A program made the position numbers and the translations under genes. Positions 1 to 64,000 of a DNA stretch of 64,000 nucleotides are shown one piece after another. This DNA is from Clostridia bacterium. GTDB lineage: Bacteria > Bacillota > Clostridia > Christensenellales > Aristaeellaceae. The notes under the pieces are model-generated. The model saw only the letters and a program-made list of their open reading frames with translations, made no database searches and was not told the origin of the DNA. The stretch is from positions 92,809 through 156,808 of the forward strand of contig JAGBBA010000047.1 of NCBI GenBank assembly GCA_017938695.1, written 5' to 3'. Every line of letters starts with the position of its first letter. Position 1 is the stretch's first letter.

Positions 1-1219
1 CGGCCAGCTCGGCAGCTTGCTGGGCAGCCATGGTAACGTTGCCGTTGTTGGGGAACACGAACACGCACTTGGCATTCACAGCGTTGATGGCATCGAGAAT
101 GTCCTTGATGGAGGGGTTCATGGTCTGGCCGCCCTCGACGATGTGATCCACCGTCAGATCGCGGAAGATCTGGCTGAAGCCTTCGCCCAGGGACACAGCC
201 ACCATGCCGAAGTCCTTCTCGGGCTCCTTGGGGGCTTCCTTGGCCTTGGCTTCCTCTTCCTTGCGCTCGTTCTCACGGCGCTGTTCCACCATGTTCTCGA
301 TCTTGAGGTTCACCAGTTCGCCCAGCTCCAGGCCGTATTCCAGCGCATTGCCGGGGTTGTTGGTGTGCACATGCACCTTCACCACGTCCATGTCGTTCAC
401 CACAACGACGCTGTCGCCAATGCGGTTCAGACGGCGGCGGAAGGAATCCACGTCATGCTCGTTGCAGTCCTCCTTCAGGTTCTGAATGAGGAACTCGGTG
501 CAGTAAGCGAACTTGATCTCGCCAATGGCTTCGTGGTTGTCTTCGAACACAGCCACGCCGTCGCTCTCCATGTCGGGAGCGATAGTGGAAATGTCCTCGC
601 CGCGCATCACAGCAGCATAGCCGGTGTAGATCAGCAGCAGGCCGCGTCCGCCGGAGTCCACCACGCCAGCCTGCTTCAGCGCAGGCAGCATTTCGGTGGT
701 GCGCTTCAGGATGGCTTCACCGCTCTTCAGGATCACGTTCATCAGGCCTTCGTAATCCTCGGGTTCCTTCTGAACCTGCTTGAGGGCTTCTTCGGCGATC
801 ACGCGGGCCACGGTGAGGATGGTGCCCTCCTTGGGCTTCATCACGGCCTTGTAAGCCTGGTCGGAACCAGCCTTCAGGGCGTTGGCGAACTGCACAGGAG
901 TCACCTTATCCAGGCCGCTCAGCGACTTGGCAAAGCCGCGCAGCAGCTGGGAGGTGATCACGCCGGAGTTGCCGCGGGCACCGCGCAGAGCACCCTTGGC
1001 AACAGCGTTGGCAGCCTCGTCAGCGCGCAGGAACTCCTTGCTGTTCACCTCGCGGGTGGCACTCTGCATGGTCAGGGACATATTGGTACCCGTATCGCCG
1101 TCAGGCACGGGGAACACGTTCAGCGCATCCACCGCTTCACGGTTCTTTTCAAGCAAAGCCGCACCGGCGACCACCATGTCGCGCAGCAGCAAGCCGTCAA
1201 TCGTCTTAAACTGAATCAA
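1..1219 (-). CDS. fakA: FakA-type fatty acid kinase (DAK phosphatase, YloV family), 3' end cut by window
   Basis: The first 406 codons are present; the C-terminus lies beyond base 1. The family ATP-phosphorylates fatty acids carried by FakB (DegV) proteins for phospholipid synthesis, acting in the cytosol. The N-terminal DhaL-like domain shows the ATP/Mg motif NVFPVPDGDTGTNM (about residues 35-48), then GARGNSGV and VDSGGRGL. A charged Glu/Lys linker follows, then the start of the C-terminal DegV-like domain (GGQTMNPS). The start is TTG at 1219, preceded by GGAGG with 8-base spacing; no ATG fits. It follows the Asp23-type gene by 37 bases in the same orientation, the usual yloU-yloV order, and is probably co-transcribed with it. 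The family call is strong; true fatty-acid substrate is inferred. Confidence 0.9.
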   Translation of the reverse strand, partial: MIQFKTIDGLLLRDMVVAGAALLEKNREAVDALNVFPVPDGDTGTNMSLTMQSATREVNSKEFLRADEAANAVAKGALRGARGNSGVITSQLLRGFAKSLSGLDKVTPVQFANALKAGSDQAYKAVMKPKEGTILTVARVIAEEALKQVQKEPEDYEGLMNVILKSGEAILKRTTEMLPALKQAGVVDSGGRGLLLIYTGYAAVMRGEDISTIAPDMESDGVAVFEDNHEAIGEIKFAYCTEFLIQNLKEDCNEHDVDSFRRRLNRIGDSVVVVNDMDVVKVHVHTNNPGNALEYGLELGELVNLKIENMVEQRRENERKEEEAKAKEAPKEPEKDFGMVAVSLGEGFSQIFRDLTVDHIVEGGQTMNPSIKDILDAINAVNAKCVFVFPNNGNVTMAAQQAAELA

Positions 1220-1256
1220 GAGTTTTTCCTCCGTTCACGAGCGTTGGTATCGCTGC

Positions 1257-1607
1257 TTAGATGCGAATCCCTTCGACAGAGATGTTCACCTTGCGCACCT
1301 TGATGCCGGTCATGCTTTCCAGCTTATAGCGCACGGTGTCCACAATGGTCTTGCACACCTCCGCAATGGAGATGCCGTATTCCACGATGATGAAGAGATC
1401 CACGTCCAGCATATCGCCCGCATTGCGGATCTGCACACCCTTGGAAAGATTTTCACGGCCCAGCCATTCCACAAGGCCGTCCTTGGCGCGGCGGGAAGAC
1501 ATGGCCACAATGCCATAGCACTCCAGCGCGGCATAACCAACAACCTTGAGCATCACGTCCTCCGTGATGGAAATGGTGCCGATATCATTCTTGATCTTGC
1601 ATTCCAT
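1257..1607 (-). CDS. Asp23/Gls24 (YloU) family envelope-stress protein
   Basis: This is a 116-residue protein of the DUF322/Asp23 family, a small cytosolic or membrane-associated protein of unknown biochemical role, often linked to alkaline or envelope stress. The family pattern is clear: GTISITEDVMLKVVGYAALE at the N-terminus, a central V-x-LFIIVEYGISI strand region and an IKVRKVNISVEGIRI tail. The start is ATG at 1607 because AAGGAGG lies at normal spacing before it. The frame stays open upstream to 1700, but that part is leader with no ribosome site. It is the first gene of an operon with fakA and is driven by the promoter at 1706-1734. Confidence 0.9.
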   Translation of the reverse strand: MECKIKNDIGTISITEDVMLKVVGYAALECYGIVAMSSRRAKDGLVEWLGRENLSKGVQIRNAGDMLDVDLFIIVEYGISIAEVCKTIVDTVRYKLESMTGIKVRKVNISVEGIRI

Positions 1608-1705
1608 GGTTGATCCAACCTCCTTGTGCGGGATTGCCTTTGAGGCGGAACTTTGGCGCAGCTTACAAGCCATGCCAAAGACACCCATAGTCAGGGTCAT
1701 TATGT

Positions 1706-1734
1706 AGTATACAGGATTTTATGCCGTTTAGCAA
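1706..1734 (-). promoter_or_regulatory. Sigma-A promoter of the asp23-fakA operon
   Basis: Read on the minus strand, TTGCTA (1729-1734) and TATACT (1706-1711) are separated by 17 bases. The leader of about 90 bases before the start at 1607 can fold a hairpin with arms CTTTGGC and GCCAAAG. Bases 1735-1836, between this promoter and the next on the plus strand, show nothing recognisable. Confidence 0.75.
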
Positions 1735-1836
1735 GGACTTTTTCGTGATTCTTTCATGAAAACTGCCATTTATGTTGATGCGTCAACATTCTAACCAGAT
1801 GTGACATTGATTTACCATGTTTTTTCGCCACGACCC

Positions 1837-1865
1837 TTGACAATTCAGCATTTCAAAAGTATAAT
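1837..1865 (+). promoter_or_regulatory. Consensus sigma-A promoter of the tyrosine T-box operon
   Basis: TTGACA at 1837-1842 and TATAAT at 1860-1865 with a 17-base spacer are a perfect match to consensus. Transcription should start near 1872, just before the T-box stem I. Confidence 0.9.
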
Positions 1866-1871
1866 TCCCCT

Positions 1872-2140
1872 ATCACGGCAATGAAGAGACGAGTAACTGC
1901 GTTCACCCGGCCCAAAGAGAGCTTCTGGTTGGTGTAAAGAAGCGGCCACGATGCAGCGAAGTACAGCTCCGAGCCATCCGCTGAACGTATCCATCAGTAG
2001 GCGGCATCCGGTGCGCCGGTTACAGCGCAGGAGGATTGTTTGATCCCCCGCTGAGGGCCTGTTATAAGGCTGAACATGGAAGTGGTACCGTGACATTGTC
2101 ACCTTCCTGAGCATTGTGCTCCGGAGGGTTTTTCTATTTT
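1872..2140 (+). promoter_or_regulatory. T-box leader (specifier UAC, tyrosine) with terminator
   Basis: The leader binds uncharged tRNA and lets transcription continue when the amino acid is scarce. An AGTA element sits near the start of stem I. The specifier-loop pattern GAA-G-TAC-A occurs at 1958-1965, giving tyrosine codon TAC at 1962-1964. The T-box core TGGAAGTGGTACCGTG lies at 2077-2092, with antiterminator partner CACCTTCC just after it. An intrinsic terminator follows (arms about 2102-2113 and 2117-2128, then a T run to 2133). The AAGGAGG of the next gene comes immediately after. A tyrosine specifier agrees with tyrS being the second gene. The open frame on the opposite strand here is not a gene. 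Confidence 0.9.
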
Positions 2141-2156
2141 TAAGGAGGAATGAACC

Positions 2157-3341
2157 ATGAATCTGGATTCCATTCAGTTCGCGTCCCGGTTCGACGGCGT
2201 CAGCGGCAGTGCAATCCGTGAGATCTTCAAGATGATCGCCAAGCCCGGCATGATCTCCTTCGCCGGCGGCAATCCTGCGGCTTCTGCCCTACCGGACGAG
2301 AAGGTGGCCGAACTGGCCCAGAAGGTGCTCCGGGAGAACGGCAAAGCCATTCTGCAGTATGGTGCCACCGAAGGCTACGCTCCTTTCCTGGAAAGCCTGA
2401 AAGCCTACGCCGAAAAGCAGCTGGGCTGCGAAGTGACGGGCATCCTGCCCACCACAGGCTCCACCCAGGGTATGGATCTTCTGTGCAAAGCACTGATCAA
2501 CCCCGGCGATGTGATCCTGGTGGAGAATCCCTCCTTCCTGGGCAATCTGCAGTGCATGAACCTGTATCAGGCCAAGCTGGTGCCCGTGGAGAGCGACGAG
2601 AACGGCCTGATGCTGGATAAGCTGGAAGAGGCCATTATCAAGCATCACCCCAAGATGCTTTATACCATTCCCACCTTCCAGAACCCCACCGGTAAGGCCC
2701 TGGCTGCCGACCGTCGCCAGCCCATTGCTGAAATGGCCGCCAAGTATGGCATGGTGGTGGCCGAGGATGACCCCTACCGCGATCTGCGCTATGCAGGCTC
2801 CCCTATCCCTTCCATCAAGTCTTACGACAAGGAAGGCTGGGTGGTGTTCCTGGGTTCGTTCTCCAAGATCATCTCCCCCGGCCTGCGCGTGGGCTTCATG
2901 GTCGGCGATCCCCGCATCCTGCGCAAGTGCACCATCGGCAAGCAGTCCGCTGACGTGCATACCGCTAACCTGAACCAAGCCATTGTGGATCAGTTCCTGC
3001 GGCAAGACCTGCTGCCTGCCCACATTGCATCCATCTGCGAAAGCTACAAGGCCCAGATGAACGCCATGCTGGACGAGCTGGCCACCTTCCCGGAGGGCAC
3101 CCGATATACCAAGCCCGAGGGCGGGCTGTTCATCTGGGTGGAGCTCCCCGAGGGCATCGAAGCCAAGGCCATGCTGGAAAAGGCTGTGGAACGCCATGTG
3201 GCCTATGTACCCGGCACCCATTTCTTCTGCGACGGCGGTCACGACAATACCTTCCGCCTGAACTTCTCCAACAGCAGCATCGAGCAGATCCACGAAGGCA
3301 TGAAGATCCTGCGCGAGCTGATCGAAGACGCTACCAAGTAA
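2157..3341 (+). CDS. PLP-dependent class I/II aminotransferase, tyrosine-regulated
   Basis: This 394-residue fold-type I aminotransferase resembles the 2-aminoadipate/aromatic group (LysN- and MocR-related). Visible are the SFAGGNPA entry motif (about 34-41), the substrate-site stretch PTFQNPTGK (172-180) and the PLP-binding lysine K237 in GSFSKII. Full family length. It starts at ATG 2157 behind AAGGAGGAA. Because its leader is a T-box reading a tyrosine codon and tyrS follows, the likely role is interconversion of 4-hydroxyphenylpyruvate and tyrosine or another aromatic transamination; that substrate is inferred from regulation, since the sequence alone does not separate aromatic from aminoadipate activity. 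Confidence 0.9.
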
Positions 3342-3375
3342 AACAACGCACACAATAGAGAGGAGAATCCCCACC

Positions 3376-4608
3376 ATGGAACAGCACATTCTTGACATCC
3401 TGAAGGAACGCGGCTTCCTTGCCCAGATGACCTTCCCCGAGGAGCTCTACGAGCAGCTGAAGGAGCCCACCACCTTCTACGTTGGCTTTGACCCCACTGC
3501 CGACTCCCTGCACATCGGCCACTACATCCCGATCATGGCCATGGCCCACATGCAGAAGGCCGGTCACAAGCCCATCGCCCTGATGGGCGGCGGCACCGCC
3601 ATGATCGGCGACCCCTCCGGCAAGACCGACATGCGCAAGATGATGACCGTGGAAACCATCGACAACAACGTGGAGTGCATCAAGAAGCAGATGAGCCGCT
3701 TCCTGGATTTCTCCGAGGGCCAGGCCATCATCGTCAACAACGGCGACTGGCTGCGCAACCTGAACTTCATCGAGTTCATGCGCGACATCGGCTCCATGTT
3801 CTCTGTGAACACCATGCTCCGCGCCGATTGCTACAAGGCCCGCATGGAGTCCGAGAACGGCCTGAGCTTCCTGGAGTTCACCTACATGCTCATGCAGAGC
3901 TACGACTTCCTGGAGCTGTTCAAGCGTTATGGCTGCCGGCTGGAGATGGGCGGCAATGACCAGTGGAGCAACATGCTGGGCGGTGCTGACCTGGTGCGCC
4001 GCAAGGAGCAGGAGAAGGCCTTCGCTTGCACTTTCCAGCTGCTTCTGACCCATGACGGCCGCAAGATGGGCAAGACCGAAAAGGGTGCCCTGTGGCTGGA
4101 TCCTGCCAAGACCACGCCCTTCGACTTCTACCAGTACTGGCGCAACATCGACGACAAGGACGTGGAGAAGTGCCTGGGCCTGCTGACCTTCCTGCCCATG
4201 GACGAAGTCCGTCGTCTGGGTGCCCTGGAGGGTAGTGCCATCAACGAAGCCAAGAAGGTGCTGGCTTTCGAAGTCACCAAGCTGGTGCACGGCGAAGAAG
4301 AAGCCCAGAAGGCTGCCGATGCTGCCCTGGCCCTGTTTGCAGGCGGCATGAACGGTGCTGACGTCCCCTCCTTCGAGGTGACTGCCGACATGCTGGCCCA
4401 GGATGCCCGCGTGACCACCATGCTGGTACTCTCCGGCCTGTGCAAGAGCCAGTCCGACGCCCGCAACCAGATCAAGGCTGGTGCTGTGTCCCTGGCTGAT
4501 GAGAAGGTCACCGACTTTGGCGTGACCGTCACTGCCGACATGTTCGGCGAAGACGGCCTGATGCTGAAGAAGGGCAAGAAGGGCTTCCGCCGCCTGATCC
4601 TGAAATGA
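3376..4608 (+). CDS. tyrS: Tyrosyl-tRNA synthetase
   Basis: A 410-residue class Ic synthetase that charges tRNA-Tyr. The HIGH signature is intact at residues 46-49, and the KMSKS loop appears as KMGKT at 230-234, as in many bacterial TyrRS of this branch. The tyrosine-pocket region with GGNDQW (192-197) is present and a C-terminal S4 RNA-binding domain covers about 345-405. Start ATG 3376 follows AGAGGAG. It lies 34 bases after the aminotransferase under the same T-box, so it is induced when tRNA-Tyr is uncharged. Confidence 0.97.
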
Positions 4609-5240
4609 GCGCGCCCTATAAGACCCTGCGGCAGTCTGCCTCAGACGAGTTCATCATCAACAAGAGCCGCTTCATTGGTTACGCCGCTCCTGTTGAAACC
4701 GAGGAAGAAGCCCTTGCCTTTCTGCAGAGCATCCGCACCAAGCACAAGGATGCCACCCACAACTGCTACGCCTATGTCATCGGCCAGAACGCAGGCATTA
4801 TGCGCTACTCTGACGACGGCGAGCCCGGTGGCACCGCAGGCCTGCCCATGATGGAGGTCATCAAGGCCCAGGGCGTGGTCAACTGCTGCGTGGTGGTCAC
4901 CCGTTACTTCGGCGGTGTGCTGCTGGGGGCTGGCGGGTTGGTTCGCGCCTATACCCAGGGCTGTGTGGTAGGCCTCAAGGCTGCCCAAGTCGTGGTGATG
5001 GAACCCAGCCAGCGGTACATCTGCGAGGTATCCTATCCCCTGTGGGACAAGGTTCAGCACGCCATGAGGGCTTTGCCCGTTCAACTGGCTGGCAGCGAGT
5101 TCACCACGGCCGTGACCTTCACCCTGCTCATTCGTGAAAAAGATGCAGCCATGGTGATGGACGAGCTCACCCGTGTCACCGACGGCAAGTTCGATTATCT
5201 GCTGGAAGATGAATCCTACCAAGCCTGGGACGAAGAATGA
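4605..5240 (+). CDS. YigZ/IMPACT family protein
   Basis: A 211-residue protein with an N-terminal IMPACT (UPF0029) domain, residues about 16-125, carrying KSRFIGYA, the glycine-rich [10 protein letters not shown] and VVTRYFGG(V)LLGAGGL motifs, then a DUF1949 ferredoxin-like C-terminal domain. The family's bacterial function is unsettled; links to translation stress or nucleotide binding have been proposed. Its ATG overlaps the tyrS stop by four bases (ATGA), so translation is coupled and the gene is part of the T-box operon. A strong terminator follows. Confidence 0.92.
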
Positions 5241-5245
5241 TTTTG

Positions 5246-5283
5246 TAAAAAACCGGCAATCAATTTGATTGCCGGTTTTTTAC
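5246..5283 (+). terminator. Intrinsic terminator of the T-box operon
   Basis: Arms AACCGGCAATCAA and its near-complement TTGATTGCCGGTT around a short loop, flanked by A and T runs, so it may work in both directions. Confidence 0.9.
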
Positions 5284-5351
5284 AATTATTCATGTGAAGT
5301 TCATAAAAGGAGCGTATAATAACCAGGTAAAATACAGGAGGTATAACCAAC

Positions 5352-6194
5352 ATGAAAAAGAAGAAGTTCCGTAAGATCCTTATCTGGCTCCTGATCCTGG
5401 CTTTGATCGGCGGCGGCATGTACTACTATACCACCACGCAGAAAAGCAACTTCGCCTTTGAAGAAGAAACCGCCCGCACCCAGGACATCGAAACCTTCTA
5501 CACATTCTCCGGCAATGTAGAGGCCGACAGTGCCCGTATCGTGAATGCGACCCAGCGCGGCACCGTGCGCGAATGGAAGTTTGAAGAGGGCGACAAGGTG
5601 GAAAAGGACAAGATCACCATGATCGCCAAGAACGGCAACCAGGTCAAAGCACCGATGGCTGGCACGATCTCGGATATCTACGTGGATGCCGACGAAGAGT
5701 TCAACATCGGCGATCCCCTGTTCCGCGTGGCTGATTACGAGCATCCCCTGGTGAAGATCAAGGTGGATGAATACGACGTTTCCGCCTTGCAGAAGGGCAT
5801 GCTGGTCACCGTGAAGGTGCATGCCACCGGCCGCACCCTGGTGGGCTCTGTGAAGCGTATCGCCCAGGAAGCCACCGTCAGCAATGACCTGGCCTACTAT
5901 GAGGTTATCATCAATCTGCCCCAGGACGGCACGCTGGTCATGGGTCTGACCTGCGAGGTCGTTGTGCCCCGTGAAAAGGCACAGAACGTGACCACCCTGA
6001 GCATGGACGCCATCCAGTATGACAAGGACGGCAAGCCCTTCGTCTATTGCTACAACCGCAATAACGAGATCGTTGAGCAGAGCGTGCTGCTGGGTATCAA
6101 CGACGGCAGCATCGTTGAGATCAAGGACGGCATCCGTTCCGGCGAAGTGGTGCTGCTTCCCCCGTCCTTCAACTTCCCCATGATGCTGCGGTAA
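5352..6194 (+). CDS. MacA/HlyD-type periplasmic-adaptor-like efflux protein
   Basis: A 280-residue membrane fusion protein. A lysine-rich N-terminus precedes one membrane segment (about residues 10-27), then an extracellular part with a split biotinyl-lipoyl-like domain (GTVREWKFEEGDKVEKD and MAGTISDIYVDADEEFNIGD) and beta-barrel segments. It is shorter than Gram-negative MacA because the coiled-coil hairpin is nearly absent, as is usual in Firmicutes. It lies 15 bases before the ABC ATPase. A TATAAT at 5315-5320 with a weak upstream box probably starts this operon; RBS is AGGAGG. Exported substrate is unknown: antimicrobial peptides are a common guess for this family. Confidence 0.85.
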   Translation: MKKKKFRKILIWLLILALIGGGMYYYTTTQKSNFAFEEETARTQDIETFYTFSGNVEADSARIVNATQRGTVREWKFEEGDKVEKDKITMIAKNGNQVKAPMAGTISDIYVDADEEFNIGDPLFRVADYEHPLVKIKVDEYDVSALQKGMLVTVKVHATGRTLVGSVKRIAQEATVSNDLAYYEVIINLPQDGTLVMGLTCEVVVPREKAQNVTTLSMDAIQYDKDGKPFVYCYNRNNEIVEQSVLLGINDGSIVEIKDGIRSGEVVLLPPSFNFPMMLR

Positions 6195-6209
6195 GCGAGG
6201 GATATCAGT

Positions 6210-6894
<685 letters not shown>

Positions 6895-6902
<8 letters not shown>

Positions 6903-8091
6903 AGAATGTCTTCGCATGTCCTGGCAGAACATCAAGGGCAACAAAATGCGCACCTTCCTCACCACGCTGGGCATTATCATCGGCGTAACGGCTATCATCA
7001 CGCTGATCACCACCGTGGAGGGTGCCACCAACGAGATCACCAGCCAGTTCACTGCACTGGGTGCTGGCAAGGTGAATGTATCTGTTTCCGGCACGCCCCT
7101 TAAGCGCGGCCTGACAGAAGACGATATCCAGCGCATCAGCCGCATTGACAACATCAGCGGCGTTGACCCCAGCGTTTCCTTTAAGCAGCATGTAGCCAGT
7201 GAAGGCACGCTGTGCGAGGATGTGTCTATCGAAGGTCGCAGCGCAGCTTATTTCACCGACGCCGGTCTGATCGGCAAAGGCCGCGGCCTGACCGAAATGG
7301 ATATGGATCGTTACAGCCACGTCTGCGTGATCGACACTGAGCTGAATGCCAATCTTTTCCCCAATGAAGACCCCATCGGCAAAGAGCTGGTGATCTCCGG
7401 TATCTCCTATCGCATCGTGGGCATGCTCAGCGACGAAAACGACAACGATGTGATGCGCGCCATGTCCCTTATGACTGGCGGCAACAGTGGTGGCTTAGCC
7501 ATCATCCCCTATCCTTCCGCGCTGCGCATCACCGGTTCCAACTCCGTCAATAGCCTGACGCTGTACATTCAGGATACCGCCTTCACCGATGACACGATCT
7601 CCGATGTGGAGGAAGTGCTCAACGCCGCATTCAACTACCGCGATAACGCCTGGCAGATCATCAACCTGGACAGCCTGCTGGACACCATGAACACCATGAC
7701 CGGCATGATGACCACCATGCTGGCGGGCATTGCTTCTATCGCACTGCTGGTGGGCGGCATCGGCATTATGAACATGATGCTGGTTTCCGTCAGCGAGCGC
7801 ACCACCGAGATCGGCCTGCGCAAGGCTTTGGGTGCCAAGCCCTCGCTGATCCAGACCCAGTTCCTGATCGAGTCTGTGATGCTCAGCCTGATGGGCGGTT
7901 TGATCGGCATTGTGCTTGGTATCATCCTGTCCATGCTGATCGCCGGCTGGATCGGCATGACCTTCACCCTGTCCACAGGGGCGATTGCACTGGCATTCAC
8001 CTTCTCGGCCACGGTGGGCATCCTGTTCGGTTGGGCACCGGCCCGCAAAGCATCCCGTCTGAACCCCATTGATGCTTTGCGCAGCATGTGA
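6895..8091 (+). CDS. MacB-like ABC permease
   Basis: A 398-residue permease with the four-helix MacB/FtsX layout: one N-terminal membrane helix (about 20-40, TTLGIIIGVTAIITL), a large extracellular MacB_PCD domain and three C-terminal helices with the FtsX motif (MMLVSVSERTTEIGLRKALG). The chosen start is ATG 6895, which overlaps the ATPase stop; the frame is open further upstream but only inside the ATPase gene. Together with the adaptor and ATPase it forms a tripartite-style exporter. A sigma-A promoter for the next operon lies inside its last codons. Confidence 0.92.
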
Positions 8092-8097
8092 TATAAT
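8069..8097 (+). promoter_or_regulatory. Sigma-A promoter for the two-component genes
   Basis: TTGATG at 8069-8074 and TATAAT at 8092-8097, 17-base spacer, overlapping the end of the permease gene. It would allow the regulator genes to be expressed apart from the exporter. Confidence 0.75.
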
Positions 8098-8134
8098 ACT
8101 GATAGAAACAGTACAAAAGTGAAAGGAGCACATC

Positions 8135-8812
8135 ATGTTTACGATTCTTGTTGTTGAGGACGATCTTCCCCTGCAGCGCATGATGTGCGCCTTTCTCGGG
8201 CTGAACGGCTACCAGACGGTTTCTGCCTCCAACGGCGAGGAAGCCCTCGCCTCCATCGAAAAGGTTCTGCCCGATCTGGTCATTGCCGATGTGATGATGC
8301 CCGTGATGGACGGCTGGGAGCTGACCCGCGAGCTGCGCCAGGCGTATCCCTTGATGCCCATCATGCTGGTCACTGCCCGAACCACCCTGGAAGACAAGCG
8401 CACCGGCTTTACCAGCGGCGCAGATGATTACCTCACCAAACCCGTTGATCTGGACGAACTGCTTTTGCACGTGGGTGCACTGCTGCGACGTTCCCAGGCC
8501 ATGACCAGCCATCAACTGACGGTGGGCGATTCTTTGCTGGATTACGACTCCCTGACCATCACCCGCGGCAAGGAATCCCTGACGCTGCCGAAGAAGGAGT
8601 TTTATCTCCTGTTCAAGCTGCTGTCCAACCCCAAGCAGATTTTCACCCGCCGTCAGCTGATGGACGAAATCTGGGGCATGGATGTCCAGAGCGACGAGCG
8701 TACCGTGGACGTGCACATCAAGCGTCTGCGCGAGAAGTGTGAGATCTTCCCTGATTTTGAGATCATGACGGTGCGCGGTCTGGGCTACAAGGTGGAGAAG
8801 CGAAATGGATAA
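8135..8812 (+). CDS. OmpR/PhoB-family response regulator
   Basis: A 225-residue regulator with an N-terminal receiver domain (acidic pair E8-D9-D10, phospho-acceptor D52 in VIADVMMPVMDG, conserved K in TKPVD) and a C-terminal winged-helix DNA-binding domain (LTLPKKEFYLLFKLL to RTVDVHIKRLREK and GLGYK). RBS AAAGGAG. The kinase gene overlaps its end by eight bases. Targets are probably the exporter genes just upstream, as is usual for such arrangements; no repeated operator was identified. Confidence 0.95.
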   Translation: MFTILVVEDDLPLQRMMCAFLGLNGYQTVSASNGEEALASIEKVLPDLVIADVMMPVMDGWELTRELRQAYPLMPIMLVTARTTLEDKRTGFTSGADDYLTKPVDLDELLLHVGALLRRSQAMTSHQLTVGDSLLDYDSLTITRGKESLTLPKKEFYLLFKLLSNPKQIFTRRQLMDEIWGMDVQSDERTVDVHIKRLREKCEIFPDFEIMTVRGLGYKVEKRNG

Positions 8813-10154
8813 GCGTTTTCACATCAGACCCTATACCTTCCGCGGGCGTTTGCTCCTGTTCCTGCTGCTGGCAGCCGTTGCAGCCTGTGTCATTTCCGCC
8901 GCAGGCTCTTTTATGATGGGCATCGGTGCCATCGGCAACGAGATGAAGTCAAACGAGCATGAGCTTGCCGTTTACTTGCTGAGTCTGGAACAAAAGACAG
9001 AGCTGTCCCCTGCTGATATGCTTGTGATGACCACCAACGAAGAGCTGGTGGGAAATATCGTTGAGCATCCTGAATGGCACCTGTCCGCCGAGGATGTTTC
9101 CCGTTTGCGCAGCGGTGAGTTGATCACGCAAACTTCCGGCTTCACGGTCATGCCCATCACCTATCTGAAGCTGCGCGACGAGATCATCTCCATCCATCCA
9201 TCCCGTGATTTCAACACCTTTCTGAGTGTGCTGCCCCGGGTGGGCTTCACCATTCTCCTGTCGCTGATCCTTTTTGCCATTCTGTCTATTCTGATTTCCT
9301 TTCTGATCTCTCGGCCCGTTACGCAATTGACCCAGGCCACACGGAAGATCACAGAAGGGGACTTTTCCATCCGTTTGCCGGAGGAAAAACCCGGTGAAAT
9401 GGGCGAGCTGATGCGTTCCTTCAACAAGATGACCGAGGAGCTTTCCCGGAACGTCTACCTGCAAAAGGACTTCATCAGCAGCGTTTCACACGAGTTCCGC
9501 ACGCCCATTGCCTCCATCAAGGGCTTTACCAGGCTTTTGCAAATGCCCGGCCTGGATGAAACCTCCCGTCAGGAATACATCAGCATGATCGCCCAGGAAG
9601 GTGACCGGCTGTCCCGCCTGTCCGAAACACTGCTCAGGCTGTCCGCACTGGAGCAGCAGATGACCCCGGCTTCCCTTTCGACCTTCCAACTGGACGAGCA
9701 GATCCGTCAGGTGATCCTGCAGCTGGAACCTTCCTGGTCGGCCAAGCAAATTGATTGGCAGCTGAATTTGGAGCCAGTGACCATTGAATCCGATGCTGAA
9801 CTGCTGATGCAGGTCTGGACCAATTTGCTTCAGAATGCTATCAAATTTTCCCACGACGGCGGCGAGATCGAAGTTTCTGTTACCAAACTTGATCATGCTG
9901 AGATCACGGTCGCCGATCACGGCATCGGCATGACCCAGGAAACCCAGGAACGCATTTTCGACCGCTTCTATCAGGGCGATACTTCCCGCAGCAAAGAGGG
10001 CGTAGGCCTTGGATTGTGCCTTGTGAAACGTATTGTTGACATCCTGCATGGTGAAATCCGGGTACGTTCCGTGCTGCATGAGGGCAGCACCTTCCGCATT
10101 CGTCTTCCCTATCAGCTCAATGCAGCCAAAGGAGCACAACATGACGCAAGATAA
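8805..10154 (+). CDS. Sensor histidine kinase
   Basis: A 449-residue membrane kinase. Membrane helices at about 15-37 and 146-169 bracket an extracellular sensor part of roughly 105 residues with no recognised fold. A HAMP domain (170-222), HisKA with phospho-acceptor H229 (SSVSHEFRTPIASIKG) and a HATPase domain with the N box (NLLQNAIKFS), DHGIGM and GVGLGL follow. It pairs with the response regulator upstream. The alarmone synthetase gene starts 14 bases before this gene ends, so translation of the two is likely coupled. Confidence 0.95.
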   Translation: MDKRFHIRPYTFRGRLLLFLLLAAVAACVISAAGSFMMGIGAIGNEMKSNEHELAVYLLSLEQKTELSPADMLVMTTNEELVGNIVEHPEWHLSAEDVSRLRSGELITQTSGFTVMPITYLKLRDEIISIHPSRDFNTFLSVLPRVGFTILLSLILFAILSILISFLISRPVTQLTQATRKITEGDFSIRLPEEKPGEMGELMRSFNKMTEELSRNVYLQKDFISSVSHEFRTPIASIKGFTRLLQMPGLDETSRQEYISMIAQEGDRLSRLSETLLRLSALEQQMTPASLSTFQLDEQIRQVILQLEPSWSAKQIDWQLNLEPVTIESDAELLMQVWTNLLQNAIKFSHDGGEIEVSVTKLDHAEITVADHGIGMTQETQERIFDRFYQGDTSRSKEGVGLGLCLVKRIVDILHGEIRVRSVLHEGSTFRIRLPYQLNAAKGAQHDAR

Positions 10155-10800
10155 ATCGCAGCAGCAATTGCAGGTGGATTTTCAGCAGATGGTGGATGAG
10201 TTTTTCACCGTCCAGTGCCGGTATCAGTCTGCCATACGAGAAATCCAGACCAAGCTGGAAATACTGGATGACGAATTCCAGATGCGGCACAAGCGCAACC
10301 CCATCCATCACATGCAGAGCAGGATGAAATCCATCCAGAGCATGATGGAAAAGCTGGCCCGCAAAAATGCCCAGCGAAATATCGCTTCCGCCGTAGAAAA
10401 TTTGACGGACATCGCCGGTATTCGTGTGATCTGCTCCTACCTCCAGGATGTGTACACCGTTGCTGAGCTATTGACCCGGCAGGATGACATTCATGTGCTG
10501 AAGGTGCGGGACTACATCAAGCAGCCCAAGGCCAATGGATACCGCAGCCTGCATCTGGTGGTGGAGATCCCGGTATTCCTGTCCGAAGGACGCGTCATGG
10601 TGCCTGTGGAGATCCAGATCCGTACCATTGCCATGGACTTCTGGGCATCGCTGGAGCATTCGCTTCGCTACAAAGCACCCGGGAATATCCCCGAGGAGAT
10701 TTCAGAAGAGCTGCTTCAAACCGCATCGGACATTGCGATTCTTGATCAGCGCATGCAAACCATCCACGACAAGGTGGACGCCCTGGAAGGAAACGAATAA
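10141..10800 (+). CDS. Small alarmone synthetase (RelQ/YjbM-type GTP pyrophosphokinase)
   Basis: A 219-residue stand-alone RelA/SpoT synthetase domain; no hydrolase, TGS or ACT domain. Family signatures are clear: RMKSIQSMMEKLARKN, the NLTDIAGIRVICSYLQDVY nucleotide-site strand, KANGYRSLHLVVE and the VEIQIRTIAMDFWASLEHSL motif. It makes (p)ppGpp from ATP and GTP or GDP. A start at ATG 10141 is chosen for AAAGGAG at normal spacing; the frame extends upstream only within the kinase gene. Its overlap with a two-component operon beside an exporter is unusual and suggests stress-responsive expression. A short charged C-terminal helix may mediate oligomerisation. Confidence 0.92.
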   Translation: MTQDKSQQQLQVDFQQMVDEFFTVQCRYQSAIREIQTKLEILDDEFQMRHKRNPIHHMQSRMKSIQSMMEKLARKNAQRNIASAVENLTDIAGIRVICSYLQDVYTVAELLTRQDDIHVLKVRDYIKQPKANGYRSLHLVVEIPVFLSEGRVMVPVEIQIRTIAMDFWASLEHSLRYKAPGNIPEEISEELLQTASDIAILDQRMQTIHDKVDALEGNE

Positions 10801-10810
10801 GTGCATATTC

Positions 10811-10868
10811 CCCCAGCATAATGCCATACTATTCATAGCGAAAGGATGATGGCTATGCTGGGGTTTTT
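10811..10868 (+). promoter_or_regulatory. Terminator-like hairpin spanning the start codon of the DMT gene
   Basis: CCCCAGCAT at 10811-10819 is the exact reverse complement of ATGCTGGGG at 10855-10863, which is followed by TTTTT (10864-10868). The second arm contains the likely start codon and the T run forms its early codons. The loop holds the ribosome site AAAGG. It could end alarmone synthetase transcripts or hide the start codon. Confidence 0.5.
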
Positions 10869-11289
10869 GTATGCGCTGGTTGCCGGGGCAGCCATGAGTA
10901 TTCAGGGTGTCATGAACACACGCCTTGGTGACAAGGTGGGTGTATTGGAAACCAACGCTTTTGTTCAGCTGGTTGGCTTTGCGCTGGCACTGGCTGTTGC
11001 CATGATTTTCGGCCGCGGGGATATCCGACTTTTGCCCCAAGCACCATGGTATAGCTGGCTGGGCGGTGTTCTCGCGCCTGTGATCACCGTTACGGTCATG
11101 CTGGCCATTGCCGGGTTATCGCCCACGGTAGCCATTTCGACCATTCTGCTTTCCCAGCTCACTGTTGCAGCCCTGATCGACGCCTTTGGTATCATGGGCT
11201 CAGAAAAACTCCCCTTCACCTGGCAGAAGCTGCTGGGCGTGGGGCTGATGGTGGGTGGTGTGCTGCTGATGAAGTGGAAAACCGCATAA
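10855..11289 (+). CDS. Small DMT-superfamily transporter, YdcZ (DUF606) type
   Basis: A 144-residue membrane protein with about five hydrophobic helices and the family's N-terminal pattern SIQGVMNTRLGDKVG. YdcZ-type half-size transporters probably act as dimers; substrate unknown. Start: AAAGGA at 10841-10846 sits eight bases before ATG 10855; ATG codons at 10846 and 10849 are in frame but too close to that site. The gene follows the alarmone synthetase by 54 bases and could be read through from it unless the hairpin at 10811-10868 terminates. Confidence 0.82.
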   Translation: MLGFLYALVAGAAMSIQGVMNTRLGDKVGVLETNAFVQLVGFALALAVAMIFGRGDIRLLPQAPWYSWLGGVLAPVITVTVMLAIAGLSPTVAISTILLSQLTVAALIDAFGIMGSEKLPFTWQKLLGVGLMVGGVLLMKWKTA

Positions 11290-11300
11290 TCCAACGGAAT

Positions 11301-11318
11301 AACCGACCGACCGTCGGT
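11301..11318. repeat. 18-bp palindrome-bearing repeat, copy 1
   Basis: AACCGACCGACCGTCGGT, containing the near-perfect palindrome ACCGACCGTCGGT. An identical 18-mer lies inverted at 40464-40481 inside the GH2 gene. Here it stands 12 bases past the DMT gene stop. Confidence 0.5.
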
Positions 11319-11386
11319 ATTCTTTGCGTTTCGGCATGGCCTGTCGAACGCTTTTTTGCATATCGCAAAAGCCCTGTTTTTTCGAC

Positions 11387-11416
11387 GAAGGACAAGCCAT
11401 CCACCAGGTTGAATGC
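11387..11416 (+). promoter_or_regulatory. Possible sigma-H promoter of spoIIA
   Basis: AGGA at 11389-11392 and GAAT at 11411-11414 are separated by 18 bases, the spacing of sigma-H promoters (AGGA box and GAAT box). Sigma-H is known to drive spoIIA in Bacillus. Flanking positions match only partly. Confidence 0.45.
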
Positions 11417-11450
11417 TACGCTTGAACGATTTTCAAGGAGGCATCAACAC

Positions 11451-11777
11451 ATGTTACGTTCCATCCGCGACGGGGATAAGCTGCTGGTAGGTTTGGATGG
11501 CGAGCTGGATCATTTTTGCGCGCAAAGCATCCGCCGGGAGCTGGACAGTCAGCTTGCTGATCCAACCATCCGCCAGCTGATCCTTGACTTTTCAGGTTTG
11601 ACCTTTATGGATTCCTCCGGCATCGGGGTGATTCTTGGCCGCTATCGCATCCTGCGGGAGCGTGGGGGCGGGGTATCCGTCATTCATATGAACGACCACA
11701 TTGCGCGAATATTCCACATGTCAGGCATGGGCAAGGTGATCCGCCAGCTGGACAGGAAGCAGGAGGCTGTACGATGA
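11451..11777 (+). CDS. spoIIAA: SpoIIAA anti-sigma-F factor antagonist
   Basis: A 108-residue STAS-domain protein. In the forespore, dephosphorylated SpoIIAA binds SpoIIAB and frees sigma-F. The phosphorylatable serine lies in FMDSSGIGVILGRY (about residues 54-67), and the N-terminal LVGLDGELDH strand is typical. Start ATG 11451 is preceded by AAGGAGG; the longer open frame upstream has no ribosome site. Its stop overlaps the spoIIAB start by four bases. Confidence 0.93.
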   Translation: MLRSIRDGDKLLVGLDGELDHFCAQSIRRELDSQLADPTIRQLILDFSGLTFMDSSGIGVILGRYRILRERGGGVSVIHMNDHIARIFHMSGMGKVIRQLDRKQEAVR

Positions 11778-12235
11778 TGCGAAACAATGAAATGCAGACC
11801 ACATTCCTCAGCGTTGCAGAAAATGAGGCTTTTGCCCGCGTTGTGATCGCTGCCTTTGCCATGCAGCTCAGCCCGACGGTATGCGAAATCGCCGATATCA
11901 AAACAGCCGTTTCTGAGGCCGTGACCAACGCCATCGTACACGGCTATGAGGGTACACGCGGCATGGTCACTCTTCGGGCATCAATCCACGACCATGCACT
12001 CTTGTCCATTGAGATCAGTGACCAGGGCAAGGGTATCGCCAACATCCAGCAGGCCATGGAGCCCTTCTTCACCACTCGCCCCGAGCAGGAGCGCAGCGGC
12101 ATGGGCTTTGCAGTGATGCAAACCTTCATGGATGAGCTTTCTGTCGAATCAGCACCGGGCAAAGGCACGCTGATCCGCATGAAGAAGCGCATCAGGTCAA
12201 GGGATATGCTTGAAAACGCAACGCACATTCTCTGA
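11774..12235 (+). CDS. spoIIAB: SpoIIAB anti-sigma-F factor / serine kinase
   Basis: A 153-residue GHKL-fold kinase that holds sigma-F inactive and phosphorylates SpoIIAA. N box EAVTNAIVHGY, G1 box ISDQGKGIANI and G2 region RSGMGFAVMQTFMD are intact. ATG 11774 follows AGGAGG and overlaps spoIIAA. The expected third gene of the operon, sigF (spoIIAC), is absent: a terminator and the convergent deoD gene follow directly. The C-terminus is a little longer than in Bacillus. Confidence 0.93.
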   Translation: MMRNNEMQTTFLSVAENEAFARVVIAAFAMQLSPTVCEIADIKTAVSEAVTNAIVHGYEGTRGMVTLRASIHDHALLSIEISDQGKGIANIQQAMEPFFTTRPEQERSGMGFAVMQTFMDELSVESAPGKGTLIRMKKRIRSRDMLENATHIL

Positions 12236-12247
12236 TAGGCATATGAA

Positions 12248-12282
12248 AACGCCGATCCGGCAACCGTGCAGGATCGGCGTTT
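12248..12282. terminator. Bidirectional terminator between spoIIAB and deoD
   Basis: Arms AACGCCGATCC and GGATCGGCGTT are perfectly complementary around a 12-base loop, between two convergent genes. Confidence 0.8.
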
Positions 12283-12289
12283 AACATGC

Positions 12290-12997
12290 TTATGCAATTT
12301 CCAGGGCGATCTCCATCATCTTGGTGAAGGTGTTCTGCCGCTCCTCGGCACTCAGCTCTTCACCGGTAAAGGGATTATCCGAAATGGTGCACAGGGCCAA
12401 GGCATTCTTCCCTGCCCGGGCAGCGTTCAGATAGAGGGCGGCTGCTTCCATTTCCACGGCCAGAACGCCCAGCTTCTGCAACTTGCCCAGCGGAGCAGAC
12501 TCGTCGTAGAAGGTGTCGGAGGAGTACAGCGCACCAGGCACCGGCAGCTGGCCCAGCTTTTCGCCAGCATCCATGGCGGCCTTCAGCAGCTCGTAAGAGC
12601 AGCAGGGGGCCAGGTTGCCGTCAAAGCCAAACTGCTTGCCGAAGCTGGAATTGGTGTAGGCGCTCAGGCCTGCCACGATGTCGCGCACCTTCAGCTTCTG
12701 GTTCAGCATACCGGCAGAGCCGATGCGAATGATATTCTCCACATTGTAGTAGTTGAACAGCTCGTAGGAATAAATGCCGATGGACGGCATACCCATGCCG
12801 GAGGCCATCACGGAAACGCGCTTGCCGTGATATTCGCCGGTATAACCCTGCACGCCGCGAACGTTATTGACCAGGACGGCGTTCTCCAGGAAGGTTTCGG
12901 CAATAAACTTGGCGCGCAGCGGATCACCGGGCATCAGCACGGTGCGGGCAAAATCGCCTTCTTTGGCGGTAATATGAGGCGTAGGAATAGGACACAT
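12290..12997 (-). CDS. deoD: Purine nucleoside phosphorylase, DeoD type
   Basis: A 235-residue hexameric-type phosphorylase that splits purine (deoxy)nucleosides to base and ribose-1-phosphate. Motifs: VLMPGDPLRAKFIAE near the N-terminus (phosphate site), RIGSAGML, and VEMEAAALY with the nucleoside-binding Glu pair, then ISDNPFTGE. Start ATG 12997 has AAGGAG nine bases upstream; an in-frame ATG at 13003 is only three bases from it. Monocistronic, with its own promoter at 13033-13061. Confidence 0.96.
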   Translation of the reverse strand: MCPIPTPHITAKEGDFARTVLMPGDPLRAKFIAETFLENAVLVNNVRGVQGYTGEYHGKRVSVMASGMGMPSIGIYSYELFNYYNVENIIRIGSAGMLNQKLKVRDIVAGLSAYTNSSFGKQFGFDGNLAPCCSYELLKAAMDAGEKLGQLPVPGALYSSDTFYDESAPLGKLQKLGVLAVEMEAAALYLNAARAGKNALALCTISDNPFTGEELSAEERQNTFTKMMEIALEIA

Positions 12998-13032
12998 AAG
13001 CATATTCTCCTTTCAACGAAATGGCTGAATTC

Positions 13033-13061
13033 ATTATACCATGTCCAAACTTAACAGGCAA
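13033..13061 (-). promoter_or_regulatory. Sigma-A promoter of deoD
   Basis: On the minus strand TTGCCT (13056-13061) and TATAAT (13033-13038) with a 17-base spacer. Confidence 0.75.
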
Positions 13062-13085
13062 GCATCTGATTGAAAACCTCCACGC

Positions 13086-13114
13086 TTGACAGCCGCGCTC
13101 CCTTCTTCTACAAT
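13086..13114 (+). promoter_or_regulatory. Sigma-A promoter of the YgiQ-family gene
   Basis: TTGACA at 13086-13091, TACAAT at 13109-13114, 17-base spacer. The predicted start of transcription (about 13121) nearly coincides with an ATG at 13123, which argues for the later TTG start of the gene. Confidence 0.85.
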
Positions 13115-13140
13115 AGGTTTGTATGTTTGGAGGGATCAAC

Positions 13141-15069
13141 TTGAACCAGCAGTTTCTCCCCGTGACCCGGCAGGACGTCACCCAGCGCGGCTGGGATGTG
13201 CCTGACTTCATTTATGTATGCGGTGATGCCTATGTGGATCACCCGTCTTTTGGGCATGCCATCATCAGCCGTATTCTTGAAAAAGCGGGCTACCGCGTCG
13301 CCATGCTCTGCCTGCCGCCCTGGCAGGATGCCACTGCATTCACCCGTTTTGGCAAGCCGAGGCTTGGTTTCTTGGTTACCTCCGGCGTGATTGACAGCAT
13401 GGTCAACCACTATACTGTTGCCAAAAAACGCCGCAGCGAGGATGCTTATGCCCCCGGCGGCAAGGGCGGCATGCGGCCTGACCGAGCCACCATCGTTTAC
13501 TGCAACCGCATCCGACAGGCATACAAGGACGTGCCCATCCTCATCGGCGGCGTGGAGGCCAGCCTCCGCCGTTTCTCCCACTACGATTACTGGGATGACA
13601 AGGTGCGCCATTCCATCCTGGTGGATTCCGGCGCAACGCTGCTGATGTACGGCATGGGCGAAACCAGCATTCTTGAATGCGCCAACTGGGTAGCCGACGG
13701 CATGAACCCGGCCGAACTGCGGCGCATCCGGGGCATTTGCTATATGAGCAAAACGGCGGACGAAAGCTGTGTTCATCTGGCATCCCATAAGGAAGTATCC
13801 TCCGACAAGCGTAAGTATGCCGAGGCCTTCCTCACCCAGTACGAGGAGCAGGACCCCATCCGCGGCAAGCGTCTTTGCCAGCAGCAGGACGATGACCGCT
13901 ATCTCATCCAGAACGAACCCAGTCTCCCCCTGACCCGCGAGGCACTCGACGCAGTGTACGAACTCCCCTACACCCGCCGCTGGCATCCCATGTATGACAA
14001 GGATGGCGGCGTGCCTGCCCTGGCGGAAGTTGAATTCTCCATTGCCTCCACCCGCGGATGCTTCGGCTCCTGCAGCTTCTGTGCCATCACCTTCCATCAG
14101 GGACGGATCATCCAGTCCCGCAGCCCTGAGTCCATTGTGAAGGAAGCAAAGCTGCTGACTAAGCTGCCCAACTTCAAGGGTTATATCCATGATGTAGGCG
14201 GCCCGACGGCTAACTTCCGTCAGCCTGCCTGCGATAAGCAGCTGAAGTGCGGCGCATGCAAAAACAAGCAGTGCCTATACCCCAGGCCCTGCAAAAACAT
14301 GAATGTATCCCATGCTGAATTGGTGGATATCCTCCGCCAGCTTCGCGCGCTGCCCAAGGTGAAGAAGGTCTTCATCCGTTCCGGTCTGCGGTATGACTAC
14401 ATCATGGCCGACCACGATCCCACCTTCCTGCGTGAGCTTTGCCAGCACCACATTTCCGGCCAGCTCAAGGTGGCCCCGGAGCACGTTTGCCCCTATGTGC
14501 TGGACAAGATGGGCAAGCCCGGCCGCAATGTGTATGACGCCTTTGTGCAAAAGTATGCCACCCTCAATACCAAGCTTGGTTTGAAGCAGTATCTGATTCC
14601 CTACCTGATGAGCAGCCACCCCGGCAGCGATCTGCATGCGGCCATCGAGCTTGCTTGCTATCTGCGTGATACCGGCTTCTATCCCGACCAGGTGCAAGAT
14701 TTCTATCCAACCCCTGGCACGCTGAGCACCTGCATGTTCTATACCGGGCTTGATCCCCGCACCATGAAGAGCGTGTTTGTAGCCCGTTCCCCTGAGGAAA
14801 AGGCCATGCAGCGTGCTTTGATGCAGTACCGTGCGCCAAAGAATCAGCCCCTGGTGCGCAAGGCCCTGCGTTTAGCCGGACGTGATGACCTGATCGGCTT
14901 CGACCATGAATGCCTTGTGCCGCCGGAAAATGCCCGCCGCCCTGCCAAGGCTGATACCCACAAGCCGCAGCAACGCAAAACGACCGCCCGTCCCGTTGCT
15001 TCTGATCAGAAGAAGCCCCAGGTCAAGCGGTCGTCCAAATGGGCCAAAGCCAAACCGAAAAAGCGTTGA
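13141..15069 (+). CDS. YgiQ/UPF0313 family radical SAM protein
   Basis: A 642-residue radical SAM enzyme of unknown substrate. The N-terminal UPF0313 domain has DAYVDHPSFG; the radical SAM cluster motif is CFGSCSFCAI (CxxxCxxC) near residue 305. A second cysteine-rich stretch (CGACKNKQCLYPRPC) near 370 could bind metal. The C-terminal about 55 residues are Lys/Arg/Pro-rich, suggesting nucleic-acid contact. The start is taken as TTG 13141: GGAGG stands seven bases before it and it matches where family members begin, while ATG 13123 falls almost on the transcription start. It meets the TetR gene end to end with no spacer. Confidence 0.9.
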   Translation: MNQQFLPVTRQDVTQRGWDVPDFIYVCGDAYVDHPSFGHAIISRILEKAGYRVAMLCLPPWQDATAFTRFGKPRLGFLVTSGVIDSMVNHYTVAKKRRSEDAYAPGGKGGMRPDRATIVYCNRIRQAYKDVPILIGGVEASLRRFSHYDYWDDKVRHSILVDSGATLLMYGMGETSILECANWVADGMNPAELRRIRGICYMSKTADESCVHLASHKEVSSDKRKYAEAFLTQYEEQDPIRGKRLCQQQDDDRYLIQNEPSLPLTREALDAVYELPYTRRWHPMYDKDGGVPALAEVEFSIASTRGCFGSCSFCAITFHQGRIIQSRSPESIVKEAKLLTKLPNFKGYIHDVGGPTANFRQPACDKQLKCGACKNKQCLYPRPCKNMNVSHAELVDILRQLRALPKVKKVFIRSGLRYDYIMADHDPTFLRELCQHHISGQLKVAPEHVCPYVLDKMGKPGRNVYDAFVQKYATLNTKLGLKQYLIPYLMSSHPGSDLHAAIELACYLRDTGFYPDQVQDFYPTPGTLSTCMFYTGLDPRTMKSVFVARSPEEKAMQRALMQYRAPKNQPLVRKALRLAGRDDLIGFDHECLVPPENARRPAKADTHKPQQRKTTARPVASDQKKPQVKRSSKWAKAKPKKR

Positions 15070-15771
15070 TCATTCCTGCGCCGAGAGCATCAATCGACGG
15101 ATCAGCTCCTCTGATACCTCGTCCCACTCCTGCAGGCGGATGATTTCCACACTGCCGAAGGGAGCATCCAGCAAACGCTCCACGCTCCGGCGATACTTAT
15201 GCAATATACTCAGCAGCGCAGCAGCATCGGGCTTCTGCGCTTTTTTTGCGCATGCCAGCAGCAGTGAAGCCACATCACCCCAGCACTGGTTCAGCAAATG
15301 CAGGATGACATCTTCCACATCCGCTGTTGCCGGAAGGATCACATCTGCGTCCTGCGCCAAAGCCAGTTCGCGCTGCAATGCAGGCAGAAAGGTTTCCATC
15401 AGTGCTTCCTGATAGCACAGCCGCAGAGCCCGGCCCTCGGGCTTTTCCATCATGGGCAGAAGCATGGCCACAAAATCGGCTTCTTCCTGCCGCAAGGGCA
15501 GATAGCCGTACAGAAGCTTATTCAGCCGGGACATGATATCGCTGTCCTTGGCAAGCTTTTCTTCCACCTGTGCCAGGGCCTTTTCTGCCCGCTGGTAGAA
15601 AAGCGTATTCAGCAGCTCTTCCTTGCTGGCGAAATGATGATAAAAGCCACCCTTGCTGATGTGCAGCACATTCAGGATATCCTGCACGCTGGTGGCCTCG
15701 TAGCCCTTGAGGCAGAACAGCCGCTCTGCCACCGTCAGCATTTCCTGGCGTTTTTCATCGCCCTTACGCAC
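15070..15771 (-). CDS. TetR/AcrR family transcriptional regulator
   Basis: A 233-residue regulator. The N-terminal helix-turn-helix is classic: AERLFCLKGYEATSVQDIL followed by HISKGGFYHHFASKEELL (residues about 17-58). The C-terminal ligand domain is not assignable. Start is GTG 15771, behind AAAGGAG at eight bases; the frame is open upstream but overlaps its own promoter. Its target is not evident: the ferredoxin gene lies just upstream in the same direction and no palindromic operator was found beside the promoter. Confidence 0.9.
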   Translation of the reverse strand: MRKGDEKRQEMLTVAERLFCLKGYEATSVQDILNVLHISKGGFYHHFASKEELLNTLFYQRAEKALAQVEEKLAKDSDIMSRLNKLLYGYLPLRQEEADFVAMLLPMMEKPEGRALRLCYQEALMETFLPALQRELALAQDADVILPATADVEDVILHLLNQCWGDVASLLLACAKKAQKPDAAALLSILHKYRRSVERLLDAPFGSVEIIRLQEWDEVSEELIRRLMLSAQE

Positions 15772-15798
15772 GTTGCAATCTCTCCTTTCATCTATGGT

Positions 15799-15828
15799 AG
15801 TATAAGCCGCAAAGGTCGATTTCGTCAA
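15799..15828 (-). promoter_or_regulatory. Sigma-A promoter of the TetR gene
   Basis: Minus strand TTGACG (15823-15828) and TATACT (15799-15804), 18-base spacer. Confidence 0.7.
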
Positions 15829-15829
15829 G

Positions 15830-15857
15830 TAAAAAAGCCGCTTCACGCGGAAACGGC
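15830..15857 (-). terminator. Terminator of the ferredoxin gene
   Basis: Minus-strand arms GCCGTTT and AAGCGGC (one G-U pair) around a seven-base loop, followed by six T. It lies directly before the TetR promoter. Confidence 0.7.
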
Positions 15858-15867
15858 ATGCTTTGCA

Positions 15868-16053
15868 TCAGTGCTTCTCGATGGCATCCACCGGGCAAGC
15901 CTCCATGGCTTCTGTGGCTTTGGCCGTCAAAACGCCCTCGTCGGGCTGTTTTTTCACAAAGGCCACACCCTCGCCGCTCATTTCGAATACCTCCGCATTG
16001 ATGCTGGTGCACAGCGCGCAGCCGATGCAGCGATCATTCACCGTGAATTTCAT
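15868..16053 (-). CDS. [4Fe-4S] ferredoxin
   Basis: A 61-residue single-cluster ferredoxin. Cluster ligands are CIGCALC (C9, C12, C15) and the distal CP in MEACPVDAIEKH. The final cysteine with the acidic surface is typical of small clostridial electron carriers of the Fer4_13 type. RBS GAAAGGAG. Monocistronic, with a terminator directly after. The redox partner is unknown. Confidence 0.93.
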   Translation of the reverse strand: MKFTVNDRCIGCALCTSINAEVFEMSGEGVAFVKKQPDEGVLTAKATEAMEACPVDAIEKH

Positions 16054-16086
16054 TCAAACCCGCTCCTTTCTCCAAACACCATTACC

Positions 16087-16115
16087 TTGACTTTTCCTTG
16101 CCGCAAGGTTACCAT
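16087..16115 (+). promoter_or_regulatory. Probable sigma-A promoter of sbcDC
   Basis: TTGACT at 16087-16092 and TACCAT at 16110-16115 with 17 bases between. The -10 is weak. Confidence 0.5.
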
Positions 16116-16190
16116 ATTTCTATGGCGGTATTCTGTCCTGCACAGTTTGCCCCGCATCAACGCACATGATACATCATGAAAGGAACCACC

Positions 16191-17327
16191 ATGAAGCTCA
16201 TGCACCTTTCCGACCTGCATCTGGGCAAGCGGCTGAACGAGTTCTCGCTGCTGGAGGATCAGGCGTATATTTTGCACCAGCTTGTGCACATCGCGCAGGA
16301 TGAACACCCCGACGCTGTTCTGATCGCGGGCGATCTCTACGACAAGCCAGTTTCCCCCGCAGAAGCTGTTTCCCTACTGGACGATTTTCTTGCCCGGCTT
16401 TCTTCATTACATATTCCCGTGATGATCATCAGCGGCAATCATGATTCGCCGGAGCGTTTATCCTTCGGCGCGCGGCTGATCTCTGCAAGCGGTGTGTATC
16501 TGGCCCCGGTTTACGGCGGCACCGTTGAACCCAACACCTTAACAGATGACCACGGCCCTGTGGATGTGTTTCTGCTGCCCTTTATCAAGCCCAGCCATGT
16601 CCGCCGTTATTTCCCTGATGAAGAGATCGCCACCTATACCGATGCCGTTGCCTGTGCCATCCGGCATATGAATATCAAGTCTGACCGTCGCAACGTGCTG
16701 ATCACTCACCAGTTTGTGACTGGAGCTGCCTGTTGCGAATCTGAGGAACTGTCTGTCGGCGGCACTGATCAGGTGGATGCCTCCGTTTTTGATGCCTTCG
16801 ATTATGTGGCTCTTGGCCATATCCACGGCCCGCAGAATATCAAAAGCGAGCGCATCAGGTATTGCGGAACTCCGCTGAAGTACTCCTTTTCCGAGGCGAA
16901 ACACCATAAATCGGTCACCATGGTGGAACTGGCCAGCAAGGGCAGCCTGTCCATCCGCAGCATACCGCTTACGCCCCTTCGGGACATGTTGGAGCTTCGC
17001 GGCACCTATAACGAGCTCACCGCCCGCAGCTATTATGCCAATCTGGACACCAGCAGCTATGTGCACATTACCCTGACGGACGAGGAAGATATTCCCGACG
17101 CAGCAGCCAAATTGCGGGTGATCTATCCCAACCTGATGAAGCTGGACTATGACAACCGGCGCACCCGCACCCAGGCTGATTTCACCCAGGCCGAAGAAGT
17201 GCAGCAGCGTTCACCCCAGTCACTGTTCGGTGAATTCTACGAAAAGCAGAACGGCCAGCCCATGTCCGCAGAACAGGCGGACTACATTGATCAACTCGTC
17301 CGACAGCTGTGGGAGGGACATTCATGA
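16191..17327 (+). CDS. sbcD: Exonuclease subunit SbcD
   Basis: A 378-residue Mre11-type metallophosphoesterase. Metal-binding motifs are in order: LSDLHLGKRL, AGDLYD, SGNHDSPERL, and the later THQF and GHIHG. With SbcC it trims and opens hairpin or protein-blocked DNA ends. Start ATG 16191 has AAAGGA at 16179-16184; an in-frame ATG at 16176 lies on that ribosome site. The stop overlaps the sbcC start (ATGA). Confidence 0.96.
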   Translation: MKLMHLSDLHLGKRLNEFSLLEDQAYILHQLVHIAQDEHPDAVLIAGDLYDKPVSPAEAVSLLDDFLARLSSLHIPVMIISGNHDSPERLSFGARLISASGVYLAPVYGGTVEPNTLTDDHGPVDVFLLPFIKPSHVRRYFPDEEIATYTDAVACAIRHMNIKSDRRNVLITHQFVTGAACCESEELSVGGTDQVDASVFDAFDYVALGHIHGPQNIKSERIRYCGTPLKYSFSEAKHHKSVTMVELASKGSLSIRSIPLTPLRDMLELRGTYNELTARSYYANLDTSSYVHITLTDEEDIPDAAAKLRVIYPNLMKLDYDNRRTRTQADFTQAEEVQQRSPQSLFGEFYEKQNGQPMSAEQADYIDQLVRQLWEGHS

Positions 17328-20080
17328 AACCCATCAAACTCACCATGTCCGCCTTCGGCCCCTACGCAGGCCGGACAGTTCTTCAGCTTTCCGATCTGGG
17401 CGACAGCGGCCTGTACCTGATCTGCGGTGATACCGGTGCCGGTAAAACGACTATCTTCGATGCCATTACCTTTGCCCTTTATGGAGCCGCCAGCGGTACC
17501 GCACGGCAAAGCGATATGTTCCGCAGCAAATATGCCTCAGCCGATACGCCCACCTTTGTGGAGCTGCTGTTCACCTGCAAAGGCAAGCAGTACACCGTTC
17601 GCCGCATCCCCGAGTACACCCGCCCTGCTTTGCGTGGCAGCGGCATGACGCTCCAGCGTGCCGACGCCGAGCTGACCCTGCCGGATGGCTCCGTCATCAC
17701 CAAAGTGCGTGATGTGGACAATGCCATCCGCGATATTCTGAGCATCACCCGGGAGCAATTCACCCAGGTCGCCATGATCGCCCAGGGCGACTTCCTCAAG
17801 CTGCTGCTTGCCACCACCGAAGAGCGCATGACCATCTTCCGTCAGCTGTTCGCCACCGACCGCTATCGCAGCCTGCAAATGGCCATCCGCGACGATGCCA
17901 ATCATTTGTATCAGGTTTGTGCAGGCCTGCGTGCAAGCATCAAGCAGTATATTGATGGTGCAGCTCACCCTGATGAACCGTATGCATCACAGCTGGAAAA
18001 AGCCCATGCCGGACAAATGCCCCTGGAAGATACCCTGGACTTGCTGGCTGAAATCATTGCTGCCGATACGCAGCAACAGGCCCTGTTGCAAAAGGAGCAG
18101 CAGCGCATTGAACGCAGCCTGAACGATATCTCGGGCCGTATCCACCAGGGCGAGGTGCAGCAGAAGCTGCTTGATGCGCAAAAACAGGCAGCCAGCGAGC
18201 TTGCATCGCTGGAAGATACGATCCGCCAGACCAGCGAAACCCTGGCACTGTCCACTGCATGCTTACCAGATGCCGAACGCCTGGCGGCTGAATCCGCTGC
18301 ACTATCAGCCAGCTTGCCCCAATATGAGCAGCTTGCAGCCTGGCAGGGAAAGCTTCAGGCAGAGCAGCAACGTACACTTGCTTTGCAAAAGCAGCTGACG
18401 GAGAACGCGACCCAGGCAGACACCCTGAAGCAGTACATTGAATCCCATCAGAACAAGCTTGCCGTCTTTGGTGACGCAGCAACAGATGTTGAAAAGCTAT
18501 CACATCAGCGTCAGATGCTTCATCAGCAGCTGACCAACCTGAACGAATTGCAAAGGGATCAGCTGCATTTTGATCAATTGCAAAAGGACTATCAGACTTA
18601 CTACGCTGCCTATCAGAATCGTGCCGACGATTCACAGCGCAAGCAAGCCGCTTATATCCAGCTCAACCGCGCCTGGCTTGGCATGCAGTCGGGCATACTG
18701 GCCCAGGAGCTGCAAAGCGGCGTTCCCTGCCCCGTGTGCGGCTCCACAAACCATCCCCAGCCAGCTTATCTTCCGCTGGATGCGCCCAAAGAGGCCGATG
18801 TTGAAGCCGCCCGCCTGCTTGCTGAACAGGCGCGCGCCGCTGAAAACGCAGCAGATCAACAGGTACACCAGTTGATCGGACAAATGCAGAAGGCTAAATC
18901 CCAGCTTGAAGAGCGAGCATTTGCCCTCCTGGACGCAACGCTGGATGACCTCGCTGCGACCCTTGCATCAGCCATTGAAAACGTTCAGCTGCAAGAGCGG
19001 GAAACCGCCGACAAGCTTGCTGCGGCCCAGGAAAACCACCGGATTGCGCTGGAACTGAAAGAACAGCTTCCCGTCCATGAGCAGCAACTTGCCGCCCTGC
19101 AGGATGCACTCCATAGCCTGTCAGCCGAGAATGCGGCCGCTCAGTCCGCACAGCAGCAGCTGAAGGAGCAGATCGCAGCACTGACCGAAACGCTGCCCTT
19201 CGCCAGCGTCAGCGATGTGCGAGCGCAAATCGCTGCGCTTGATGCACAGGCTGCCGCCATTCGTCAACAAGCCGAGCAAGCTCAGCAGGCACATCAGCAG
19301 CAAACGCTGCGCAAGGCCGTTTTGCAAGGCGAGATCAAAGCCCGGGAGAATCAGCTTGCCAACGCTGAACCAGTTGATCTCCCGCTCGAAAAAGCTGCCT
19401 ACGCCGAAGCCGATGCCCTGCGCCAGGCCAATGCCAGGTGCTTGCAGCAGCTCGGCATCCGGCTGGACAGAAACACCTCTGCTCTTGAACGGATCAAGCA
19501 GCAAAGCGAAGAGCTGATCCAGCAGGAGAAAAGGCTTGCCTGGCTCGGTGCATTGTCCGATACGGCCAATGGCAAACTCACCGGCAAGGAAAAGGTCATG
19601 CTGGAAACCTACATTCAGATGACCTTCTTCGACCGCATCCTCGCCCGGGCCAACACCCGGTTGATGGTCATGTCCGGAGGACAATACGAGCTTTGCCGCC
19701 GCAAGGAAGCAGCCAACAACCGCAGCCAGACCGGCCTGGAGCTGGACGTGATCGACCACTACAACGGTTCTGTCCGCAGCGTGCGCACCCTGTCCGGCGG
19801 CGAGTCCTTCAAGGCATCGCTGTCCCTGGCCCTGGGCTTGGCGGATGACATCCAGTCCACCTCCGGCGGCATCCGCCTGGATACCATGTTTGTGGATGAA
19901 GGCTTCGGCTCCCTGGACGAAGAATCCCTGCGCCAGGCCATCCGTGCCCTGAACGACCTGAGCGAAGGCCACCGCCTGGTGGGCATCATCTCCCATGTGG
20001 CGGAGCTGAAGGACCGCATCGACAGGCAGATCGTCGTTACCAAGGACCACACCGGCGGCAGCCAGGCAAAAATCATCTGA
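17324..20080 (+). CDS. sbcC: Exonuclease subunit SbcC (SMC-like ATPase)
   Basis: A 918-residue Rad50-type ATPase. Walker A GDTGAGKTT at 35-43; long glutamine- and alanine-rich coiled-coil arms from about 180 to 730; the zinc hook CPVCG begins at C469 (pair C469-C472); the ABC signature LSGGESFKASLSLALGLAD and Walker B FVDEGFGSLDEE lie near the C-terminus. It tethers DNA ends and gates SbcD. Start ATG 17324 overlaps sbcD by four bases with GGGAGGG upstream. Confidence 0.96.
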   Translation: MKPIKLTMSAFGPYAGRTVLQLSDLGDSGLYLICGDTGAGKTTIFDAITFALYGAASGTARQSDMFRSKYASADTPTFVELLFTCKGKQYTVRRIPEYTRPALRGSGMTLQRADAELTLPDGSVITKVRDVDNAIRDILSITREQFTQVAMIAQGDFLKLLLATTEERMTIFRQLFATDRYRSLQMAIRDDANHLYQVCAGLRASIKQYIDGAAHPDEPYASQLEKAHAGQMPLEDTLDLLAEIIAADTQQQALLQKEQQRIERSLNDISGRIHQGEVQQKLLDAQKQAASELASLEDTIRQTSETLALSTACLPDAERLAAESAALSASLPQYEQLAAWQGKLQAEQQRTLALQKQLTENATQADTLKQYIESHQNKLAVFGDAATDVEKLSHQRQMLHQQLTNLNELQRDQLHFDQLQKDYQTYYAAYQNRADDSQRKQAAYIQLNRAWLGMQSGILAQELQSGVPCPVCGSTNHPQPAYLPLDAPKEADVEAARLLAEQARAAENAADQQVHQLIGQMQKAKSQLEERAFALLDATLDDLAATLASAIENVQLQERETADKLAAAQENHRIALELKEQLPVHEQQLAALQDALHSLSAENAAAQSAQQQLKEQIAALTETLPFASVSDVRAQIAALDAQAAAIRQQAEQAQQAHQQQTLRKAVLQGEIKARENQLANAEPVDLPLEKAAYAEADALRQANARCLQQLGIRLDRNTSALERIKQQSEELIQQEKRLAWLGALSDTANGKLTGKEKVMLETYIQMTFFDRILARANTRLMVMSGGQYELCRRKEAANNRSQTGLELDVIDHYNGSVRSVRTLSGGESFKASLSLALGLADDIQSTSGGIRLDTMFVDEGFGSLDEESLRQAIRALNDLSEGHRLVGIISHVAELKDRIDRQIVVTKDHTGGSQAKII

Positions 20081-20088
20081 TTCGCTGC

Positions 20089-20114
20089 ACATCATTTTAT
20101 CCTCCTCATACATT
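20089..20114 (+). promoter_or_regulatory. Possible sigma-E/sigma-K promoter
   Basis: CATACATT at 20107-20114 matches the sigma-E -10 consensus fully; an AC at 20089-20090, 16 bases upstream, fits the sigma-K -35. No sigma-E -35 box is clear. A hairpin with GGCTCC and GGAGCC arms lies in the leader at 20124-20139. Confidence 0.4.
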
Positions 20115-20160
20115 GCTGGTGAAGGCTCCCCAAGGAGCCGAAAAACAAGGAGGCGGAAGA

Positions 20161-20946
20161 ATGAGCTTCTATTCCTACAAGAATGCCAACCCCTCTTGCT
20201 GCCCCGGCAACATCTCCGGCAGTGCCCTGGACGGCCTGCAGGAAAAGGTGTGCGTGCAGGTGAAGCGCGTGTACGACAGCGGCCTGACCCAGAAGCAGCT
20301 GGATGACCAGATCGTGACCATCACCAGCTACGCCCAGGTGGCCAACACCTGCCAGTGCAACGCCTGCGGCTGCCAGGAGGTGCAAGACACTGTTCCCCCC
20401 ACCTCTGCGCCCGTGCCCCCCATCACCTTTGAGAGCTGCCGCTCCACCACTACCGACGGCACCATCCGCAACCTGACGGTAGACCGCCTGTGCGACCGGC
20501 CCTGCTTTGCCCGGGTGCGCGCCACCATCGACGTGCCCATCGACATTCTGTTCACCGACAGCCGCTGCGTTGAGTACATCGGTAAGGGCGTTGTGTCCGT
20601 GGAGCAGGATCTGCTCCTGTCCATCCCCGACGAGTCCATCGTCCCCTACACGCTGGAAGCCATGGTCAGCGCGATCTGTGTTTCCGGCACCTACCTGGGC
20701 AACAACCAGTTCAAGATGACCGTGTGCGTCACCATCATCATGAAGGTGCTGGCCAACGTGGAGATCCTTATTCCCAGCTACGGCTTCTGCACCATTCCCC
20801 CGGCCGAAGAGTTTGCCGATTCGGTCTGCGATGAGTTTTTCAGCCTTCCCTTGTTCCCGCCTGCCTCCCTATGCAACGAGGGAACGGTGCAGTCTACCGG
20901 CGGCACGTCCTGCCACCGCGGCTGCGGATGCGGCTGCGGCCACTGA
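20161..20946 (+). CDS. Cysteine-rich protein, possible spore coat component
   Basis: A 261-residue protein without recognised enzyme motifs or signal peptide. It has many cysteines, including an N-terminal PSCCPG, a central NTCQCNACGCQ cluster and an end of CHRGCGCGCGH. The segment VCVQVKRVYDSGLTQKQ resembles the VYDSC stretch of clostridial cysteine-rich and SPOCS-like coat proteins, and the middle is beta-rich (repeated VPIDILFTD, LLLSIP, MTVCVTIIMKV). A mother-cell-like promoter precedes it, which supports a coat role; this is inference. Start ATG 20161 follows AAGGAGG. It is monocistronic and ends at a bidirectional terminator. Confidence 0.75.
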   Translation: MSFYSYKNANPSCCPGNISGSALDGLQEKVCVQVKRVYDSGLTQKQLDDQIVTITSYAQVANTCQCNACGCQEVQDTVPPTSAPVPPITFESCRSTTTDGTIRNLTVDRLCDRPCFARVRATIDVPIDILFTDSRCVEYIGKGVVSVEQDLLLSIPDESIVPYTLEAMVSAICVSGTYLGNNQFKMTVCVTIIMKVLANVEILIPSYGFCTIPPAEEFADSVCDEFFSLPLFPPASLCNEGTVQSTGGTSCHRGCGCGCGH

Positions 20947-20953
20947 TACCAAT

Positions 20954-20988
20954 GAAAAGAACCGCTCCACATTGGGGCGGTTCTTTTC
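20954..20988. terminator. Bidirectional terminator between convergent transcripts
   Basis: Arms AAAAGAACCGCTCCA and TGGGGCGGTTCTTTT, perfectly matched apart from one wobble, ending both the cysteine-rich gene and the alr-to-HMA operon. Confidence 0.85.
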
Positions 20989-21000
20989 GTACATAAGGGT

Positions 21001-21210
21001 TTACAGCATCTTGATCGGCTTGAAGTCCAGGTTCTTCACCACGTCCATCAGCACAGCGTCGGCTACGTCGTTGTCCAGGGTGATGGTGGCCGTCTTGGCT
21101 TCCAGGTCAACCACGCAGGCGGTCACGCCAGGCACCTTGCCCAGGCCTTTTTCAACAGCGGCCTTGCAGCGCACGCACATCATACCTTCGATCAGCATTT
21201 TCTTCTCCAT
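21001..21210 (-). CDS. Heavy-metal-associated (CopZ-like) metallochaperone
   Basis: A 69-residue HMA domain alone. The metal site is GMMCVRC (C12, C15) and the ferredoxin-like pattern VPGVTACVVDLEAKTATI is intact. Such proteins carry copper(I) or related ions to P-type ATPases, but none is encoded nearby. It is the last gene of the minus-strand operon, 14 bases behind scpB, with AAGGAGG. Confidence 0.9.
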   Translation of the reverse strand: MEKKMLIEGMMCVRCKAAVEKGLGKVPGVTACVVDLEAKTATITLDNDVADAVLMDVVKNLDFKPIKML

Positions 21211-21224
21211 GGTTTACTTCCTCC

Positions 21225-21785
21225 TTAATTCACAAGCTCCGGCACAGGGCCGTCAAACTTTTCTTCGCTGGATATCTCCGGCATGGGCGGCAGTTCCTCC
21301 AGGCTGGAAATACCGAAATGGCTCAGGAATTCCTCCGTGGTGCCATACAGGATGGGCCGGCCCAGCGTATCCTTGCGGCCAACCTCCTGGATCAGGTTCT
21401 TTACGGTCAGTGAGTGGATGGAATAATCGCACTTCACACCGCGGATCTGCTCCACCTCGGCCTTCGTTACCGGCTGACGGTAGGCCACCACGGCCAGGGT
21501 TTCCATCACGGCCTGGCTCAGGCTCTGCTTCTGCACGGGCTGCAAAAGCCTGACCACATCGGTGGAGTACAGTGCCCGTGTCGCCAGCTGCACCTGATGG
21601 CCGAACCGCTTCAGGCAGAAGCCGCGCTGGGCAAAGTCGTATTCGTCGCGCAGCTCGTTCAGCGCAGCTTCCAGCTCCGGCATGGATATATTCAGTGCCT
21701 TCGCCAGTTCCTCTACGCGCACGGCTTCGCCTGCCACGAAAAGGATGGCCTCAATGCGCCCCTTCAGGCTTCCTTCCTCACACAT
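21225..21785 (-). CDS. scpB: Segregation and condensation protein B
   Basis: A 186-residue winged-helix kleisin-interacting protein of the SMC-ScpAB condensin. Typical segments: GRIEAILFVAGEAVRVEELA, ALETLAVVAYRQPVTKAEVEQIRG and GRPILYGTTEEFLSHFG. The start overlaps the end of scpA by eight bases, consistent with coupled synthesis of the two subunits. Confidence 0.96.
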   Translation of the reverse strand: MCEEGSLKGRIEAILFVAGEAVRVEELAKALNISMPELEAALNELRDEYDFAQRGFCLKRFGHQVQLATRALYSTDVVRLLQPVQKQSLSQAVMETLAVVAYRQPVTKAEVEQIRGVKCDYSIHSLTVKNLIQEVGRKDTLGRPILYGTTEEFLSHFGISSLEELPPMPEISSEEKFDGPVPELVN

Positions 21786-22548
21786 CGATCAACATCTCCT
21801 CGGGTAATTCTTCCTCACGCCGTCCGGGCAGGAGGATGATCTCGCTGTACACGTTTTCCTGCTCCAGGTGCATTTCGCCCAGCTTGAGCAGCTCCAGCAT
21901 GGCCAGGAACAGGGTCACCACTTCTTCCTTGGTAGGGGCATCGCTGAACGCCTCGTCAAAGCGCATACGCCCCTTTTTACGGATGCCGTGGAGCAGCGTC
22001 AGCATGCACTCCTGCACGGTATGCTCGTCCCGGTGGATATCCCGGGGCGCGTAGTGGTTCACCTCGTCGGATTCATCCGCCGCAGGCTTCCGGGCCCAGA
22101 TGCGCAGAAACGCCTCCGTCAGGCCTTCCAGCGTCAGGCCCACCAGTTCGGTTTCCTGGGGCGGAAGGGGGTATTCCTCCGGCAGCTTGGTGAAGATATC
22201 CTGCGCCGCCTTCTCAAACTCCTGCATGGCAGTAGCCGTTTCACGGAAACGCTTGTATTCCTCCAAACGGCGGATCAACGCCTGCTCGGGGTCTTCTTCG
22301 TCCTCGTCCAGCTTGGGCGGCTTGGGCAGCATAGCACGGCTCTTGATTTCCAGCAATGTAGCTGCCATCACCAGGAAGTCCGTCGCGTCGTCCATATCCA
22401 GGTCGGGCGCATTGCGGACGGACTCAATATACTGATCCGTGATCTCGCTGACAAAGATATCCTTGATGTCCACCTGCGCCTTGGTGATCAGGTGCAAAAG
22501 CAGGTCAAGAGGGCCGTCAAAGTCTTTGAGCTGAAATGTCATGGCCAT
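21778..22548 (-). CDS. scpA: Segregation and condensation protein A (kleisin)
   Basis: A 256-residue kleisin that bridges SMC heads. The N-terminus FDGPLDLLLHLITKAQVDIKDI is diagnostic, with an acidic middle (DEDEEDPEQAL) and a C-terminal winged helix (SDAPTKEEVVTLFLAMLELLK). It begins ten bases after the M50 protease stop. No strong ribosome site is seen (a GGAG stands about 14 bases away), so it probably relies on coupling to the upstream gene. Confidence 0.95.
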   Translation of the reverse strand: MAMTFQLKDFDGPLDLLLHLITKAQVDIKDIFVSEITDQYIESVRNAPDLDMDDATDFLVMAATLLEIKSRAMLPKPPKLDEDEEDPEQALIRRLEEYKRFRETATAMQEFEKAAQDIFTKLPEEYPLPPQETELVGLTLEGLTEAFLRIWARKPAADESDEVNHYAPRDIHRDEHTVQECMLTLLHGIRKKGRMRFDEAFSDAPTKEEVVTLFLAMLELLKLGEMHLEQENVYSEIILLPGRREEELPEEMLIDV

Positions 22549-22557
22549 AGGCTATTC

Positions 22558-23379
22558 TCACGCTCCGCCGGTCATTTTAAGGAACAGATTCAGCACCGCG
22601 CTGTACACCGTGGTGTTCACCGTGCTCAGCAGCCTGGACAGCACGCCGGAAAAGCACACCACCATCAGCACGATCTGCGCAATGCGGAAGGTCTGCTGAT
22701 CCAGCTGAATCTTGCCCTTGAGCAGGGTATCGTTCACCAGGTGATAGCCGTCCAGCGGCGGAATGGGCAGCAGATTGAACACAGCCAGGGCCAGGTTGGT
22801 CTGCGCCATCAGAAGCAGGAACCGCTGCACATACATCAGCCAGGGTGCGTTCATCTGCTCAATCCACATGCTTTCCAGTTCGCCGTAAGCAATACCGTTG
22901 CCCACCATGTAGTAGGGGCTGATCAGGTATTCCAGCGTACCGTAATAGCTGCGCATTTCCGTCAGGAACTCACGGTTCCACATCAGGCCGTTGATGCCAA
23001 CGCTCAGTGCCGTGCACAGAATGAACAGCGTCAGGTTGGTGGCAATACCAGCGATGGACACCAGGAAGTCATCCCGGCGGTAATTGCGGAAGTTGCGCGG
23101 ATTCACCGGCACCGGCTTGGCCCAGCCCACGCCGATCACGATCATGGACGCCGTGCCCCAGGGATCCAAATGTTTGCGGGGATCCAGCGACAGTCTGCCC
23201 ATCCACTTGGCCGTGGGATCGCCGCAGCGGTAAGCCACATAACCGTGGGCCACCTCGTGCAGGATCAGGCTGATAAGAATGGTCACAGCCGTGTAAAACA
23301 CATAAACAACAAAGCCCAGCGGATCCGTGGTCAGAAAATTGATCCAGGATTGGAGCCGCGCCGTCAGAGAATAAAACAT
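22558..23379 (-). CDS. M50 family site-2-type membrane metalloprotease
   Basis: A 273-residue polytopic protein. The zinc motif HEVAH is at 41-45 within the second hydrophobic segment, and the third ligand region NLLPIPPLDG is present. Several further membrane helices follow. Family members cut membrane proteins inside the bilayer; this short YwhC-like group usually sits next to scpA, as here. The substrate is not known. Confidence 0.92.
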   Translation of the reverse strand: MFYSLTARLQSWINFLTTDPLGFVVYVFYTAVTILISLILHEVAHGYVAYRCGDPTAKWMGRLSLDPRKHLDPWGTASMIVIGVGWAKPVPVNPRNFRNYRRDDFLVSIAGIATNLTLFILCTALSVGINGLMWNREFLTEMRSYYGTLEYLISPYYMVGNGIAYGELESMWIEQMNAPWLMYVQRFLLLMAQTNLALAVFNLLPIPPLDGYHLVNDTLLKGKIQLDQQTFRIAQIVLMVVCFSGVLSRLLSTVNTTVYSAVLNLFLKMTGGA

Positions 23380-23412
23380 GACAAACCTCTTTTCATCAAT
23401 TTGTCCACCATA

Positions 23413-24333
23413 TCAGTCAACCAGGGTGATGCTTCCCCTATCCGCATCCATACGGTACCGCCTGCCCAGGGGCAGGGTGACCATCTCGCGCATGTGTCCG
23501 GCCTGCAGACCAGATAGCACCGGCACATCAACCTTGCTGAACACATCATGCAGCACTTCTTCCAGAGACAGGCCGCAGTTGGGGTCCTCAATCTCGCAGT
23601 CTGTGAAGCCGCCAAGGATAATACCGGCACACTCCGTCAGCTTGCCTGCATGGTACAGCTGATGGAAATACCTGTCCAACACATAGGTACGCTCGCCCAC
23701 ATCCTCAAGGAAAAGCAGCTTGCCGCGCACATCCAGGTCGTATGCTGTGCCGGTGCCTGCCGTTACCAGCGTCAGATTGCCGCCAACCAGCATACCCTCC
23801 GCCACGCCGCCGTGGATGCACTTCAGCGGCGTACCGTTCAGGTTGCGAATCTCCCTGTCGGGCTGCCCTGCCAAGGCATGCATCAGGCTGTCCGTGGTCG
23901 CGCCGGGGGCCATGGGGTTCGATTTAGGCATGGGCCCATGGAAAGTGCACAGGCCGCACCGCTCATGCAGCACCGTATGCAGCGTGGTAATATCACTGAA
24001 GCCGATAAACGCCTTGGGATGGGCGGCGATCATATCCCAGTCGATCAGGTTCAACATGCGGATGCATCCATATCCGCCCTTGATGCACCAGATGCCGTCC
24101 ACCTCGTCATCAGCGAAGGCGTTCATCAGGGCCACAGCGCGTTCTTCATCCGTGCCGGACAGATAGCCGTACCGCCGTGAGCAGCTTGCATCCAGCTTCA
24201 CCTTGAAACCCAGGCCTTCCAGGCGTTGCACCGCCTGCTGAACCAATTCGTCGATATTCTCTTCGTGGATGCAGCCGGAAACGCCCACCAAGGCCACTGT
24301 ATCCCCAGGCAAAAGGGGCTTGGGAATGATCAT
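23413..24333 (-). CDS. LD-carboxypeptidase (peptidase S66, LdcA/MccF type)
   Basis: A 306-residue serine peptidase that removes the terminal D-Ala from muropeptide tetrapeptides in the cytosol. The nucleophile serine lies in AFIGFSDITTLH; the GGYGCIRMLN stretch and a C-terminal Glu/His pair region (GGFTDCE, QAGHMREM) match the S66 triad. The start is ATG 24333, with GAGGTG six bases upstream; GTG 24342 is possible but lacks a site. It follows the D-aminopeptidase by ten bases. Confidence 0.9.
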   Translation of the reverse strand: MIIPKPLLPGDTVALVGVSGCIHEENIDELVQQAVQRLEGLGFKVKLDASCSRRYGYLSGTDEERAVALMNAFADDEVDGIWCIKGGYGCIRMLNLIDWDMIAAHPKAFIGFSDITTLHTVLHERCGLCTFHGPMPKSNPMAPGATTDSLMHALAGQPDREIRNLNGTPLKCIHGGVAEGMLVGGNLTLVTAGTGTAYDLDVRGKLLFLEDVGERTYVLDRYFHQLYHAGKLTECAGIILGGFTDCEIEDPNCGLSLEEVLHDVFSKVDVPVLSGLQAGHMREMVTLPLGRRYRMDADRGSITLVD

Positions 24334-24343
24334 TTCAGACACC

Positions 24344-25147
24344 TCACAGGCAATAGTGGAAGAAGGTCAGCACGTCCATCCAGCTGTCGCTTTCGTAGAC
24401 GACCGTGGTGCTGTTTTCCAGGTGCGCACCGGGATACCAGCTGGCCGAGCGAGCCTTGTGGTGCAGCTTGTAGTTGACCTCAACCGTGAAGTATTCCGGC
24501 ATAGGGAACATGCACTCAGCCTTGTTCAGCTTGGCGGCTTTCTCTGCGCCCTCGCGGATCAGCTTCACCGCCTTATCCGGATGGATGGACACACTGCCGT
24601 TGCCAATGCCGTAGCTCACCGGCACAGTCACGGCCTCCGGCACCTGCTCATGGAACCACTCGCACAGCATCTGATCGCCGGTAACCATCAGCACGGGCAC
24701 ACCAAACATGGCGGCCGTGAGGCTGTTCATCATCAGCTCGGAGCAGTATTCGCCGTTCACCTTCACATAATTGTTCTGGGTGTTCATGGTGTGGCTCAGA
24801 GGATTGCCGTCCCAGCTGGCCGCAGAATGATACCCCGTGAAGATCACGCCGTCAAAGCTCTCGTTGATGCCGCTCATCATGGAGTAAGGATCCCGGCCCC
24901 AGCCGCGGAAGATCTTGACGCATTCCGGCAAAAGACCAGGCTGGATATTCCTGGCGGAATCGTGGGAATCGCGCACGAAGATATCCTCTGCACCGCCCTG
25001 CAGCGCGCCCTCGCAGGCGGCTGCCACTTCACGGCTCATCTGGGTGGAGAAGGCAGGATAATCAGCCTTGTTCTTCTCGGTTTCGTCCCAGTGGGCAATG
25101 CCACAGGTGCCTTCGATATCAGACGACATAAAGATTTTGCGGATCAT
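24344..25147 (-). CDS. M55 family D-aminopeptidase (DppA type)
   Basis: A 267-residue zinc peptidase related to Bacillus DppA, which cleaves D-Ala-D-Ala and similar D-amino-acid peptides. Metal ligands are recognisable in MSSDIEGTCGI (D10, E12), VRDSHDSARN and FTGYHSAA. Full length for the family. AAGGAGG of its ribosome site is formed by the last codons of the M20 gene, and it is followed closely by the LD-carboxypeptidase gene. Confidence 0.92.
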   Translation of the reverse strand: MIRKIFMSSDIEGTCGIAHWDETEKNKADYPAFSTQMSREVAAACEGALQGGAEDIFVRDSHDSARNIQPGLLPECVKIFRGWGRDPYSMMSGINESFDGVIFTGYHSAASWDGNPLSHTMNTQNNYVKVNGEYCSELMMNSLTAAMFGVPVLMVTGDQMLCEWFHEQVPEAVTVPVSYGIGNGSVSIHPDKAVKLIREGAEKAAKLNKAECMFPMPEYFTVEVNYKLHHKARSASWYPGAHLENSTTVVYESDSWMDVLTFFHYCL

Positions 25148-25149
25148 GC

Positions 25150-26313
25150 TTATTCCTCCTTCAGTAAATCAAGTACGCTGGCACACTGCAGCGCCACGCC
25201 GGGCATCAGGCAGGCTTCGTCCACACAGAAAGTGGCCGTATGCAGAGCCGTACCAACGCCGCTGCCAATGTCATAATACACACCGGGCGTGTCCTTCAGG
25301 AAATAGCAGAAGCTTTCAACGCCCAGGCTGGGTGCATCGCGGCGGACGATCTTCTCCTCGCCCACCAGCTGCTTGGCCAGGGCTTCCACCCGGGCATAAT
25401 AGCCATCATGATTGTAGACTGCGCCGTAGCCAGGGGTAATGGTCACCTCTGCATCGCCGCCCATGCCGCGCGCCACGCCCTGGGCCACCGAAACGATCCG
25501 TTCCTTGAGCTTCTCCCGGGTCTGAGCAGCTAGAGTACGCATGGTGCCCACCATTTTCACTTCGCCGCAAATGATATTGTTGGCCGTACCGCCCTGAATG
25601 GTGCCGATGGTCACTACCGTCGGGTCGAAGGGCGAAATGGTTCTTGCCACCAGGCTTTGCAGGGCGGAAACAACCTGTCCGGCGATGACAATGGCGTCAA
25701 CACCGGCCTCCGGATAGGCCCCGTGGCAGGTCTGTCCGCGGATGGTCAGGCGCAATTCATCGCTGGAGCCACTGACAAAGCCAGGCTTAGCAAAGAGCGT
25801 CCCGGCCTCGTACCGGGGATTCATATGCTGGCCGATCACGCAGTCCACCTTTGGATTCTCCAGGCAGCCCTGCTCCACCATCAGCTTACCACCGCCGAAG
25901 GTTTCCTCCGCAGGCTCAAACAGCCACTTCACCGTGCCCTGCCATTGATCCTTGTGCTGGCTCAGCCACATAGCGGAGCCCAACGCCAGTGCCATATGGG
26001 CATCATGGCCGCAGGCATGCATCACGCCTTCAACAGTAGAAGCGTAGGGCATTTCGCCGGGTTCTGTAACGGGCAGCGCGTCCATGTCGGCACGGATGGC
26101 AACGCAACGCCCCTCACCATTGCGGAGAATACCCATTACGCCGTGGCAATCTTCAAAGGTGTGCACCTCAATACCAAGGGCAGAAAGTTCCCTAATGATC
26201 AGCTGCTTGGTTTCCACCTCGCTGCCGCTGAGCTCCGGATGCTGGTGCAGCCACCGCCGCAGCTCTGTGACCCGGGGCATCACATCGGCAAGCTGCTCCT
26301 GCCAGTAGGTCAT
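25150..26313 (-). CDS. M20 family amidohydrolase / metallopeptidase
   Basis: A 387-residue aminoacylase-like enzyme of the HipO/AmaA group. Metal motifs: RADMDALPV, HACGHDAHM and the catalytic EPAEE in KWLFEPAEETFGG; the lid domain is present. Substrates are N-acyl or small peptide-linked amino acids; context suggests wall-derived peptides. Start ATG 26313 lies two bases after the alr stop. The frame is open far upstream, but only as a shadow of alr. Confidence 0.92.
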   Translation of the reverse strand: MTYWQEQLADVMPRVTELRRWLHQHPELSGSEVETKQLIIRELSALGIEVHTFEDCHGVMGILRNGEGRCVAIRADMDALPVTEPGEMPYASTVEGVMHACGHDAHMALALGSAMWLSQHKDQWQGTVKWLFEPAEETFGGGKLMVEQGCLENPKVDCVIGQHMNPRYEAGTLFAKPGFVSGSSDELRLTIRGQTCHGAYPEAGVDAIVIAGQVVSALQSLVARTISPFDPTVVTIGTIQGGTANNIICGEVKMVGTMRTLAAQTREKLKERIVSVAQGVARGMGGDAEVTITPGYGAVYNHDGYYARVEALAKQLVGEEKIVRRDAPSLGVESFCYFLKDTPGVYYDIGSGVGTALHTATFCVDEACLMPGVALQCASVLDLLKEE

Positions 26314-26315
26314 GG

Positions 26316-27485
26316 TCAATCGAAGTCCCTTCTTTCTTCCAGCATGCTGTCCAGCACAGTCACCACACGGCCGCCCTGATGATACACGCGCACCGGCCGC
26401 CGCGACAAAATGGAAATGGCTTCGTTCCGGTTGGTATGAGCCCAGTCTGCATAGTCCATATAGGGTACGCCGCCGCCCAGCAGATCCACCGTGTCGCCCA
26501 CCTGCGCTTCGGGGATGTCCGTTACATCCACCATCATCTGATCCATGCACACCAGGCCAACTACCTGCGCCAGCTTGCCGTGCAGCCACACCTTGCCGTG
26601 CCCGTTGGACAGGCAGCGCGGATAGCCATCGCCATAGCCAACGCACAGGGTAGCAATGCGCGCATCGTAGTCCAGAATCATATCATCGCCGTAGCCCACC
26701 ACTTCGCCAGCCTTCACGTCATGAATGCGGCTGATGGTAGTCCGGAACACCAGGGTTTCTTCGTCCTTATAGGGCATATGCTCGCTCCTGGCCGGACGAA
26801 CACCGAACAACAGCGCACCCACGCGCACACGGCTGTGGTGCCACTGGGGATAGCGCACCAGCCCGATGCTGTCACAGATGTGCACATCCTTGATCTCCAC
26901 GCCGGATTGCTTCAGCCAGGCATACATCTGCATCAGGGCATCGTGCTGCATCTCGTCACGCTGCGTTGTTACCAGACCCAGGTGGCTGAACATCCCTTCC
27001 AGACGGGCATAATGCAGTGCGTTGGCGGTTTTGGCAAGCTCTGCTGCCGCCTCTTCTGTGCAAGCAACGCCCAGGCGGTGGAATCCGGTGTCCACCTTCA
27101 ATTGGAGGTGGGCATCCTTTTGCAATCTTGCCGCTGCTTTTTCCGCATCCAGCATTTCACCAGCGGAGGCAACCGTCAGCGTGATATCAGCTCGAATGCA
27201 GCTTTCAAGCATCACAGGCTCCGTCAGACCCATGACGAGGATCTCCCCCTGAACGCCATGCTTGCGTAATTCAAGGGCTTCCCGGGCGCAGCTAACGGCA
27301 AAGCTCATGCAACCGGCTGCCTGCAAAGCCTGGGCGATCCGAACCGCACCATGCCCATACGCATTGGACTTGATTACGCAGGTCACCAGAGCATCCGGCG
27401 CCAGCTCGCAGGCTGTGCGGTAATTCGCCGTCAGCTTGTCCAGATCAATGTCGATCCAGGTCCGCTTGAGAAAAAGCTCATCCAT
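26316..27485 (-). CDS. alr: Alanine racemase
   Basis: A 389-residue PLP enzyme interconverting L- and D-alanine. The PLP lysine is K39 in VIKSNAYGHGA; the substrate-side region with CVGYGDGYPR and VCMDQMMVDVT is present. Start ATG 27485; a GTG at 27488 is an equal alternative with AAAGGA at seven bases. It is the first gene of a run of eight minus-strand genes reaching 21001. No clear promoter was found in the 82 bases before it. Confidence 0.95.
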   Translation of the reverse strand: MDELFLKRTWIDIDLDKLTANYRTACELAPDALVTCVIKSNAYGHGAVRIAQALQAAGCMSFAVSCAREALELRKHGVQGEILVMGLTEPVMLESCIRADITLTVASAGEMLDAEKAAARLQKDAHLQLKVDTGFHRLGVACTEEAAAELAKTANALHYARLEGMFSHLGLVTTQRDEMQHDALMQMYAWLKQSGVEIKDVHICDSIGLVRYPQWHHSRVRVGALLFGVRPARSEHMPYKDEETLVFRTTISRIHDVKAGEVVGYGDDMILDYDARIATLCVGYGDGYPRCLSNGHGKVWLHGKLAQVVGLVCMDQMMVDVTDIPEAQVGDTVDLLGGGVPYMDYADWAHTNRNEAISILSRRPVRVYHQGGRVVTVLDSMLEERRDFD

Positions 27486-27514
27486 CACGGTCGCTTCCTT
27501 TGCAACATATCATT

Positions 27515-27540
27515 TCAGCCTGCTCCGTCGCATAGGCTGA
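27515..27540. repeat. Inverted repeat between divergent genes
   Basis: TCAGCCT (27515-27521) and AGGCTGA (27534-27540) are perfect complements with a 12-base centre, between alr and the 142-residue gene. It could be an operator or a leader hairpin. Confidence 0.35.
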
Positions 27541-27567
27541 CACAGAAACATAAAGGAGGTCATGGCA

Positions 27568-27996
27568 ATGAGTGAAACCAGCAACTCGCAGGATTTCGTC
27601 GTCCCCAGTGCCGAAAACTTTGATACAGAAAGCTTTGCCGGATCCATGCAACAGGTGTTGCAGGAAAACATCGGCAAATATGTGATCGTGGATTTCTTTA
27701 TGGGCACGGGCAGCTTGCAACAGCGCGAAGGCTACCTCTATGACGTTGCATCACAGTTCATTGTGCTGTTTGATGAAATCAACCTGCACTATGTGGTCTG
27801 CGACATTTTCTCCATCAAGTTTGTTACCTTCCTGCTGCCCAACTACCGCCCCGGCCAAGTGCCTGCCCTGCTGGAAGCCCTGGAGAATGCCCAGAGGAAC
27901 CTTCCGCAATCAGCCTCCGACAGTGCCGCAACCTCGGCCAGCGTGTCGCCGTCCCAGGCAGCCTATACATATGCCACCCGGAGCCGCCGCCGTTAA
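27568..27996 (+). CDS. Unknown 142-residue protein, possibly spore-coat related
   Basis: Not recognised with certainty. The core (about residues 25-95) is a beta-rich module, GKYVIVDFFMGTGSLQQREG then YLYDVASQFIVLFDEINL and IKFVTFLLP, whose size and pattern recall the small GerQ-like coat proteins; this is a weak resemblance. The tail is Ser/Ala-rich and ends in RSRRR. No signal peptide or membrane helix. Start ATG 27568: AAGGAGG is eight bases away, whereas ATG 27562 is only two. It converges on ligA and the two stops overlap. Confidence 0.7.
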   Translation: MSETSNSQDFVVPSAENFDTESFAGSMQQVLQENIGKYVIVDFFMGTGSLQQREGYLYDVASQFIVLFDEINLHYVVCDIFSIKFVTFLLPNYRPGQVPALLEALENAQRNLPQSASDSAATSASVSPSQAAYTYATRSRRR

Positions 27997-29957
27997 CCTT
28001 CGCAGCGGCGCAGGAACTCCGCCTCGTCGATCACTTCAATGCCCAGCGTTTGAGCCTTGGTCAGCTTACTGCCAGCCGCCTCGCCAGCAACGACGAAGGC
28101 GGTTTTTTTGCTGACGGAAGAAGCCGCCGTGCCGCCGTGCTGGCGGATCAGCTCCTCCGCATCCTTACGGCCAAGAGTGGGTAGCGTGCCCGTGACCACA
28201 ATGCTCTTGCCGGAGAACACGCCCTCCGCCTTGCCTGCGGATTCCTGGGGCTTGACGCCGATGGCCAGCAACCGGTCGATCAACTGCCGGTTTTCGTCAA
28301 AGGAGAAGAACTCCGTCACGCTCTGGGCCACGATATCACCGATGTCCGGCAGGGCTACAAGCTCTTCCTGAGTAGCGGCAGCCACCTTCTCCAGCGTACC
28401 GAAGGCATTAGCCAGGTCGCGGGCGGTTTTCCGGCCCACGTTGGGAATACCCACCGCAAACAGGAAAGCATCCAAGGTGCAGTCCTTGCTCTTTTCCAGG
28501 GCGTTGATCAGATTGGTGGCCTTCTTTTCCTTGAAGCCATCCAGCTCCAGCACGTCTTCCTTGGTCAGGTGGTACAGATCCGCCGGATCCTTCACGTTCA
28601 TCTGATCGTAAAGTTGCACGGCGGTCTTTTCAGAAAAGCCCTCGATATCCATGGCGTCGCGGCTGGCGAAGTGGCTGATGCGGGCCACTGCCTGCGGTTT
28701 GCAGCTTTGCCGGTTCATGCAGAACAGGTGTGCACCGCGTTCGATCAGCTCGCTGCCGCAGGCAGGACACTGCGTCGGCTTCACAATGGCGGATTCATTC
28801 TCCCCCGGCTCGCCCACGCGTCCCATGATCTCGGGGATCACATCGTTAGAACGGCGGATCCACACCGGCGCACCGATGGCCACACGCTTGCGCTGGATGT
28901 CACCCCAGTTGTTCAGCGTGGCCTTGCGCACAGTGACGCCGTAGAAATCCACGGGTTCCAGGTGGGCCAGGGGCGTCAGCTTGCCGGTGCGGCCCAGCTC
29001 CCAGGTCACTTCCTGCAGGGTGGTGACGCTTTCCTCCGCCTCAAACTTGTAGGCCACAGCCCACCGCGGGAATTTCTCCGTAAAGCCCATCTGCTCGCGC
29101 AGATCAAAATCCCCTACCTTGATCACCACGCCGTCAATCAGGAAATCCAGGCTGCTTCGGGCCTGCTCAATTTCCTTGATGCAGGCGATCAGTTCCTCGC
29201 GGTTATGGGGCTTGCCCAGATAGTCGCTGACGGGCAGCCCGTTTTTCCGAAGGAAGTCCAGCATCTCCGGCTGAGAGGCATAGGGGGCATTCTCGATGGT
29301 GCCGATTTGGTAGAAGAACGCATCCAGCTTGCGCGAGGCCGTCACTGCCGGGTCCAGGTTGCGCAGGGCACCGGCGGCAGCATTACGGGCATTCTTCAGC
29401 GGCTCTTTGGCCGTCTGGTTGTACTTTTCCAGGGTGCTCAGGCGCATGATGCACTCGCCCTGCACCTCCAGCAAACCCTTGTACGGGATGCTCAGCGGCA
29501 CGGCGCGCACCGTCTTCGCCTGGGGCAGGATCGCCTCGCCCGTCACACCGTTGCCACGGGTGGCAGCCTGCACCAGCTGGCCGTCACGGTAGGTCAGGTT
29601 CAGGGTCAGGCCGTCGAACTTGTACTCAACGTAATATTGCAGCTCGGTGCGGCCTGCCAGCTTTTCCGTGCGTCGGATCCAGTCCTCCAATGCATCAATG
29701 GACTGCACCTTGTCCATGCTCCACAGCCGGGTAATATGGGTGTGCTCCTCAAAGCCCTTGAGGGGTTCGCCGCCCACGCGCTGAGTGGGTGAATCCGGCA
29801 GGATCACGCCGCTCTCCTTTTCCAGGGCGACCAGCTGGTCATACATGGCGTCCCACTGCATGTCCGAAATAACGGACTCGCCCAGCACGTAATACGCGTG
29901 GGCGGTTTCGTTCAAGCGGTCGATCAGCGGGCGCATCTGCGCCACATAATCGGTCAT
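27993..29957 (-). CDS. ligA: NAD-dependent DNA ligase
   Basis: A 654-residue ligase for replication and repair. The adenylated lysine is K113 in EYKFDGLTLNL; the OB fold, the four-cysteine zinc finger (CPACG to CMNRQSC), helix-hairpin-helix repeats and a C-terminal BRCT domain (GKSIVVTGTLPTLGRKDAEE) follow. ATG 29957 has GGAGG at seven bases; an in-frame TTG at 29963 is less likely. It starts just after the pcrA stop, in the common pcrA-ligA order. Confidence 0.96.
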   Translation of the reverse strand: MTDYVAQMRPLIDRLNETAHAYYVLGESVISDMQWDAMYDQLVALEKESGVILPDSPTQRVGGEPLKGFEEHTHITRLWSMDKVQSIDALEDWIRRTEKLAGRTELQYYVEYKFDGLTLNLTYRDGQLVQAATRGNGVTGEAILPQAKTVRAVPLSIPYKGLLEVQGECIMRLSTLEKYNQTAKEPLKNARNAAAGALRNLDPAVTASRKLDAFFYQIGTIENAPYASQPEMLDFLRKNGLPVSDYLGKPHNREELIACIKEIEQARSSLDFLIDGVVIKVGDFDLREQMGFTEKFPRWAVAYKFEAEESVTTLQEVTWELGRTGKLTPLAHLEPVDFYGVTVRKATLNNWGDIQRKRVAIGAPVWIRRSNDVIPEIMGRVGEPGENESAIVKPTQCPACGSELIERGAHLFCMNRQSCKPQAVARISHFASRDAMDIEGFSEKTAVQLYDQMNVKDPADLYHLTKEDVLELDGFKEKKATNLINALEKSKDCTLDAFLFAVGIPNVGRKTARDLANAFGTLEKVAAATQEELVALPDIGDIVAQSVTEFFSFDENRQLIDRLLAIGVKPQESAGKAEGVFSGKSIVVTGTLPTLGRKDAEELIRQHGGTAASSVSKKTAFVVAGEAAGSKLTKAQTLGIEVIDEAEFLRRCEG

Positions 29958-29959
29958 GT

Positions 29960-32248
29960 TCAATCCTCCAGTTTCACAATGGGGGCAATGGACAGCGCAA
30001 ACTCCTTCACGCCATATGCCGTGAACTCGATCTGGATGCGTGCTTCCGCGCCGTGGCCATGCAGGGCAACCACAACGCCCTCGCCAAACTTGCGGTGCAT
30101 CACCCGGTCGCCGCGCTGGAACAGGCTTTGCATGGCACTGTCTGCGAACTCACGGGCCTTAGAAGGGGTAAAGCCCTTCTGCACACCGGGAATGCCCAGC
30201 GCATTGCCGCCCAGGGTCAGCTTGGGCTTGCCCAGGTCTGCCATGGCAGGCGTGGAGCGCATGCCATAGTTGGAGCCATAGCCCCGGGGCTGCGCCTGCT
30301 GGGGGGCGTTGCGGAAGGCCTGCTGCTTCTTTTGGCCCCACTCGTCTTCCAGCAGCCGTTCGGGGATCTCATCCAGGAAGCGGCTGGGCGCGTTATGGTT
30401 CACCTGGTTATACAGCATGCGCTGGCTGGCCCGGGACATGAACAGCCGCTTCTGGGCACGGGTGATGCCTACATAGCACAAGCGGCGTTCTTCCTCGACC
30501 CGGTTCTCATCCATCAGGCTGCGGGCCGAGGGGAAGATGCCCTCCTCCAGGCCGGTCATGAACACCGTGGGGAATTCCAGGCCCTTGGCGGAATGCAGTG
30601 TCATCAGGGTAATATATCCCCGGTCGTCCTCCTGCTGATCCAGGTCGGTCACCAGGGCCACATTCTCCAGGTAGTCTTCCAGGGTGGTGTTCTCCGTGGC
30701 GCGGGCAAATTCTTCCACTGCGCCCATGAATTCCTGAATGTTCTCCACGCGGGCGCGGCTTTCGTCAGTGTCCTCTTTCTGATACTGCTCCATCAGCCCG
30801 GTTTTCTCGATCAGAAGCTTCACGAAGTCCGTCAGGGGCAGAGCCTCCTTCATGGCCACCAGCATGGTCATCAGCATGAAGAAATCTCCCACGCACTTGC
30901 GCGGACGGGAGCTGAGGCTCTCGGGAATATCGCTCAGCGCGCTGTATAGCGGCATATCGTTGTCCCGGGCGTGGTTCACCAGCTCCTGCACAGTGCTTTC
31001 GCCAATGGAACGCTTGGGAACGTTGATGATGCGCCGCAGGGACACGTCGTCCGCCGGGTTCACGATCACGCGCAGATAGGCGATCACATCGCGCACTTCC
31101 TTGCGGTCGTAGAACTTCATGCCGCCGAACACCTTGTACGGGATGCCGGAGCGCATGAGCATTTCTTCCACCACGCGGCTCTGGGCATTGGTGCGGTACA
31201 GCACCGCCACATTGCCATAGGGTTCGCCGTGACGGTTCAATTGGCGGATGCGGTCCGCCACCCAGGCGGCTTCTTCCCGTTCGTCACCAGCAACATAGAG
31301 CTTGATAGCCTCGCCCTCGCCAGCTTCCGTCCACAGGGCCTTTTCCTTGCGTCCTGCATTGTGGGCGATCACCTGGTTGGCCGCATCCAGAATATTGGCC
31401 GTGGAGCGGTAGTTCTGCTCCAGCTTGATCACCTTGGCATCGGGGTAGTCCTTCTCAAAATCAAGGATATTGCGGATATCCGCGCCGCGCCAGCCATAGA
31501 TGGACTGGTCGTCGTCGCCCACCACGCACAGGTTGCGGCTGTGGTCGGTCAGGAGCTTCACCAGCATGTACTGGGCGTAGTTGGTATCCTGGTATTCGTC
31601 CACCAGCACATAACGGAATTTGTTGCGATAATAATCCAGCACCGGCGGATGGTCCGCCAGCAGGGTCAGGGTCTTCACAAGCAGATCATCAAAGTCCAGG
31701 GCGTTCAGGGCCTTCAGCCGGGATTCATACTCCACGAAAACCTCGTGGATCATCTGGCAGCGGTAGTCCCGCTCGCTCTTGGCAAACCACTCGTCCGGGG
31801 ACATCAGCTTGTTCTTGGCATCGGATATCTTTGCCTTGAGCTCCCGGGGCGGCAGAAACTTTTCGTCGATATTGAACCGCTTGAGGATTTCCTTGATCAC
31901 CGCGCCCTGGTCGTCATCATCATAAATCACAAAGGAACGGGTATAGCCCAGCTTTTCGATATCCCTGCGCAGGATCTTCGCGCAGGTGGAGTGGAAGGTG
32001 GATATCCAGGCATCGTCGGCCTGGTCGCCCACCAGCTGGATAATACGCTCCTTCATTTCCTTGGCAGCCTTGTTGGTAAACGTCAGTGCCAGGATGGACC
32101 AGGGCTGCACGCCGTGATCCATCAAATTCGCCACGCGGCACGTCAGTGCGCGGGTCTTGCCGCTGCCCGCGCCTGCCAGAATAAGCACCGGGCCTTCCAG
32201 CGTTTCAGCAGCCAGCCGCTGCTGTGGGTTGAGCATACTAAGATCCAT
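29960..32248 (-). CDS. pcrA: ATP-dependent DNA helicase PcrA/UvrD
   Basis: A 762-residue superfamily 1A helicase. Motif I GAGSGKT at 26-32, motif Ia TFTNKAAKEMKER, motif II VDEYQDTN, motif III VGDDDQSIYGWRGA, motif IV QNYRSTANIL, motif V TLHSAKGLEF and motif VI YVGITRAQ are all present. The C-terminal region after about 640 is a Gln/Ala-rich linker followed by the short Tudor-like RNA-polymerase-binding fold seen in PcrA (GDRVMHRKFGEG). It follows yerC in the usual Firmicute order. Confidence 0.96.
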   Translation of the reverse strand: MDLSMLNPQQRLAAETLEGPVLILAGAGSGKTRALTCRVANLMDHGVQPWSILALTFTNKAAKEMKERIIQLVGDQADDAWISTFHSTCAKILRRDIEKLGYTRSFVIYDDDDQGAVIKEILKRFNIDEKFLPPRELKAKISDAKNKLMSPDEWFAKSERDYRCQMIHEVFVEYESRLKALNALDFDDLLVKTLTLLADHPPVLDYYRNKFRYVLVDEYQDTNYAQYMLVKLLTDHSRNLCVVGDDDQSIYGWRGADIRNILDFEKDYPDAKVIKLEQNYRSTANILDAANQVIAHNAGRKEKALWTEAGEGEAIKLYVAGDEREEAAWVADRIRQLNRHGEPYGNVAVLYRTNAQSRVVEEMLMRSGIPYKVFGGMKFYDRKEVRDVIAYLRVIVNPADDVSLRRIINVPKRSIGESTVQELVNHARDNDMPLYSALSDIPESLSSRPRKCVGDFFMLMTMLVAMKEALPLTDFVKLLIEKTGLMEQYQKEDTDESRARVENIQEFMGAVEEFARATENTTLEDYLENVALVTDLDQQEDDRGYITLMTLHSAKGLEFPTVFMTGLEEGIFPSARSLMDENRVEEERRLCYVGITRAQKRLFMSRASQRMLYNQVNHNAPSRFLDEIPERLLEDEWGQKKQQAFRNAPQQAQPRGYGSNYGMRSTPAMADLGKPKLTLGGNALGIPGVQKGFTPSKAREFADSAMQSLFQRGDRVMHRKFGEGVVVALHGHGAEARIQIEFTAYGVKEFALSIAPIVKLED

Positions 32249-32283
32249 AAATTTACCTCAAACTTTCTATATTTGGAGCAACC

Positions 32284-32592
32284 TTACTTGATATCAATAC
32301 CGTCCTTGGCCAGTTCGTCCAGCACATGGTTATAGCCTTCCGCGCCATAGAGCAGCGCGCGGTTCACCCGGCTAATGGTGGCAGAGGATGCACCCGTGCG
32401 CCGGGCGATCTCCTGATAGGTCACCTTGCTGCGAAGCAGTGCAGCCACCTCCAGCCGCTGGGCAATGCTGCGCAGCTCCGGGATGGTGCAGATATCCTCA
32501 AAGAAGCAATAGGCTTCTTCGACAGTATTCAGTTTCAGCACCGCCTTCATAAACAGGTCGGCCTGCTCGCTCTTGATTTTCGATTCGATCAT
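32284..32592 (-). CDS. YerC/YecD family TrpR-like regulator
   Basis: A 102-residue DNA-binding protein of the TrpR-like YerC family. The helix-turn-helix covers LRSKVTYQEIARRTGASSATISRVNRALLYG. Target genes are unknown; in Bacillus it also lies next to pcrA. Start ATG 32592 follows AAAGGAG; the seven codons upstream have no site. A promoter stands at 32647-32675 and the helicase and ligase genes follow. Confidence 0.9.
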   Translation of the reverse strand: MIESKIKSEQADLFMKAVLKLNTVEEAYCFFEDICTIPELRSIAQRLEVAALLRSKVTYQEIARRTGASSATISRVNRALLYGAEGYNHVLDELAKDGIDIK

Positions 32593-32646
32593 AACGCCAC
32601 TCCTTTCGTGCATGAGCCGTACTCTCGCACTTTACCGCACGAATCT

Positions 32647-32675
32647 ATTATATCACGTTTTTCCCGGCCTGACCA
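32647..32675 (-). promoter_or_regulatory. Probable sigma-A promoter of yerC-pcrA-ligA
   Basis: Minus strand TGGTCA (32670-32675) and TATAAT (32647-32652), 17-base spacer. The -10 is perfect and the -35 matches four of six. Confidence 0.6.
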
Positions 32676-32768
32676 GCAGGAATTAACCTTACAAAGCACA
32701 TCTTTTGTCGGATGTGGTATGGTTTTTTCCGTCACATTCCATGCCAGGATGAAACTTGCACAAAACCC

Positions 32769-32797
32769 TTGACAAATAACGCTTTGAGGGCTATACT
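32769..32797 (+). promoter_or_regulatory. Sigma-A promoter of glutamine synthetase
   Basis: TTGACA at 32769-32774 and TATACT at 32792-32797, 17-base spacer. Confidence 0.85.
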
Positions 32798-32810
32798 CTC
32801 CCCATCAGCC

Positions 32811-32841
32811 GGGTGCTGTGAGAGTGGCTCTCGCGGCACCC
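32811..32841 (+). promoter_or_regulatory. Strong hairpin in the glutamine synthetase leader
   Basis: Fourteen-base arms GGGTGCTGTGAGAG and CTCTCGCGGCACCC pair completely (two G-U) around TGG. It starts about seven bases after the predicted transcription start and ends about ten bases before the GGAGGAGG site; only three T follow. It may stabilise the mRNA or act in attenuation. Confidence 0.6.
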
Positions 32842-32866
32842 TTTGCGTTATGGAGGAGGAACCCCG

Positions 32867-34954
32867 ATGGCGAAGATGCACGATCTGTTTGGCAGCAACG
32901 TATTCAACGATGCTGTGATGCAGGAACGTCTGCCCAAGGATACCTACAAAGCACTGAAGAAGACCATCGACGACGGCCGCCGGCTCGATCCCGCCCTGGC
33001 CGCTGTTGTTGCCCACGCCATGAAGGAATGGGCCGTGGAAAAGGGCGTGACCCACTACACCCACTGGTTCCAGCCCATGACCGGCATCACCGCCGAGAAG
33101 CACGACAGCTTCATCAGCCCCAAGGACGGCGGCCAGATGATCCTCACCTTCTCCGGCAAGGAGCTTGTCCGCGGCGAAAGCGATGCTTCCTCCTTCCCCT
33201 CCGGCGGCCTGCGTTCCACCTTCGAGGCCCGCGGCTACACCGCCTGGGACCCCACCTCCTATGCCTTTATCAAGAATAATGTGCTGTGCATCCCCACAGC
33301 CTTCTGCTCCTACGGCGGCGAAGCCCTGGACACCAAGACACCTTTGCTGCGCTCCATGGAAGCCCTGAGCAAGCAGGCTGTGCGCGTGCTGAAGCTCTTT
33401 GGCCGCGACGCGACCCGTGTCATCCCCACCGTCGGCCCCGAGCAGGAGTACTTCCTGGTGGATCAGAAGCTTTACGACCGCCGTATGGATCTGATCTTCA
33501 CCGGCCGCACCCTTTTCGGTGCCAAGCCGCCCAAGGGTCAGGAAATGGACGACCACTATTTTGGCTCCGTCAAGCCCCGCATCAAGGCCTTTATGACCGA
33601 GCTGGACGAAGAACTGTGGAAGCTGGGTGTGCTGGCCAAAACCGAGCATAACGAGGCCGCCCCTGCCCAGCATGAAATGGCCCCCATTTTCTCCATCGCC
33701 AACATCGCCTGCGACCACAACCAGCTGACCATGGAAACCATGAAGCGCGTGGCCAAGAAGCACGGCCTGGTTTGCCTTCTGCATGAAAAGCCCTTTGAGG
33801 GCGTGAACGGCTCGGGCAAGCACAACAACTGGTCCATGACCACCAACACCGGCTATAACCTGCTGGAGCCCGGCGACAGTCCCTATGACAGTGCTCAGTT
33901 CATGCTGTTCCTGGTCAGCGTCATCAAGGCCGTGGATGATTATCAGGATCTGCTGCGCACCTCTGTGGCCAGCGCAGGCAACGATCACCGTCTGGGTGCC
34001 AACGAGGCTCCCCCGGCCATCATTTCCATGTTCCTGGGCGAGGAGCTCAACGAGATCCTGGATGCCTTTGAGTCCGGCGCGTCCTACCACAGCCGTGAGC
34101 ATAGCGACCTGACCATCGGCGTTCATGTGTTGCCCAAGTTCCCCAAGGACAACACCGACCGCAACCGTACCTCGCCCTTTGCCTTTACCGGCAACAAGTT
34201 CGAGTTCCGCTCCCTGGGTGCCAATGCTTCCATTTCCGATGCCAACGTGGTGCTGAATACAGCCGTAGCCGAGTCCCTCAAGCAGTTTGCCGATGAGCTG
34301 GAATCCGCTGAAGACTTCAACGCGGCCCTGCACGACCTGATCGTCCGGGAGATCCGCAACCACAAGCGCATCATCTTCGACGGCAACGGCTACTCTGCCG
34401 CCTGGGTGGAGGAAGCAGAAAAGCGCGGCCTGCTGAACCTGCGCACCACCATCGACGCCCTGCCTCGGATGATCGAGCCGAAGAACATCAAGCTGTTCGA
34501 GGATCACCGCGTGTTCTCTGAAACCGAGATCCGCTCCCGCTTTGAGATCAAGCTGGAGGAATACGCCAAGGTCATCAACATCGAAGCCGAAACCGCCCTG
34601 ATGATGGCCAAGCGCGAGATCCTGCCCGCTGTGATGAAGTTTACCGGCGACGTGGCCCGCCAGGCCAAGGCTATCAAGGATTTCTCCCCTGTGCTCACCG
34701 CACTGCCCGAGGAGAAGCTGCTCACCCAGCTCACCACCGAAACCGCCCGCCTGTCCGACAGCATCGACGCCCTGCAGGAGGCCATTACCAACGCCAACCA
34801 CAGCGCAGATGCCTTCACCGCCGCCAAGTACCAGCATGATGTGGTGATCCCTGCCATGAATGCCGTGCGTGCTTCCGCCGATGAATTGGAAACCATCGTT
34901 GGTGCGGAATACTGGCCTTTCCCCACCTATGCAGAGCTGCTGTTCAACACCTAA
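32867..34954 (+). CDS. glnA: Glutamine synthetase type III
   Basis: A 695-residue GSIII, which makes glutamine from glutamate, ammonia and ATP as a dodecamer. Diagnostic parts: [17 protein letters not shown] at the N-terminus, [21 protein letters not shown] (metal site), [15 protein letters not shown] and [13 protein letters not shown] (glutamate/ATP loop). Start ATG 32867 follows GGAGGAGG; the frame is open to 32843 but through the leader. Monocistronic between its own promoter and terminator. No partner PII gene is nearby. Confidence 0.96.
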
Positions 34955-34962
34955 GCGATATC

Positions 34963-34994
34963 AAAAAAGAACGCCCATCCGGGCGTTCTTTTTT
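34963..34994. terminator. Bidirectional terminator, glutamine synthetase and GH39 gene
   Basis: GAACGCCC and GGGCGTTC arms around ATCC, with A run before and T run after. Confidence 0.88.
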
Positions 34995-35001
34995 TGCGGC
35001 A

Positions 35002-36510
35002 TCAGCTGTGCTTGCGATACCAGTGGTAATCATAGCCGTAGTCGCTTTCCTCAGAGATGGAGGTCAGCTCAAAATGCACCACAGCGTTCTCATTCAGGTG
35101 CAGCTTCACAGCAACCCAGCCGTCGTCCGCATCCACATTGGTGGACTGGCACAGCGGCTGACCAGCCTTGCGCAGGAAATCCAGCTGGGCATTGGTCAGG
35201 GACGCAGGCTCACCCATATCATGCCAGGCCTTGAGGGGATTGCAGCACTTCTCGTCCACCGTGCGGGTCAGGAGGCCCACCGTGCCCTCGGCAGGCACAT
35301 TCAGGTCGATATCCAGCTGCTCGCGACCTTCGCGGCAGATGTTCCAGGCCACGCCTTCATAGGAGCCATCCTTGCGGCGCATCAGCACCATGTGGTCGTC
35401 GCGGTACACACACTCGCCCTGGAGGTTATTGAAGAACGCAAACGTCCACAGGGTGGGCTTGGCGATCAACTGATTGGCGATCATGCCGAATCCGCCGTGG
35501 AACGGCCGCACCGGCACGCCCATTTCCTCGAACACATCGCCGAAGGTCCAGTAGGAATAGGAGGCCGCCACATCGCCGAAGCAAGCCAGAATGCCAGCGA
35601 TATAAGCCGCATTCAGGTTGGTGTCGTGAATGGGGCAGAAGGGATTGTAGGAGGTGTTGAACTCCGTGATGTGCATCTCCATGCCCTTGTATTCCGGGAA
35701 GCTGTCGATGATATCACGGGTACCCTTCATTTCGCTGTACACGTCCTCCACCGAACGCATGGTGTGATAGAGGTACTTGCCCTTGTGCTCGGGCGTTTCG
35801 CCCATGTAGCAATGACGGGACACAAAGTCCAGGGGCAGCTTCTTTTCCTGACAGAAGGTCAGGAAGTCACGGATCCAGTCCGGGGTGGTGCTGCCGCCAC
35901 AAACCGCAGGGCCGCCCACACGCATGTTGGGCAGGGCTTCCTTCACCGCCTGGGAAGTCACTTCATACAGGTGGAGGTACTTCTCCTTGTCCGCATTCTC
36001 CCAGAAGCCGGGTAGGTTGGGCTCATTCCACACCTCGCAGGGCCAGGTGGACACTTCCTCTTCGCCATAGCGGTCTGCCAGGTGGTGCAGCGTAGCCTTC
36101 ACCATGTTGCACCAGGCAGCATCATCCTTGGGAGGTGTGGTGTTGCCCTTCCAGTAGAAAATGGTCTGGGTACCGCTGGCCATCTTTGCAGGCATGAAGC
36201 CCAGCTCCAGGAAAGGCTTGATGCCCTGCTCCTTGTAGTAGTCCATCACGCGGTCCAGATAGGTGAAGTTGTAGGTCACATGCTCCACGCCGTCGGCATC
36301 GGTATAGGGCTGATAGATCGCCATATCGTCGCTGAACAGGCCGTGGCCGCGGATGTGCTTGAAGCCAGCTTCCGCCTGGGCCATAGCCAGCTGATCCTGA
36401 TATTCCTTCTGCAGGGCCAGACCCATGCGGCCCGTGCCTACGCAGAACGCGGCATTATTGGTGAAGGACGCCGTATCGCCGTGCTTAATGTTGATGGAGA
36501 GGTGTTTCAT
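35002..36510 (-). CDS. GH39 beta-xylosidase
   Basis: A 502-residue glycoside hydrolase of family 39. The acid/base glutamate is E163 in CEVWNEPNLPGFW and the nucleophile E283 in MHITEFNTSYNP, positions very close to those of characterised clostridial GH39 xylosidases. A TIM barrel (about 15-350) is followed by a beta-sandwich. No signal peptide, so it should hydrolyse xylo-oligosaccharides in the cytosol. It begins 14 bases after the MBL-fold gene, with AAAGGAT as ribosome site, and is probably co-transcribed with it. Confidence 0.93.
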   Translation of the reverse strand: MKHLSINIKHGDTASFTNNAAFCVGTGRMGLALQKEYQDQLAMAQAEAGFKHIRGHGLFSDDMAIYQPYTDADGVEHVTYNFTYLDRVMDYYKEQGIKPFLELGFMPAKMASGTQTIFYWKGNTTPPKDDAAWCNMVKATLHHLADRYGEEEVSTWPCEVWNEPNLPGFWENADKEKYLHLYEVTSQAVKEALPNMRVGGPAVCGGSTTPDWIRDFLTFCQEKKLPLDFVSRHCYMGETPEHKGKYLYHTMRSVEDVYSEMKGTRDIIDSFPEYKGMEMHITEFNTSYNPFCPIHDTNLNAAYIAGILACFGDVAASYSYWTFGDVFEEMGVPVRPFHGGFGMIANQLIAKPTLWTFAFFNNLQGECVYRDDHMVLMRRKDGSYEGVAWNICREGREQLDIDLNVPAEGTVGLLTRTVDEKCCNPLKAWHDMGEPASLTNAQLDFLRKAGQPLCQSTNVDADDGWVAVKLHLNENAVVHFELTSISEESDYGYDYHWYRKHS

Positions 36511-36524
36511 GCTTGTTCATCCTT

Positions 36525-37307
36525 TCAAAGTAAGGCTTTCGCCCAATCAAATACAAGTATCTGTCCGTGAGGCAGCTGGGCCTGCCGGGTGTCCGTCGCT
36601 TCATAAGGGGTGATATCCACCGGCACGGCTGCGCGCAGCGTGTCATCTGTCAGGTTCGCCAGGAAGTCGTCCATCATGCTGCGCTCAAACAGTACCGGCT
36701 GATGGGAGCACAGCACATGGGTGTGGGGCAGCTGGCTCAGCTTCTGCACGTTGCTGCGGTACTCCTTCACCCCCAGTGCCGCCGGGAAGAACAGCCACGT
36801 GCAGGGATTCCAGTCATCCGCCGTCAAAAGCAGCGAACGCTCCGGCACATAAACCACCGCGGAGCCCGGCGTATGCCCCGGGCAATGGATCACCCTGGCC
36901 GTCATGCCGCCCAGGTCGATGTCCCCTTCCTGCAGAACTTCCGGTAGCGGAATGTCATCCGTCATAAAGCCCGCATCTGTGGTCAGACCCTTGGCTTTGG
37001 CCTGGCCCAGCACCCGTTCGCGGGTTTCTGCGCCTGTATAGGTAACAAAATCCGGGATATCCTCTGCAAACATGCAAGTTTTCTCAAACCAGCGTGCACC
37101 CAGGGCATGATCGTGATGGCCGTGGGTCAAGAGCACCGTCAGCGGCAGACTGGTAATGGTTTTTACATACGCTTGCACATCTTCCGTGCCATAGCCGGTA
37201 TCCACCAGCAGCGCAGCGTTGTCGCCCACCAGCAGGGTCATGCACACACCCATAGCATCCTTGATATGATGCACGCCAGGCAGCACTTCATTGGCAACAA
37301 AAGGCAT
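36525..37307 (-). CDS. MBL-fold metallo-hydrolase
   Basis: A 260-residue glyoxalase-II-like metallo-beta-lactamase-fold protein. The metal motif is LTHGHHDHALG (HxHxDH) near residue 85, with a further His in CPGHTPGSAVVY and Asp in LLTADDWNP. The substrate is unknown; neighbours suggest a sugar-related ester or lactone. Start ATG 37307 follows AAGGAGG at eight bases; the open frame upstream to 37376 lacks a site. It heads a two-gene unit with the GH39 gene. Confidence 0.88.
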   Translation of the reverse strand: MPFVANEVLPGVHHIKDAMGVCMTLLVGDNAALLVDTGYGTEDVQAYVKTITSLPLTVLLTHGHHDHALGARWFEKTCMFAEDIPDFVTYTGAETRERVLGQAKAKGLTTDAGFMTDDIPLPEVLQEGDIDLGGMTARVIHCPGHTPGSAVVYVPERSLLLTADDWNPCTWLFFPAALGVKEYRSNVQKLSQLPHTHVLCSHQPVLFERSMMDDFLANLTDDTLRAAVPVDITPYEATDTRQAQLPHGQILVFDWAKALL

Positions 37308-37391
37308 TTCATCCGCCTCCTTTTGAATCAATTCATTCGACACAACCATGCGTATTTCCTGTTTATGCATTCTCATATGCCAAATGTGCCC

Positions 37392-37420
37392 TTGTTTATG
37401 CCAGATTGGAATGATATAAT
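37392..37420 (+). promoter_or_regulatory. Sigma-A promoter of the GH67 gene
   Basis: TTGTTT at 37392-37397 and TATAAT at 37415-37420, 17-base spacer. No catabolite-response element is visible around it. Confidence 0.8.
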
Positions 37421-37456
37421 CAGCATGACTATTATGGAGAAGAAAGGAATATGACC

Positions 37457-39304
37457 ATGACTACCACCACCAAGCGTCTTTCCTGGCTTCCTTTTCTGAC
37501 CGAAGACATTCCCGCCGAGTACACTTCTTCCGCCCAGATCGCCCGGTTTGAGCTGAATCAGGCCATGAACAAGCTGGCAGCCGATAAAAAAGTCGAACTG
37601 AACGTTCTGCCCGTTCAGAGCGATGACTATACCATTGAGCAGCAGGGCGATACCCTGTGCATCACAGCTGGCGAACCTGGCATCCTGTACGGTGCCTACG
37701 CCCTGATGATGAACCTTGCCGCAGGCCGTCCCCTGCCCGAAGGCAGCCAGCAGCCCCGCTATGCCCTGCGTATGCTGAACTGCTGGGACAACGCCGACGG
37801 CTCCATCGAGCGCGGCTATTCCGGCCGCAGCCTGTTCTTTGAGGGCGGCAAGTTCGATTATGACCCCAAGCGCATGCGTCAGCTGGGCCGTTTGCTGGCT
37901 TCTGTCGGCCTGAACGTGATGTGCATCAACAATGTGAACGTGCGCTACCCCGCCGACCAGCTCATCGAGTCCTGGCTGCCCGAGCTGGCTGAGCTGGCCG
38001 CCATCTACCGTCCCTTCGGCGTGAAGCTGATGGTTTCCATCGACTATTCCGCCCCCATGCGCCATGGCATCCCCACGGCTGATCCCCTGGATGAGCAGGT
38101 GCAGGCCTGGTGGAAGCAGCAGGCTGCTAAGGTGTATGAAGCTGTGCCCGACCTGGCCGGTTTCCTGGTCAAGGCTGATAGTGAGCATCGCCCCGGCCCC
38201 TTCACCTATGGCCGTAACCATGCCGAGGGTGCCAACATGCTGGCCCGTGCGCTGAAGCCTTTTGGCGGCAAGCTGGTGTGGCGTTGCTTCGTGTATAACT
38301 GCCAGCAGGACTGGCGCGACCGCAAGACCGACCGCCCCATGGCTGCCTACGAGCACTATGCCTATCTGGACGGCCAGTTTGAGGACAACGTGATCCTGCA
38401 GGTCAAGAACGGCCCCTTCGACTTCCAGGTGCGCGAGCCTGTGTCTCCCCTGCTGTTTGCCATGCCCAAGACCGACCTGGCCATCGAATTCCAGCTGGCC
38501 CAGGAATACACCGGCCAGCAGATCGACATCTTCACCATGGCTCCCATGTGGAAGGAAGTCTACGACGATATGGGTGCCGACAAGGTGATGTCCATTGCCG
38601 CTGTGACCAACTTCGGCCGGGACGAAAACTACACCGGTCACCCCTTTGCCGCGGCGAATCTCTTCGGCTACGGCCTGTTCGCCTGGAACCCCGAGCTGCC
38701 GCCGGAGGCCATCGTCCGCATGTGGGTGTGCCTGACCTACGCCATGGATCAGTTGAGCCAGGACGCGCTGGTGGATCTGCTCATGGGCAGCCGCCGCACG
38801 TATGAAAAGTACACCGCTCCCCTGGGCCTGGGCTGGATGGTGAGCCCCAACCACCACTACGGCCCCAGCCCCAGCGGCTATGAATACCAGGCTTGGGGCA
38901 CCTACCACAAGGCCAGCCGCGATGCCGTGGGCATCGACCGTACCGCAAGCGGCACCGGATATCTCATGCAGTATCCCGAGAGGTTCCAGCAGCTCTACGG
39001 CACGCCCGAATCCTGCCCCGACGTGCTCAAGCTGTTCTTCCACCGCCTGCGCTACGACTATGTGATGGCCGACGGCCGCACGCTGATCCAGCGCATCTAC
39101 GACGACCACTTCGAAGGTCTGGAAGAAACCCGTGCCATGGCTGAGACCCTCAAGGCTCTGCCCCTGCCCGAAGCCGACAAGGCCGAGGCCCTGGAGCGCA
39201 TGGAACGCCAGCTGGTCAACGCCCGCGAGTGGTGCGACATCATCAACAATTTCTTCTACGGCTACTCCGGCGTGGAAGACGCCCACGGCCGCAAGATCTA
39301 CTAA
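37457..39304 (+). CDS. aguA: GH67 alpha-glucuronidase
   Basis: A 615-residue enzyme that removes 4-O-methyl-glucuronic acid from the ends of xylo-oligosaccharides. Family blocks: RMLNCWDNADGSIERGYSGR (105-124), KADSEHRPGPFTYGRNHAEG with acid E243, and FEDNVILQVKNGPFDFQVRE with base E327. The partner base that is Asp in studied enzymes falls on E299 (AAYEHYAYLDG). It is shorter than the usual 680-700 residues, and has no signal peptide, so cytosolic. Start ATG 37457 (AAAGGA at eight bases) is preferred over ATG 37451. Confidence 0.92.
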   Translation: MTTTTKRLSWLPFLTEDIPAEYTSSAQIARFELNQAMNKLAADKKVELNVLPVQSDDYTIEQQGDTLCITAGEPGILYGAYALMMNLAAGRPLPEGSQQPRYALRMLNCWDNADGSIERGYSGRSLFFEGGKFDYDPKRMRQLGRLLASVGLNVMCINNVNVRYPADQLIESWLPELAELAAIYRPFGVKLMVSIDYSAPMRHGIPTADPLDEQVQAWWKQQAAKVYEAVPDLAGFLVKADSEHRPGPFTYGRNHAEGANMLARALKPFGGKLVWRCFVYNCQQDWRDRKTDRPMAAYEHYAYLDGQFEDNVILQVKNGPFDFQVREPVSPLLFAMPKTDLAIEFQLAQEYTGQQIDIFTMAPMWKEVYDDMGADKVMSIAAVTNFGRDENYTGHPFAAANLFGYGLFAWNPELPPEAIVRMWVCLTYAMDQLSQDALVDLLMGSRRTYEKYTAPLGLGWMVSPNHHYGPSPSGYEYQAWGTYHKASRDAVGIDRTASGTGYLMQYPERFQQLYGTPESCPDVLKLFFHRLRYDYVMADGRTLIQRIYDDHFEGLEETRAMAETLKALPLPEADKAEALERMERQLVNAREWCDIINNFFYGYSGVEDAHGRKIY

Positions 39305-39313
39305 GCCAAGCAA

Positions 39314-39350
39314 AACCGCCTGCCGATACGCTCGACAGGCGGTTCTTTTT
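39314..39350. terminator. Terminator between GH67 and GH2 genes
   Basis: AACCGCCTG and CAGGCGGTT arms around a 13-base loop, followed by TCTTTTT. It lies between convergent genes; the A run before it is short. Confidence 0.75.
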
Positions 39351-42300
39351 ATTGTTCAAACCGGAAGGAGTAGAAGTCATACTGGCTGCCCGGCAGGAAA
39401 ACGAAGCTTACCGTGCACACGCCTGGCATCACATCCACCCGGAAGGACTGCTGGCTGCGGCCTGTGCCCTTGAACTGCGCCAGAGTGGTCATCTGCTCGC
39501 CGTTTTCGTTCTCAAAGCGGATGGTCACCGGGTTGGTTTCCAGCGGCGTTGCACCGTCCAGTGCCAGTGTGGCTTCGCGGCAGTCGCCGAAGTCCATCAT
39601 GCCGTACACCAGGGACACATTGTTGCCAATGTCCAGGATGCCTTCGTCCGTTCTGCGGAAGCTGTCGCCGTACACGGTATCGGCTTCAAGAGCGGTCAGT
39701 TGCTGCCAGGCGCGACTCTGCTTGGTGAAGGAGAAGCCCTTCAGGTGCACCTTTGCACCCATCGAGAAGCAAATGGTCTGCACGCCGGTCAACCGCCTGG
39801 GCAGCTTATAGGTTTCCGTCTGATACACGTTCCACTGGCTGGGTTTCTGGTACGGCAGAACCGCCAACACTTCGCCGCCGTTGCGCGGATCGCCCAGCCA
39901 CATGGTCATGTCGTAATGTGCACTGTCCAGCGCAAAGATCGGCAGGGTGATCTCATCCGAGCCCACCGGACCGAAGTCTACCTGCTGGTAGCCCACCATG
40001 CTGTAACCATCCCGGGCAAAGGACACGCCCTGCTCGTTGCCGGATCCGATTTCGCCGTCGGTAAAGCTGTACAGGCCCGCTGTCACAAAGCCGTAGGGAT
40101 CCAGGTTAGGCTTGCCAATGCCCTCAATGTGGATCTCTTGCTGAGAAATCAGTCTGGGATGGGCATAACCATTGTTGCAGGTGGCGCGCAGGAAAATGTC
40201 GCCGTCGCCCAGGGCATGCACGGTCACGGTTCCCTCACCGGCTTCCACCGTACCACAGGGTGAATCAATGCCCTTGTCCGTAGTCAGGCGGTAGCTGATA
40301 GGCTGTACATCGGCATTTTCCGGCCAGCAGCGCACTGCAAAGGTTACACTGCGCCGGTCAGCATTTAGGTTGGTGCTGCCGAGAGGAGCCAGCTCAATGC
40401 GACGAACAGGAACCTCCGCGGGCATGTTGTCTTCGACATATGCCGCATGGCTCGCAGCCCCTGACCGACGGTCGGTCGGTTTTGCTTCAAGCTCAAGAAC
40501 TTCCGTTTCTTTGCCAGGAGAAGCAACTTCCACGCGAATGATGCCCGGCTCGGTACCAGCACCCACAATAGCCAGCAGCTTGCCGCTGAACAGCCTGCGG
40601 GTGTTGGTCTTGTAGGCCTCGGTATCGGTGCTGTCGCCGTTATCCAGGCCCAGCAGCACGCCGCCGGTCACCTTCACATGCACGCGGTCAACTGCATTTT
40701 CCACCGGATGGCCCTGCGCATCCACCATGCTGATGGTCACAAAGGTCATGTCCTCACCGTCTGCGAGCAGGCATTTGTCTTCTGCATCCAGGCAAATGGC
40801 CGCACTGTCGCCGGAAGTATAGCGGCTTTCCTCAGCGATGATATTGCCAACCGCATCATACGCCCTGGCGCAAAGCTCGCCGGGCTCAAAGGGCACCTGC
40901 CAGATGGGCAGGCACTTCGCCGCATCCAGGCGATCCACATCCTTCACGCCAAGGGAGCGGCCATTGAGCATCAGCTCGCACTTCACGCCGGTGGTCATCA
41001 CCGCCACGTCGATCATCTGCCCCGGGTTCCAGTCCCAGTGGATGCCGATGTGCGCCATGGGTTCATCCGTCCAGATGGCACGGCACAGGTACCAGTACTC
41101 CTTGGGGAACACGGCCGTGTCCATCATGCCGAAATAGCTGTTCCGGGTATGATAGGGCGTGGGCTCGCCAATATAATCAATGCCTGTCCACAGGTATTGG
41201 CCCAGGGAGAAAGGCGTGTTCAGGTCATCCACCAGGCATTTGCGCATGTCCTTGGTGCCCCAGCTGGTGTTGCTGTTGCCCAGGGACGAGCACTGCTGGT
41301 CTTCGTCAGACAAAATCGGCGCGCTGGCCGGGAAATGATAGATACCCCGGCTGGAAAGAGCCGAAGCCGTTTCACTGCCGTAGATCAGCCAATCCGGATG
41401 CGCCTCATGGTGGGTCGTATAGTACTTCTCGCCATAGTTGTAGCCTGCCGCTTCCACCAGATCGGCGCACTTCTGCGCGCCCTCCCAGGGCATGAAGTTG
41501 GAGCCGATGGTCACCTTGGCGTTGCCCTTGGGATCGTGCAGGCGCACCTGCTCATGCAGCATTCGGGTGATGTCCTGGCCGTGTTCGTCCACATGGGTGT
41601 CCAGGATTTCATTGCCAATGGACCACATCAGCAAACACGGGTGATTCCGGTCGCGCCGCACCCAGCTGGCCACATCGCTGGCCGCGCATTCCTTGAAGAA
41701 CCGTGCATAGTCGTAGGGATTCTTCGGCCGCTCCCACATGTCGAAGGCCTCGTCCACCACCAAGATGCCCATCTCGTCGCACAAGTCCATGACCTGCTTG
41801 GCAGGCGGATTGTGGGAGGTGCGCAGCGAGTTGACGCCCATATCCAGCATGGCTTGCAGCTGACGACGAGCCGCTTTGACGTGGAAGGCGGAACCCAGCG
41901 CACCCAAGTCATGATGCAGGCACACGCCCTTCAGCTTGATGTGCTTGCCGTTGAGGAACAGGCCCTCGTTGGCATCGTAGCGGAACTCGCGGAAACCGAT
42001 ATGCTGGCGGATCATCTGTTCACCCAGGCTTGTTTCCAGCGTGTAGCAATAAGGATCATCGCAGCTCCACAAATGCGGTGCATTGGTGGTCACGACCGCC
42101 GTTTGGCTGGCTGGGGCTACCTCGGCCACCAGCTGACCGTTACGGTCAAACAGCTTATGGCAAAGCACAGCATCGCCCGCGCCGACGATCTCCGTTTCAA
42201 TGGTCAGCGTCCAGCAAGCGTCCTGGCGCGTCATATGGACATAAGTGCCGTCCAGGGGCATATGGTGCTTGTCCAGCACATGCAGCGTCACATCGCGGTA

Positions 42301-42696
42301 AATGCCCGCGCCGGAATACCAGCGTGTGTTAGGGCTTGTGTGACGGATGTGCACCATCAGCTCATTTTCGCCTGCGTGCAGCTTGCCCGTCAGTTCTGCG
42401 TCGAAAGCTGTATAGCCGTAGCGATGCGTACATACAACCTCCCCATTCAGCAGCACATCACAATCCATGTACACGCCGTCAAAGCGCAGGAGCCACACTT
42501 TGTCCAGGTCGCTATCCTGCACCGTGATCGTACGGCGGTACCAGGCGTCGGCATTCTCATACAGGTTATGATGGTTTTCAATCAGAAAATCATGGGGCAA
42601 TGCCACGCTGCGCCAGTCAGCCTTTTGCGCATCTTCCAGCGTGCTGCCGTTGGCCAGCTTGGTGAACATCCATCCATCGTGAAGCAGCCTTTGCAT
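39349..42696 (-). CDS. GH2 family glycoside hydrolase (beta-galactosidase-like)
   Basis: A 1115-residue GH2 enzyme: sugar-binding jelly roll (1-140), immunoglobulin-like domain, TIM barrel (about 245-540) with acid/base E363 in MWSIGNEILD and nucleophile E442 in LIYGSETASALSS, then a DUF4982-type domain, a Big-like domain (about 640-735) and a C-terminal carbohydrate-binding-like beta domain (about 960-1110). No signal peptide. Substrate could be beta-galactoside, beta-xyloside or similar; the xylan neighbours make a decorated xylo-oligosaccharide plausible. ATG 42696 follows GGGAGG. An 18-base repeat falls in the linker near residue 740. Confidence 0.92.
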   Translation of the reverse strand: MQRLLHDGWMFTKLANGSTLEDAQKADWRSVALPHDFLIENHHNLYENADAWYRRTITVQDSDLDKVWLLRFDGVYMDCDVLLNGEVVCTHRYGYTAFDAELTGKLHAGENELMVHIRHTSPNTRWYSGAGIYRDVTLHVLDKHHMPLDGTYVHMTRQDACWTLTIETEIVGAGDAVLCHKLFDRNGQLVAEVAPASQTAVVTTNAPHLWSCDDPYCYTLETSLGEQMIRQHIGFREFRYDANEGLFLNGKHIKLKGVCLHHDLGALGSAFHVKAARRQLQAMLDMGVNSLRTSHNPPAKQVMDLCDEMGILVVDEAFDMWERPKNPYDYARFFKECAASDVASWVRRDRNHPCLLMWSIGNEILDTHVDEHGQDITRMLHEQVRLHDPKGNAKVTIGSNFMPWEGAQKCADLVEAAGYNYGEKYYTTHHEAHPDWLIYGSETASALSSRGIYHFPASAPILSDEDQQCSSLGNSNTSWGTKDMRKCLVDDLNTPFSLGQYLWTGIDYIGEPTPYHTRNSYFGMMDTAVFPKEYWYLCRAIWTDEPMAHIGIHWDWNPGQMIDVAVMTTGVKCELMLNGRSLGVKDVDRLDAAKCLPIWQVPFEPGELCARAYDAVGNIIAEESRYTSGDSAAICLDAEDKCLLADGEDMTFVTISMVDAQGHPVENAVDRVHVKVTGGVLLGLDNGDSTDTEAYKTNTRRLFSGKLLAIVGAGTEPGIIRVEVASPGKETEVLELEAKPTDRRSGAASHAAYVEDNMPAEVPVRRIELAPLGSTNLNADRRSVTFAVRCWPENADVQPISYRLTTDKGIDSPCGTVEAGEGTVTVHALGDGDIFLRATCNNGYAHPRLISQQEIHIEGIGKPNLDPYGFVTAGLYSFTDGEIGSGNEQGVSFARDGYSMVGYQQVDFGPVGSDEITLPIFALDSAHYDMTMWLGDPRNGGEVLAVLPYQKPSQWNVYQTETYKLPRRLTGVQTICFSMGAKVHLKGFSFTKQSRAWQQLTALEADTVYGDSFRRTDEGILDIGNNVSLVYGMMDFGDCREATLALDGATPLETNPVTIRFENENGEQMTTLAQFKGTGRSQQSFRVDVMPGVCTVSFVFLPGSQYDFYSFRFEQ
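40464..40481. repeat. 18-bp palindrome-bearing repeat, copy 2
   Basis: The reverse complement reads AACCGACCGACCGTCGGT, identical to 11301-11318. It encodes part of a KPTDRRSG stretch between two domains of the GH2 enzyme. Confidence 0.5.
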
Positions 42697-42778
42697 AGGA
42701 ATCCTCCCATACCAAGTTTAGTATAACGTTTTCTTCGCCATATTCAGAGCAATTCCTGCATGAAAACAGAAGATAAGC

Positions 42779-42824
42779 ACCGACTTTGGTCTGTTTTTGC
42801 AGAAACAAACCGACTCGTGGTCTG
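42779..42824. repeat. Imperfect direct repeats between divergent genes
   Basis: ACCGACTTTGGTCTG (42779-42793) and ACCGACTCGTGGTCTG (42809-42824), upstream of the RNase-like gene promoter and behind the GH2 start. The second can also form a hairpin, AACCGAC with GTCGGTT. Confidence 0.4.
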
Positions 42825-42850
42825 GTCGGTTCTGGTCATAAAATGTACAT

Positions 42851-42880
42851 TTGACAAACGCTTACACCGCGGGATACAAT
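42851..42880 (+). promoter_or_regulatory. Sigma-A promoter of the beta-CASP gene
   Basis: TTGACA at 42851-42856 and TACAAT at 42875-42880, 18-base spacer. Confidence 0.75.
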
Positions 42881-42904
42881 AAGATTGACAAGGAGGGAAT
42901 GAAG

Positions 42905-44530
42905 ATGAAGCTTATCTTTCTTGGAGCTAACCATGAGGTGACCGGCAGCCGCACGCTGCTGGAGTGGTCTGCCGGACGTTATGCCATGATCGACTGCGGC
43001 ATGGAGCAGGGCGAAAACATTTATGAAAACGCTGAAATGCCCATCCCTGCCAGCCAGGTCGAATATGTTTTCCTGACCCATGCTCACATCGACCATACAG
43101 GCCTTCTGCCCCTGCTGTACCGGCAGGGTTTCCGCGGCAAGGTGTATACCACCAAGGAAACCAGCAACCTGTGCTCTATCATGCTGGCCGACAGTGCCCA
43201 CATCCAAATGATGGAGGCGGAATACAAGTCCCGCAAGGCGCAGCGAGCTGGCTTGCCGCCCGTGGAGCCCGACTACAACATGGAAGACGTGAACGCCCTG
43301 CTCAAGCTGTTCCGTCCCTGCAACTACCTGGAACCCATTCGTGTGGACGAAGGCCTGACCGTCCGCTTCACCGACATCGGCCACCTGCTGGGCAGTGCCG
43401 CCATCGAGCTGTGGTGCACCGAGGGCGACGTGACCAAGAAGGTAGTCTTCTCCGGCGACGTGGGCAACTACAATCAGCCCATTCTGAACGATCCCCAGAC
43501 CGTTGCCAAGGCGGATTACCTCATCGTCGAATCCACCTACGGCAACCGCCTGCACGAAAAGCGGCAGGATCCCCTGCCCATGCTGACCAGCGTGATCCAG
43601 CGCACCCTGGACCGCGGCGGCAATGTGATCATCCCGTCCTTTGCCGTGGGCCGCACCCAGGAGCTGCTCTATTTTATCCGCGAGATCAAGCAGCGCGGCC
43701 TGGTCAAGGGGCACGACGGCTTCCCCGTTTATGTGGATAGCCCCCTGGCCAACGAAGCCACCGCTGTTTTCCTGCAGTGCGACACCGCCTGCCTTGACCC
43801 CGATGCCCGGGCCGTGATGGCAGAAGGCGTGAACCCCATCGCCTTCGACGGCCTGGAGTGCTCTGTGACCGCGGATGAATCCAAGGCACTGAACACCAAC
43901 AAGACGCCCAAGGTCATCATTTCTGCCAGTGGCATGTGCGATGCCGGCCGTATCCGCCACCACCTGAAATACAACCTCTGGCGGCCGGAATGCACCATCC
44001 TGTTTGTGGGCTACCAGTCCAACGGCACCCTGGGCCGCGCCATCTACGAAGGTGCCAAGACCGTGAAGCTCTTTGGCGACGAAATCGCTGTGGAAGCCGA
44101 GGTCGCCCTGCTGCAAGGCGTCAGCGGCCATGCCGACCGCGACGGCATCATCAACTGGGTCACCCGGTTCGAGAAGGTGCCGGGCCGCATCTTCGTCAAC
44201 CACGGCGAGGATGACGCCTGCATGGCCCTGGTGCAGTCCCTGAGCGACAAGCTGAATACCACCGTGGAATCCCCTTACAGCGGCTCTGAATATGATCTGC
44301 TGGCGGATGAATGGGTCTACCAGGCCAAGCCCGTCCGCTACAAGCGCGAAAAGAAGCAGGCCCAGCCCGCTGCACCCAAGGAGAACAAGTCCAGCAAGGC
44401 CTACAATGCCCTGCTGGACGCTGCCCGCCGTCTGCTGGAAGCCACCCAGAAATACCGCGACCTGGACGCCCGGGAGATCCAGAGCATGACGGACAAGATC
44501 AACCATATGATCGACGAAATGAAGAACTGA
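42905..44530 (+). CDS. MBL-fold beta-CASP ribonuclease-like protein (CPSF/YhaT type)
   Basis: A 541-residue metallo-hydrolase. The zinc motif is THAHIDHTGLLP (H59, H61, D63, H64); the beta-CASP domain is inserted after about 190 and the C-terminal motifs ISASGMCDAGRIRHHL and GVSGHADRDG are present, as in RNA-processing CPSF-like enzymes. The last 70 residues are Lys/Ala-rich and helical. It probably cuts or trims RNA in the cytosol; substrate unknown. Start ATG 42905 has AAGGAGG at eight bases; ATG 42899 is too close. Confidence 0.92.
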   Translation: MKLIFLGANHEVTGSRTLLEWSAGRYAMIDCGMEQGENIYENAEMPIPASQVEYVFLTHAHIDHTGLLPLLYRQGFRGKVYTTKETSNLCSIMLADSAHIQMMEAEYKSRKAQRAGLPPVEPDYNMEDVNALLKLFRPCNYLEPIRVDEGLTVRFTDIGHLLGSAAIELWCTEGDVTKKVVFSGDVGNYNQPILNDPQTVAKADYLIVESTYGNRLHEKRQDPLPMLTSVIQRTLDRGGNVIIPSFAVGRTQELLYFIREIKQRGLVKGHDGFPVYVDSPLANEATAVFLQCDTACLDPDARAVMAEGVNPIAFDGLECSVTADESKALNTNKTPKVIISASGMCDAGRIRHHLKYNLWRPECTILFVGYQSNGTLGRAIYEGAKTVKLFGDEIAVEAEVALLQGVSGHADRDGIINWVTRFEKVPGRIFVNHGEDDACMALVQSLSDKLNTTVESPYSGSEYDLLADEWVYQAKPVRYKREKKQAQPAAPKENKSSKAYNALLDAARRLLEATQKYRDLDAREIQSMTDKINHMIDEMKN

Positions 44531-44536
44531 CAAACA

Positions 44537-44567
44537 GAGCCGGGAGCGACTTGCTCCCGGCTCGTTT
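44537..44567 (+). terminator. Terminator of the beta-CASP gene
   Basis: GAGCCGGGAGC and GCTCCCGGCTC arms around GACTT, then GTTTTT. Confidence 0.88.
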
Positions 44568-45551
44568 TTACATATTACTCAGATATTCCTTCAGGCTGGG
44601 CACCTTCTGGCCGTTCAGCTTCACGTCGCTCCCGGCATGCAGCATGGACTGAAGGATCGCCTCCTCCGTGGCCTCGCCTACCGCGCGGAACGGCAGGTTC
44701 ATGTCATCCTCGCACAGCACCCGGCCTGATTCGAAGTGGCCCTTTTTCACCCTTGGAGCCGTGGTAAAGCCCACGGCGATCTCACCGCTGCCATGCCCGA
44801 TGTAGGAACCCAGCCGCGCCATGCCTACGCTGCAGCGGCGCAGCATACGCTTTAACTGGCGGCAGCTCAGCGGCAGATCAGTGGCAACGATCATGATGAT
44901 CGACCCCTTGTCGCACTCCGCCAAGCCCTCCGGCAGGGTGGCCGCGCGGAAATCTGCCGACGCGCCGTAATTGCTCTGCACCAGAACGCCAACAGTGAAC
45001 ACCTCCCCGTCAAGCTCGATCAGGCGCGAAGAAGAACCAATGCCGCCCTTCATGCCGTAGCAGATCGTGCCCCGGCCTGCACCCACTGCCCCTTGGGCAA
45101 AGTCAACATCCGCCGCATTGATGGCAGCGAGGACCTCTTTTTCGCCCACCGGGCGTTTGGCAATATCACTGATGCCGCTGTCGTTGCATTCGCACACCAC
45201 AGGGTTCACTGTGGTCAGCCGGAAGCCATCCTTGGCGCACAGATCAACCATGTAGCTCACCAGGGCGTCGTGTACCTTGCCCACATTCAGCGTGTTGGTC
45301 AGCGCGATGGGCGTTTCAAGGGTGCCTAGTTCATCCACTTGAACCAGGCCCTGGCTTTTGCCAAAGCCATTGAACACGCAGGAAGCCGCCGTCAGTTTAT
45401 TCGTGTAGGGATTGGCGGGCGGCGGCATGACCACCGTAACACCCGTATGGCAATCGCCCTGGTCAATGGTGGCATGACCCACCCGCACGCCAGGCACATC
45501 CGTGATCAGATTCCTCTCGCCATGGGGCATCCGGCCAATGGATAATTTCAT
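44568..45551 (-). CDS. P1 family peptidase (DmpA/S58, D-aminopeptidase/esterase type)
   Basis: A 327-residue N-terminal-nucleophile hydrolase. Members self-cleave before a Ser; the likely site is in GMKGGIGSSSRLIEL, following the CYGMKGG stretch. The N-terminus (DVPGVRVGHATI) and TNTLNVGKVHDAL are typical. The family releases N-terminal D- or beta-amino acids from peptides. No signal peptide. RBS AGAAGG. It is divergent from the amidotransferase gene with a 132-base shared control region. Confidence 0.9.
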   Translation of the reverse strand: MKLSIGRMPHGERNLITDVPGVRVGHATIDQGDCHTGVTVVMPPPANPYTNKLTAASCVFNGFGKSQGLVQVDELGTLETPIALTNTLNVGKVHDALVSYMVDLCAKDGFRLTTVNPVVCECNDSGISDIAKRPVGEKEVLAAINAADVDFAQGAVGAGRGTICYGMKGGIGSSSRLIELDGEVFTVGVLVQSNYGASADFRAATLPEGLAECDKGSIIMIVATDLPLSCRQLKRMLRRCSVGMARLGSYIGHGSGEIAVGFTTAPRVKKGHFESGRVLCEDDMNLPFRAVGEATEEAILQSMLHAGSDVKLNGQKVPSLKEYLSNM

Positions 45552-45605
45552 AATAAAAGCACCTTCTTTTGCAGATTGTTGAATCTTTTCGATGCCGCCC
45601 CTTCA

Positions 45606-45640
45606 TTTCCTGCCCGGTGCAGGAAAAAACGCTTTCCTGT
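45606..45640. promoter_or_regulatory. Three-arm inverted repeat in divergent control region
   Basis: TTTCCTGC (45606-45613), GCAGGAAA (45619-45626) and TTTCCTGT (45633-45640). The middle arm can pair with either neighbour. It may be a tandem operator or alternative hairpins in the leader of the plus-strand gene. Confidence 0.5.
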
Positions 45641-45683
45641 CAAACTATTTAGAATATTCACGCTTGCAGAAAGGTTGATAACC

Positions 45684-46397
45684 ATGTCCCACCGTCCGTT
45701 GATCGGCATTACCGCCGGACTGAACGATCAAGAGAAATTCCACATGCTGAGCCGATATTTTATGGAGGCACTCTGCTCCTGCGACGCGCTGCCCGTGATG
45801 CTCCCCCTGACCTGCGATGGCACGCTGCTGAACGCCTATCTGAACAAGCTGGACGGCGTGCTGTTCTCCGGCGGCGCGGATGTGGATCCCCTGCTATTCG
45901 GCCAGTATCAGAAACCCGGCTGCGGTGCCATCAGCCCCCTGCGCGACGCCCACGAGCTGGCCTTGGCCAAGCTGCTCATCGACCGCAAAGACAAGCCTGT
46001 TCTGGGCGTGTGCCGCGGTTTTCAGGTGATGAACATCGCCCTGGGCGGCGATATCTATCAGGACATTCCCAGCGAATATGAAAGCGAAGCCCTTGCGCAC
46101 CGTCAAAAACAGCCGGAGTACTATCCCTCACACCCGGTGGACGTTACGCCCGGTTCTCTGCTGGAGAAGATTACCGGTCAGCAGACGCTGATGGTCAACT
46201 CCCTGCATCACCAGGCAGTCCGCCACATCAAGGGCTGGAACGCCTGTGCCGTCGCCCCGGACGGCATTGTGGAAGCCGCCGAAATGCAGGATCATCCCTT
46301 CTTTGTGGGTGTGCAATGGCACCCGGAACGCCTGTGGGAAAGGGATGCCGCCTCCGCAAAGCTGTTCCAGGCTTTTGTGCAGGCGTGCAGAAGCTGA
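45684..46397 (+). CDS. Gamma-glutamyl-GABA hydrolase-like peptidase C26 (PuuD type)
   Basis: A 237-residue class-I glutamine amidotransferase-fold hydrolase. Triad: C110 in LGVCRGFQVMN, H213 and E215 in VQWHPERL; the oxyanion FSGGADVDP motif is at 61-69. Members hydrolyse gamma-glutamyl amides or peptides. Start ATG 45684 follows AAAGG; the frame is open to 45576 but without a site. Its nearness to the peptide importer suggests it handles imported gamma-glutamyl compounds; that is inference. Confidence 0.9.
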   Translation: MSHRPLIGITAGLNDQEKFHMLSRYFMEALCSCDALPVMLPLTCDGTLLNAYLNKLDGVLFSGGADVDPLLFGQYQKPGCGAISPLRDAHELALAKLLIDRKDKPVLGVCRGFQVMNIALGGDIYQDIPSEYESEALAHRQKQPEYYPSHPVDVTPGSLLEKITGQQTLMVNSLHHQAVRHIKGWNACAVAPDGIVEAAEMQDHPFFVGVQWHPERLWERDAASAKLFQAFVQACRS

Positions 46398-46458
46398 GCG
46401 CACCCCTGCCGATTGTTCATTTTTGCAGGATTTGTACACCAAAAGTGCAATCCGCGCC

Positions 46459-46487
46459 TTGACAATCAAACATGTAACCTGTATGCT
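46459..46487 (+). promoter_or_regulatory. Sigma-A promoter of the peptide importer
   Basis: TTGACA at 46459-46464 and TATGCT at 46482-46487, 17-base spacer. Confidence 0.8.
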
Positions 46488-46552
46488 ATTCTTAATCATA
46501 AAAATCGGCTGGCAATGCTTTATGCCGATCAATATGTTAGGAGGTAATCACT

Positions 46553-48394
46553 ATGAAAAAGGTGCTTGCTCTTGTATTGTGCCTGTGTGTGCTGCTGGGC
46601 TGCGTTCCCGCCCTGGCTGCTGACACCACCTACAATGCTCTGTACAGCAGCGAGGTTTCCACCCTCAACTACCTGACCAGCTCCAACACCTGGGATCAGA
46701 CCGTTGGTGCCAACGTCATCGACACCCTGGTGGAGTATGACAGCTATGCTCAGGTGCTGCCCGGCCTGGCCGAGAGCTGGGAAGTGTCCGAGGACGAACT
46801 GACCTGGACCTTCCACCTGCGCAAGGGCGTGAAGTGGTATGACCACACCGGTGCCCCCGTGGCCGAAGTGACCGCCAACGACTTCGTTTCTGCCCTGAAG
46901 TATGTGCTGACTGCCGAGTATGAGTCCAGCGTGTCCTACCTGGTGACCGACGCTGCTCACATCGTCAACGCAGCCGAGTATGAGCGCGGCGAGATCACCG
47001 ACTTCTCCCAGGTCGGCGTGAAGGCTGTTGACGACTACACTCTGCAGTACAACGTGACTGTGCCCACCCCCTACTTCGTTTCCTGCACCACCTACGGCTG
47101 CTTCATGCCCGCCTATGGTCCCCTGCTGGAGGAACAGGGTGCTGAGTTTGCCACCGCCAACGACAAGATGTACTACTGCGGTGCCTACTACCTGTCCGAG
47201 TTCGAGCCCCAGGTGAAGCATGTGTACAGCAAGAACCTGAACTACTGGGATGCTGCGAACGTGCACATCGAGAAGATCGAGCGCATCTACAACGCCGAAG
47301 CTTCCACCCTGGCTCCCATCATGGCCCAGCGCGGCGAGGTCGACTCTGCTGAGCTGAGCAACGACATCGTGGAAGAGTGGCTGTCCACCAACCCCGACAT
47401 CGTCATCCGCGACCGTGCCATCCCCGATTACAGCTACTTCTATTGCTTCAACTTCGATCCCCAGTACGATGCCGAGTACGAGCCCGACAACTGGCTGATC
47501 GCTGTGAACAACGTGAACTTCCGTCAGTCCATCATGAAGGCTTTCGATCGTCTGTACTCCATGCGCGCCATCGAGCCCACCGATCCTGAGTCTGTGCTGC
47601 AGAACACCATCACCCCCAAGACCTTCGCCGCCGTGGACGGTGTTGACTTCACTGAGCTGGCTCCCTTCGAGGGCGTTCAGGATATGTACTTCAACGCCGA
47701 TGCTGCCCTGGAATACAAGGCCAAGGCTATCGAAGAGCTGACCGCTGCCGGTGCCAAGTTCCCAGTGAAGATGGTGCTGACCTACAAGTCCGGCGACACC
47801 GACTGGGAGAACGAGTACATCCTGCTCAAGCAGCAGCTGGAAAGCGTGCTGGGCACCGATTACATCGAGTGCATCCTGATGGCTGGCCCCTCCGAGTCCT
47901 TCCTGTCCAAGACCCGTCGTGCCGGCATGTACAGCTTCATGCGCTGCAACTGGGGCGGCGACTTCGTTGATCCCGCCACCTGGACCGATCCCTTTGCTGA
48001 GTCCTTCAACGACGACGGCACCCACAAGGGCAACTCCTACAACAAGATGGACAAGATGCTGGACGGCGACACCTATCCCGAAACCAAGGCTACCCTGGAA
48101 GCTTACTATGCTGCCGTGGCCGAGGCGAAGGCTGTGACCGCCGACACCAAGGATCGTTACACCAAGTTTGCCGCCGCCGAGCGCATCCTGCTGGATAACG
48201 CCATGGTCGTGCCCTACTTCATCATGCCCGCCACCTACCAGGTGTCCAAGCTGAACATCTTCGAAGGCCAGTACGCTCCCTTTGGCGTGAGCAACCTGCG
48301 CTTCAAGTATCAGCACCTGCATGACGACTTTGTGACCATCGCCGAATACGAAGCTGCTGAGGCTGCTTGGCTGGAGGCCCTGGGCAACAAGTAA
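46553..48394 (+). CDS. Peptide ABC transporter substrate-binding protein (SBP_bac_5)
   Basis: A 613-residue family 5 solute receptor of Dpp/Opp type. The N-terminal signal has a Lys pair and hydrophobic core; LLGC (14-17) could be a lipobox, while VPALA is a type-I signal-peptidase site, so anchoring is not certain, though a Gram-positive receptor is expected to be a lipoprotein. Family blocks AESWEVSEDELTWTFHLRKGVKW and the C-terminal ligand lobe are present. Very strong AGGAGG and heavily biased codons suggest high expression. A hairpin after the gene separates it from the permeases. Confidence 0.94.
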   Translation: MKKVLALVLCLCVLLGCVPALAADTTYNALYSSEVSTLNYLTSSNTWDQTVGANVIDTLVEYDSYAQVLPGLAESWEVSEDELTWTFHLRKGVKWYDHTGAPVAEVTANDFVSALKYVLTAEYESSVSYLVTDAAHIVNAAEYERGEITDFSQVGVKAVDDYTLQYNVTVPTPYFVSCTTYGCFMPAYGPLLEEQGAEFATANDKMYYCGAYYLSEFEPQVKHVYSKNLNYWDAANVHIEKIERIYNAEASTLAPIMAQRGEVDSAELSNDIVEEWLSTNPDIVIRDRAIPDYSYFYCFNFDPQYDAEYEPDNWLIAVNNVNFRQSIMKAFDRLYSMRAIEPTDPESVLQNTITPKTFAAVDGVDFTELAPFEGVQDMYFNADAALEYKAKAIEELTAAGAKFPVKMVLTYKSGDTDWENEYILLKQQLESVLGTDYIECILMAGPSESFLSKTRRAGMYSFMRCNWGGDFVDPATWTDPFAESFNDDGTHKGNSYNKMDKMLDGDTYPETKATLEAYYAAVAEAKAVTADTKDRYTKFAAAERILLDNAMVVPYFIMPATYQVSKLNIFEGQYAPFGVSNLRFKYQHLHDDFVTIAEYEAAEAAWLEALGNK

Positions 48395-48419
48395 TCTGCG
48401 GACACAATCCGTATTTTAC

Positions 48420-48455
48420 GGGAGAACCCCCAACTGCACAGACGGGGGTTCTCCC
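48420..48455 (+). terminator. Hairpin between receptor and permease genes
   Basis: GGGAGAACCCCC and GGGGGTTCTCCC arms; the T run (TTGTTTTT) starts a few bases late. It probably works as a partial terminator, giving more receptor than permease. Confidence 0.7.
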
Positions 48456-48571
48456 TTCCCTTGTTTTTACCGGTTCTATTTTTTCATGGCTAACGGGCGG
48501 CGCACGAACCCCCGCAGGTCACCAATCCACCTAACACCAGGCGGTTTTTCCGCCAAGAGAGGAAGTTGAAC

Positions 48572-49516
48572 GTGGCAAAATACCTGGCAAAGCGGTTTTT
48601 CCGCTCGTTCATCACACTGTTTATCATTCTCTCCATCGTTTTCATTCTCGTTCGGCAGATGCCCATTGAGGGCTACTTCCCCAACATCGAGAAGATGAGC
48701 GAGGAGCAGATCCAGAACGGCCTGCACCAGATGGGCCTTGACCAGCCAGTCCTTGTGCAGCTGGGCAATTTCTTTAAAAACCTGATCCTTCACGGCGATC
48801 TGGGCACTTCCCGTATCTATCGTAATAACGTGCCCGTGACCGAGATCCTTGCCCCGAAGATCCCTGTTTCCATCAAGCTGGGCTCGCTTTCGCTATGCGT
48901 TGCTCTGCTGCTGGGCCTGCCCATGGGTACGCTGATGGCCAAGTACAAGGGCAAGTTCTTCGACCACCTGGGCACCGGCTTCATCGTGCTGATTAACGCC
49001 GTTCCCGCTGCCGTGTATTATCTTTTCATCCAGCTCTACGGCACCGAGTTCCTTGGCATCAGCATGCTGTTTGACCCGGACAAAGTATCCAGCTGGATCC
49101 TGCCGGTGTTCTCCATGTCCCTGGGCAACATCGCCTACTACGCCATGTGGCTGCGCCGCTACATGGTGGATGAAAGCAAGAAGGACTATGTGATGCTGGC
49201 CCGCATCAAGGGTGCCAACGAAAACCGGATCATGTTCAAGCACATCTTCCGCAATTCCTTCGTACCGCTGGCCCAGTACATCCCCACCTCCTTCCTGAAC
49301 ACGGTAATCGGCTCCATTTATATCGAGTCCCTTTACTCCATCCCCGGCATGGGCGGCCTGCTGGTGGACGTGGTCAAGAAGCAGGATAACGCCATGGTGC
49401 AGGGCATTGTGCTGCTGTACGCCTGCGTGGGTGTTATCGGCCTTCTGCTGGGCGACCTCATGATGGTTACCCTTGACCCCCGTATCAACTTTGCCAAGAA
49501 AGGAGGCGACCGCTGA
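48572..49516 (+). CDS. Peptide ABC permease, DppB/OppB type
   Basis: A 314-residue BPD_transp_1 permease with about six membrane helices. The N-terminal helix FITLFIILSIVFILV and the DppB family pattern LIQLYGTEFLG..., WLRRYMVDESKKDYVMLARIKG (EAA loop) and SIPGMGGLLVDVV are visible. The start is GTG 48572, eight bases after AGGA; a TTG at 48566 lies on the site. Its stop overlaps the next start by one base. Confidence 0.93.
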   Translation: MAKYLAKRFFRSFITLFIILSIVFILVRQMPIEGYFPNIEKMSEEQIQNGLHQMGLDQPVLVQLGNFFKNLILHGDLGTSRIYRNNVPVTEILAPKIPVSIKLGSLSLCVALLLGLPMGTLMAKYKGKFFDHLGTGFIVLINAVPAAVYYLFIQLYGTEFLGISMLFDPDKVSSWILPVFSMSLGNIAYYAMWLRRYMVDESKKDYVMLARIKGANENRIMFKHIFRNSFVPLAQYIPTSFLNTVIGSIYIESLYSIPGMGGLLVDVVKKQDNAMVQGIVLLYACVGVIGLLLGDLMMVTLDPRINFAKKGGDR

Positions 49517-50520
49517 TGGCACTTCTCAAACATCCCAAACTGGAAGAACTGGAGCAGCACTGCTCCGAAGCCCTGCAGGAAGACCTGTCCGACGCGGCCC
49601 TGTTCTCCTATGCTGAGTTTGACGAAGCCGAGGTCGAACGCACCGGTGCCAGCAACTACTCCTACTGGCGTTCCACGCTGCGGGCCTTCAGCAAGAACAA
49701 GATGGCTATGTTCCTGCTGATCCTGATGCTGACGGTGGTTCTGTTCACCTTCATCCAGCCTCTGCTCCCCGGCCAGTTTGATCCCTTCCAGGTCAACAAT
49801 AACCCCACCACCGGCCTGCCCCTGAAGAACAAACAGCCCAACAGCGTACACTGGCTGGGCACCAACTCCATCGGGCAGGACCTGTGGGCCCGCATCTGGA
49901 GCGGCACCCGCACGTCCCTGTTCATCGGCATTGCCGTGGCTATGATCGAGGCTGCCGTGGGCATCCTGATGGGCGTTCTGTGGGGCTATGTCCGCAAGCT
50001 GGACTTCCTCTTTACTGAGATCTACAACGTGCTGGACAATATCCCGTCCACCATCGTGCTGATCCTGGTTTCCTTCGTGCTGAAGCCCGGCGTTGGTACC
50101 ATCATCTTCGCCATGAGCATCACCGGCTGGATCGGCATGGCGCGCTTTGTCCGCAATCAGGTTCTGATCATCCGTGACCGCGACTACAATGTGGCTTCCC
50201 GCTGCCTGGGTACCAACACCTGGCGCATCATTATCAAGAATCTGCTCCCATACCTGGTGTCGGTCATCATGCTTCGCATGGCCCTGTCCATTCCCGGTGC
50301 CATCGGCAGCGAAGTGTTCATCACCTACATCGGCCTGGGCCTGCCCGCCACCACGCCTTCTCTGGGCAACCTGATCAACGAGGGCCGCAAGCTGATGATG
50401 AGCCCCAACCTGCGCTATCAGCTGATCTACCCCACCATTCTTCTGTCCATTGTCACCGTTTCGTTCTACATGGTCGGCAACGCCTTCTCCGATGCTGCCG
50501 ATCCCAAGAACCACATTTAA
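49516..50520 (+). CDS. Peptide ABC permease, DppC/OppC type
   Basis: A 334-residue permease. An N-terminal cytosolic part of about 70 residues with the OppC_N segment (WRSTLRAFSKNKMAMFLLI) precedes the first helix, then HWLGTNSIGQDLWARIWSGTRTSLFIG and the EAA loop (RDRDYNVASRCLGTNTWRII). Six helices in total. Pairs with the preceding DppB-type subunit; TGATG overlap with it. Confidence 0.94.
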   Translation: MALLKHPKLEELEQHCSEALQEDLSDAALFSYAEFDEAEVERTGASNYSYWRSTLRAFSKNKMAMFLLILMLTVVLFTFIQPLLPGQFDPFQVNNNPTTGLPLKNKQPNSVHWLGTNSIGQDLWARIWSGTRTSLFIGIAVAMIEAAVGILMGVLWGYVRKLDFLFTEIYNVLDNIPSTIVLILVSFVLKPGVGTIIFAMSITGWIGMARFVRNQVLIIRDRDYNVASRCLGTNTWRIIIKNLLPYLVSVIMLRMALSIPGAIGSEVFITYIGLGLPATTPSLGNLINEGRKLMMSPNLRYQLIYPTILLSIVTVSFYMVGNAFSDAADPKNHI

Positions 50521-50538
50521 CGAAGGGAGCGTAACGAT

Positions 50539-51642
50539 ATGCAGAAACCTATTCTTTCCGTCCGCGACCTTCATGTGAAGTTCAAGCTTCGCGGCCGCGT
50601 GCTCCACGCCCTGCGCGGCGTTAACCTGGATGTGTTTGAGGGTGAAAGCCTGGCCATCGTGGGTGAGTCCGGCTGCGGCAAGTCTGTTCTGAACAAGAAC
50701 TTCATTGGCCTATTGGATCAGAACGGCTTTATCGACCAGGGCAGCATCAGATACTTCGGCATGGGCGACAAGATGCGCAACCACCCCGCTGCCGGTCATG
50801 ACCAGGAAGGCCGCCCCTTTATCGACATGGCCCAGTTCAAGTCCAACGACGACTGGCTGCGCATCCGCGGCAGCGAAGTCTGCATGATCCCCCAGGACCC
50901 CATGACCAGCCTGAATCCGCTGAAAACCATCGGCTGGCAGATCAGCGAGGCCCTCGAACTACACCGCGGCATGCAGGGCAAAATGGCCCACGACGAGGTG
51001 ATCCGCATCCTGCAGGATGTGCGCATCGACGATCCCGAACGCCGCTACAAGCAGTACCCTCATGAGCTGTCCGGCGGCATGCGTCAGCGCATCGTCATCG
51101 CCATCGCCATCGCCTGCCAGCCCAAGATCCTCATCTGCGACGAGCCCACCACCGCCCTGGACGTGACCATCCAGGCACAGGTGCTGACGCTCCTCAAGGA
51201 ACTGAAGGAAAAATACAAGCTGACCATCATCTTCATCACCCATGACCTGGGCGTTGTGGCCAACATTGCCGAGCGTGTTGCAGTCATGTATGCCGGCGAT
51301 ATCGTCGAATTGGGCATGGTCAACGAGATCTTCTACGAGCCCCAGCACCCCTACACCTGGGCACTGCTTTCTTCCCTGCCTCAGCTGGGCCACCGCGGCG
51401 AGGATCTTTACTCCATCAAGGGCACACCGCCCAACCTGTTCAAGGAAATCAAGGGCGATGCCTTCGCGGCCCGCAATCCCCACGCTTTGGTCATCGACCA
51501 TAAGGAGCAGCCGCCGTATTTCGAGGTGTCCCCCACCCACAAGGCCCGCACCTGGCTGCTGGATCCCCGTGCGCCCCAGGTGGAGCCCCCGGCTGCGCTG
51601 CGCAAGATCAAGGATATTGGAGGTGTGAAGCATGGCGAATGA
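50539..51642 (+). CDS. Peptide ABC ATPase, DppD/OppD type
   Basis: A 367-residue ATPase. Walker A GESGCGKS at 42-49, Q-loop [13 protein letters not shown], signature LSGGMRQR, Walker [14 protein letters not shown] and switch FITHD. It carries an insertion of about 35 residues between Walker A and the Q-loop ([20 protein letters not shown] region), longer than in most relatives. The C-terminal oligopeptide-transporter domain ends without the usual CPF...C cluster-binding motif. RBS GGGAG; the next gene overlaps by 11 bases. Confidence 0.94.
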
Positions 51643-52558
51643 CCGCGAGATCATCCTCAAGGTACGCGACCTGAAGGTTGCCTTCGGCTCCCGCCGCAAG
51701 CGTTTTGAGGCCGTCAAAGGCGTCAGCTTCGACGTGTACAAGGGCGAAACCTTCGGTATCGTAGGCGAATCCGGCTCCGGCAAAACCACCATTGGCCGCA
51801 GCATCATCCGCGTTTATCCCGCTACCAGCGGCTCCATCAAGTTCCACGACAAGGAAATCACCGGCCGCATCAGCAAGGAGCTGGACCGCGAGATCACCAA
51901 CAAGATCCAGATGATCTTCCAGGACCCCATGGCTTCGCTGAACGAGCGCGCCAAGATCGACTACATTGTTTCCGAAGGCTTGCAGGGCCGTGGCTTCAGC
52001 AAGAAGGAGATCAGCGAGAAGGTCACCCAGGCCCTGAACGACGTGGGTCTGCTGCCTGAGTTTGCCTCCCGCTTCCCCCATGAGTTCTCCGGCGGCCAGC
52101 GGCAGCGCATCGGCATTGCCCGCGCGCTGGTGATGAACCCCGAGTTCATCATCGCCGACGAGCCCATTTCCGCCCTGGACGTGTCCATCCGCGCCCAGGT
52201 GCTGAACCTGATGAGCCAGCTGCAGCGCGAGCGCGGCCTGACCTATCTGTTCATCAGCCACGACCTGAGCGTGATGCGTTTCATCTGCGACCGTATCGCT
52301 GTTATTCACAAGGGCCGTATCGTCGAAATGGCTGAAACCGAGAAACTGTTCGAGCATCCTCTGCACCCGTATACCAGGGCCCTTTTGTCCGCCATCCCCC
52401 AGCCCAATCCCGATGTGGAAAAGAACAAGGTGCTGGAGATCTACGATCCCAGCTGCCACCACTATGACCGTGATCCCGCCGAATGGACGGAGATCGAACC
52501 CGGCCATCACGTCCTGGCCAACCAGGAGGAGCTGGCTGCCTATCGCAAGCTGCTCTAA
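51632..52558 (+). CDS. Peptide ABC ATPase, DppF/OppF type
   Basis: A 308-residue ATPase. Walker [10 protein letters not shown]-loop [14 protein letters not shown], signature [15 protein letters not shown], Walker [14 protein letters not shown] and switch FISHD. The C-terminal domain ends normally ([12 protein letters not shown]). With the preceding four genes this completes the importer. Start ATG 51632 follows GGAGG, inside the end of the DppD-type gene. Confidence 0.95.
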
Positions 52559-52566
52559 GTGCATAC

Positions 52567-52607
52567 AAAAGCACCGCATACGGTTCATCGCCGCATGCGG
52601 TGCTTTT
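52567..52607. terminator. Terminator of the peptide importer and the acetyltransferase operon
   Basis: AAAAGCACCGCAT and ATGCGGTGCTTTT arms, between convergent genes; works in both directions. Confidence 0.85.
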
Positions 52608-52609
52608 TA

Positions 52610-53050
52610 TTACAGTTCGAAACGGTAAACCCTCACCTTGCGTTTGCCTTCCAGGTACATTTCATTGTCCCGGGGCACATCGGCCACCTCGATCAAGATG
52701 CCGCCTGCAAGCTCGCAGGTTCTGGCCGATGGCGCATTGTCCGGCACACAGGTGATGTACACATGATCCATGCCGTGCTTCCTGGCCTGGCGGAACAAAA
52801 GCTGACACGCCTTGGCCGCATAATGGTGGCCGCGGTACGGCTCATGAACGCCATAGCCGATATTGCCGCCCACATAGGTCTTGTCGTTGTGGCCAATACG
52901 CAGATCACAGTAGCCCACGGATGTTCCGTCCACCAGGCAAATGTCAAAGTAGTATGCAGGCAGCCAGCGTTTCTCCGGCCGAGCCTCGCAGGTGCTTTTC
53001 AGGCGAAGGAATATTTCCCCGTCCCGCAGGTCATCCCCATCAAAAAACAT
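52610..53050 (-). CDS. GNAT-family N-acetyltransferase
   Basis: A 146-residue acetyltransferase. The acetyl-CoA binding segment is YGVHEPYRGHHYAAKA (motif A, residues about 66-81) followed by VYITCVPDNAPSARTCELAGG. The substrate cannot be told. It follows the CapA-like gene by 12 bases and is the last gene of that minus-strand unit. Confidence 0.88.
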   Translation of the reverse strand: MFFDGDDLRDGEIFLRLKSTCEARPEKRWLPAYYFDICLVDGTSVGYCDLRIGHNDKTYVGGNIGYGVHEPYRGHHYAAKACQLLFRQARKHGMDHVYITCVPDNAPSARTCELAGGILIEVADVPRDNEMYLEGKRKVRVYRFEL

Positions 53051-53062
53051 CGTTCTGCTCCG

Positions 53063-54454
53063 TCAGCGAAGCACCAGCGGCGTTTCTTCGCCCAGGTACT
53101 TCTGCACATTCTTATAGGCACGATCCTTGCTTTCGATCTGGCTTTCCGCCATACCGTCCGGCGCAGGCAGGTCGCTAGCCACCACGCGGTAGTAGTACCG
53201 CCCATCCTGCTTAAATCGCCAGATATAGGTGGGAGTATAGCTGACCTTGTTGAAGGTCACCTTTTGCCCATCGTAGCTGATATCCAGGTGCAGCAGCATG
53301 CCTGCCACGTTGGCATTGGTGCAGGAGCCATTCATCAGGCTGCCCAGGGAGTAGGCGCACAACGTCTGCTTAGTGGTTCCGTCAGCCAGATTGCCCGTGA
53401 GCCATGTCACCGGTTGAACCACCCGGCTGCCAGCACCGATGATCACATCTACGCCGCTATCTGCCAGCTGCTGGGCAAAGGCGATCTGCTTCTTGGTGGG
53501 GGCAGTTTTGCCCGATGCGGCACTCCAGCTCAACGATACCACCACCACCTGGGCACCTTGCTGCCGGACGGCTGCCACATCCGCAAGAATCTCCCCTGCG
53601 CCGTCACTGATGGCGTCCAGCGGCACAGCATAGGTCAGGCCGTCCTTTTTCATGGCCTTTTTGCCCTTGTCGGAAAGCACATCGGTATAATGCAGCACGG
53701 CAACCTTCACGCCGCCCAGCTCCATGATGTGCCGCTGTGCAGCACGGCTGGATTCATCGGCATAGGCACCCAAAACCGTCATACCGCTGGACTGCGCCGC
53801 CGTTACAGTGGATGTCAGGCCAGCCATGCCCTGATCGTAGGCATGCTTATATCCCAGTGCAACAGCATCGATCCCCACACCGGAGAGCATGGGCAGCACG
53901 TCTTCCGGCGTGACCGTGTCGCTCAGTTTTGCCTCGGGATAAATAATGTTTTCCAGCGTGACCATGCTGAAATCCGCCGTGAGTTCATTTCTGATCAGGC
54001 TCAGCACGTCGGAAAAATCATACTTCTTGGATTCGCTGTAATAATGATCTTGCCGCAGCTCCGTATTCACGATAATGCTGCCGCCGAAGGTGGCCGAAAA
54101 CCGGCCCCCGGGCACAGGCGTAGCTGTGGGCTGAACCGTCGGCGTAGCCGTCGACACCGCAGTAGCCGTGCTGGATGCCACCGGTGCAACTGTTGCAACG
54201 GGTGCCAGCGTGGGCTGCACCGGTGCAGTTTCATCCTTCGTAACGCTGATAATGGGAATATCGCTCAGGCTCAATTCAGGCAGGGTACCATCCAGGGACA
54301 GTGCTTGCAGCACCTTATCCGTGTCGATGGTCACCTTGGTGTTGCCGCTAAGTTTGGGCAGCACCAATGCCATGCCCAGGACTACCAGGCACGTAATCGC
54401 AGTCATCACGATCGTTCCGATGGAAACACCGCGGAATTTCTTTTCCCGTGCCAC
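53063..54454 (-). CDS. CapA-family (PGA_cap) calcineurin-like protein, membrane-anchored
   Basis: A 463-residue protein. One N-terminal membrane helix (about 12-33) anchors it outside; a Thr/Pro/Ala/Val-rich spacer (about 70-115) leads to the CapA domain (FSATFGGSIIVNTEL, MVTLENIIYPEA, VDAVALGYKHAYDQG, VVVVSLSW, GAGSRVVQPV). CapA-like proteins are linked to poly-glutamate capsules and, more widely, unknown wall functions. Typical catalytic positions are partly altered: the usual GD-x2 of the first motif reads GGSI and the NNH-type motif reads GYKH, so activity may differ. RBS AAAGGAGG. Confidence 0.85.
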   Translation of the reverse strand: MAREKKFRGVSIGTIVMTAITCLVVLGMALVLPKLSGNTKVTIDTDKVLQALSLDGTLPELSLSDIPIISVTKDETAPVQPTLAPVATVAPVASSTATAVSTATPTVQPTATPVPGGRFSATFGGSIIVNTELRQDHYYSESKKYDFSDVLSLIRNELTADFSMVTLENIIYPEAKLSDTVTPEDVLPMLSGVGIDAVALGYKHAYDQGMAGLTSTVTAAQSSGMTVLGAYADESSRAAQRHIMELGGVKVAVLHYTDVLSDKGKKAMKKDGLTYAVPLDAISDGAGEILADVAAVRQQGAQVVVVSLSWSAASGKTAPTKKQIAFAQQLADSGVDVIIGAGSRVVQPVTWLTGNLADGTTKQTLCAYSLGSLMNGSCTNANVAGMLLHLDISYDGQKVTFNKVSYTPTYIWRFKQDGRYYYRVVASDLPAPDGMAESQIESKDRAYKNVQKYLGEETPLVLR

Positions 54455-54489
54455 AGCAGTCCCCTCCTTTCAGCGAATGATCCTCTTGA

Positions 54490-54609
54490 TTAGAACACCT
54501 GGGACAGCGCAGCCGCCAGCACAACGGAACCGATCATCAGTCCAGCCAGCAGCAGGCAAACGATACGGGTCATTTTCTGCTTCAGTTCAGCCTTGTTTTT
54601 CTTCGCCAT
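54490..54609 (-). CDS. 39-residue single-pass membrane peptide
   Basis: A short gene with ATG at 54609 preceded by GGAGG, ending TAA at 54490. The product begins MAKKNKAELKQKMTRIV and has one hydrophobic helix (about residues 17-36), then QVF. The Lys-rich N-terminus would stay in the cytosol. Layout resembles the small DUF4044-type peptides of other Firmicutes but identity is not established. It lies between the CNNM and CapA-like genes with 18- and 35-base gaps, so it is part of their operon. Confidence 0.75.
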   Translation of the reverse strand: MAKKNKAELKQKMTRIVCLLLAGLMIGSVVLAAALSQVF

Positions 54610-54627
54610 GGGAAACGCCTCCAATTC

Positions 54628-55884
54628 TTATGCCTCTGCCGCAGCAGCAGGCTGTTTTTTCCATACGCGCACCTGCGTCACGCGACGCTTGTCCATCTGC
54701 GTGACCTGTCCGCATACCTCTTCTGTTTCAAACTTTGCACTCACCGTAGGAATGCAGCCCAGCACCTCAGCAGCCCAGCCGCCCACTGTGTCAGCCTCGA
54801 AGGTGTCCTCCACATGAAGGCTTTCCAGCAGTTCGCTCAGCTGCATGCCGCCGTCCACCAGGCAGGAGCCGTCCTCCAGGGGGATCACATCCTGGTTGAT
54901 GATATCGTGTTCGTCGTAGATCTCGCCTACCAGTTCTTCCAGCACGTCCTCCATGGTCACAATGCCCTCAGTGCCGCCAAATTCGTCCAGCACGATCACC
55001 ATGTGGGTCTTGGTGCTCTGGAACAGCTTCAGCAGCTTGGAAATCTTCAGCGTAGAGGGAGCCATGACCGGCGCAGCCATGATCTGCTTGATATCATGGC
55101 AGCCGGCGTGCTGCAGCACATAGAAATCCTTCTCATGAAGGATGCCCACCACATGATCCATGTCCTCATGGTACACGGGAATGCGGGAGAAGCCGCTCTC
55201 GCGGAAGATATTGGCTGCATCCTCCATGGTAGCAGTGTCTTCCAGGGCGGTCACATCCACACGGGGAGTAAGAATGCTGATCACGTCCTGGTCGTTAAAC
55301 TCAATGGCCGAGCGGATCAGTTCACCCTCGTGGGCATCCATATCGCCCTCGTTCTGGGCTTCGTCCACCATGGTCATCAGTTCGGCTTCGATGCGGCTAT
55401 CGTCCTCCTGTGGCTTGAACACCTTGCTCAGGAGCTTCCGCCACAGTGTAAACAGCGCATTGATGGGCTGGAGCAGGCGGATCAGCAGCTTCAGCCAGGG
55501 GGCAACGGCCATGGCGACCCTCTCCGGCGATTCCTTGGCCAGTGCCTTGGGCGACACTTCACCAAAGATCAGGATCAGGATAGTCATCACCACAGTAGAA
55601 AGTGTGGCACCATAATTGCCGACCCACGCAGTAAACAGCACCGTCGCAATGGACGTGCCGGCGATATTCACAATGTTGTTGCCCACCAGGATGGTGGTCA
55701 AAAGACGGTCATAGTCCTCCGCCAGATCAACCGCCAGCTTTGCGCGCTTATTGCCATCAGTGTAAAGGGTCTTCAAGCGCACCTTGCTCACAGCAGAGTA
55801 AGCCGTTTCAGACGAAGAAAAAAACGCGGACAAGGCCACGCACACCAGCAGCGCGGCCAGCAGGATCCACATGGTCGAAGTCAT
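54628..55884 (-). CDS. CNNM/CBS/CorC-HlyC family transporter (hemolysin-like)
   Basis: A 418-residue protein: DUF21/CNNM membrane domain (four helices, 1-150, with FFSSSETAYSAVSKVRL and GNNIVNI), two CBS domains (about 195-310, ILTPRVDVTALE and DFYVLQHAG) and a C-terminal CorC_HlyC domain (about 330-410, DGGMQLSELLESL). Family members are linked to Mg2+ or other divalent cation efflux, with CBS domains sensing nucleotides. ATG 55884 is taken as start; TTG 55893 is an in-frame alternative nearer to AAAGGA. A structured leader precedes it. Confidence 0.92.
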   Translation of the reverse strand: MTSTMWILLAALLVCVALSAFFSSSETAYSAVSKVRLKTLYTDGNKRAKLAVDLAEDYDRLLTTILVGNNIVNIAGTSIATVLFTAWVGNYGATLSTVVMTILILIFGEVSPKALAKESPERVAMAVAPWLKLLIRLLQPINALFTLWRKLLSKVFKPQEDDSRIEAELMTMVDEAQNEGDMDAHEGELIRSAIEFNDQDVISILTPRVDVTALEDTATMEDAANIFRESGFSRIPVYHEDMDHVVGILHEKDFYVLQHAGCHDIKQIMAAPVMAPSTLKISKLLKLFQSTKTHMVIVLDEFGGTEGIVTMEDVLEELVGEIYDEHDIINQDVIPLEDGSCLVDGGMQLSELLESLHVEDTFEADTVGGWAAEVLGCIPTVSAKFETEEVCGQVTQMDKRRVTQVRVWKKQPAAAAEA

Positions 55885-55893
55885 GGAAATCAA

Positions 55894-56015
55894 ACAATCC
55901 TTTCAGTATACGCCTGCGTGACGAAAAAGCATCGGCCCCGCAGGCAGAAAACTTCCAGGTAAGGGAGGTTGATCCACGAAACCGCCACTCCTTTCGTCAC
56001 AATGATAAATGTAGA
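55894..56015 (-). promoter_or_regulatory. Structured 5' leader of the CNNM gene, candidate cis-regulatory RNA
   Basis: On the minus strand the leader begins with GTGACGAAA (56000-55992), which can pair fully with TTTCGTCAC (55926-55918), or, with six bases, with TTTCGT at 55981-55976. A hairpin GCCTGCG (55945-55939) with CGCAGGC (55918-55912) holds the distal partner in its loop, so the helices compete or form a pseudoknot. No known riboswitch class was recognised. Confidence 0.5.
55903..55977 (-). CDS. Possible 24-codon leader peptide (uORF) before the CNNM gene
   Basis: GTG 55977 has AAAGGAG at ten bases and runs to TGA at 55903, about 18 bases before the CNNM ATG. The product, VDQPPLPGSFLPAGPMLFRH and four more residues, is proline-rich, including a PP pair that can slow ribosomes. 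Its ribosome site overlaps the 5' arm of the competing helices. Coding is inferred only from signals and position. Confidence 0.35.
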   Translation of the reverse strand: MDQPPLPGSFLPAGPMLFRHAGVY

Positions 56016-56021
56016 CATGAT

Positions 56022-56050
56022 ATTATAGCATGCACACGAACAAAATGCAA
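56022..56050 (-). promoter_or_regulatory. Sigma-A promoter of the CNNM operon
   Basis: Minus strand TTGCAT (56045-56050) and TATAAT (56022-56027), 17-base spacer, giving a leader of about 120-130 bases. Confidence 0.75.
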
Positions 56051-56089
56051 TCAAAAGCCTTATTGGTTACGGTATTCAGCGGATTCCCC

Positions 56090-56118
56090 TTGACGTTCAG
56101 GAAATAATTTGATACAAT
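56090..56118 (+). promoter_or_regulatory. Sigma-A promoter of the 746-residue protein gene
   Basis: TTGACG at 56090-56095 and TACAAT at 56113-56118, 17-base spacer. The leader of about 105 bases holds a small hairpin, GGAAGG with CCTTCC (near 56151-56166). Confidence 0.8.
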
Positions 56119-56229
56119 TTATACATCTGGTTCTATGTCAATTTTCAAGGAAGGGTATGACCTTCCAGGCATAAGGCGGCATGGTGGCATATGCACGCTT
56201 TATATCATCATATGGGTGGAGGCATCATG

Positions 56230-58470
56230 ATGAATCTCGAGCGCGACCTTGTATTCTGTTTTATCGAAGAAGATAATATCCAGCGGGCGTATTTCCGCGT
56301 CCGTCCGCTTTTGACCGTCCACGGCGATGTACAGCAGGACGCTGCTAACCTCTGGCCGGATAACGGCTGCCTGCGCATTGTGCCCGACCGCAATGAGCAG
56401 CACACCTTTAAGGAGCGCATGCGCACCCTGGGCGGCTACTGCATGATGAATCTGCTGGGCATCCCTTCTGATGCCAACAAGATCCGCACCAACAAGAATT
56501 ATAAGCCCGAGCGCGGTGAAAACAACCAGTTCATCCTCTACTCTGATACCGTTCAGCCCCTGCCTGAGCACACCTTCTTCCAGGTGATCGAATCCACGCC
56601 CGATGATTTTGCCAAAGCCGCCGAAACCGCTGTTACCCCTCTTTTCTACATTCGTGAAAACGATACGCTTTTCGGCCCGATCCGCAAAGCTGCGCCTGAG
56701 AAGCCCGATACCGCCAAAGAAGCCCAGGGCACGCTTTACCCCGTTGCCTGCCCCGATGGTCAGGAACGCGTGCTGCTGTGCATCGAAGAACCGATGCCAG
56801 CAGAGAAGGCAGCGCCTGCCGTTCCCCAGGAAGAACCCAAAGCTGCCGAACCGGCTCCCGAATCCGTTGCAGAAAAGCAGGAGCAAGAGGGCGAGCTGCC
56901 CATCGGCAAGCCGCTGCAGATCCTGGATCAGAACAAAAATTTCGAAGAAACCCTTCAGGGCCTGGATCAGCCCCTGTCCAAGGATGCCAATCTTCTTCGC
57001 CAGGCTGAATCCAAGATCACCGAGAAACCCGTCGTCCCCGGCAATGACAAGCCTCTGAGCGGCACACCCCTGTATCGCGCCAACATGCGCACCGCTGTAC
57101 CTCAGCCCAAGAACAAGCTGCAGGAGGTCGTTTCTGCCCAGTGGCGTGTTGCCCGCAACGAGCCCCCCACGGCTCCCCTGCCTGCCGGTGCCAAGATGCA
57201 TCAGGTAGAAAACCCCGTGGAGATCGCCTGCACCAGCATGAAGGCTGCCTGGCAGGTGCCCGAAGCCCAGACCCAGCTCATTGACCTGATCCTGTCCCTG
57301 GACGGCATGCGCGCCAAGCTGGAGCCGTATATGGTGGAATCTACCGCTAATTCGCCCCTGCAAAAGGCCATGCAGGCCCACTTGCAGGACATGGAAGCCG
57401 AGCGTCTTTCCGTGCTGCTGCAGCTGGACAAGGCCAAGGCTGACCTTGACGCTTTCCGCCGTACCACGCTGGACAGCCTGTCTGAGAAGACCAAGCAGGA
57501 AACAACCAAGCTTGAGGCTGCCAAGGCAGAGTTGGAAAGTGCCGTCAGCAACCTGAAAGCTCAGCAGGATGCTCTGCTTGCCCAGCGCGACGAGCTCCTT
57601 CACCGCATTGATGAATTGCAGCAGAGCAGCCTTCCCGCCGCGCTGGCCAAAGCCATGGCGGATGCGCAGCTTGCCGCCCCTGTTGCAGGTATTCCCCTGC
57701 GCATGAGCCCCGTCAGCGGCCACAAGGTCGAAGTGGACGAAATGATCCAGCGCGTTATGGATGCCTTTAATGCCAGCGGCATGCCTGTCAAGCGCAACCA
57801 TGCTATTGCTATGCTGGCTGTGCTGGCTGCGTCCTCCCGCATCGGCCTGGTATCCGCTGCGCCCGCCGCAGCCTCCACCCTGGTCAAGAACATTGCCACA
57901 GCCCTGGGCTGGCAGAACGGCTTTGTGCAGCAGGTCACCACCGAGCAAAAGCCCCTGCTTTCTCCCCTGCCTGCTGATGCTGCTCCCGCTGTACTGCTAA
58001 CGACCCTGGCCGCCTATGCACCCCTTGACAACATCACCAAGGTCATGCTGGCACGCAATACAGGCAACCTGACCCGCAATGCAGCCTATGAAACCTGCTC
58101 CTGGCCCATCGTTCAGCTGCCGGAGCTGCCCGTTATTCCCGAGATTCCCGCCCACGACGGCTGCAAGGCCATCAGCACGGCTGCCCTGAAAGCACTGCTT
58201 GATCAGCCCGCCATTGCCCGGCAGGAGATCGAACAGATCCTTTCCGGCATCCTGGCACAGATCACCCCGATCTCCGGCGCAGCCCTTAAGGAAATGCAGC
58301 AGTTCATCTCCGCCTGTGCCGCCCTGATGGACGGCGGACTGGCCGCCGCCTGCGACTGGGCCATCCTGCTGTGGATTCTCCCCGGCATCGACCGCAACGC
58401 CAAGGCCGCAAATGCTCTCAAGCCGCTTCTGGCTGAATATCCCCTGTCCCTGGCGAAGCTTCAAGCATAA
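56230..58470 (+). CDS. Unknown 746-residue protein with coiled coil and degenerate AAA-like P-loop
   Basis: Not a recognised family. Residues 1-150 form a globular domain (NLERDLVFCFIEEDNIQRAY, GCLRIVPDRNEQ, GGYCMMNLLGIPSD). A Pro/Glu/Ala-rich linker covers about 150-300. A charged coiled coil spans about 388-464. The helical C-terminal region (about 505-746) has the layout of McrB-like AAA ATPases: NHAIAMLAVLAASSRIGLV leads to SAAPAAAST (542-550) where GPPGxGKST would stand, then LVKNIATALGW. The Walker lysine and glycines are missing and no Walker B is clear, so nucleotide hydrolysis is unlikely. No signal peptide. ATG 56230 has GGAGG at seven bases. Monocistronic, with own promoter and terminator. 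Confidence 0.85.
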   Translation: MNLERDLVFCFIEEDNIQRAYFRVRPLLTVHGDVQQDAANLWPDNGCLRIVPDRNEQHTFKERMRTLGGYCMMNLLGIPSDANKIRTNKNYKPERGENNQFILYSDTVQPLPEHTFFQVIESTPDDFAKAAETAVTPLFYIRENDTLFGPIRKAAPEKPDTAKEAQGTLYPVACPDGQERVLLCIEEPMPAEKAAPAVPQEEPKAAEPAPESVAEKQEQEGELPIGKPLQILDQNKNFEETLQGLDQPLSKDANLLRQAESKITEKPVVPGNDKPLSGTPLYRANMRTAVPQPKNKLQEVVSAQWRVARNEPPTAPLPAGAKMHQVENPVEIACTSMKAAWQVPEAQTQLIDLILSLDGMRAKLEPYMVESTANSPLQKAMQAHLQDMEAERLSVLLQLDKAKADLDAFRRTTLDSLSEKTKQETTKLEAAKAELESAVSNLKAQQDALLAQRDELLHRIDELQQSSLPAALAKAMADAQLAAPVAGIPLRMSPVSGHKVEVDEMIQRVMDAFNASGMPVKRNHAIAMLAVLAASSRIGLVSAAPAAASTLVKNIATALGWQNGFVQQVTTEQKPLLSPLPADAAPAVLLTTLAAYAPLDNITKVMLARNTGNLTRNAAYETCSWPIVQLPELPVIPEIPAHDGCKAISTAALKALLDQPAIARQEIEQILSGILAQITPISGAALKEMQQFISACAALMDGGLAAACDWAILLWILPGIDRNAKAANALKPLLAEYPLSLAKLQA

Positions 58471-58475
58471 CATCA

Positions 58476-58505
58476 TCCCGGAGGAACATCATCCTCCGGG
58501 ATTTT
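58476..58505 (+). terminator. Terminator of the 746-residue protein gene
   Basis: TCCCGGAGGA and TCCTCCGGGA arms around ACATCA, then TTTTCC. The end of spoIIP overlaps the second arm. Confidence 0.8.
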
Positions 58506-59373
58506 CCTTTGTCAGCGTGTCTGCTATGGCCTGTGCCAGATAAGGTATGCCAGCCAGCACTTCCTCCAGCGTGTTATAGTTGAGCCCGCATTCGATCAGC
58601 ACACACCGCGGCGCGATATGCTGGTTGAACCGGCCTGTTTTCACCTTGATGTCCCGGCAGAGGCCCTCCACCTGGCCGTTCATGCTGGATGTAAGCTGCT
58701 GTGCGATCAGCATATTCGCCTCCCAGTCAGGCTTTTCGTCATAGCCCTGACCTTTGCCCACAAGCACCATAAATCGCGCTACTTCTTCCCCCGCAACATT
58801 CACCGTGCGCTTGATGGTGGAGTTTGAGGCAATGGCATCCCGGTGAAGATCAATATACAGGTCGTATGTTTCCCCTGCTTGCTGCCGCGCCTCCAGCATA
58901 ACCAGCGATCTTTGATAGGCCGTGGACAAATCCGGCGGTTCAAAGGCGGTTTCATCGTGAACCACGGTGCAGCCCTGCACCTCCAGCGCGGCCGCTAAGG
59001 CATTGCCTACGGCCACCATGTTGACCCGGTTATCCTTGCTGCGCCATTTCTCTGTTTCTTCATAGCGGTTACCCTCCACCTGCTCAAAGGCTTCCCAGGT
59101 GTGGGTGTGATAGATCAGCACGGTTTTCCCGGCAAGCAGCGGCGGCTCTGTGCTTCTCACGATCTCAACCCGAAGGGACGTATCCACCACCGGCGCAGGC
59201 GTTTCCACAACAAACGACAAATCCGCCTCTGCAAAGGCAGCAACGGCCTCGCTTTCCGGCTCTGCTTGTCCATCCAGCATGGAAGCAATGCACACGCCTG
59301 TTAAAACCATCAGCAGCATCATTCCCAAAAGAATGGCCACCGCCTGACTTTTCTTCCATACATAAAAACGCAC
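58489..59373 (-). CDS. spoIIP: Stage II sporulation protein P
   Basis: A 294-residue cell-wall amidase/endopeptidase of the engulfment complex (with SpoIID and SpoIIM). One N-terminal membrane helix (about 10-31), a spacer, then the amidase domain: VLIYHTHTWEAF (zinc His), IDLHRDAI and the C-terminal VLIECG motif. The start is GTG 59373 with GAGGTG at seven bases. It follows gpr, the usual order in Clostridia and Bacilli, and would act in the mother cell membrane. Confidence 0.94.
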   Translation of the reverse strand: MRFYVWKKSQAVAILLGMMLLMVLTGVCIASMLDGQAEPESEAVAAFAEADLSFVVETPAPVVDTSLRVEIVRSTEPPLLAGKTVLIYHTHTWEAFEQVEGNRYEETEKWRSKDNRVNMVAVGNALAAALEVQGCTVVHDETAFEPPDLSTAYQRSLVMLEARQQAGETYDLYIDLHRDAIASNSTIKRTVNVAGEEVARFMVLVGKGQGYDEKPDWEANMLIAQQLTSSMNGQVEGLCRDIKVKTGRFNQHIAPRCVLIECGLNYNTLEEVLAGIPYLAQAIADTLTKENPGG

Positions 59374-59429
59374 GATGCTGCACCTCGCTCTCTTTGTTAG
59401 AGCCTATGCAGCACCCTGCGCATATAGAC

Positions 59430-60317
59430 TTAATGCAAATAATGCGACAATTCTTCCAGCGACATGTCGGGCTGCAACGCAGCATTGACGGCCAGGGCCA
59501 GCATGTCCGCCAGGCCCTGCACCAGTTCATCAATGTTTCGGGGCGTCACCACAAGGTCGCCGGCGGAATTGCCCGCCAGTTCTTCGGCCATTCTCTCCGC
59601 CGCTTCTTCTGAGTTGTCGTAGGACAGAATGCGCCGCAATGCGTCCCGCACGATGGTGGATGCATACACTACCATGGGAATCCCCATGGCTATCACAGGA
59701 ACGTGCAGCCACTCCTTGTCAATGCCCTGCCGGTGGTTCCCCACGCCGCTGCCGGGCCGAATGCCCGTGTCCGTCACCTGTACGGTGGTGCAAATGTGGT
59801 TCATCTCCATGGCAGCCAGGGCGTCGATCACAAGCACCGCCGCAGGCTTGATCTTCTCCGTCATACCCAGAGCCAGCTCGGCCGTTTCCACACCCGTGAT
59901 GCCCAGCACGCCCGGAGCCATGGCGCACACGCCGCGCATATTCTTCTCCTGCAAGTGCCGCGTGACCAGCACGCCACTCACCACCCGGTCGCCCAGGGCG
60001 TCTGCCGTCATGTGCCTGTTGCCCAGGCCCAGCACCAGGATGTCCCCCTGCGGCGGCAATAACAGCCGCAGCATCTGGCTGATCTCCTTGGCGATGGCCA
60101 TTCGCTCTTCAGGCAAGAGCGACGGCAGCCGCGGATGGGTCAGCGTCCAGTACACGCCCTGGGCCTTGCCCAGCCGCTGTGCGGCATCGTCTGTCATGAT
60201 CCTCACCCAGGTGGTTTCCATATCGCCCTGGTGCTGCGTGTCTACCTGCACACCGGGACCAATGCCGCCAGGGCGGATGGTGCGCTCCATAGCAAGGTCT
60301 GTTCTATATCCGGTCAT
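59430..60317 (-). CDS. gpr: Germination protease GPR
   Basis: A 295-residue aspartic-type endopeptidase (A25) that degrades small acid-soluble spore proteins at germination. Family blocks: RTDLAMERT at the N-terminus, ILVLGLGNRHMTADALGDRVV, VLVIDALAAMEMNHICTTVQVTDTGIRPGSGVGN. It is made as an inactive zymogen; the pro-part is short here. Start ATG 60317 has AAGGAGG at eight bases. A forespore-type promoter precedes it. SpoIIP follows 56 bases downstream. Confidence 0.95.
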   Translation of the reverse strand: MTGYRTDLAMERTIRPGGIGPGVQVDTQHQGDMETTWVRIMTDDAAQRLGKAQGVYWTLTHPRLPSLLPEERMAIAKEISQMLRLLLPPQGDILVLGLGNRHMTADALGDRVVSGVLVTRHLQEKNMRGVCAMAPGVLGITGVETAELALGMTEKIKPAAVLVIDALAAMEMNHICTTVQVTDTGIRPGSGVGNHRQGIDKEWLHVPVIAMGIPMVVYASTIVRDALRRILSYDNSEEAAERMAEELAGNSAGDLVVTPRNIDELVQGLADMLALAVNAALQPDMSLEELSHYLH

Positions 60318-60341
60318 ACTGCATTCCTCCTTGAATGCAGT

Positions 60342-60371
60342 TAGTATGTGCACTCCACCGAATTCCATCCA
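60342..60371 (-). promoter_or_regulatory. Probable sigma-F/sigma-G promoter of gpr
   Basis: Minus strand TGGATG (60366-60371) and CATACTA (60342-60348), 17 bases apart. The -10 matches the forespore sigma consensus fully and the -35 four of six; gpr is a known forespore gene. Confidence 0.6.
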
Positions 60372-60373
60372 CG

Positions 60374-60403
60374 AAAAAAGGCCTGCATTTCGCAGACCTT
60401 TTT
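60374..60403 (-). terminator. Terminator of the phosphoribosyltransferase gene
   Basis: Minus strand AAAAAGGTCTGC and GCAGGCCTTTTTT around GAAAT, with one G-T/G-C change; T run follows. It lies beside the gpr promoter. Confidence 0.75.
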
Positions 60404-60405
60404 GC

Positions 60406-60960
60406 TTAGCCGATGATCTCGCCCTTCTTGTTGAACAGGGGCAGCTTTTCCAGGTACTTGATATCCTCGCGCTGCTGGGCGTCGCCTTCAGCCAGGATGG
60501 CCAGCTTGCCAACGATATTGCCGCCAGCTTTCTGAACCAGCTCTTCGATGGCGCGCAGGGATTCGCCGGTGGAAATCACGTCATCCACGATCAGGATGCG
60601 CTTGCCCTTCATCAGGGCGGCATCGTTGCCATCCAGGTACAGCTTCTGCACATGGTTGGTGGTGATGGACTTCACTTCCACCGAGAAGGTGTTCTGCATA
60701 TAGACCTTCTCACCCTTGCGGGCCAGCAGCCACTTGGCGTCGCCATGCTGGCGGGCCATTTCGTAGCCCAGCGGAATACCCTTGGATTCAGCGGTGATCA
60801 GGTAGTCATACTCGGGGGCAATATCCAGCAGAGCCTTGGCACAGGCCACGGTCAGCTCCACATCGCCGAAGATGACAAACGCGCCGATGTACAGTTCATC
60901 GGATACAGGGCACAGGGGCAGTTCGCGCTTCACGCCAGCAATCGTCATGGGATACTTCAT
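60406..60960 (-). CDS. Type I phosphoribosyltransferase (adenine phosphoribosyltransferase-like)
   Basis: A 184-residue PRTase. The PRPP motif is RILIVDDVISTGESL (near 127-141); the flexible loop and the PPi loop AESKGIPLGYEMA are seen. Likely base salvage with PRPP, adenine or xanthine; the sequence does not settle which. ATG 60960 has GAAGG at about ten bases; upstream in-frame codons lack a site. Its own promoter lies just after the spoIVA stop. Confidence 0.88.
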   Translation of the reverse strand: MKYPMTIAGVKRELPLCPVSDELYIGAFVIFGDVELTVACAKALLDIAPEYDYLITAESKGIPLGYEMARQHGDAKWLLARKGEKVYMQNTFSVEVKSITTNHVQKLYLDGNDAALMKGKRILIVDDVISTGESLRAIEELVQKAGGNIVGKLAILAEGDAQQREDIKYLEKLPLFNKKGEIIG

Positions 60961-61017
60961 CGGTATCGACCTTCGTTTCATTTGAATTTGTAACGGCCTC
61001 AAAAGCCTTTACAATTG

Positions 61018-61046
61018 ATTGTAGCGCGAATCTCGTCTGTTGTCAA
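61018..61046 (-). promoter_or_regulatory. Sigma-A promoter of the phosphoribosyltransferase gene
   Basis: Minus strand TTGACA (61041-61046) and TACAAT (61018-61023), 17-base spacer. The leader can form a ten-base hairpin, TTGTAAAGGC with GCCGTTACAA (one mismatch). Confidence 0.8.
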
Positions 61047-61048
61047 CC

Positions 61049-62536
61049 TTACAGCAGGATGCAGATCATACCGCCGTCGCCTTCGTTGATGATGCGCGAC
61101 AGGGTCTCCTGCACCTTCTGCTGGGCATCGGCAGGCATGCGAAGAAGCTTGTTGTTGAGACCGTCACGCACCATGTCATTGAGGCTCTTGCCGAAGAAAT
61201 TGGTGCTCCAAATCTTTTGCGGATCGGTTTCGAATTCGTCCAGCATGTACTTCACCAGCTCTTCGCTCTGCTTTTCCGTGCCCACCACCGGAGTGACCTC
61301 CGTTTCGATATCCACCCGAATCAGATGCAGCGACGGCGCGTGTGCCTTTAGCTTTACGCCGAATTGACCGCCCTGTTTCACGATCTCAGGCTCTTCCAGG
61401 GCCATTTCTGCCATGGTAGGCGTGACCAGGCCGTAGCCCGTATCACGCACGGCCTGCAAGGCCTCGGCAATGTGGTCATACTCCGCCTTGGCACTGACCA
61501 GCTCCTTCATCAACGAAAGCAGGTGAGCATCACCCTTGATCTCTGTACCGCATTCCTCGCCCAGCACCTGATTGAACAATCCGTCCTTCAGCGGCAGCGC
61601 AAAATCCGCCCGTCCCTCGCCTGGAAACACCTGCTGGGCACTGATCTCCTGCGCATAGGGCGACTCAGCAAACACATCGGAGAACACGTCACTTTCGCGC
61701 ATTTTCCGGCTTGTCTGACCTGCTGTGCGCACCGCATCCAGCACATGCTTCACCAGCCAATGGCTGTTGTCCAGTGCCCCCAGCCATGCCGGTACGGACA
61801 AGTGCGCCTCACGCAGCGGAAACTCCATCAGGATGCTTTCCAGCACATGCTGGATATCCTCCACAGACATTTCCTTCACATTCAGCAGCATCACGGGCAC
61901 CGCATACTTATCTTCCAACGCATCCCGGAGCGTCAGCGTTTCAGCCGCCCTGGGCTGCGCCGAGTTGAGCACAATCACAAAGGGCTTTCCCAGCTGCTTC
62001 AATTCGCCCACCACGCGTTCCTCCGCGTCCACATAGGCACCGCGGGGCAGATCGGTAATGCTGCCGTCGGTGGTCACCACCATGCCGATGGTGGCATGAT
62101 CAGTCATCACTTTGCGTGTGCCGATTTCAGCCGCCTGCTCAAAGGGAATGTCGTGATCGTACCAGGGGGTGTGCACCATCCGAGCCGCGTCGTTTTCCGA
62201 TGTCCCCAGTGCCCCCTTGACCAAATAGCCCACGCTGTCCACCAGCCGCACACGCACCGGCGTCTGCTCCTGCAGCATGACCTCCACAGCCTCGCCCGGC
62301 ACAAACTTGGGCTGCGTGGTCATGATCGTCCTGCCGGAGCCACTCTGGGGCAGTTCATCCGCCAGCCGTTCGCGCCTGGGCCCTGCCGAAACAGCAGGCA
62401 ACACCAGCTGCTCCATAAACCTGGTGATAAACGTGCTCTTTCCCGTGCGGACAGGCCCGACCACGCCGATGTACACGTCGCCGTCCGTCCGTTCTGCAAT
62501 ATCCTTGTAAAGATTGAAAGTCGAACCCTTTTCCAT
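61049..62536 (-). CDS. spoIVA: Stage IV sporulation protein A
   Basis: A 495-residue ATPase that polymerises on the forespore surface as the base of the coat. Walker A GPVRTGKS is at 27-34; PQSGSGRTIMTTQPKFVP, DSVGYLVKGALG and the switch-like region are intact. It ends in the hydrophobic GGMICILL tail used for anchoring by SpoVM in relatives. Full family length. ATG 62536 follows GAGGAGGG. A sigma-E-like promoter precedes it. Confidence 0.97.
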   Translation of the reverse strand: MEKGSTFNLYKDIAERTDGDVYIGVVGPVRTGKSTFITRFMEQLVLPAVSAGPRRERLADELPQSGSGRTIMTTQPKFVPGEAVEVMLQEQTPVRVRLVDSVGYLVKGALGTSENDAARMVHTPWYDHDIPFEQAAEIGTRKVMTDHATIGMVVTTDGSITDLPRGAYVDAEERVVGELKQLGKPFVIVLNSAQPRAAETLTLRDALEDKYAVPVMLLNVKEMSVEDIQHVLESILMEFPLREAHLSVPAWLGALDNSHWLVKHVLDAVRTAGQTSRKMRESDVFSDVFAESPYAQEISAQQVFPGEGRADFALPLKDGLFNQVLGEECGTEIKGDAHLLSLMKELVSAKAEYDHIAEALQAVRDTGYGLVTPTMAEMALEEPEIVKQGGQFGVKLKAHAPSLHLIRVDIETEVTPVVGTEKQSEELVKYMLDEFETDPQKIWSTNFFGKSLNDMVRDGLNNKLLRMPADAQQKVQETLSRIINEGDGGMICILL

Positions 62537-62564
62537 GGATGTCCCTCCTCACTGCGCTTACCCA

Positions 62565-62593
62565 TGCTTATGGCTGTGAGGAAAAGAATATGC
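62565..62593 (-). promoter_or_regulatory. Probable sigma-E promoter of spoIVA
   Basis: Minus strand GCATATT (62587-62593), a full match to the sigma-E -35, then 14 bases and CATAAGCA (62565-62572), a partial -10. spoIVA belongs to the sigma-E regulon in Bacillus. Confidence 0.55.
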
Positions 62594-62616
62594 AAAAAGC
62601 TATCCGGATGGATAGC
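62594..62616 (-). terminator. Terminator of the HD-domain gene
   Basis: Minus strand GCTATCC and GGATAGC around ATCC, then TTTTT; it begins at the stop codon of the HD gene and touches the spoIVA promoter. Confidence 0.85.
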
Positions 62617-63252
62617 TTAACGGGTGCCTTCGCACTCCTCAAAGAACTCCTGCAAATACGCCTCCATGTACGCATGCCGATGCTGCGCCATGGCCCTGCC
62701 TGTCTGCGTATTCATTTCGTCCTTCAACTTCAGCAGCTTTTCATAAAAATGATTGATGCTGCTGGACGTCCGGGCTGCATACTCCTGCCGGGACATGTAC
62801 TCATTTGGCTGCTCTGCCGGATCATACATCGCCCGGCCATGACTGCCACCGTAGGCAAAGGTTCTGGCAATGCCGATGGCACCCATGGCGTCCAGCCGGT
62901 CTGCGTCCTGGACGATCTTCCCTTCCAGCGTATCCGGCACAAGGCCAGCAGAAAACGATATGGAGGAAATAATGCTCAGCACATGCCCTTGCACAGCTTC
63001 ATCCACACTGCTTTCCTGCATGAACTGCCGCGCATTGCGTTTTTCCTGCCAGGTTTCCGGCGAAAGCTTGCGGTCGTCCACATCGTGCAAAAGTGCCGCC
63101 AGCTGAACGGTCAGCTGATCTGCGCCTTCCTCTGCCGCGATCCTCTTCGCCGTACGCCATACACGAAGCGTGTGCTGGGCATCGTGGCCGCTATGGTCCT
63201 CAGCAAAGAAATCCTGCACATAGGCCACCGCCTTGTTGATGAGCCGCTCCAT
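62617..63252 (-). CDS. HD-domain phosphohydrolase
   Basis: A 211-residue HD-fold metal hydrolase of the YedJ/YpgQ-like group. Ligands: HDAQHTLRVW (His near 23), LLHDVDDRK (HD pair) and VQDADRLDAMGAIG (final Asp). These enzymes hydrolyse nucleotides or related phosphates. Start ATG 63252 follows AGGAGG; longer in-frame starts run into the rplS terminator. It lies behind rplS and ends at its own terminator. Confidence 0.88.
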   Translation of the reverse strand: MERLINKAVAYVQDFFAEDHSGHDAQHTLRVWRTAKRIAAEEGADQLTVQLAALLHDVDDRKLSPETWQEKRNARQFMQESSVDEAVQGHVLSIISSISFSAGLVPDTLEGKIVQDADRLDAMGAIGIARTFAYGGSHGRAMYDPAEQPNEYMSRQEYAARTSSSINHFYEKLLKLKDEMNTQTGRAMAQHRHAYMEAYLQEFFEECEGTR

Positions 63253-63272
63253 ACAAAACCTCCTGAAAGGCA

Positions 63273-63299
63273 AAAAGAGAGAGCCGAAGCTCTCTCTTT
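63273..63299 (-). terminator. Terminator after rplS
   Basis: Minus strand AAAGAGAGAGC and GCTCTCTCTTT around TTCG, followed by TTG; the T run is mostly within the stem. Confidence 0.75.
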
Positions 63300-63320
63300 C
63301 TGTAAGCAAGTAGTCCCGGA

Positions 63321-63671
63321 TTACACGCGCTTGATCTCCTTGATCTTGGCTGCCTTGCCCTGCAGAGAACGCAGGTAGTACAGCTTGGCGCGACGCACCT
63401 TGCCGTGACGGATCACTTCGACGCGATCAACACGGGGAGAATGAATCGGGAACGTACGCTCAACGCCGATGCCGTAGGACACGCGACGAACCGTGAAGGT
63501 CTCGCGGACACCGCCGTTACGCATAGCGATCACAGTACCCTCGAACGCCTGAAGACGCTCGCGGCTGCCTTCAACAACCTTGACCCACACGCGGACGGTG
63601 TCGCCAACGGTGATCTTGGGCAGATCGGTACGGAGCTGCGCTGCTTCGATAGAACGGATAATTTCGCTCAT
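63321..63671 (-). CDS. rplS: Ribosomal protein L19
   Basis: A 116-residue 50S subunit protein at the 30S interface. The whole sequence fits the family: FRPGDTV-like [49 protein letters not shown] and [19 protein letters not shown] 63671 follows AAGGAGG. It has its own promoter and a leader that could control it. Confidence 0.98.
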
Positions 63672-63683
63672 GGAATGTGCCTC

Positions 63684-63765
63684 CTTCCCTCATAGACGTT
63701 CATGTCCGGTCCATGCGCATTGCGCACAGAAAACCACGGACAGCGGACCGCCCGTATGTCACATC
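63684..63765 (-). promoter_or_regulatory. rplS leader with competing helices
   Basis: Minus-strand segments CGGACA and TGTCCG (63703-63708 with 63737-63742) and GGACCG with CGGTCC (63707-63712 with 63745-63750) can pair, but they share two bases, so they compete. An inner ATGCGCA repeat also folds. Ribosomal-protein leaders of L19 are known in Firmicutes; this one was not matched to a model. Confidence 0.4.
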
Positions 63766-63769
63766 TGAT

Positions 63770-63799
63770 AGTATACCACATTGTGTGTATCGATTGCAA
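63770..63799 (-). promoter_or_regulatory. Sigma-A promoter of rplS
   Basis: Minus strand TTGCAA (63794-63799) and TATACT (63770-63775), 18-base spacer. Confidence 0.7.
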
Positions 63800-63846
63800 G
63801 CATTTTTCTCTTTTTTATGAAAGAAATTTTGCAATCTCACAAAAGA

Positions 63847-63873
63847 AGAAGCACTGCCATCAAGCAGTGCTTT
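63847..63873. terminator. Hairpin upstream of rplS promoter
   Basis: AAGCACTGC and GCAGTGCTT arms around CATCAA; a run rich in T follows on the minus strand. Bases 63874-63952 show nothing else. Confidence 0.5.
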
Positions 63874-63952
63874 CCGTACACCATATGGAACCTTATCCGA
63901 ACTTTTTGATTCTCCGCCGTGGACGTGTTATCGCATTCAATATTATGCTATG

Positions 63953-63985
63953 AAAAGAACCGGGATTTTTCCCGGTTCTTTTTGC
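63953..63985 (-). terminator. Terminator of a gene beyond the window end
   Basis: AAAAGAACCGGGA and TCCCGGTTCTTTT arms, T run on both sides. On the minus strand a TGA at 63988-63986, preceded by codons for W-K-E-V, stands just before it, so the last few codons of a gene may lie at 63986-64000. Confidence 0.75.
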
Positions 63986-64000
63986 TCAGACTTCCTTCCA

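Follow-up and report, generated by a model that had tools for sequence, protein, structure and literature searches.

A vertically inherited pseudo-AAA protein of Clostridia, probably a non-catalytic adaptor descended from McrB-type ATPases

The gene, its signals and its distribution

The 64,000-nucleotide stretch of DNA analysed here (the window) contains an open reading frame, conserved among relatives, of 746 residues plus a stop codon, whose product we call the pseudo-AAA protein (Table 1). The window genome, the assembly of which is 87.5% complete, carries one copy. The original prediction had divided the protein into an unrecognised N-terminal domain of 150 residues, a Pro/Glu linker, a coiled coil and a C-terminal AAA remnant. 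The N-terminal domain and the linker stand, with the domain reaching to about residue 187 rather than 150, and the coiled coil is marked by weak matches only. Searches of the whole protein against Pfam, NCBIfam, PHROGs and PADLOC returned coiled-coil matches and nothing else. The N-terminal domain is strictly conserved and rich in Arg, Lys and Asn; in an alignment of 25 sequences (A1), 21 of the 27 invariant columns fall within residues 1-160. When the N-terminal domains of 45 members were compared with Pfam, only scattered weak matches were obtained, each in one or two members, and comparison with the PDB gave no convincing match (best E 0.3). In one genus of the same bacterial family, g44, the protein is just 431-437 residues long (L155:5166-6503 and L156:1930-3240), having lost the coiled coil but kept the N-terminal domain and a short piece of the dead domain.

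Table 1. Features of the pseudo-AAA protein gene and its product in the window.
Feature	Position	Strand	Basis or remark
Promoter-like TTGACG-17-TACAAT, TG before second hexamer	56090..56118	+	consensus match only
GGAGG, likely ribosome binding site, 7 nt ahead of ATG 56230	56218..56222	+	sequence reading
Pseudo-AAA protein gene	56230..58470	+	homologues in 194/300 genomes of the window's bacterial family
N-terminal domain, residues 1-187	56230..56790	+	alignment; without convincing Pfam or PDB relative
Pro/Glu-rich linker with conserved stretches, residues 188-382	56791..57375	+	alignment
Coiled coil, about residues 383-467	57376..57630	+	weak coiled-coil family matches only
Pseudo-AAA domain, residues 490-746	57697..58467	+	profile match to intact homologues
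Former Walker A SAAPAAAS, residues 542-549	57853..57876	+	Lys column in aligned rows
Former Walker B VLLTTLA, residues 588-594	57991..58011	+	alignment; intact relatives mostly hhhhDDAN
Terminator-like stem-loop between gene and convergent spoIIP	58475..58502	+	consensus match

The gene had also been credited with a strong promoter of its own. The promoter-like site ahead of it matches 10 of 12 consensus positions, and two such sites were found around the gene compared with 1.1 in shuffled sequence, so that the claim of strength is unsupported. Downstream, spoIIP lies convergent to the gene in all 15 same-genus loci, mostly within about 100 bases, with distances of about 0.4 kb in genome G004 and about 1 kb in G001. 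The segment of the window at 58489-62536 carries spoIIP, gpr and spoIVA, whose presence makes it probable that the organism forms spores. The distribution of SpoIVA in the window's bacterial family is patchy (22/40 genomes), and a link between the gene and sporulation was rejected because SpoIVA does not track the gene: it was found in 15 of the 26 genomes that carry the gene and in 7 of the 14 that lack it. A PGA_cap capsule-synthesis-like protein (Pfam E 1.1e-39) is encoded at 53063-54454 of the window, adjoining a CNNM/CBS-domain gene.

In a profile search of 300 genomes of the window's bacterial family, the 194 matching genomes represented 36 of 50 genera, and 86 of the 120 good genomes had a match. 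No copy was found in the other 106 of the 300, perhaps in part through incomplete assembly, and three genomes of the window's own genus gave no match. An order-wide sample gave matches in 18 of 297 genomes, of which 16 belong to the window's bacterial family and two are weak (E about 5e-4, profile positions 425-519, mostly coiled coil). In a class-wide sample of 291 genomes, six besides that of the window gave weak matches (E 4e-7 to 6e-4, positions 425-573). A profile of the N-terminal domain matched the window's genome only among 348 phylum-wide genomes, the 347 others being negative. Three of five near relatives are labelled as coming from deer or sheep gut. Word searches of one open-access library listed no report of the protein.

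AAA ancestry of the C-terminal domain

Genes were fetched from 31 of the 36 matching genera and aligned in 71 rows from 70 genomes. Homologues with an intact GxxxxGK[ST], for which the original prediction had proposed a search, were found in 11 of the 31 genera (g2, g4, g11, g17, g18, g62, g63, g64, g69, g71 and g73). Fifteen genera, including the window's genus g1, have lost the Walker A motif, and five have it partly decayed (g6 GxxFAPKG, g19 GPVGSGKR, g55 GPAASDK, g60 GPSGAECR and g74 GPCGSGKG), this 'partial' class having been defined after the sequences had been inspected.

Comparison of a profile of 16 window-clade domains with one of 19 intact domains gave an alignment of 244 columns (probability 98.2, E 5.3e-14) in which SAAPAAAS of the window protein is placed on GPAGCGKS of the intact members. 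Nineteen domains from other lost genera likewise matched the intact domains (99.2%, E 7.2e-20). The intact domains match AAA+ chains of midasin, Rix7/NVL, Cdc48 and McrB among the best 60 of 733 PDB matches, McrB (6hz4) at E 1.1e-5, and the intact members L061 and L142 clear the Pfam cut-off for AAA. The proposed AAA ancestry is thus borne out by homologues that have GxxGxGK[ST] and match AAA+ structures, and the profile comparisons point to common ancestry of the pseudo-AAA domain with AAA+ ATPases.

The strength of these profile matches, together with the N-terminal domain, coiled coil and C-terminal helical region that intact and lost members have in common, makes it very improbable that the domain is not AAA and that the likeness arose by chance, even though the window-clade domain taken alone finds no AAA match in Pfam and none in the PDB. 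A profile of intact domains that contains no lost member (A2) ranked the pseudo-AAA gene first in the window genome (E 3.8e-8, positions 5-74; next match 1.5e-4). The same was true of three of eight lost-clade genomes in all, the window's own included (G000, G012 and G015). The remaining five accord with a chance likeness, the gene being placed below other AAA-like matches in G026 (E 0.0048) and not listed at E up to 0.01 in G008, G084, G032 and G024.

Motif loss, inheritance and selection

The loss of the P-loop, first read from SAAPAAAST at residues 542-550, is confirmed by the alignment: SAAPAAAS (residues 542-549) replaces the GxxGxGK[ST] that relatives have at the same column, and the Lys column is occupied by A548. 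The window protein thus lacks the AAA+ Walker A consensus GxxxxGK[ST], and in place of the Walker B consensus hhhhDE it has VLLTTLA. Among the 67 rows used for the gene tree, 17 have an intact Walker A, nine are partly decayed and 41, including the window, are lost. The Lys column holds K in 17/17 intact, 8/9 partial and 0/41 lost rows; an arginine-finger-like motif, composed after the intact rows had been viewed, is found in 17/17, 1/9 and 0/41, respectively; and the hhhhDDAN form of Walker B is kept in none of the 41 lost rows. Neither the Walker B Glu nor the sensor-1 Asn is present even in the 17 'intact' rows. At the position of the second Walker B acid 16 of them have Asp, one has Ala and none has Glu, and regular-expression matches to the Glu in one partial row and to the Asn in one intact row are both off-site. 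The NxxD/NxD signature of McrB is also absent, intact rows having T.QD or T.LD at this point, plus one each of TLRD, SVLD and NCLD.

With Walker A, Walker B and the finger segment all lost, the window-clade domain is expected to be incapable of binding or hydrolysing ATP at the usual site. A nucleotide-dependent switch, in which the domain would bind nucleotide in an altered way as in PcdA, is an unlikely alternative on this evidence. PcdA, as described in PMC10602043, is an McrB-family cell-division factor of S. aureus that binds FtsZ and DivIVA, and despite a largely degraded Walker A it slowly hydrolyses ATP and GTP; most partly decayed rows here (8/9) similarly keep the P-loop Lys in an altered loop. 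However, PcdA is described there as retaining both this Lys and the Mg-binding Asp, whereas Lys and finger motif are missing from all 41 lost-clade rows and the hhhhDDAN Walker B survives in none.

The gene tree was built from these 67 rows by a quick method with the AAA domain left out, and is unrooted; four partial rows of the 71 (L049, L062, L063 and L064) were omitted. The 41 lost rows form one side of a single branch (SH-aLRT 100). Counted by the strict label, there are six changes in all, and five origins are counted for the partial rows, three of them forced by well-supported branches. Of 30 genomes taken for an rpoB tree, with frames picked by blastp, 28 were used and the fragmentary G035 and G023 were dropped; this tree shows the same intact/lost split (SH-aLRT 100, one change). 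As the lost rows lie on one branch and the rpoB split agrees, the main loss happened once and early, and the gene has been inherited vertically at the depth of the main split. Parsimony on this unrooted tree suggests that an intact Walker A is the ancestral state.

The gene had been said to show no decay, and this holds. Each of 14 other same-genus genes is one uninterrupted frame; a single stop marked by one search in three same-genus matches is absent from the 300-genome profile search. In eight of eight lost-clade pairs dN/dS was 0.17-0.50 for the C-terminal domain and 0.03-0.22 for the N-terminal domain, and at most 0.50 wherever computable, these being rough values from a simple counting method at dS 0.49-1.7. 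The dead domain is therefore still in use, though less constrained than the N-terminal domain. The further suggestion that the loss itself looks selected does not follow, since the data reflect purifying selection on the remnant and not selection for the loss.

Mixed AAA+ rings, such as those of clamp loaders, are well known to include dead subunits, and a domain held under purifying selection could be such a subunit, regulating a catalytic AAA+ protein encoded elsewhere. The original prediction had raised this role, which we regard as improbable: in the window genome (87.5% complete) no second copy and no paralogue with the family's domain was found, and the proposed survey of gene neighbours revealed no AAA+ partner that stays adjacent among the 28 of 297 neighbour clusters listed. 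No constant effector gene was seen among these clusters either. Among same-strand neighbours the most widespread is an RlmB/TrmH-like methyltransferase. Its frame (L050:9582-10358 and 14 other genomes, in eight lost genera) overlaps or abuts the end of the gene; g63 has a related gene about 1.4 kb downstream. Two of these genes were tested and both scored under the RlmB cut-off. The association hints at a link to translation. It was left out of the mechanism proposed below because the methyltransferase gene does not adjoin the pseudo-AAA gene in the window's genus.

Relation to McrB-type systems and proposed role

A search of other Clostridia gave some match in 29 of 147 genomes, three of them along the full query. 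In the outside relatives L163, L165 and L166 an N-terminal domain, a coiled coil and an McrB-like AAA domain with the motifs GxPGxGKT, LLDEAN and TINYD are followed directly by a second gene. The AAA domains of the intact members match those of these NxD-type relatives at 99.3% (E 6.8e-21), a profile match to McrB-type AAA domains. The window-clade domain compared directly gave nothing (probability 0.24%), so that its link to the McrB-type relatives runs through the intact members. For the N-terminal domains the match to the outside relatives was weak, at 32% (E 4.9e-4, 123 columns) compared with E 0.14-0.27 for three controls, and at 9% (E 0.0035) against one outside sequence; the two sets of N-terminal domains may be related.

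According to PMC11090510, the CoCoNuT systems belong among the NxD-branch McrB proteins that have long coiled coils. The pseudo-AAA protein resembles these GTPases in the fusion of a long coiled coil to an McrB-like AAA domain, and the three outside relatives resemble them further in their NxD motif (NYD), Walker B DE and adjacent downstream gene. Unlike CoCoNuT as described there, the protein of the window's bacterial family lacks the NxD Asn and the Walker B Glu, and the window clade has no P-loop. Its coiled coil is likely, NxD is absent, and a nuclease was not seen by tests that miss diverged partners. A partner profile, which recognises the close partner type only, matched none of 9196 ORFs around the loci of the protein family and none in the window; it finds the partner of L163 itself and nothing beside L167, L168, L169 and L171. 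The second test, PF04411, matched in one of 30 genomes of the window's bacterial family and misses the partner in G612 itself. A diverged partner would therefore go undetected.

Among PADLOC-DB models, the phage defence candidate PDC-M26A, which no paper in the open-access library searched names, matches the coiled coil and AAA domain of L163 (7.4e-21) and, weakly, two intact members of the pseudo-AAA protein family, L061 (2.8e-5) and L142 (3.8e-5). L142 has a better match to mads_8 (3.9e-7), L061 also matches mads_3 (3.7e-5), and coiled coils may inflate the PDC-M26A matches. Matches of the window protein are to DndD, PbeC and weaker coiled-coil models only; PDC-M26A is not among them.

Kinship to McrB-like systems and to PDC-M26A could mean that the protein still serves in defence, as an active sensor that needs no NTPase to kill or block phage. 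Homologues also adjoin phage-like genes in three IMG/VR contigs, such neighbours being selected for because IMG/VR holds virus-like contigs. We think a present role in defence doubtful, given the concurrence of gene and rpoB trees at the main split, the convergent spoIIP of all 15 same-genus loci and the lack of a constant effector gene among the neighbours listed. Of the homologues on the three contigs (L159, L160 and L161), two have an intact Walker A and one is cut by the contig end; they lie on the strand opposite to genes judged by eye to be portal-, terminase- or capsid-like. The site is perhaps a preferred point of prophage insertion, and no tRNA was found at these loci.

The reading we favour, and consider probable from the sequence comparisons, is that an ATPase of McrB type turned into a cell protein passed on vertically, losing catalysis and, in the window clade, the nucleotide site as well, and remaining as a non-catalytic adaptor. 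Its origin would lie in the AAA+ subunit of an McrB-like system of the NxD branch and, in the window's bacterial family, it would have become a chromosomal protein inherited vertically, with no nuclease partner seen adjacent. Loss of the partner and of catalysis (Walker B Glu, sensor-1 Asn) would have come first and that of nucleotide binding later; in the common ancestor of the half of the bacterial family to which the window belongs, the arginine-finger segment disappeared along with Walker A and Walker B. The N-terminal domain may bind one fixed cellular target while the coiled coil, together with the dead AAA domain, builds a complex or holds it together; this combination would make the protein a non-catalytic adaptor, probably an oligomeric one.

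PcdA is the nearest precedent, and a division role for the pseudo-AAA protein would be an analogy with it. As described in PMC10602043, PcdA shares with the pseudo-AAA protein an McrB-type AAA domain with degraded motifs, no linked restriction gene, occurrence in one bacterial group only and retained N-terminal domains. It differs in having two EVE domains, in the loss of the C-terminal helical bundle, and in keeping the Walker A Lys and the Mg-binding Walker B Asp. The window protein has another N-terminal domain (no EVE domain was matched in Pfam by 45 N-terminal domains), a coiled coil and the C-terminal region, and has lost Lys, Asp and finger. We put forward more tentatively, as something that could well prove otherwise, that it represents an independent and more complete domestication of McrB than PcdA, with a fully dead AAA domain as a nucleotide-free assembly platform and a new housekeeping N-terminal domain, the sister half of the bacterial family showing earlier stages in which the P-loop is retained and catalysis is weakened.

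Pseudoenzymes are common, and their stages are seldom all preserved. Here, AAA domains that are intact, partly decayed or dead occur within a single protein family, the tree of which agrees with that of the organisms at the main split. It thus becomes testable which part survives the retirement of an ATPase: the fold, the oligomer or the bound nucleotide. With the fuel site lost and the protein kept by half of the bacterial family, this is a good case for studying how an enzyme becomes a non-enzymatic part. If the proposed history is true, every step from defence motor to scaffold could be read in living relatives, and the idea that McrB-type defence proteins come to serve cell functions would gain a second bacterial lineage.

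The two-gene unit at L163:629-5424 merits mention in its own right. It combines an unknown N-terminal domain, a coiled coil and an NxD McrB-type AAA domain with a second gene that has no Pfam match and whose C-terminus resembles, by eye, a PD-(D/E)XK nuclease, and it is possibly an undescribed defence system related to PDC-M26.
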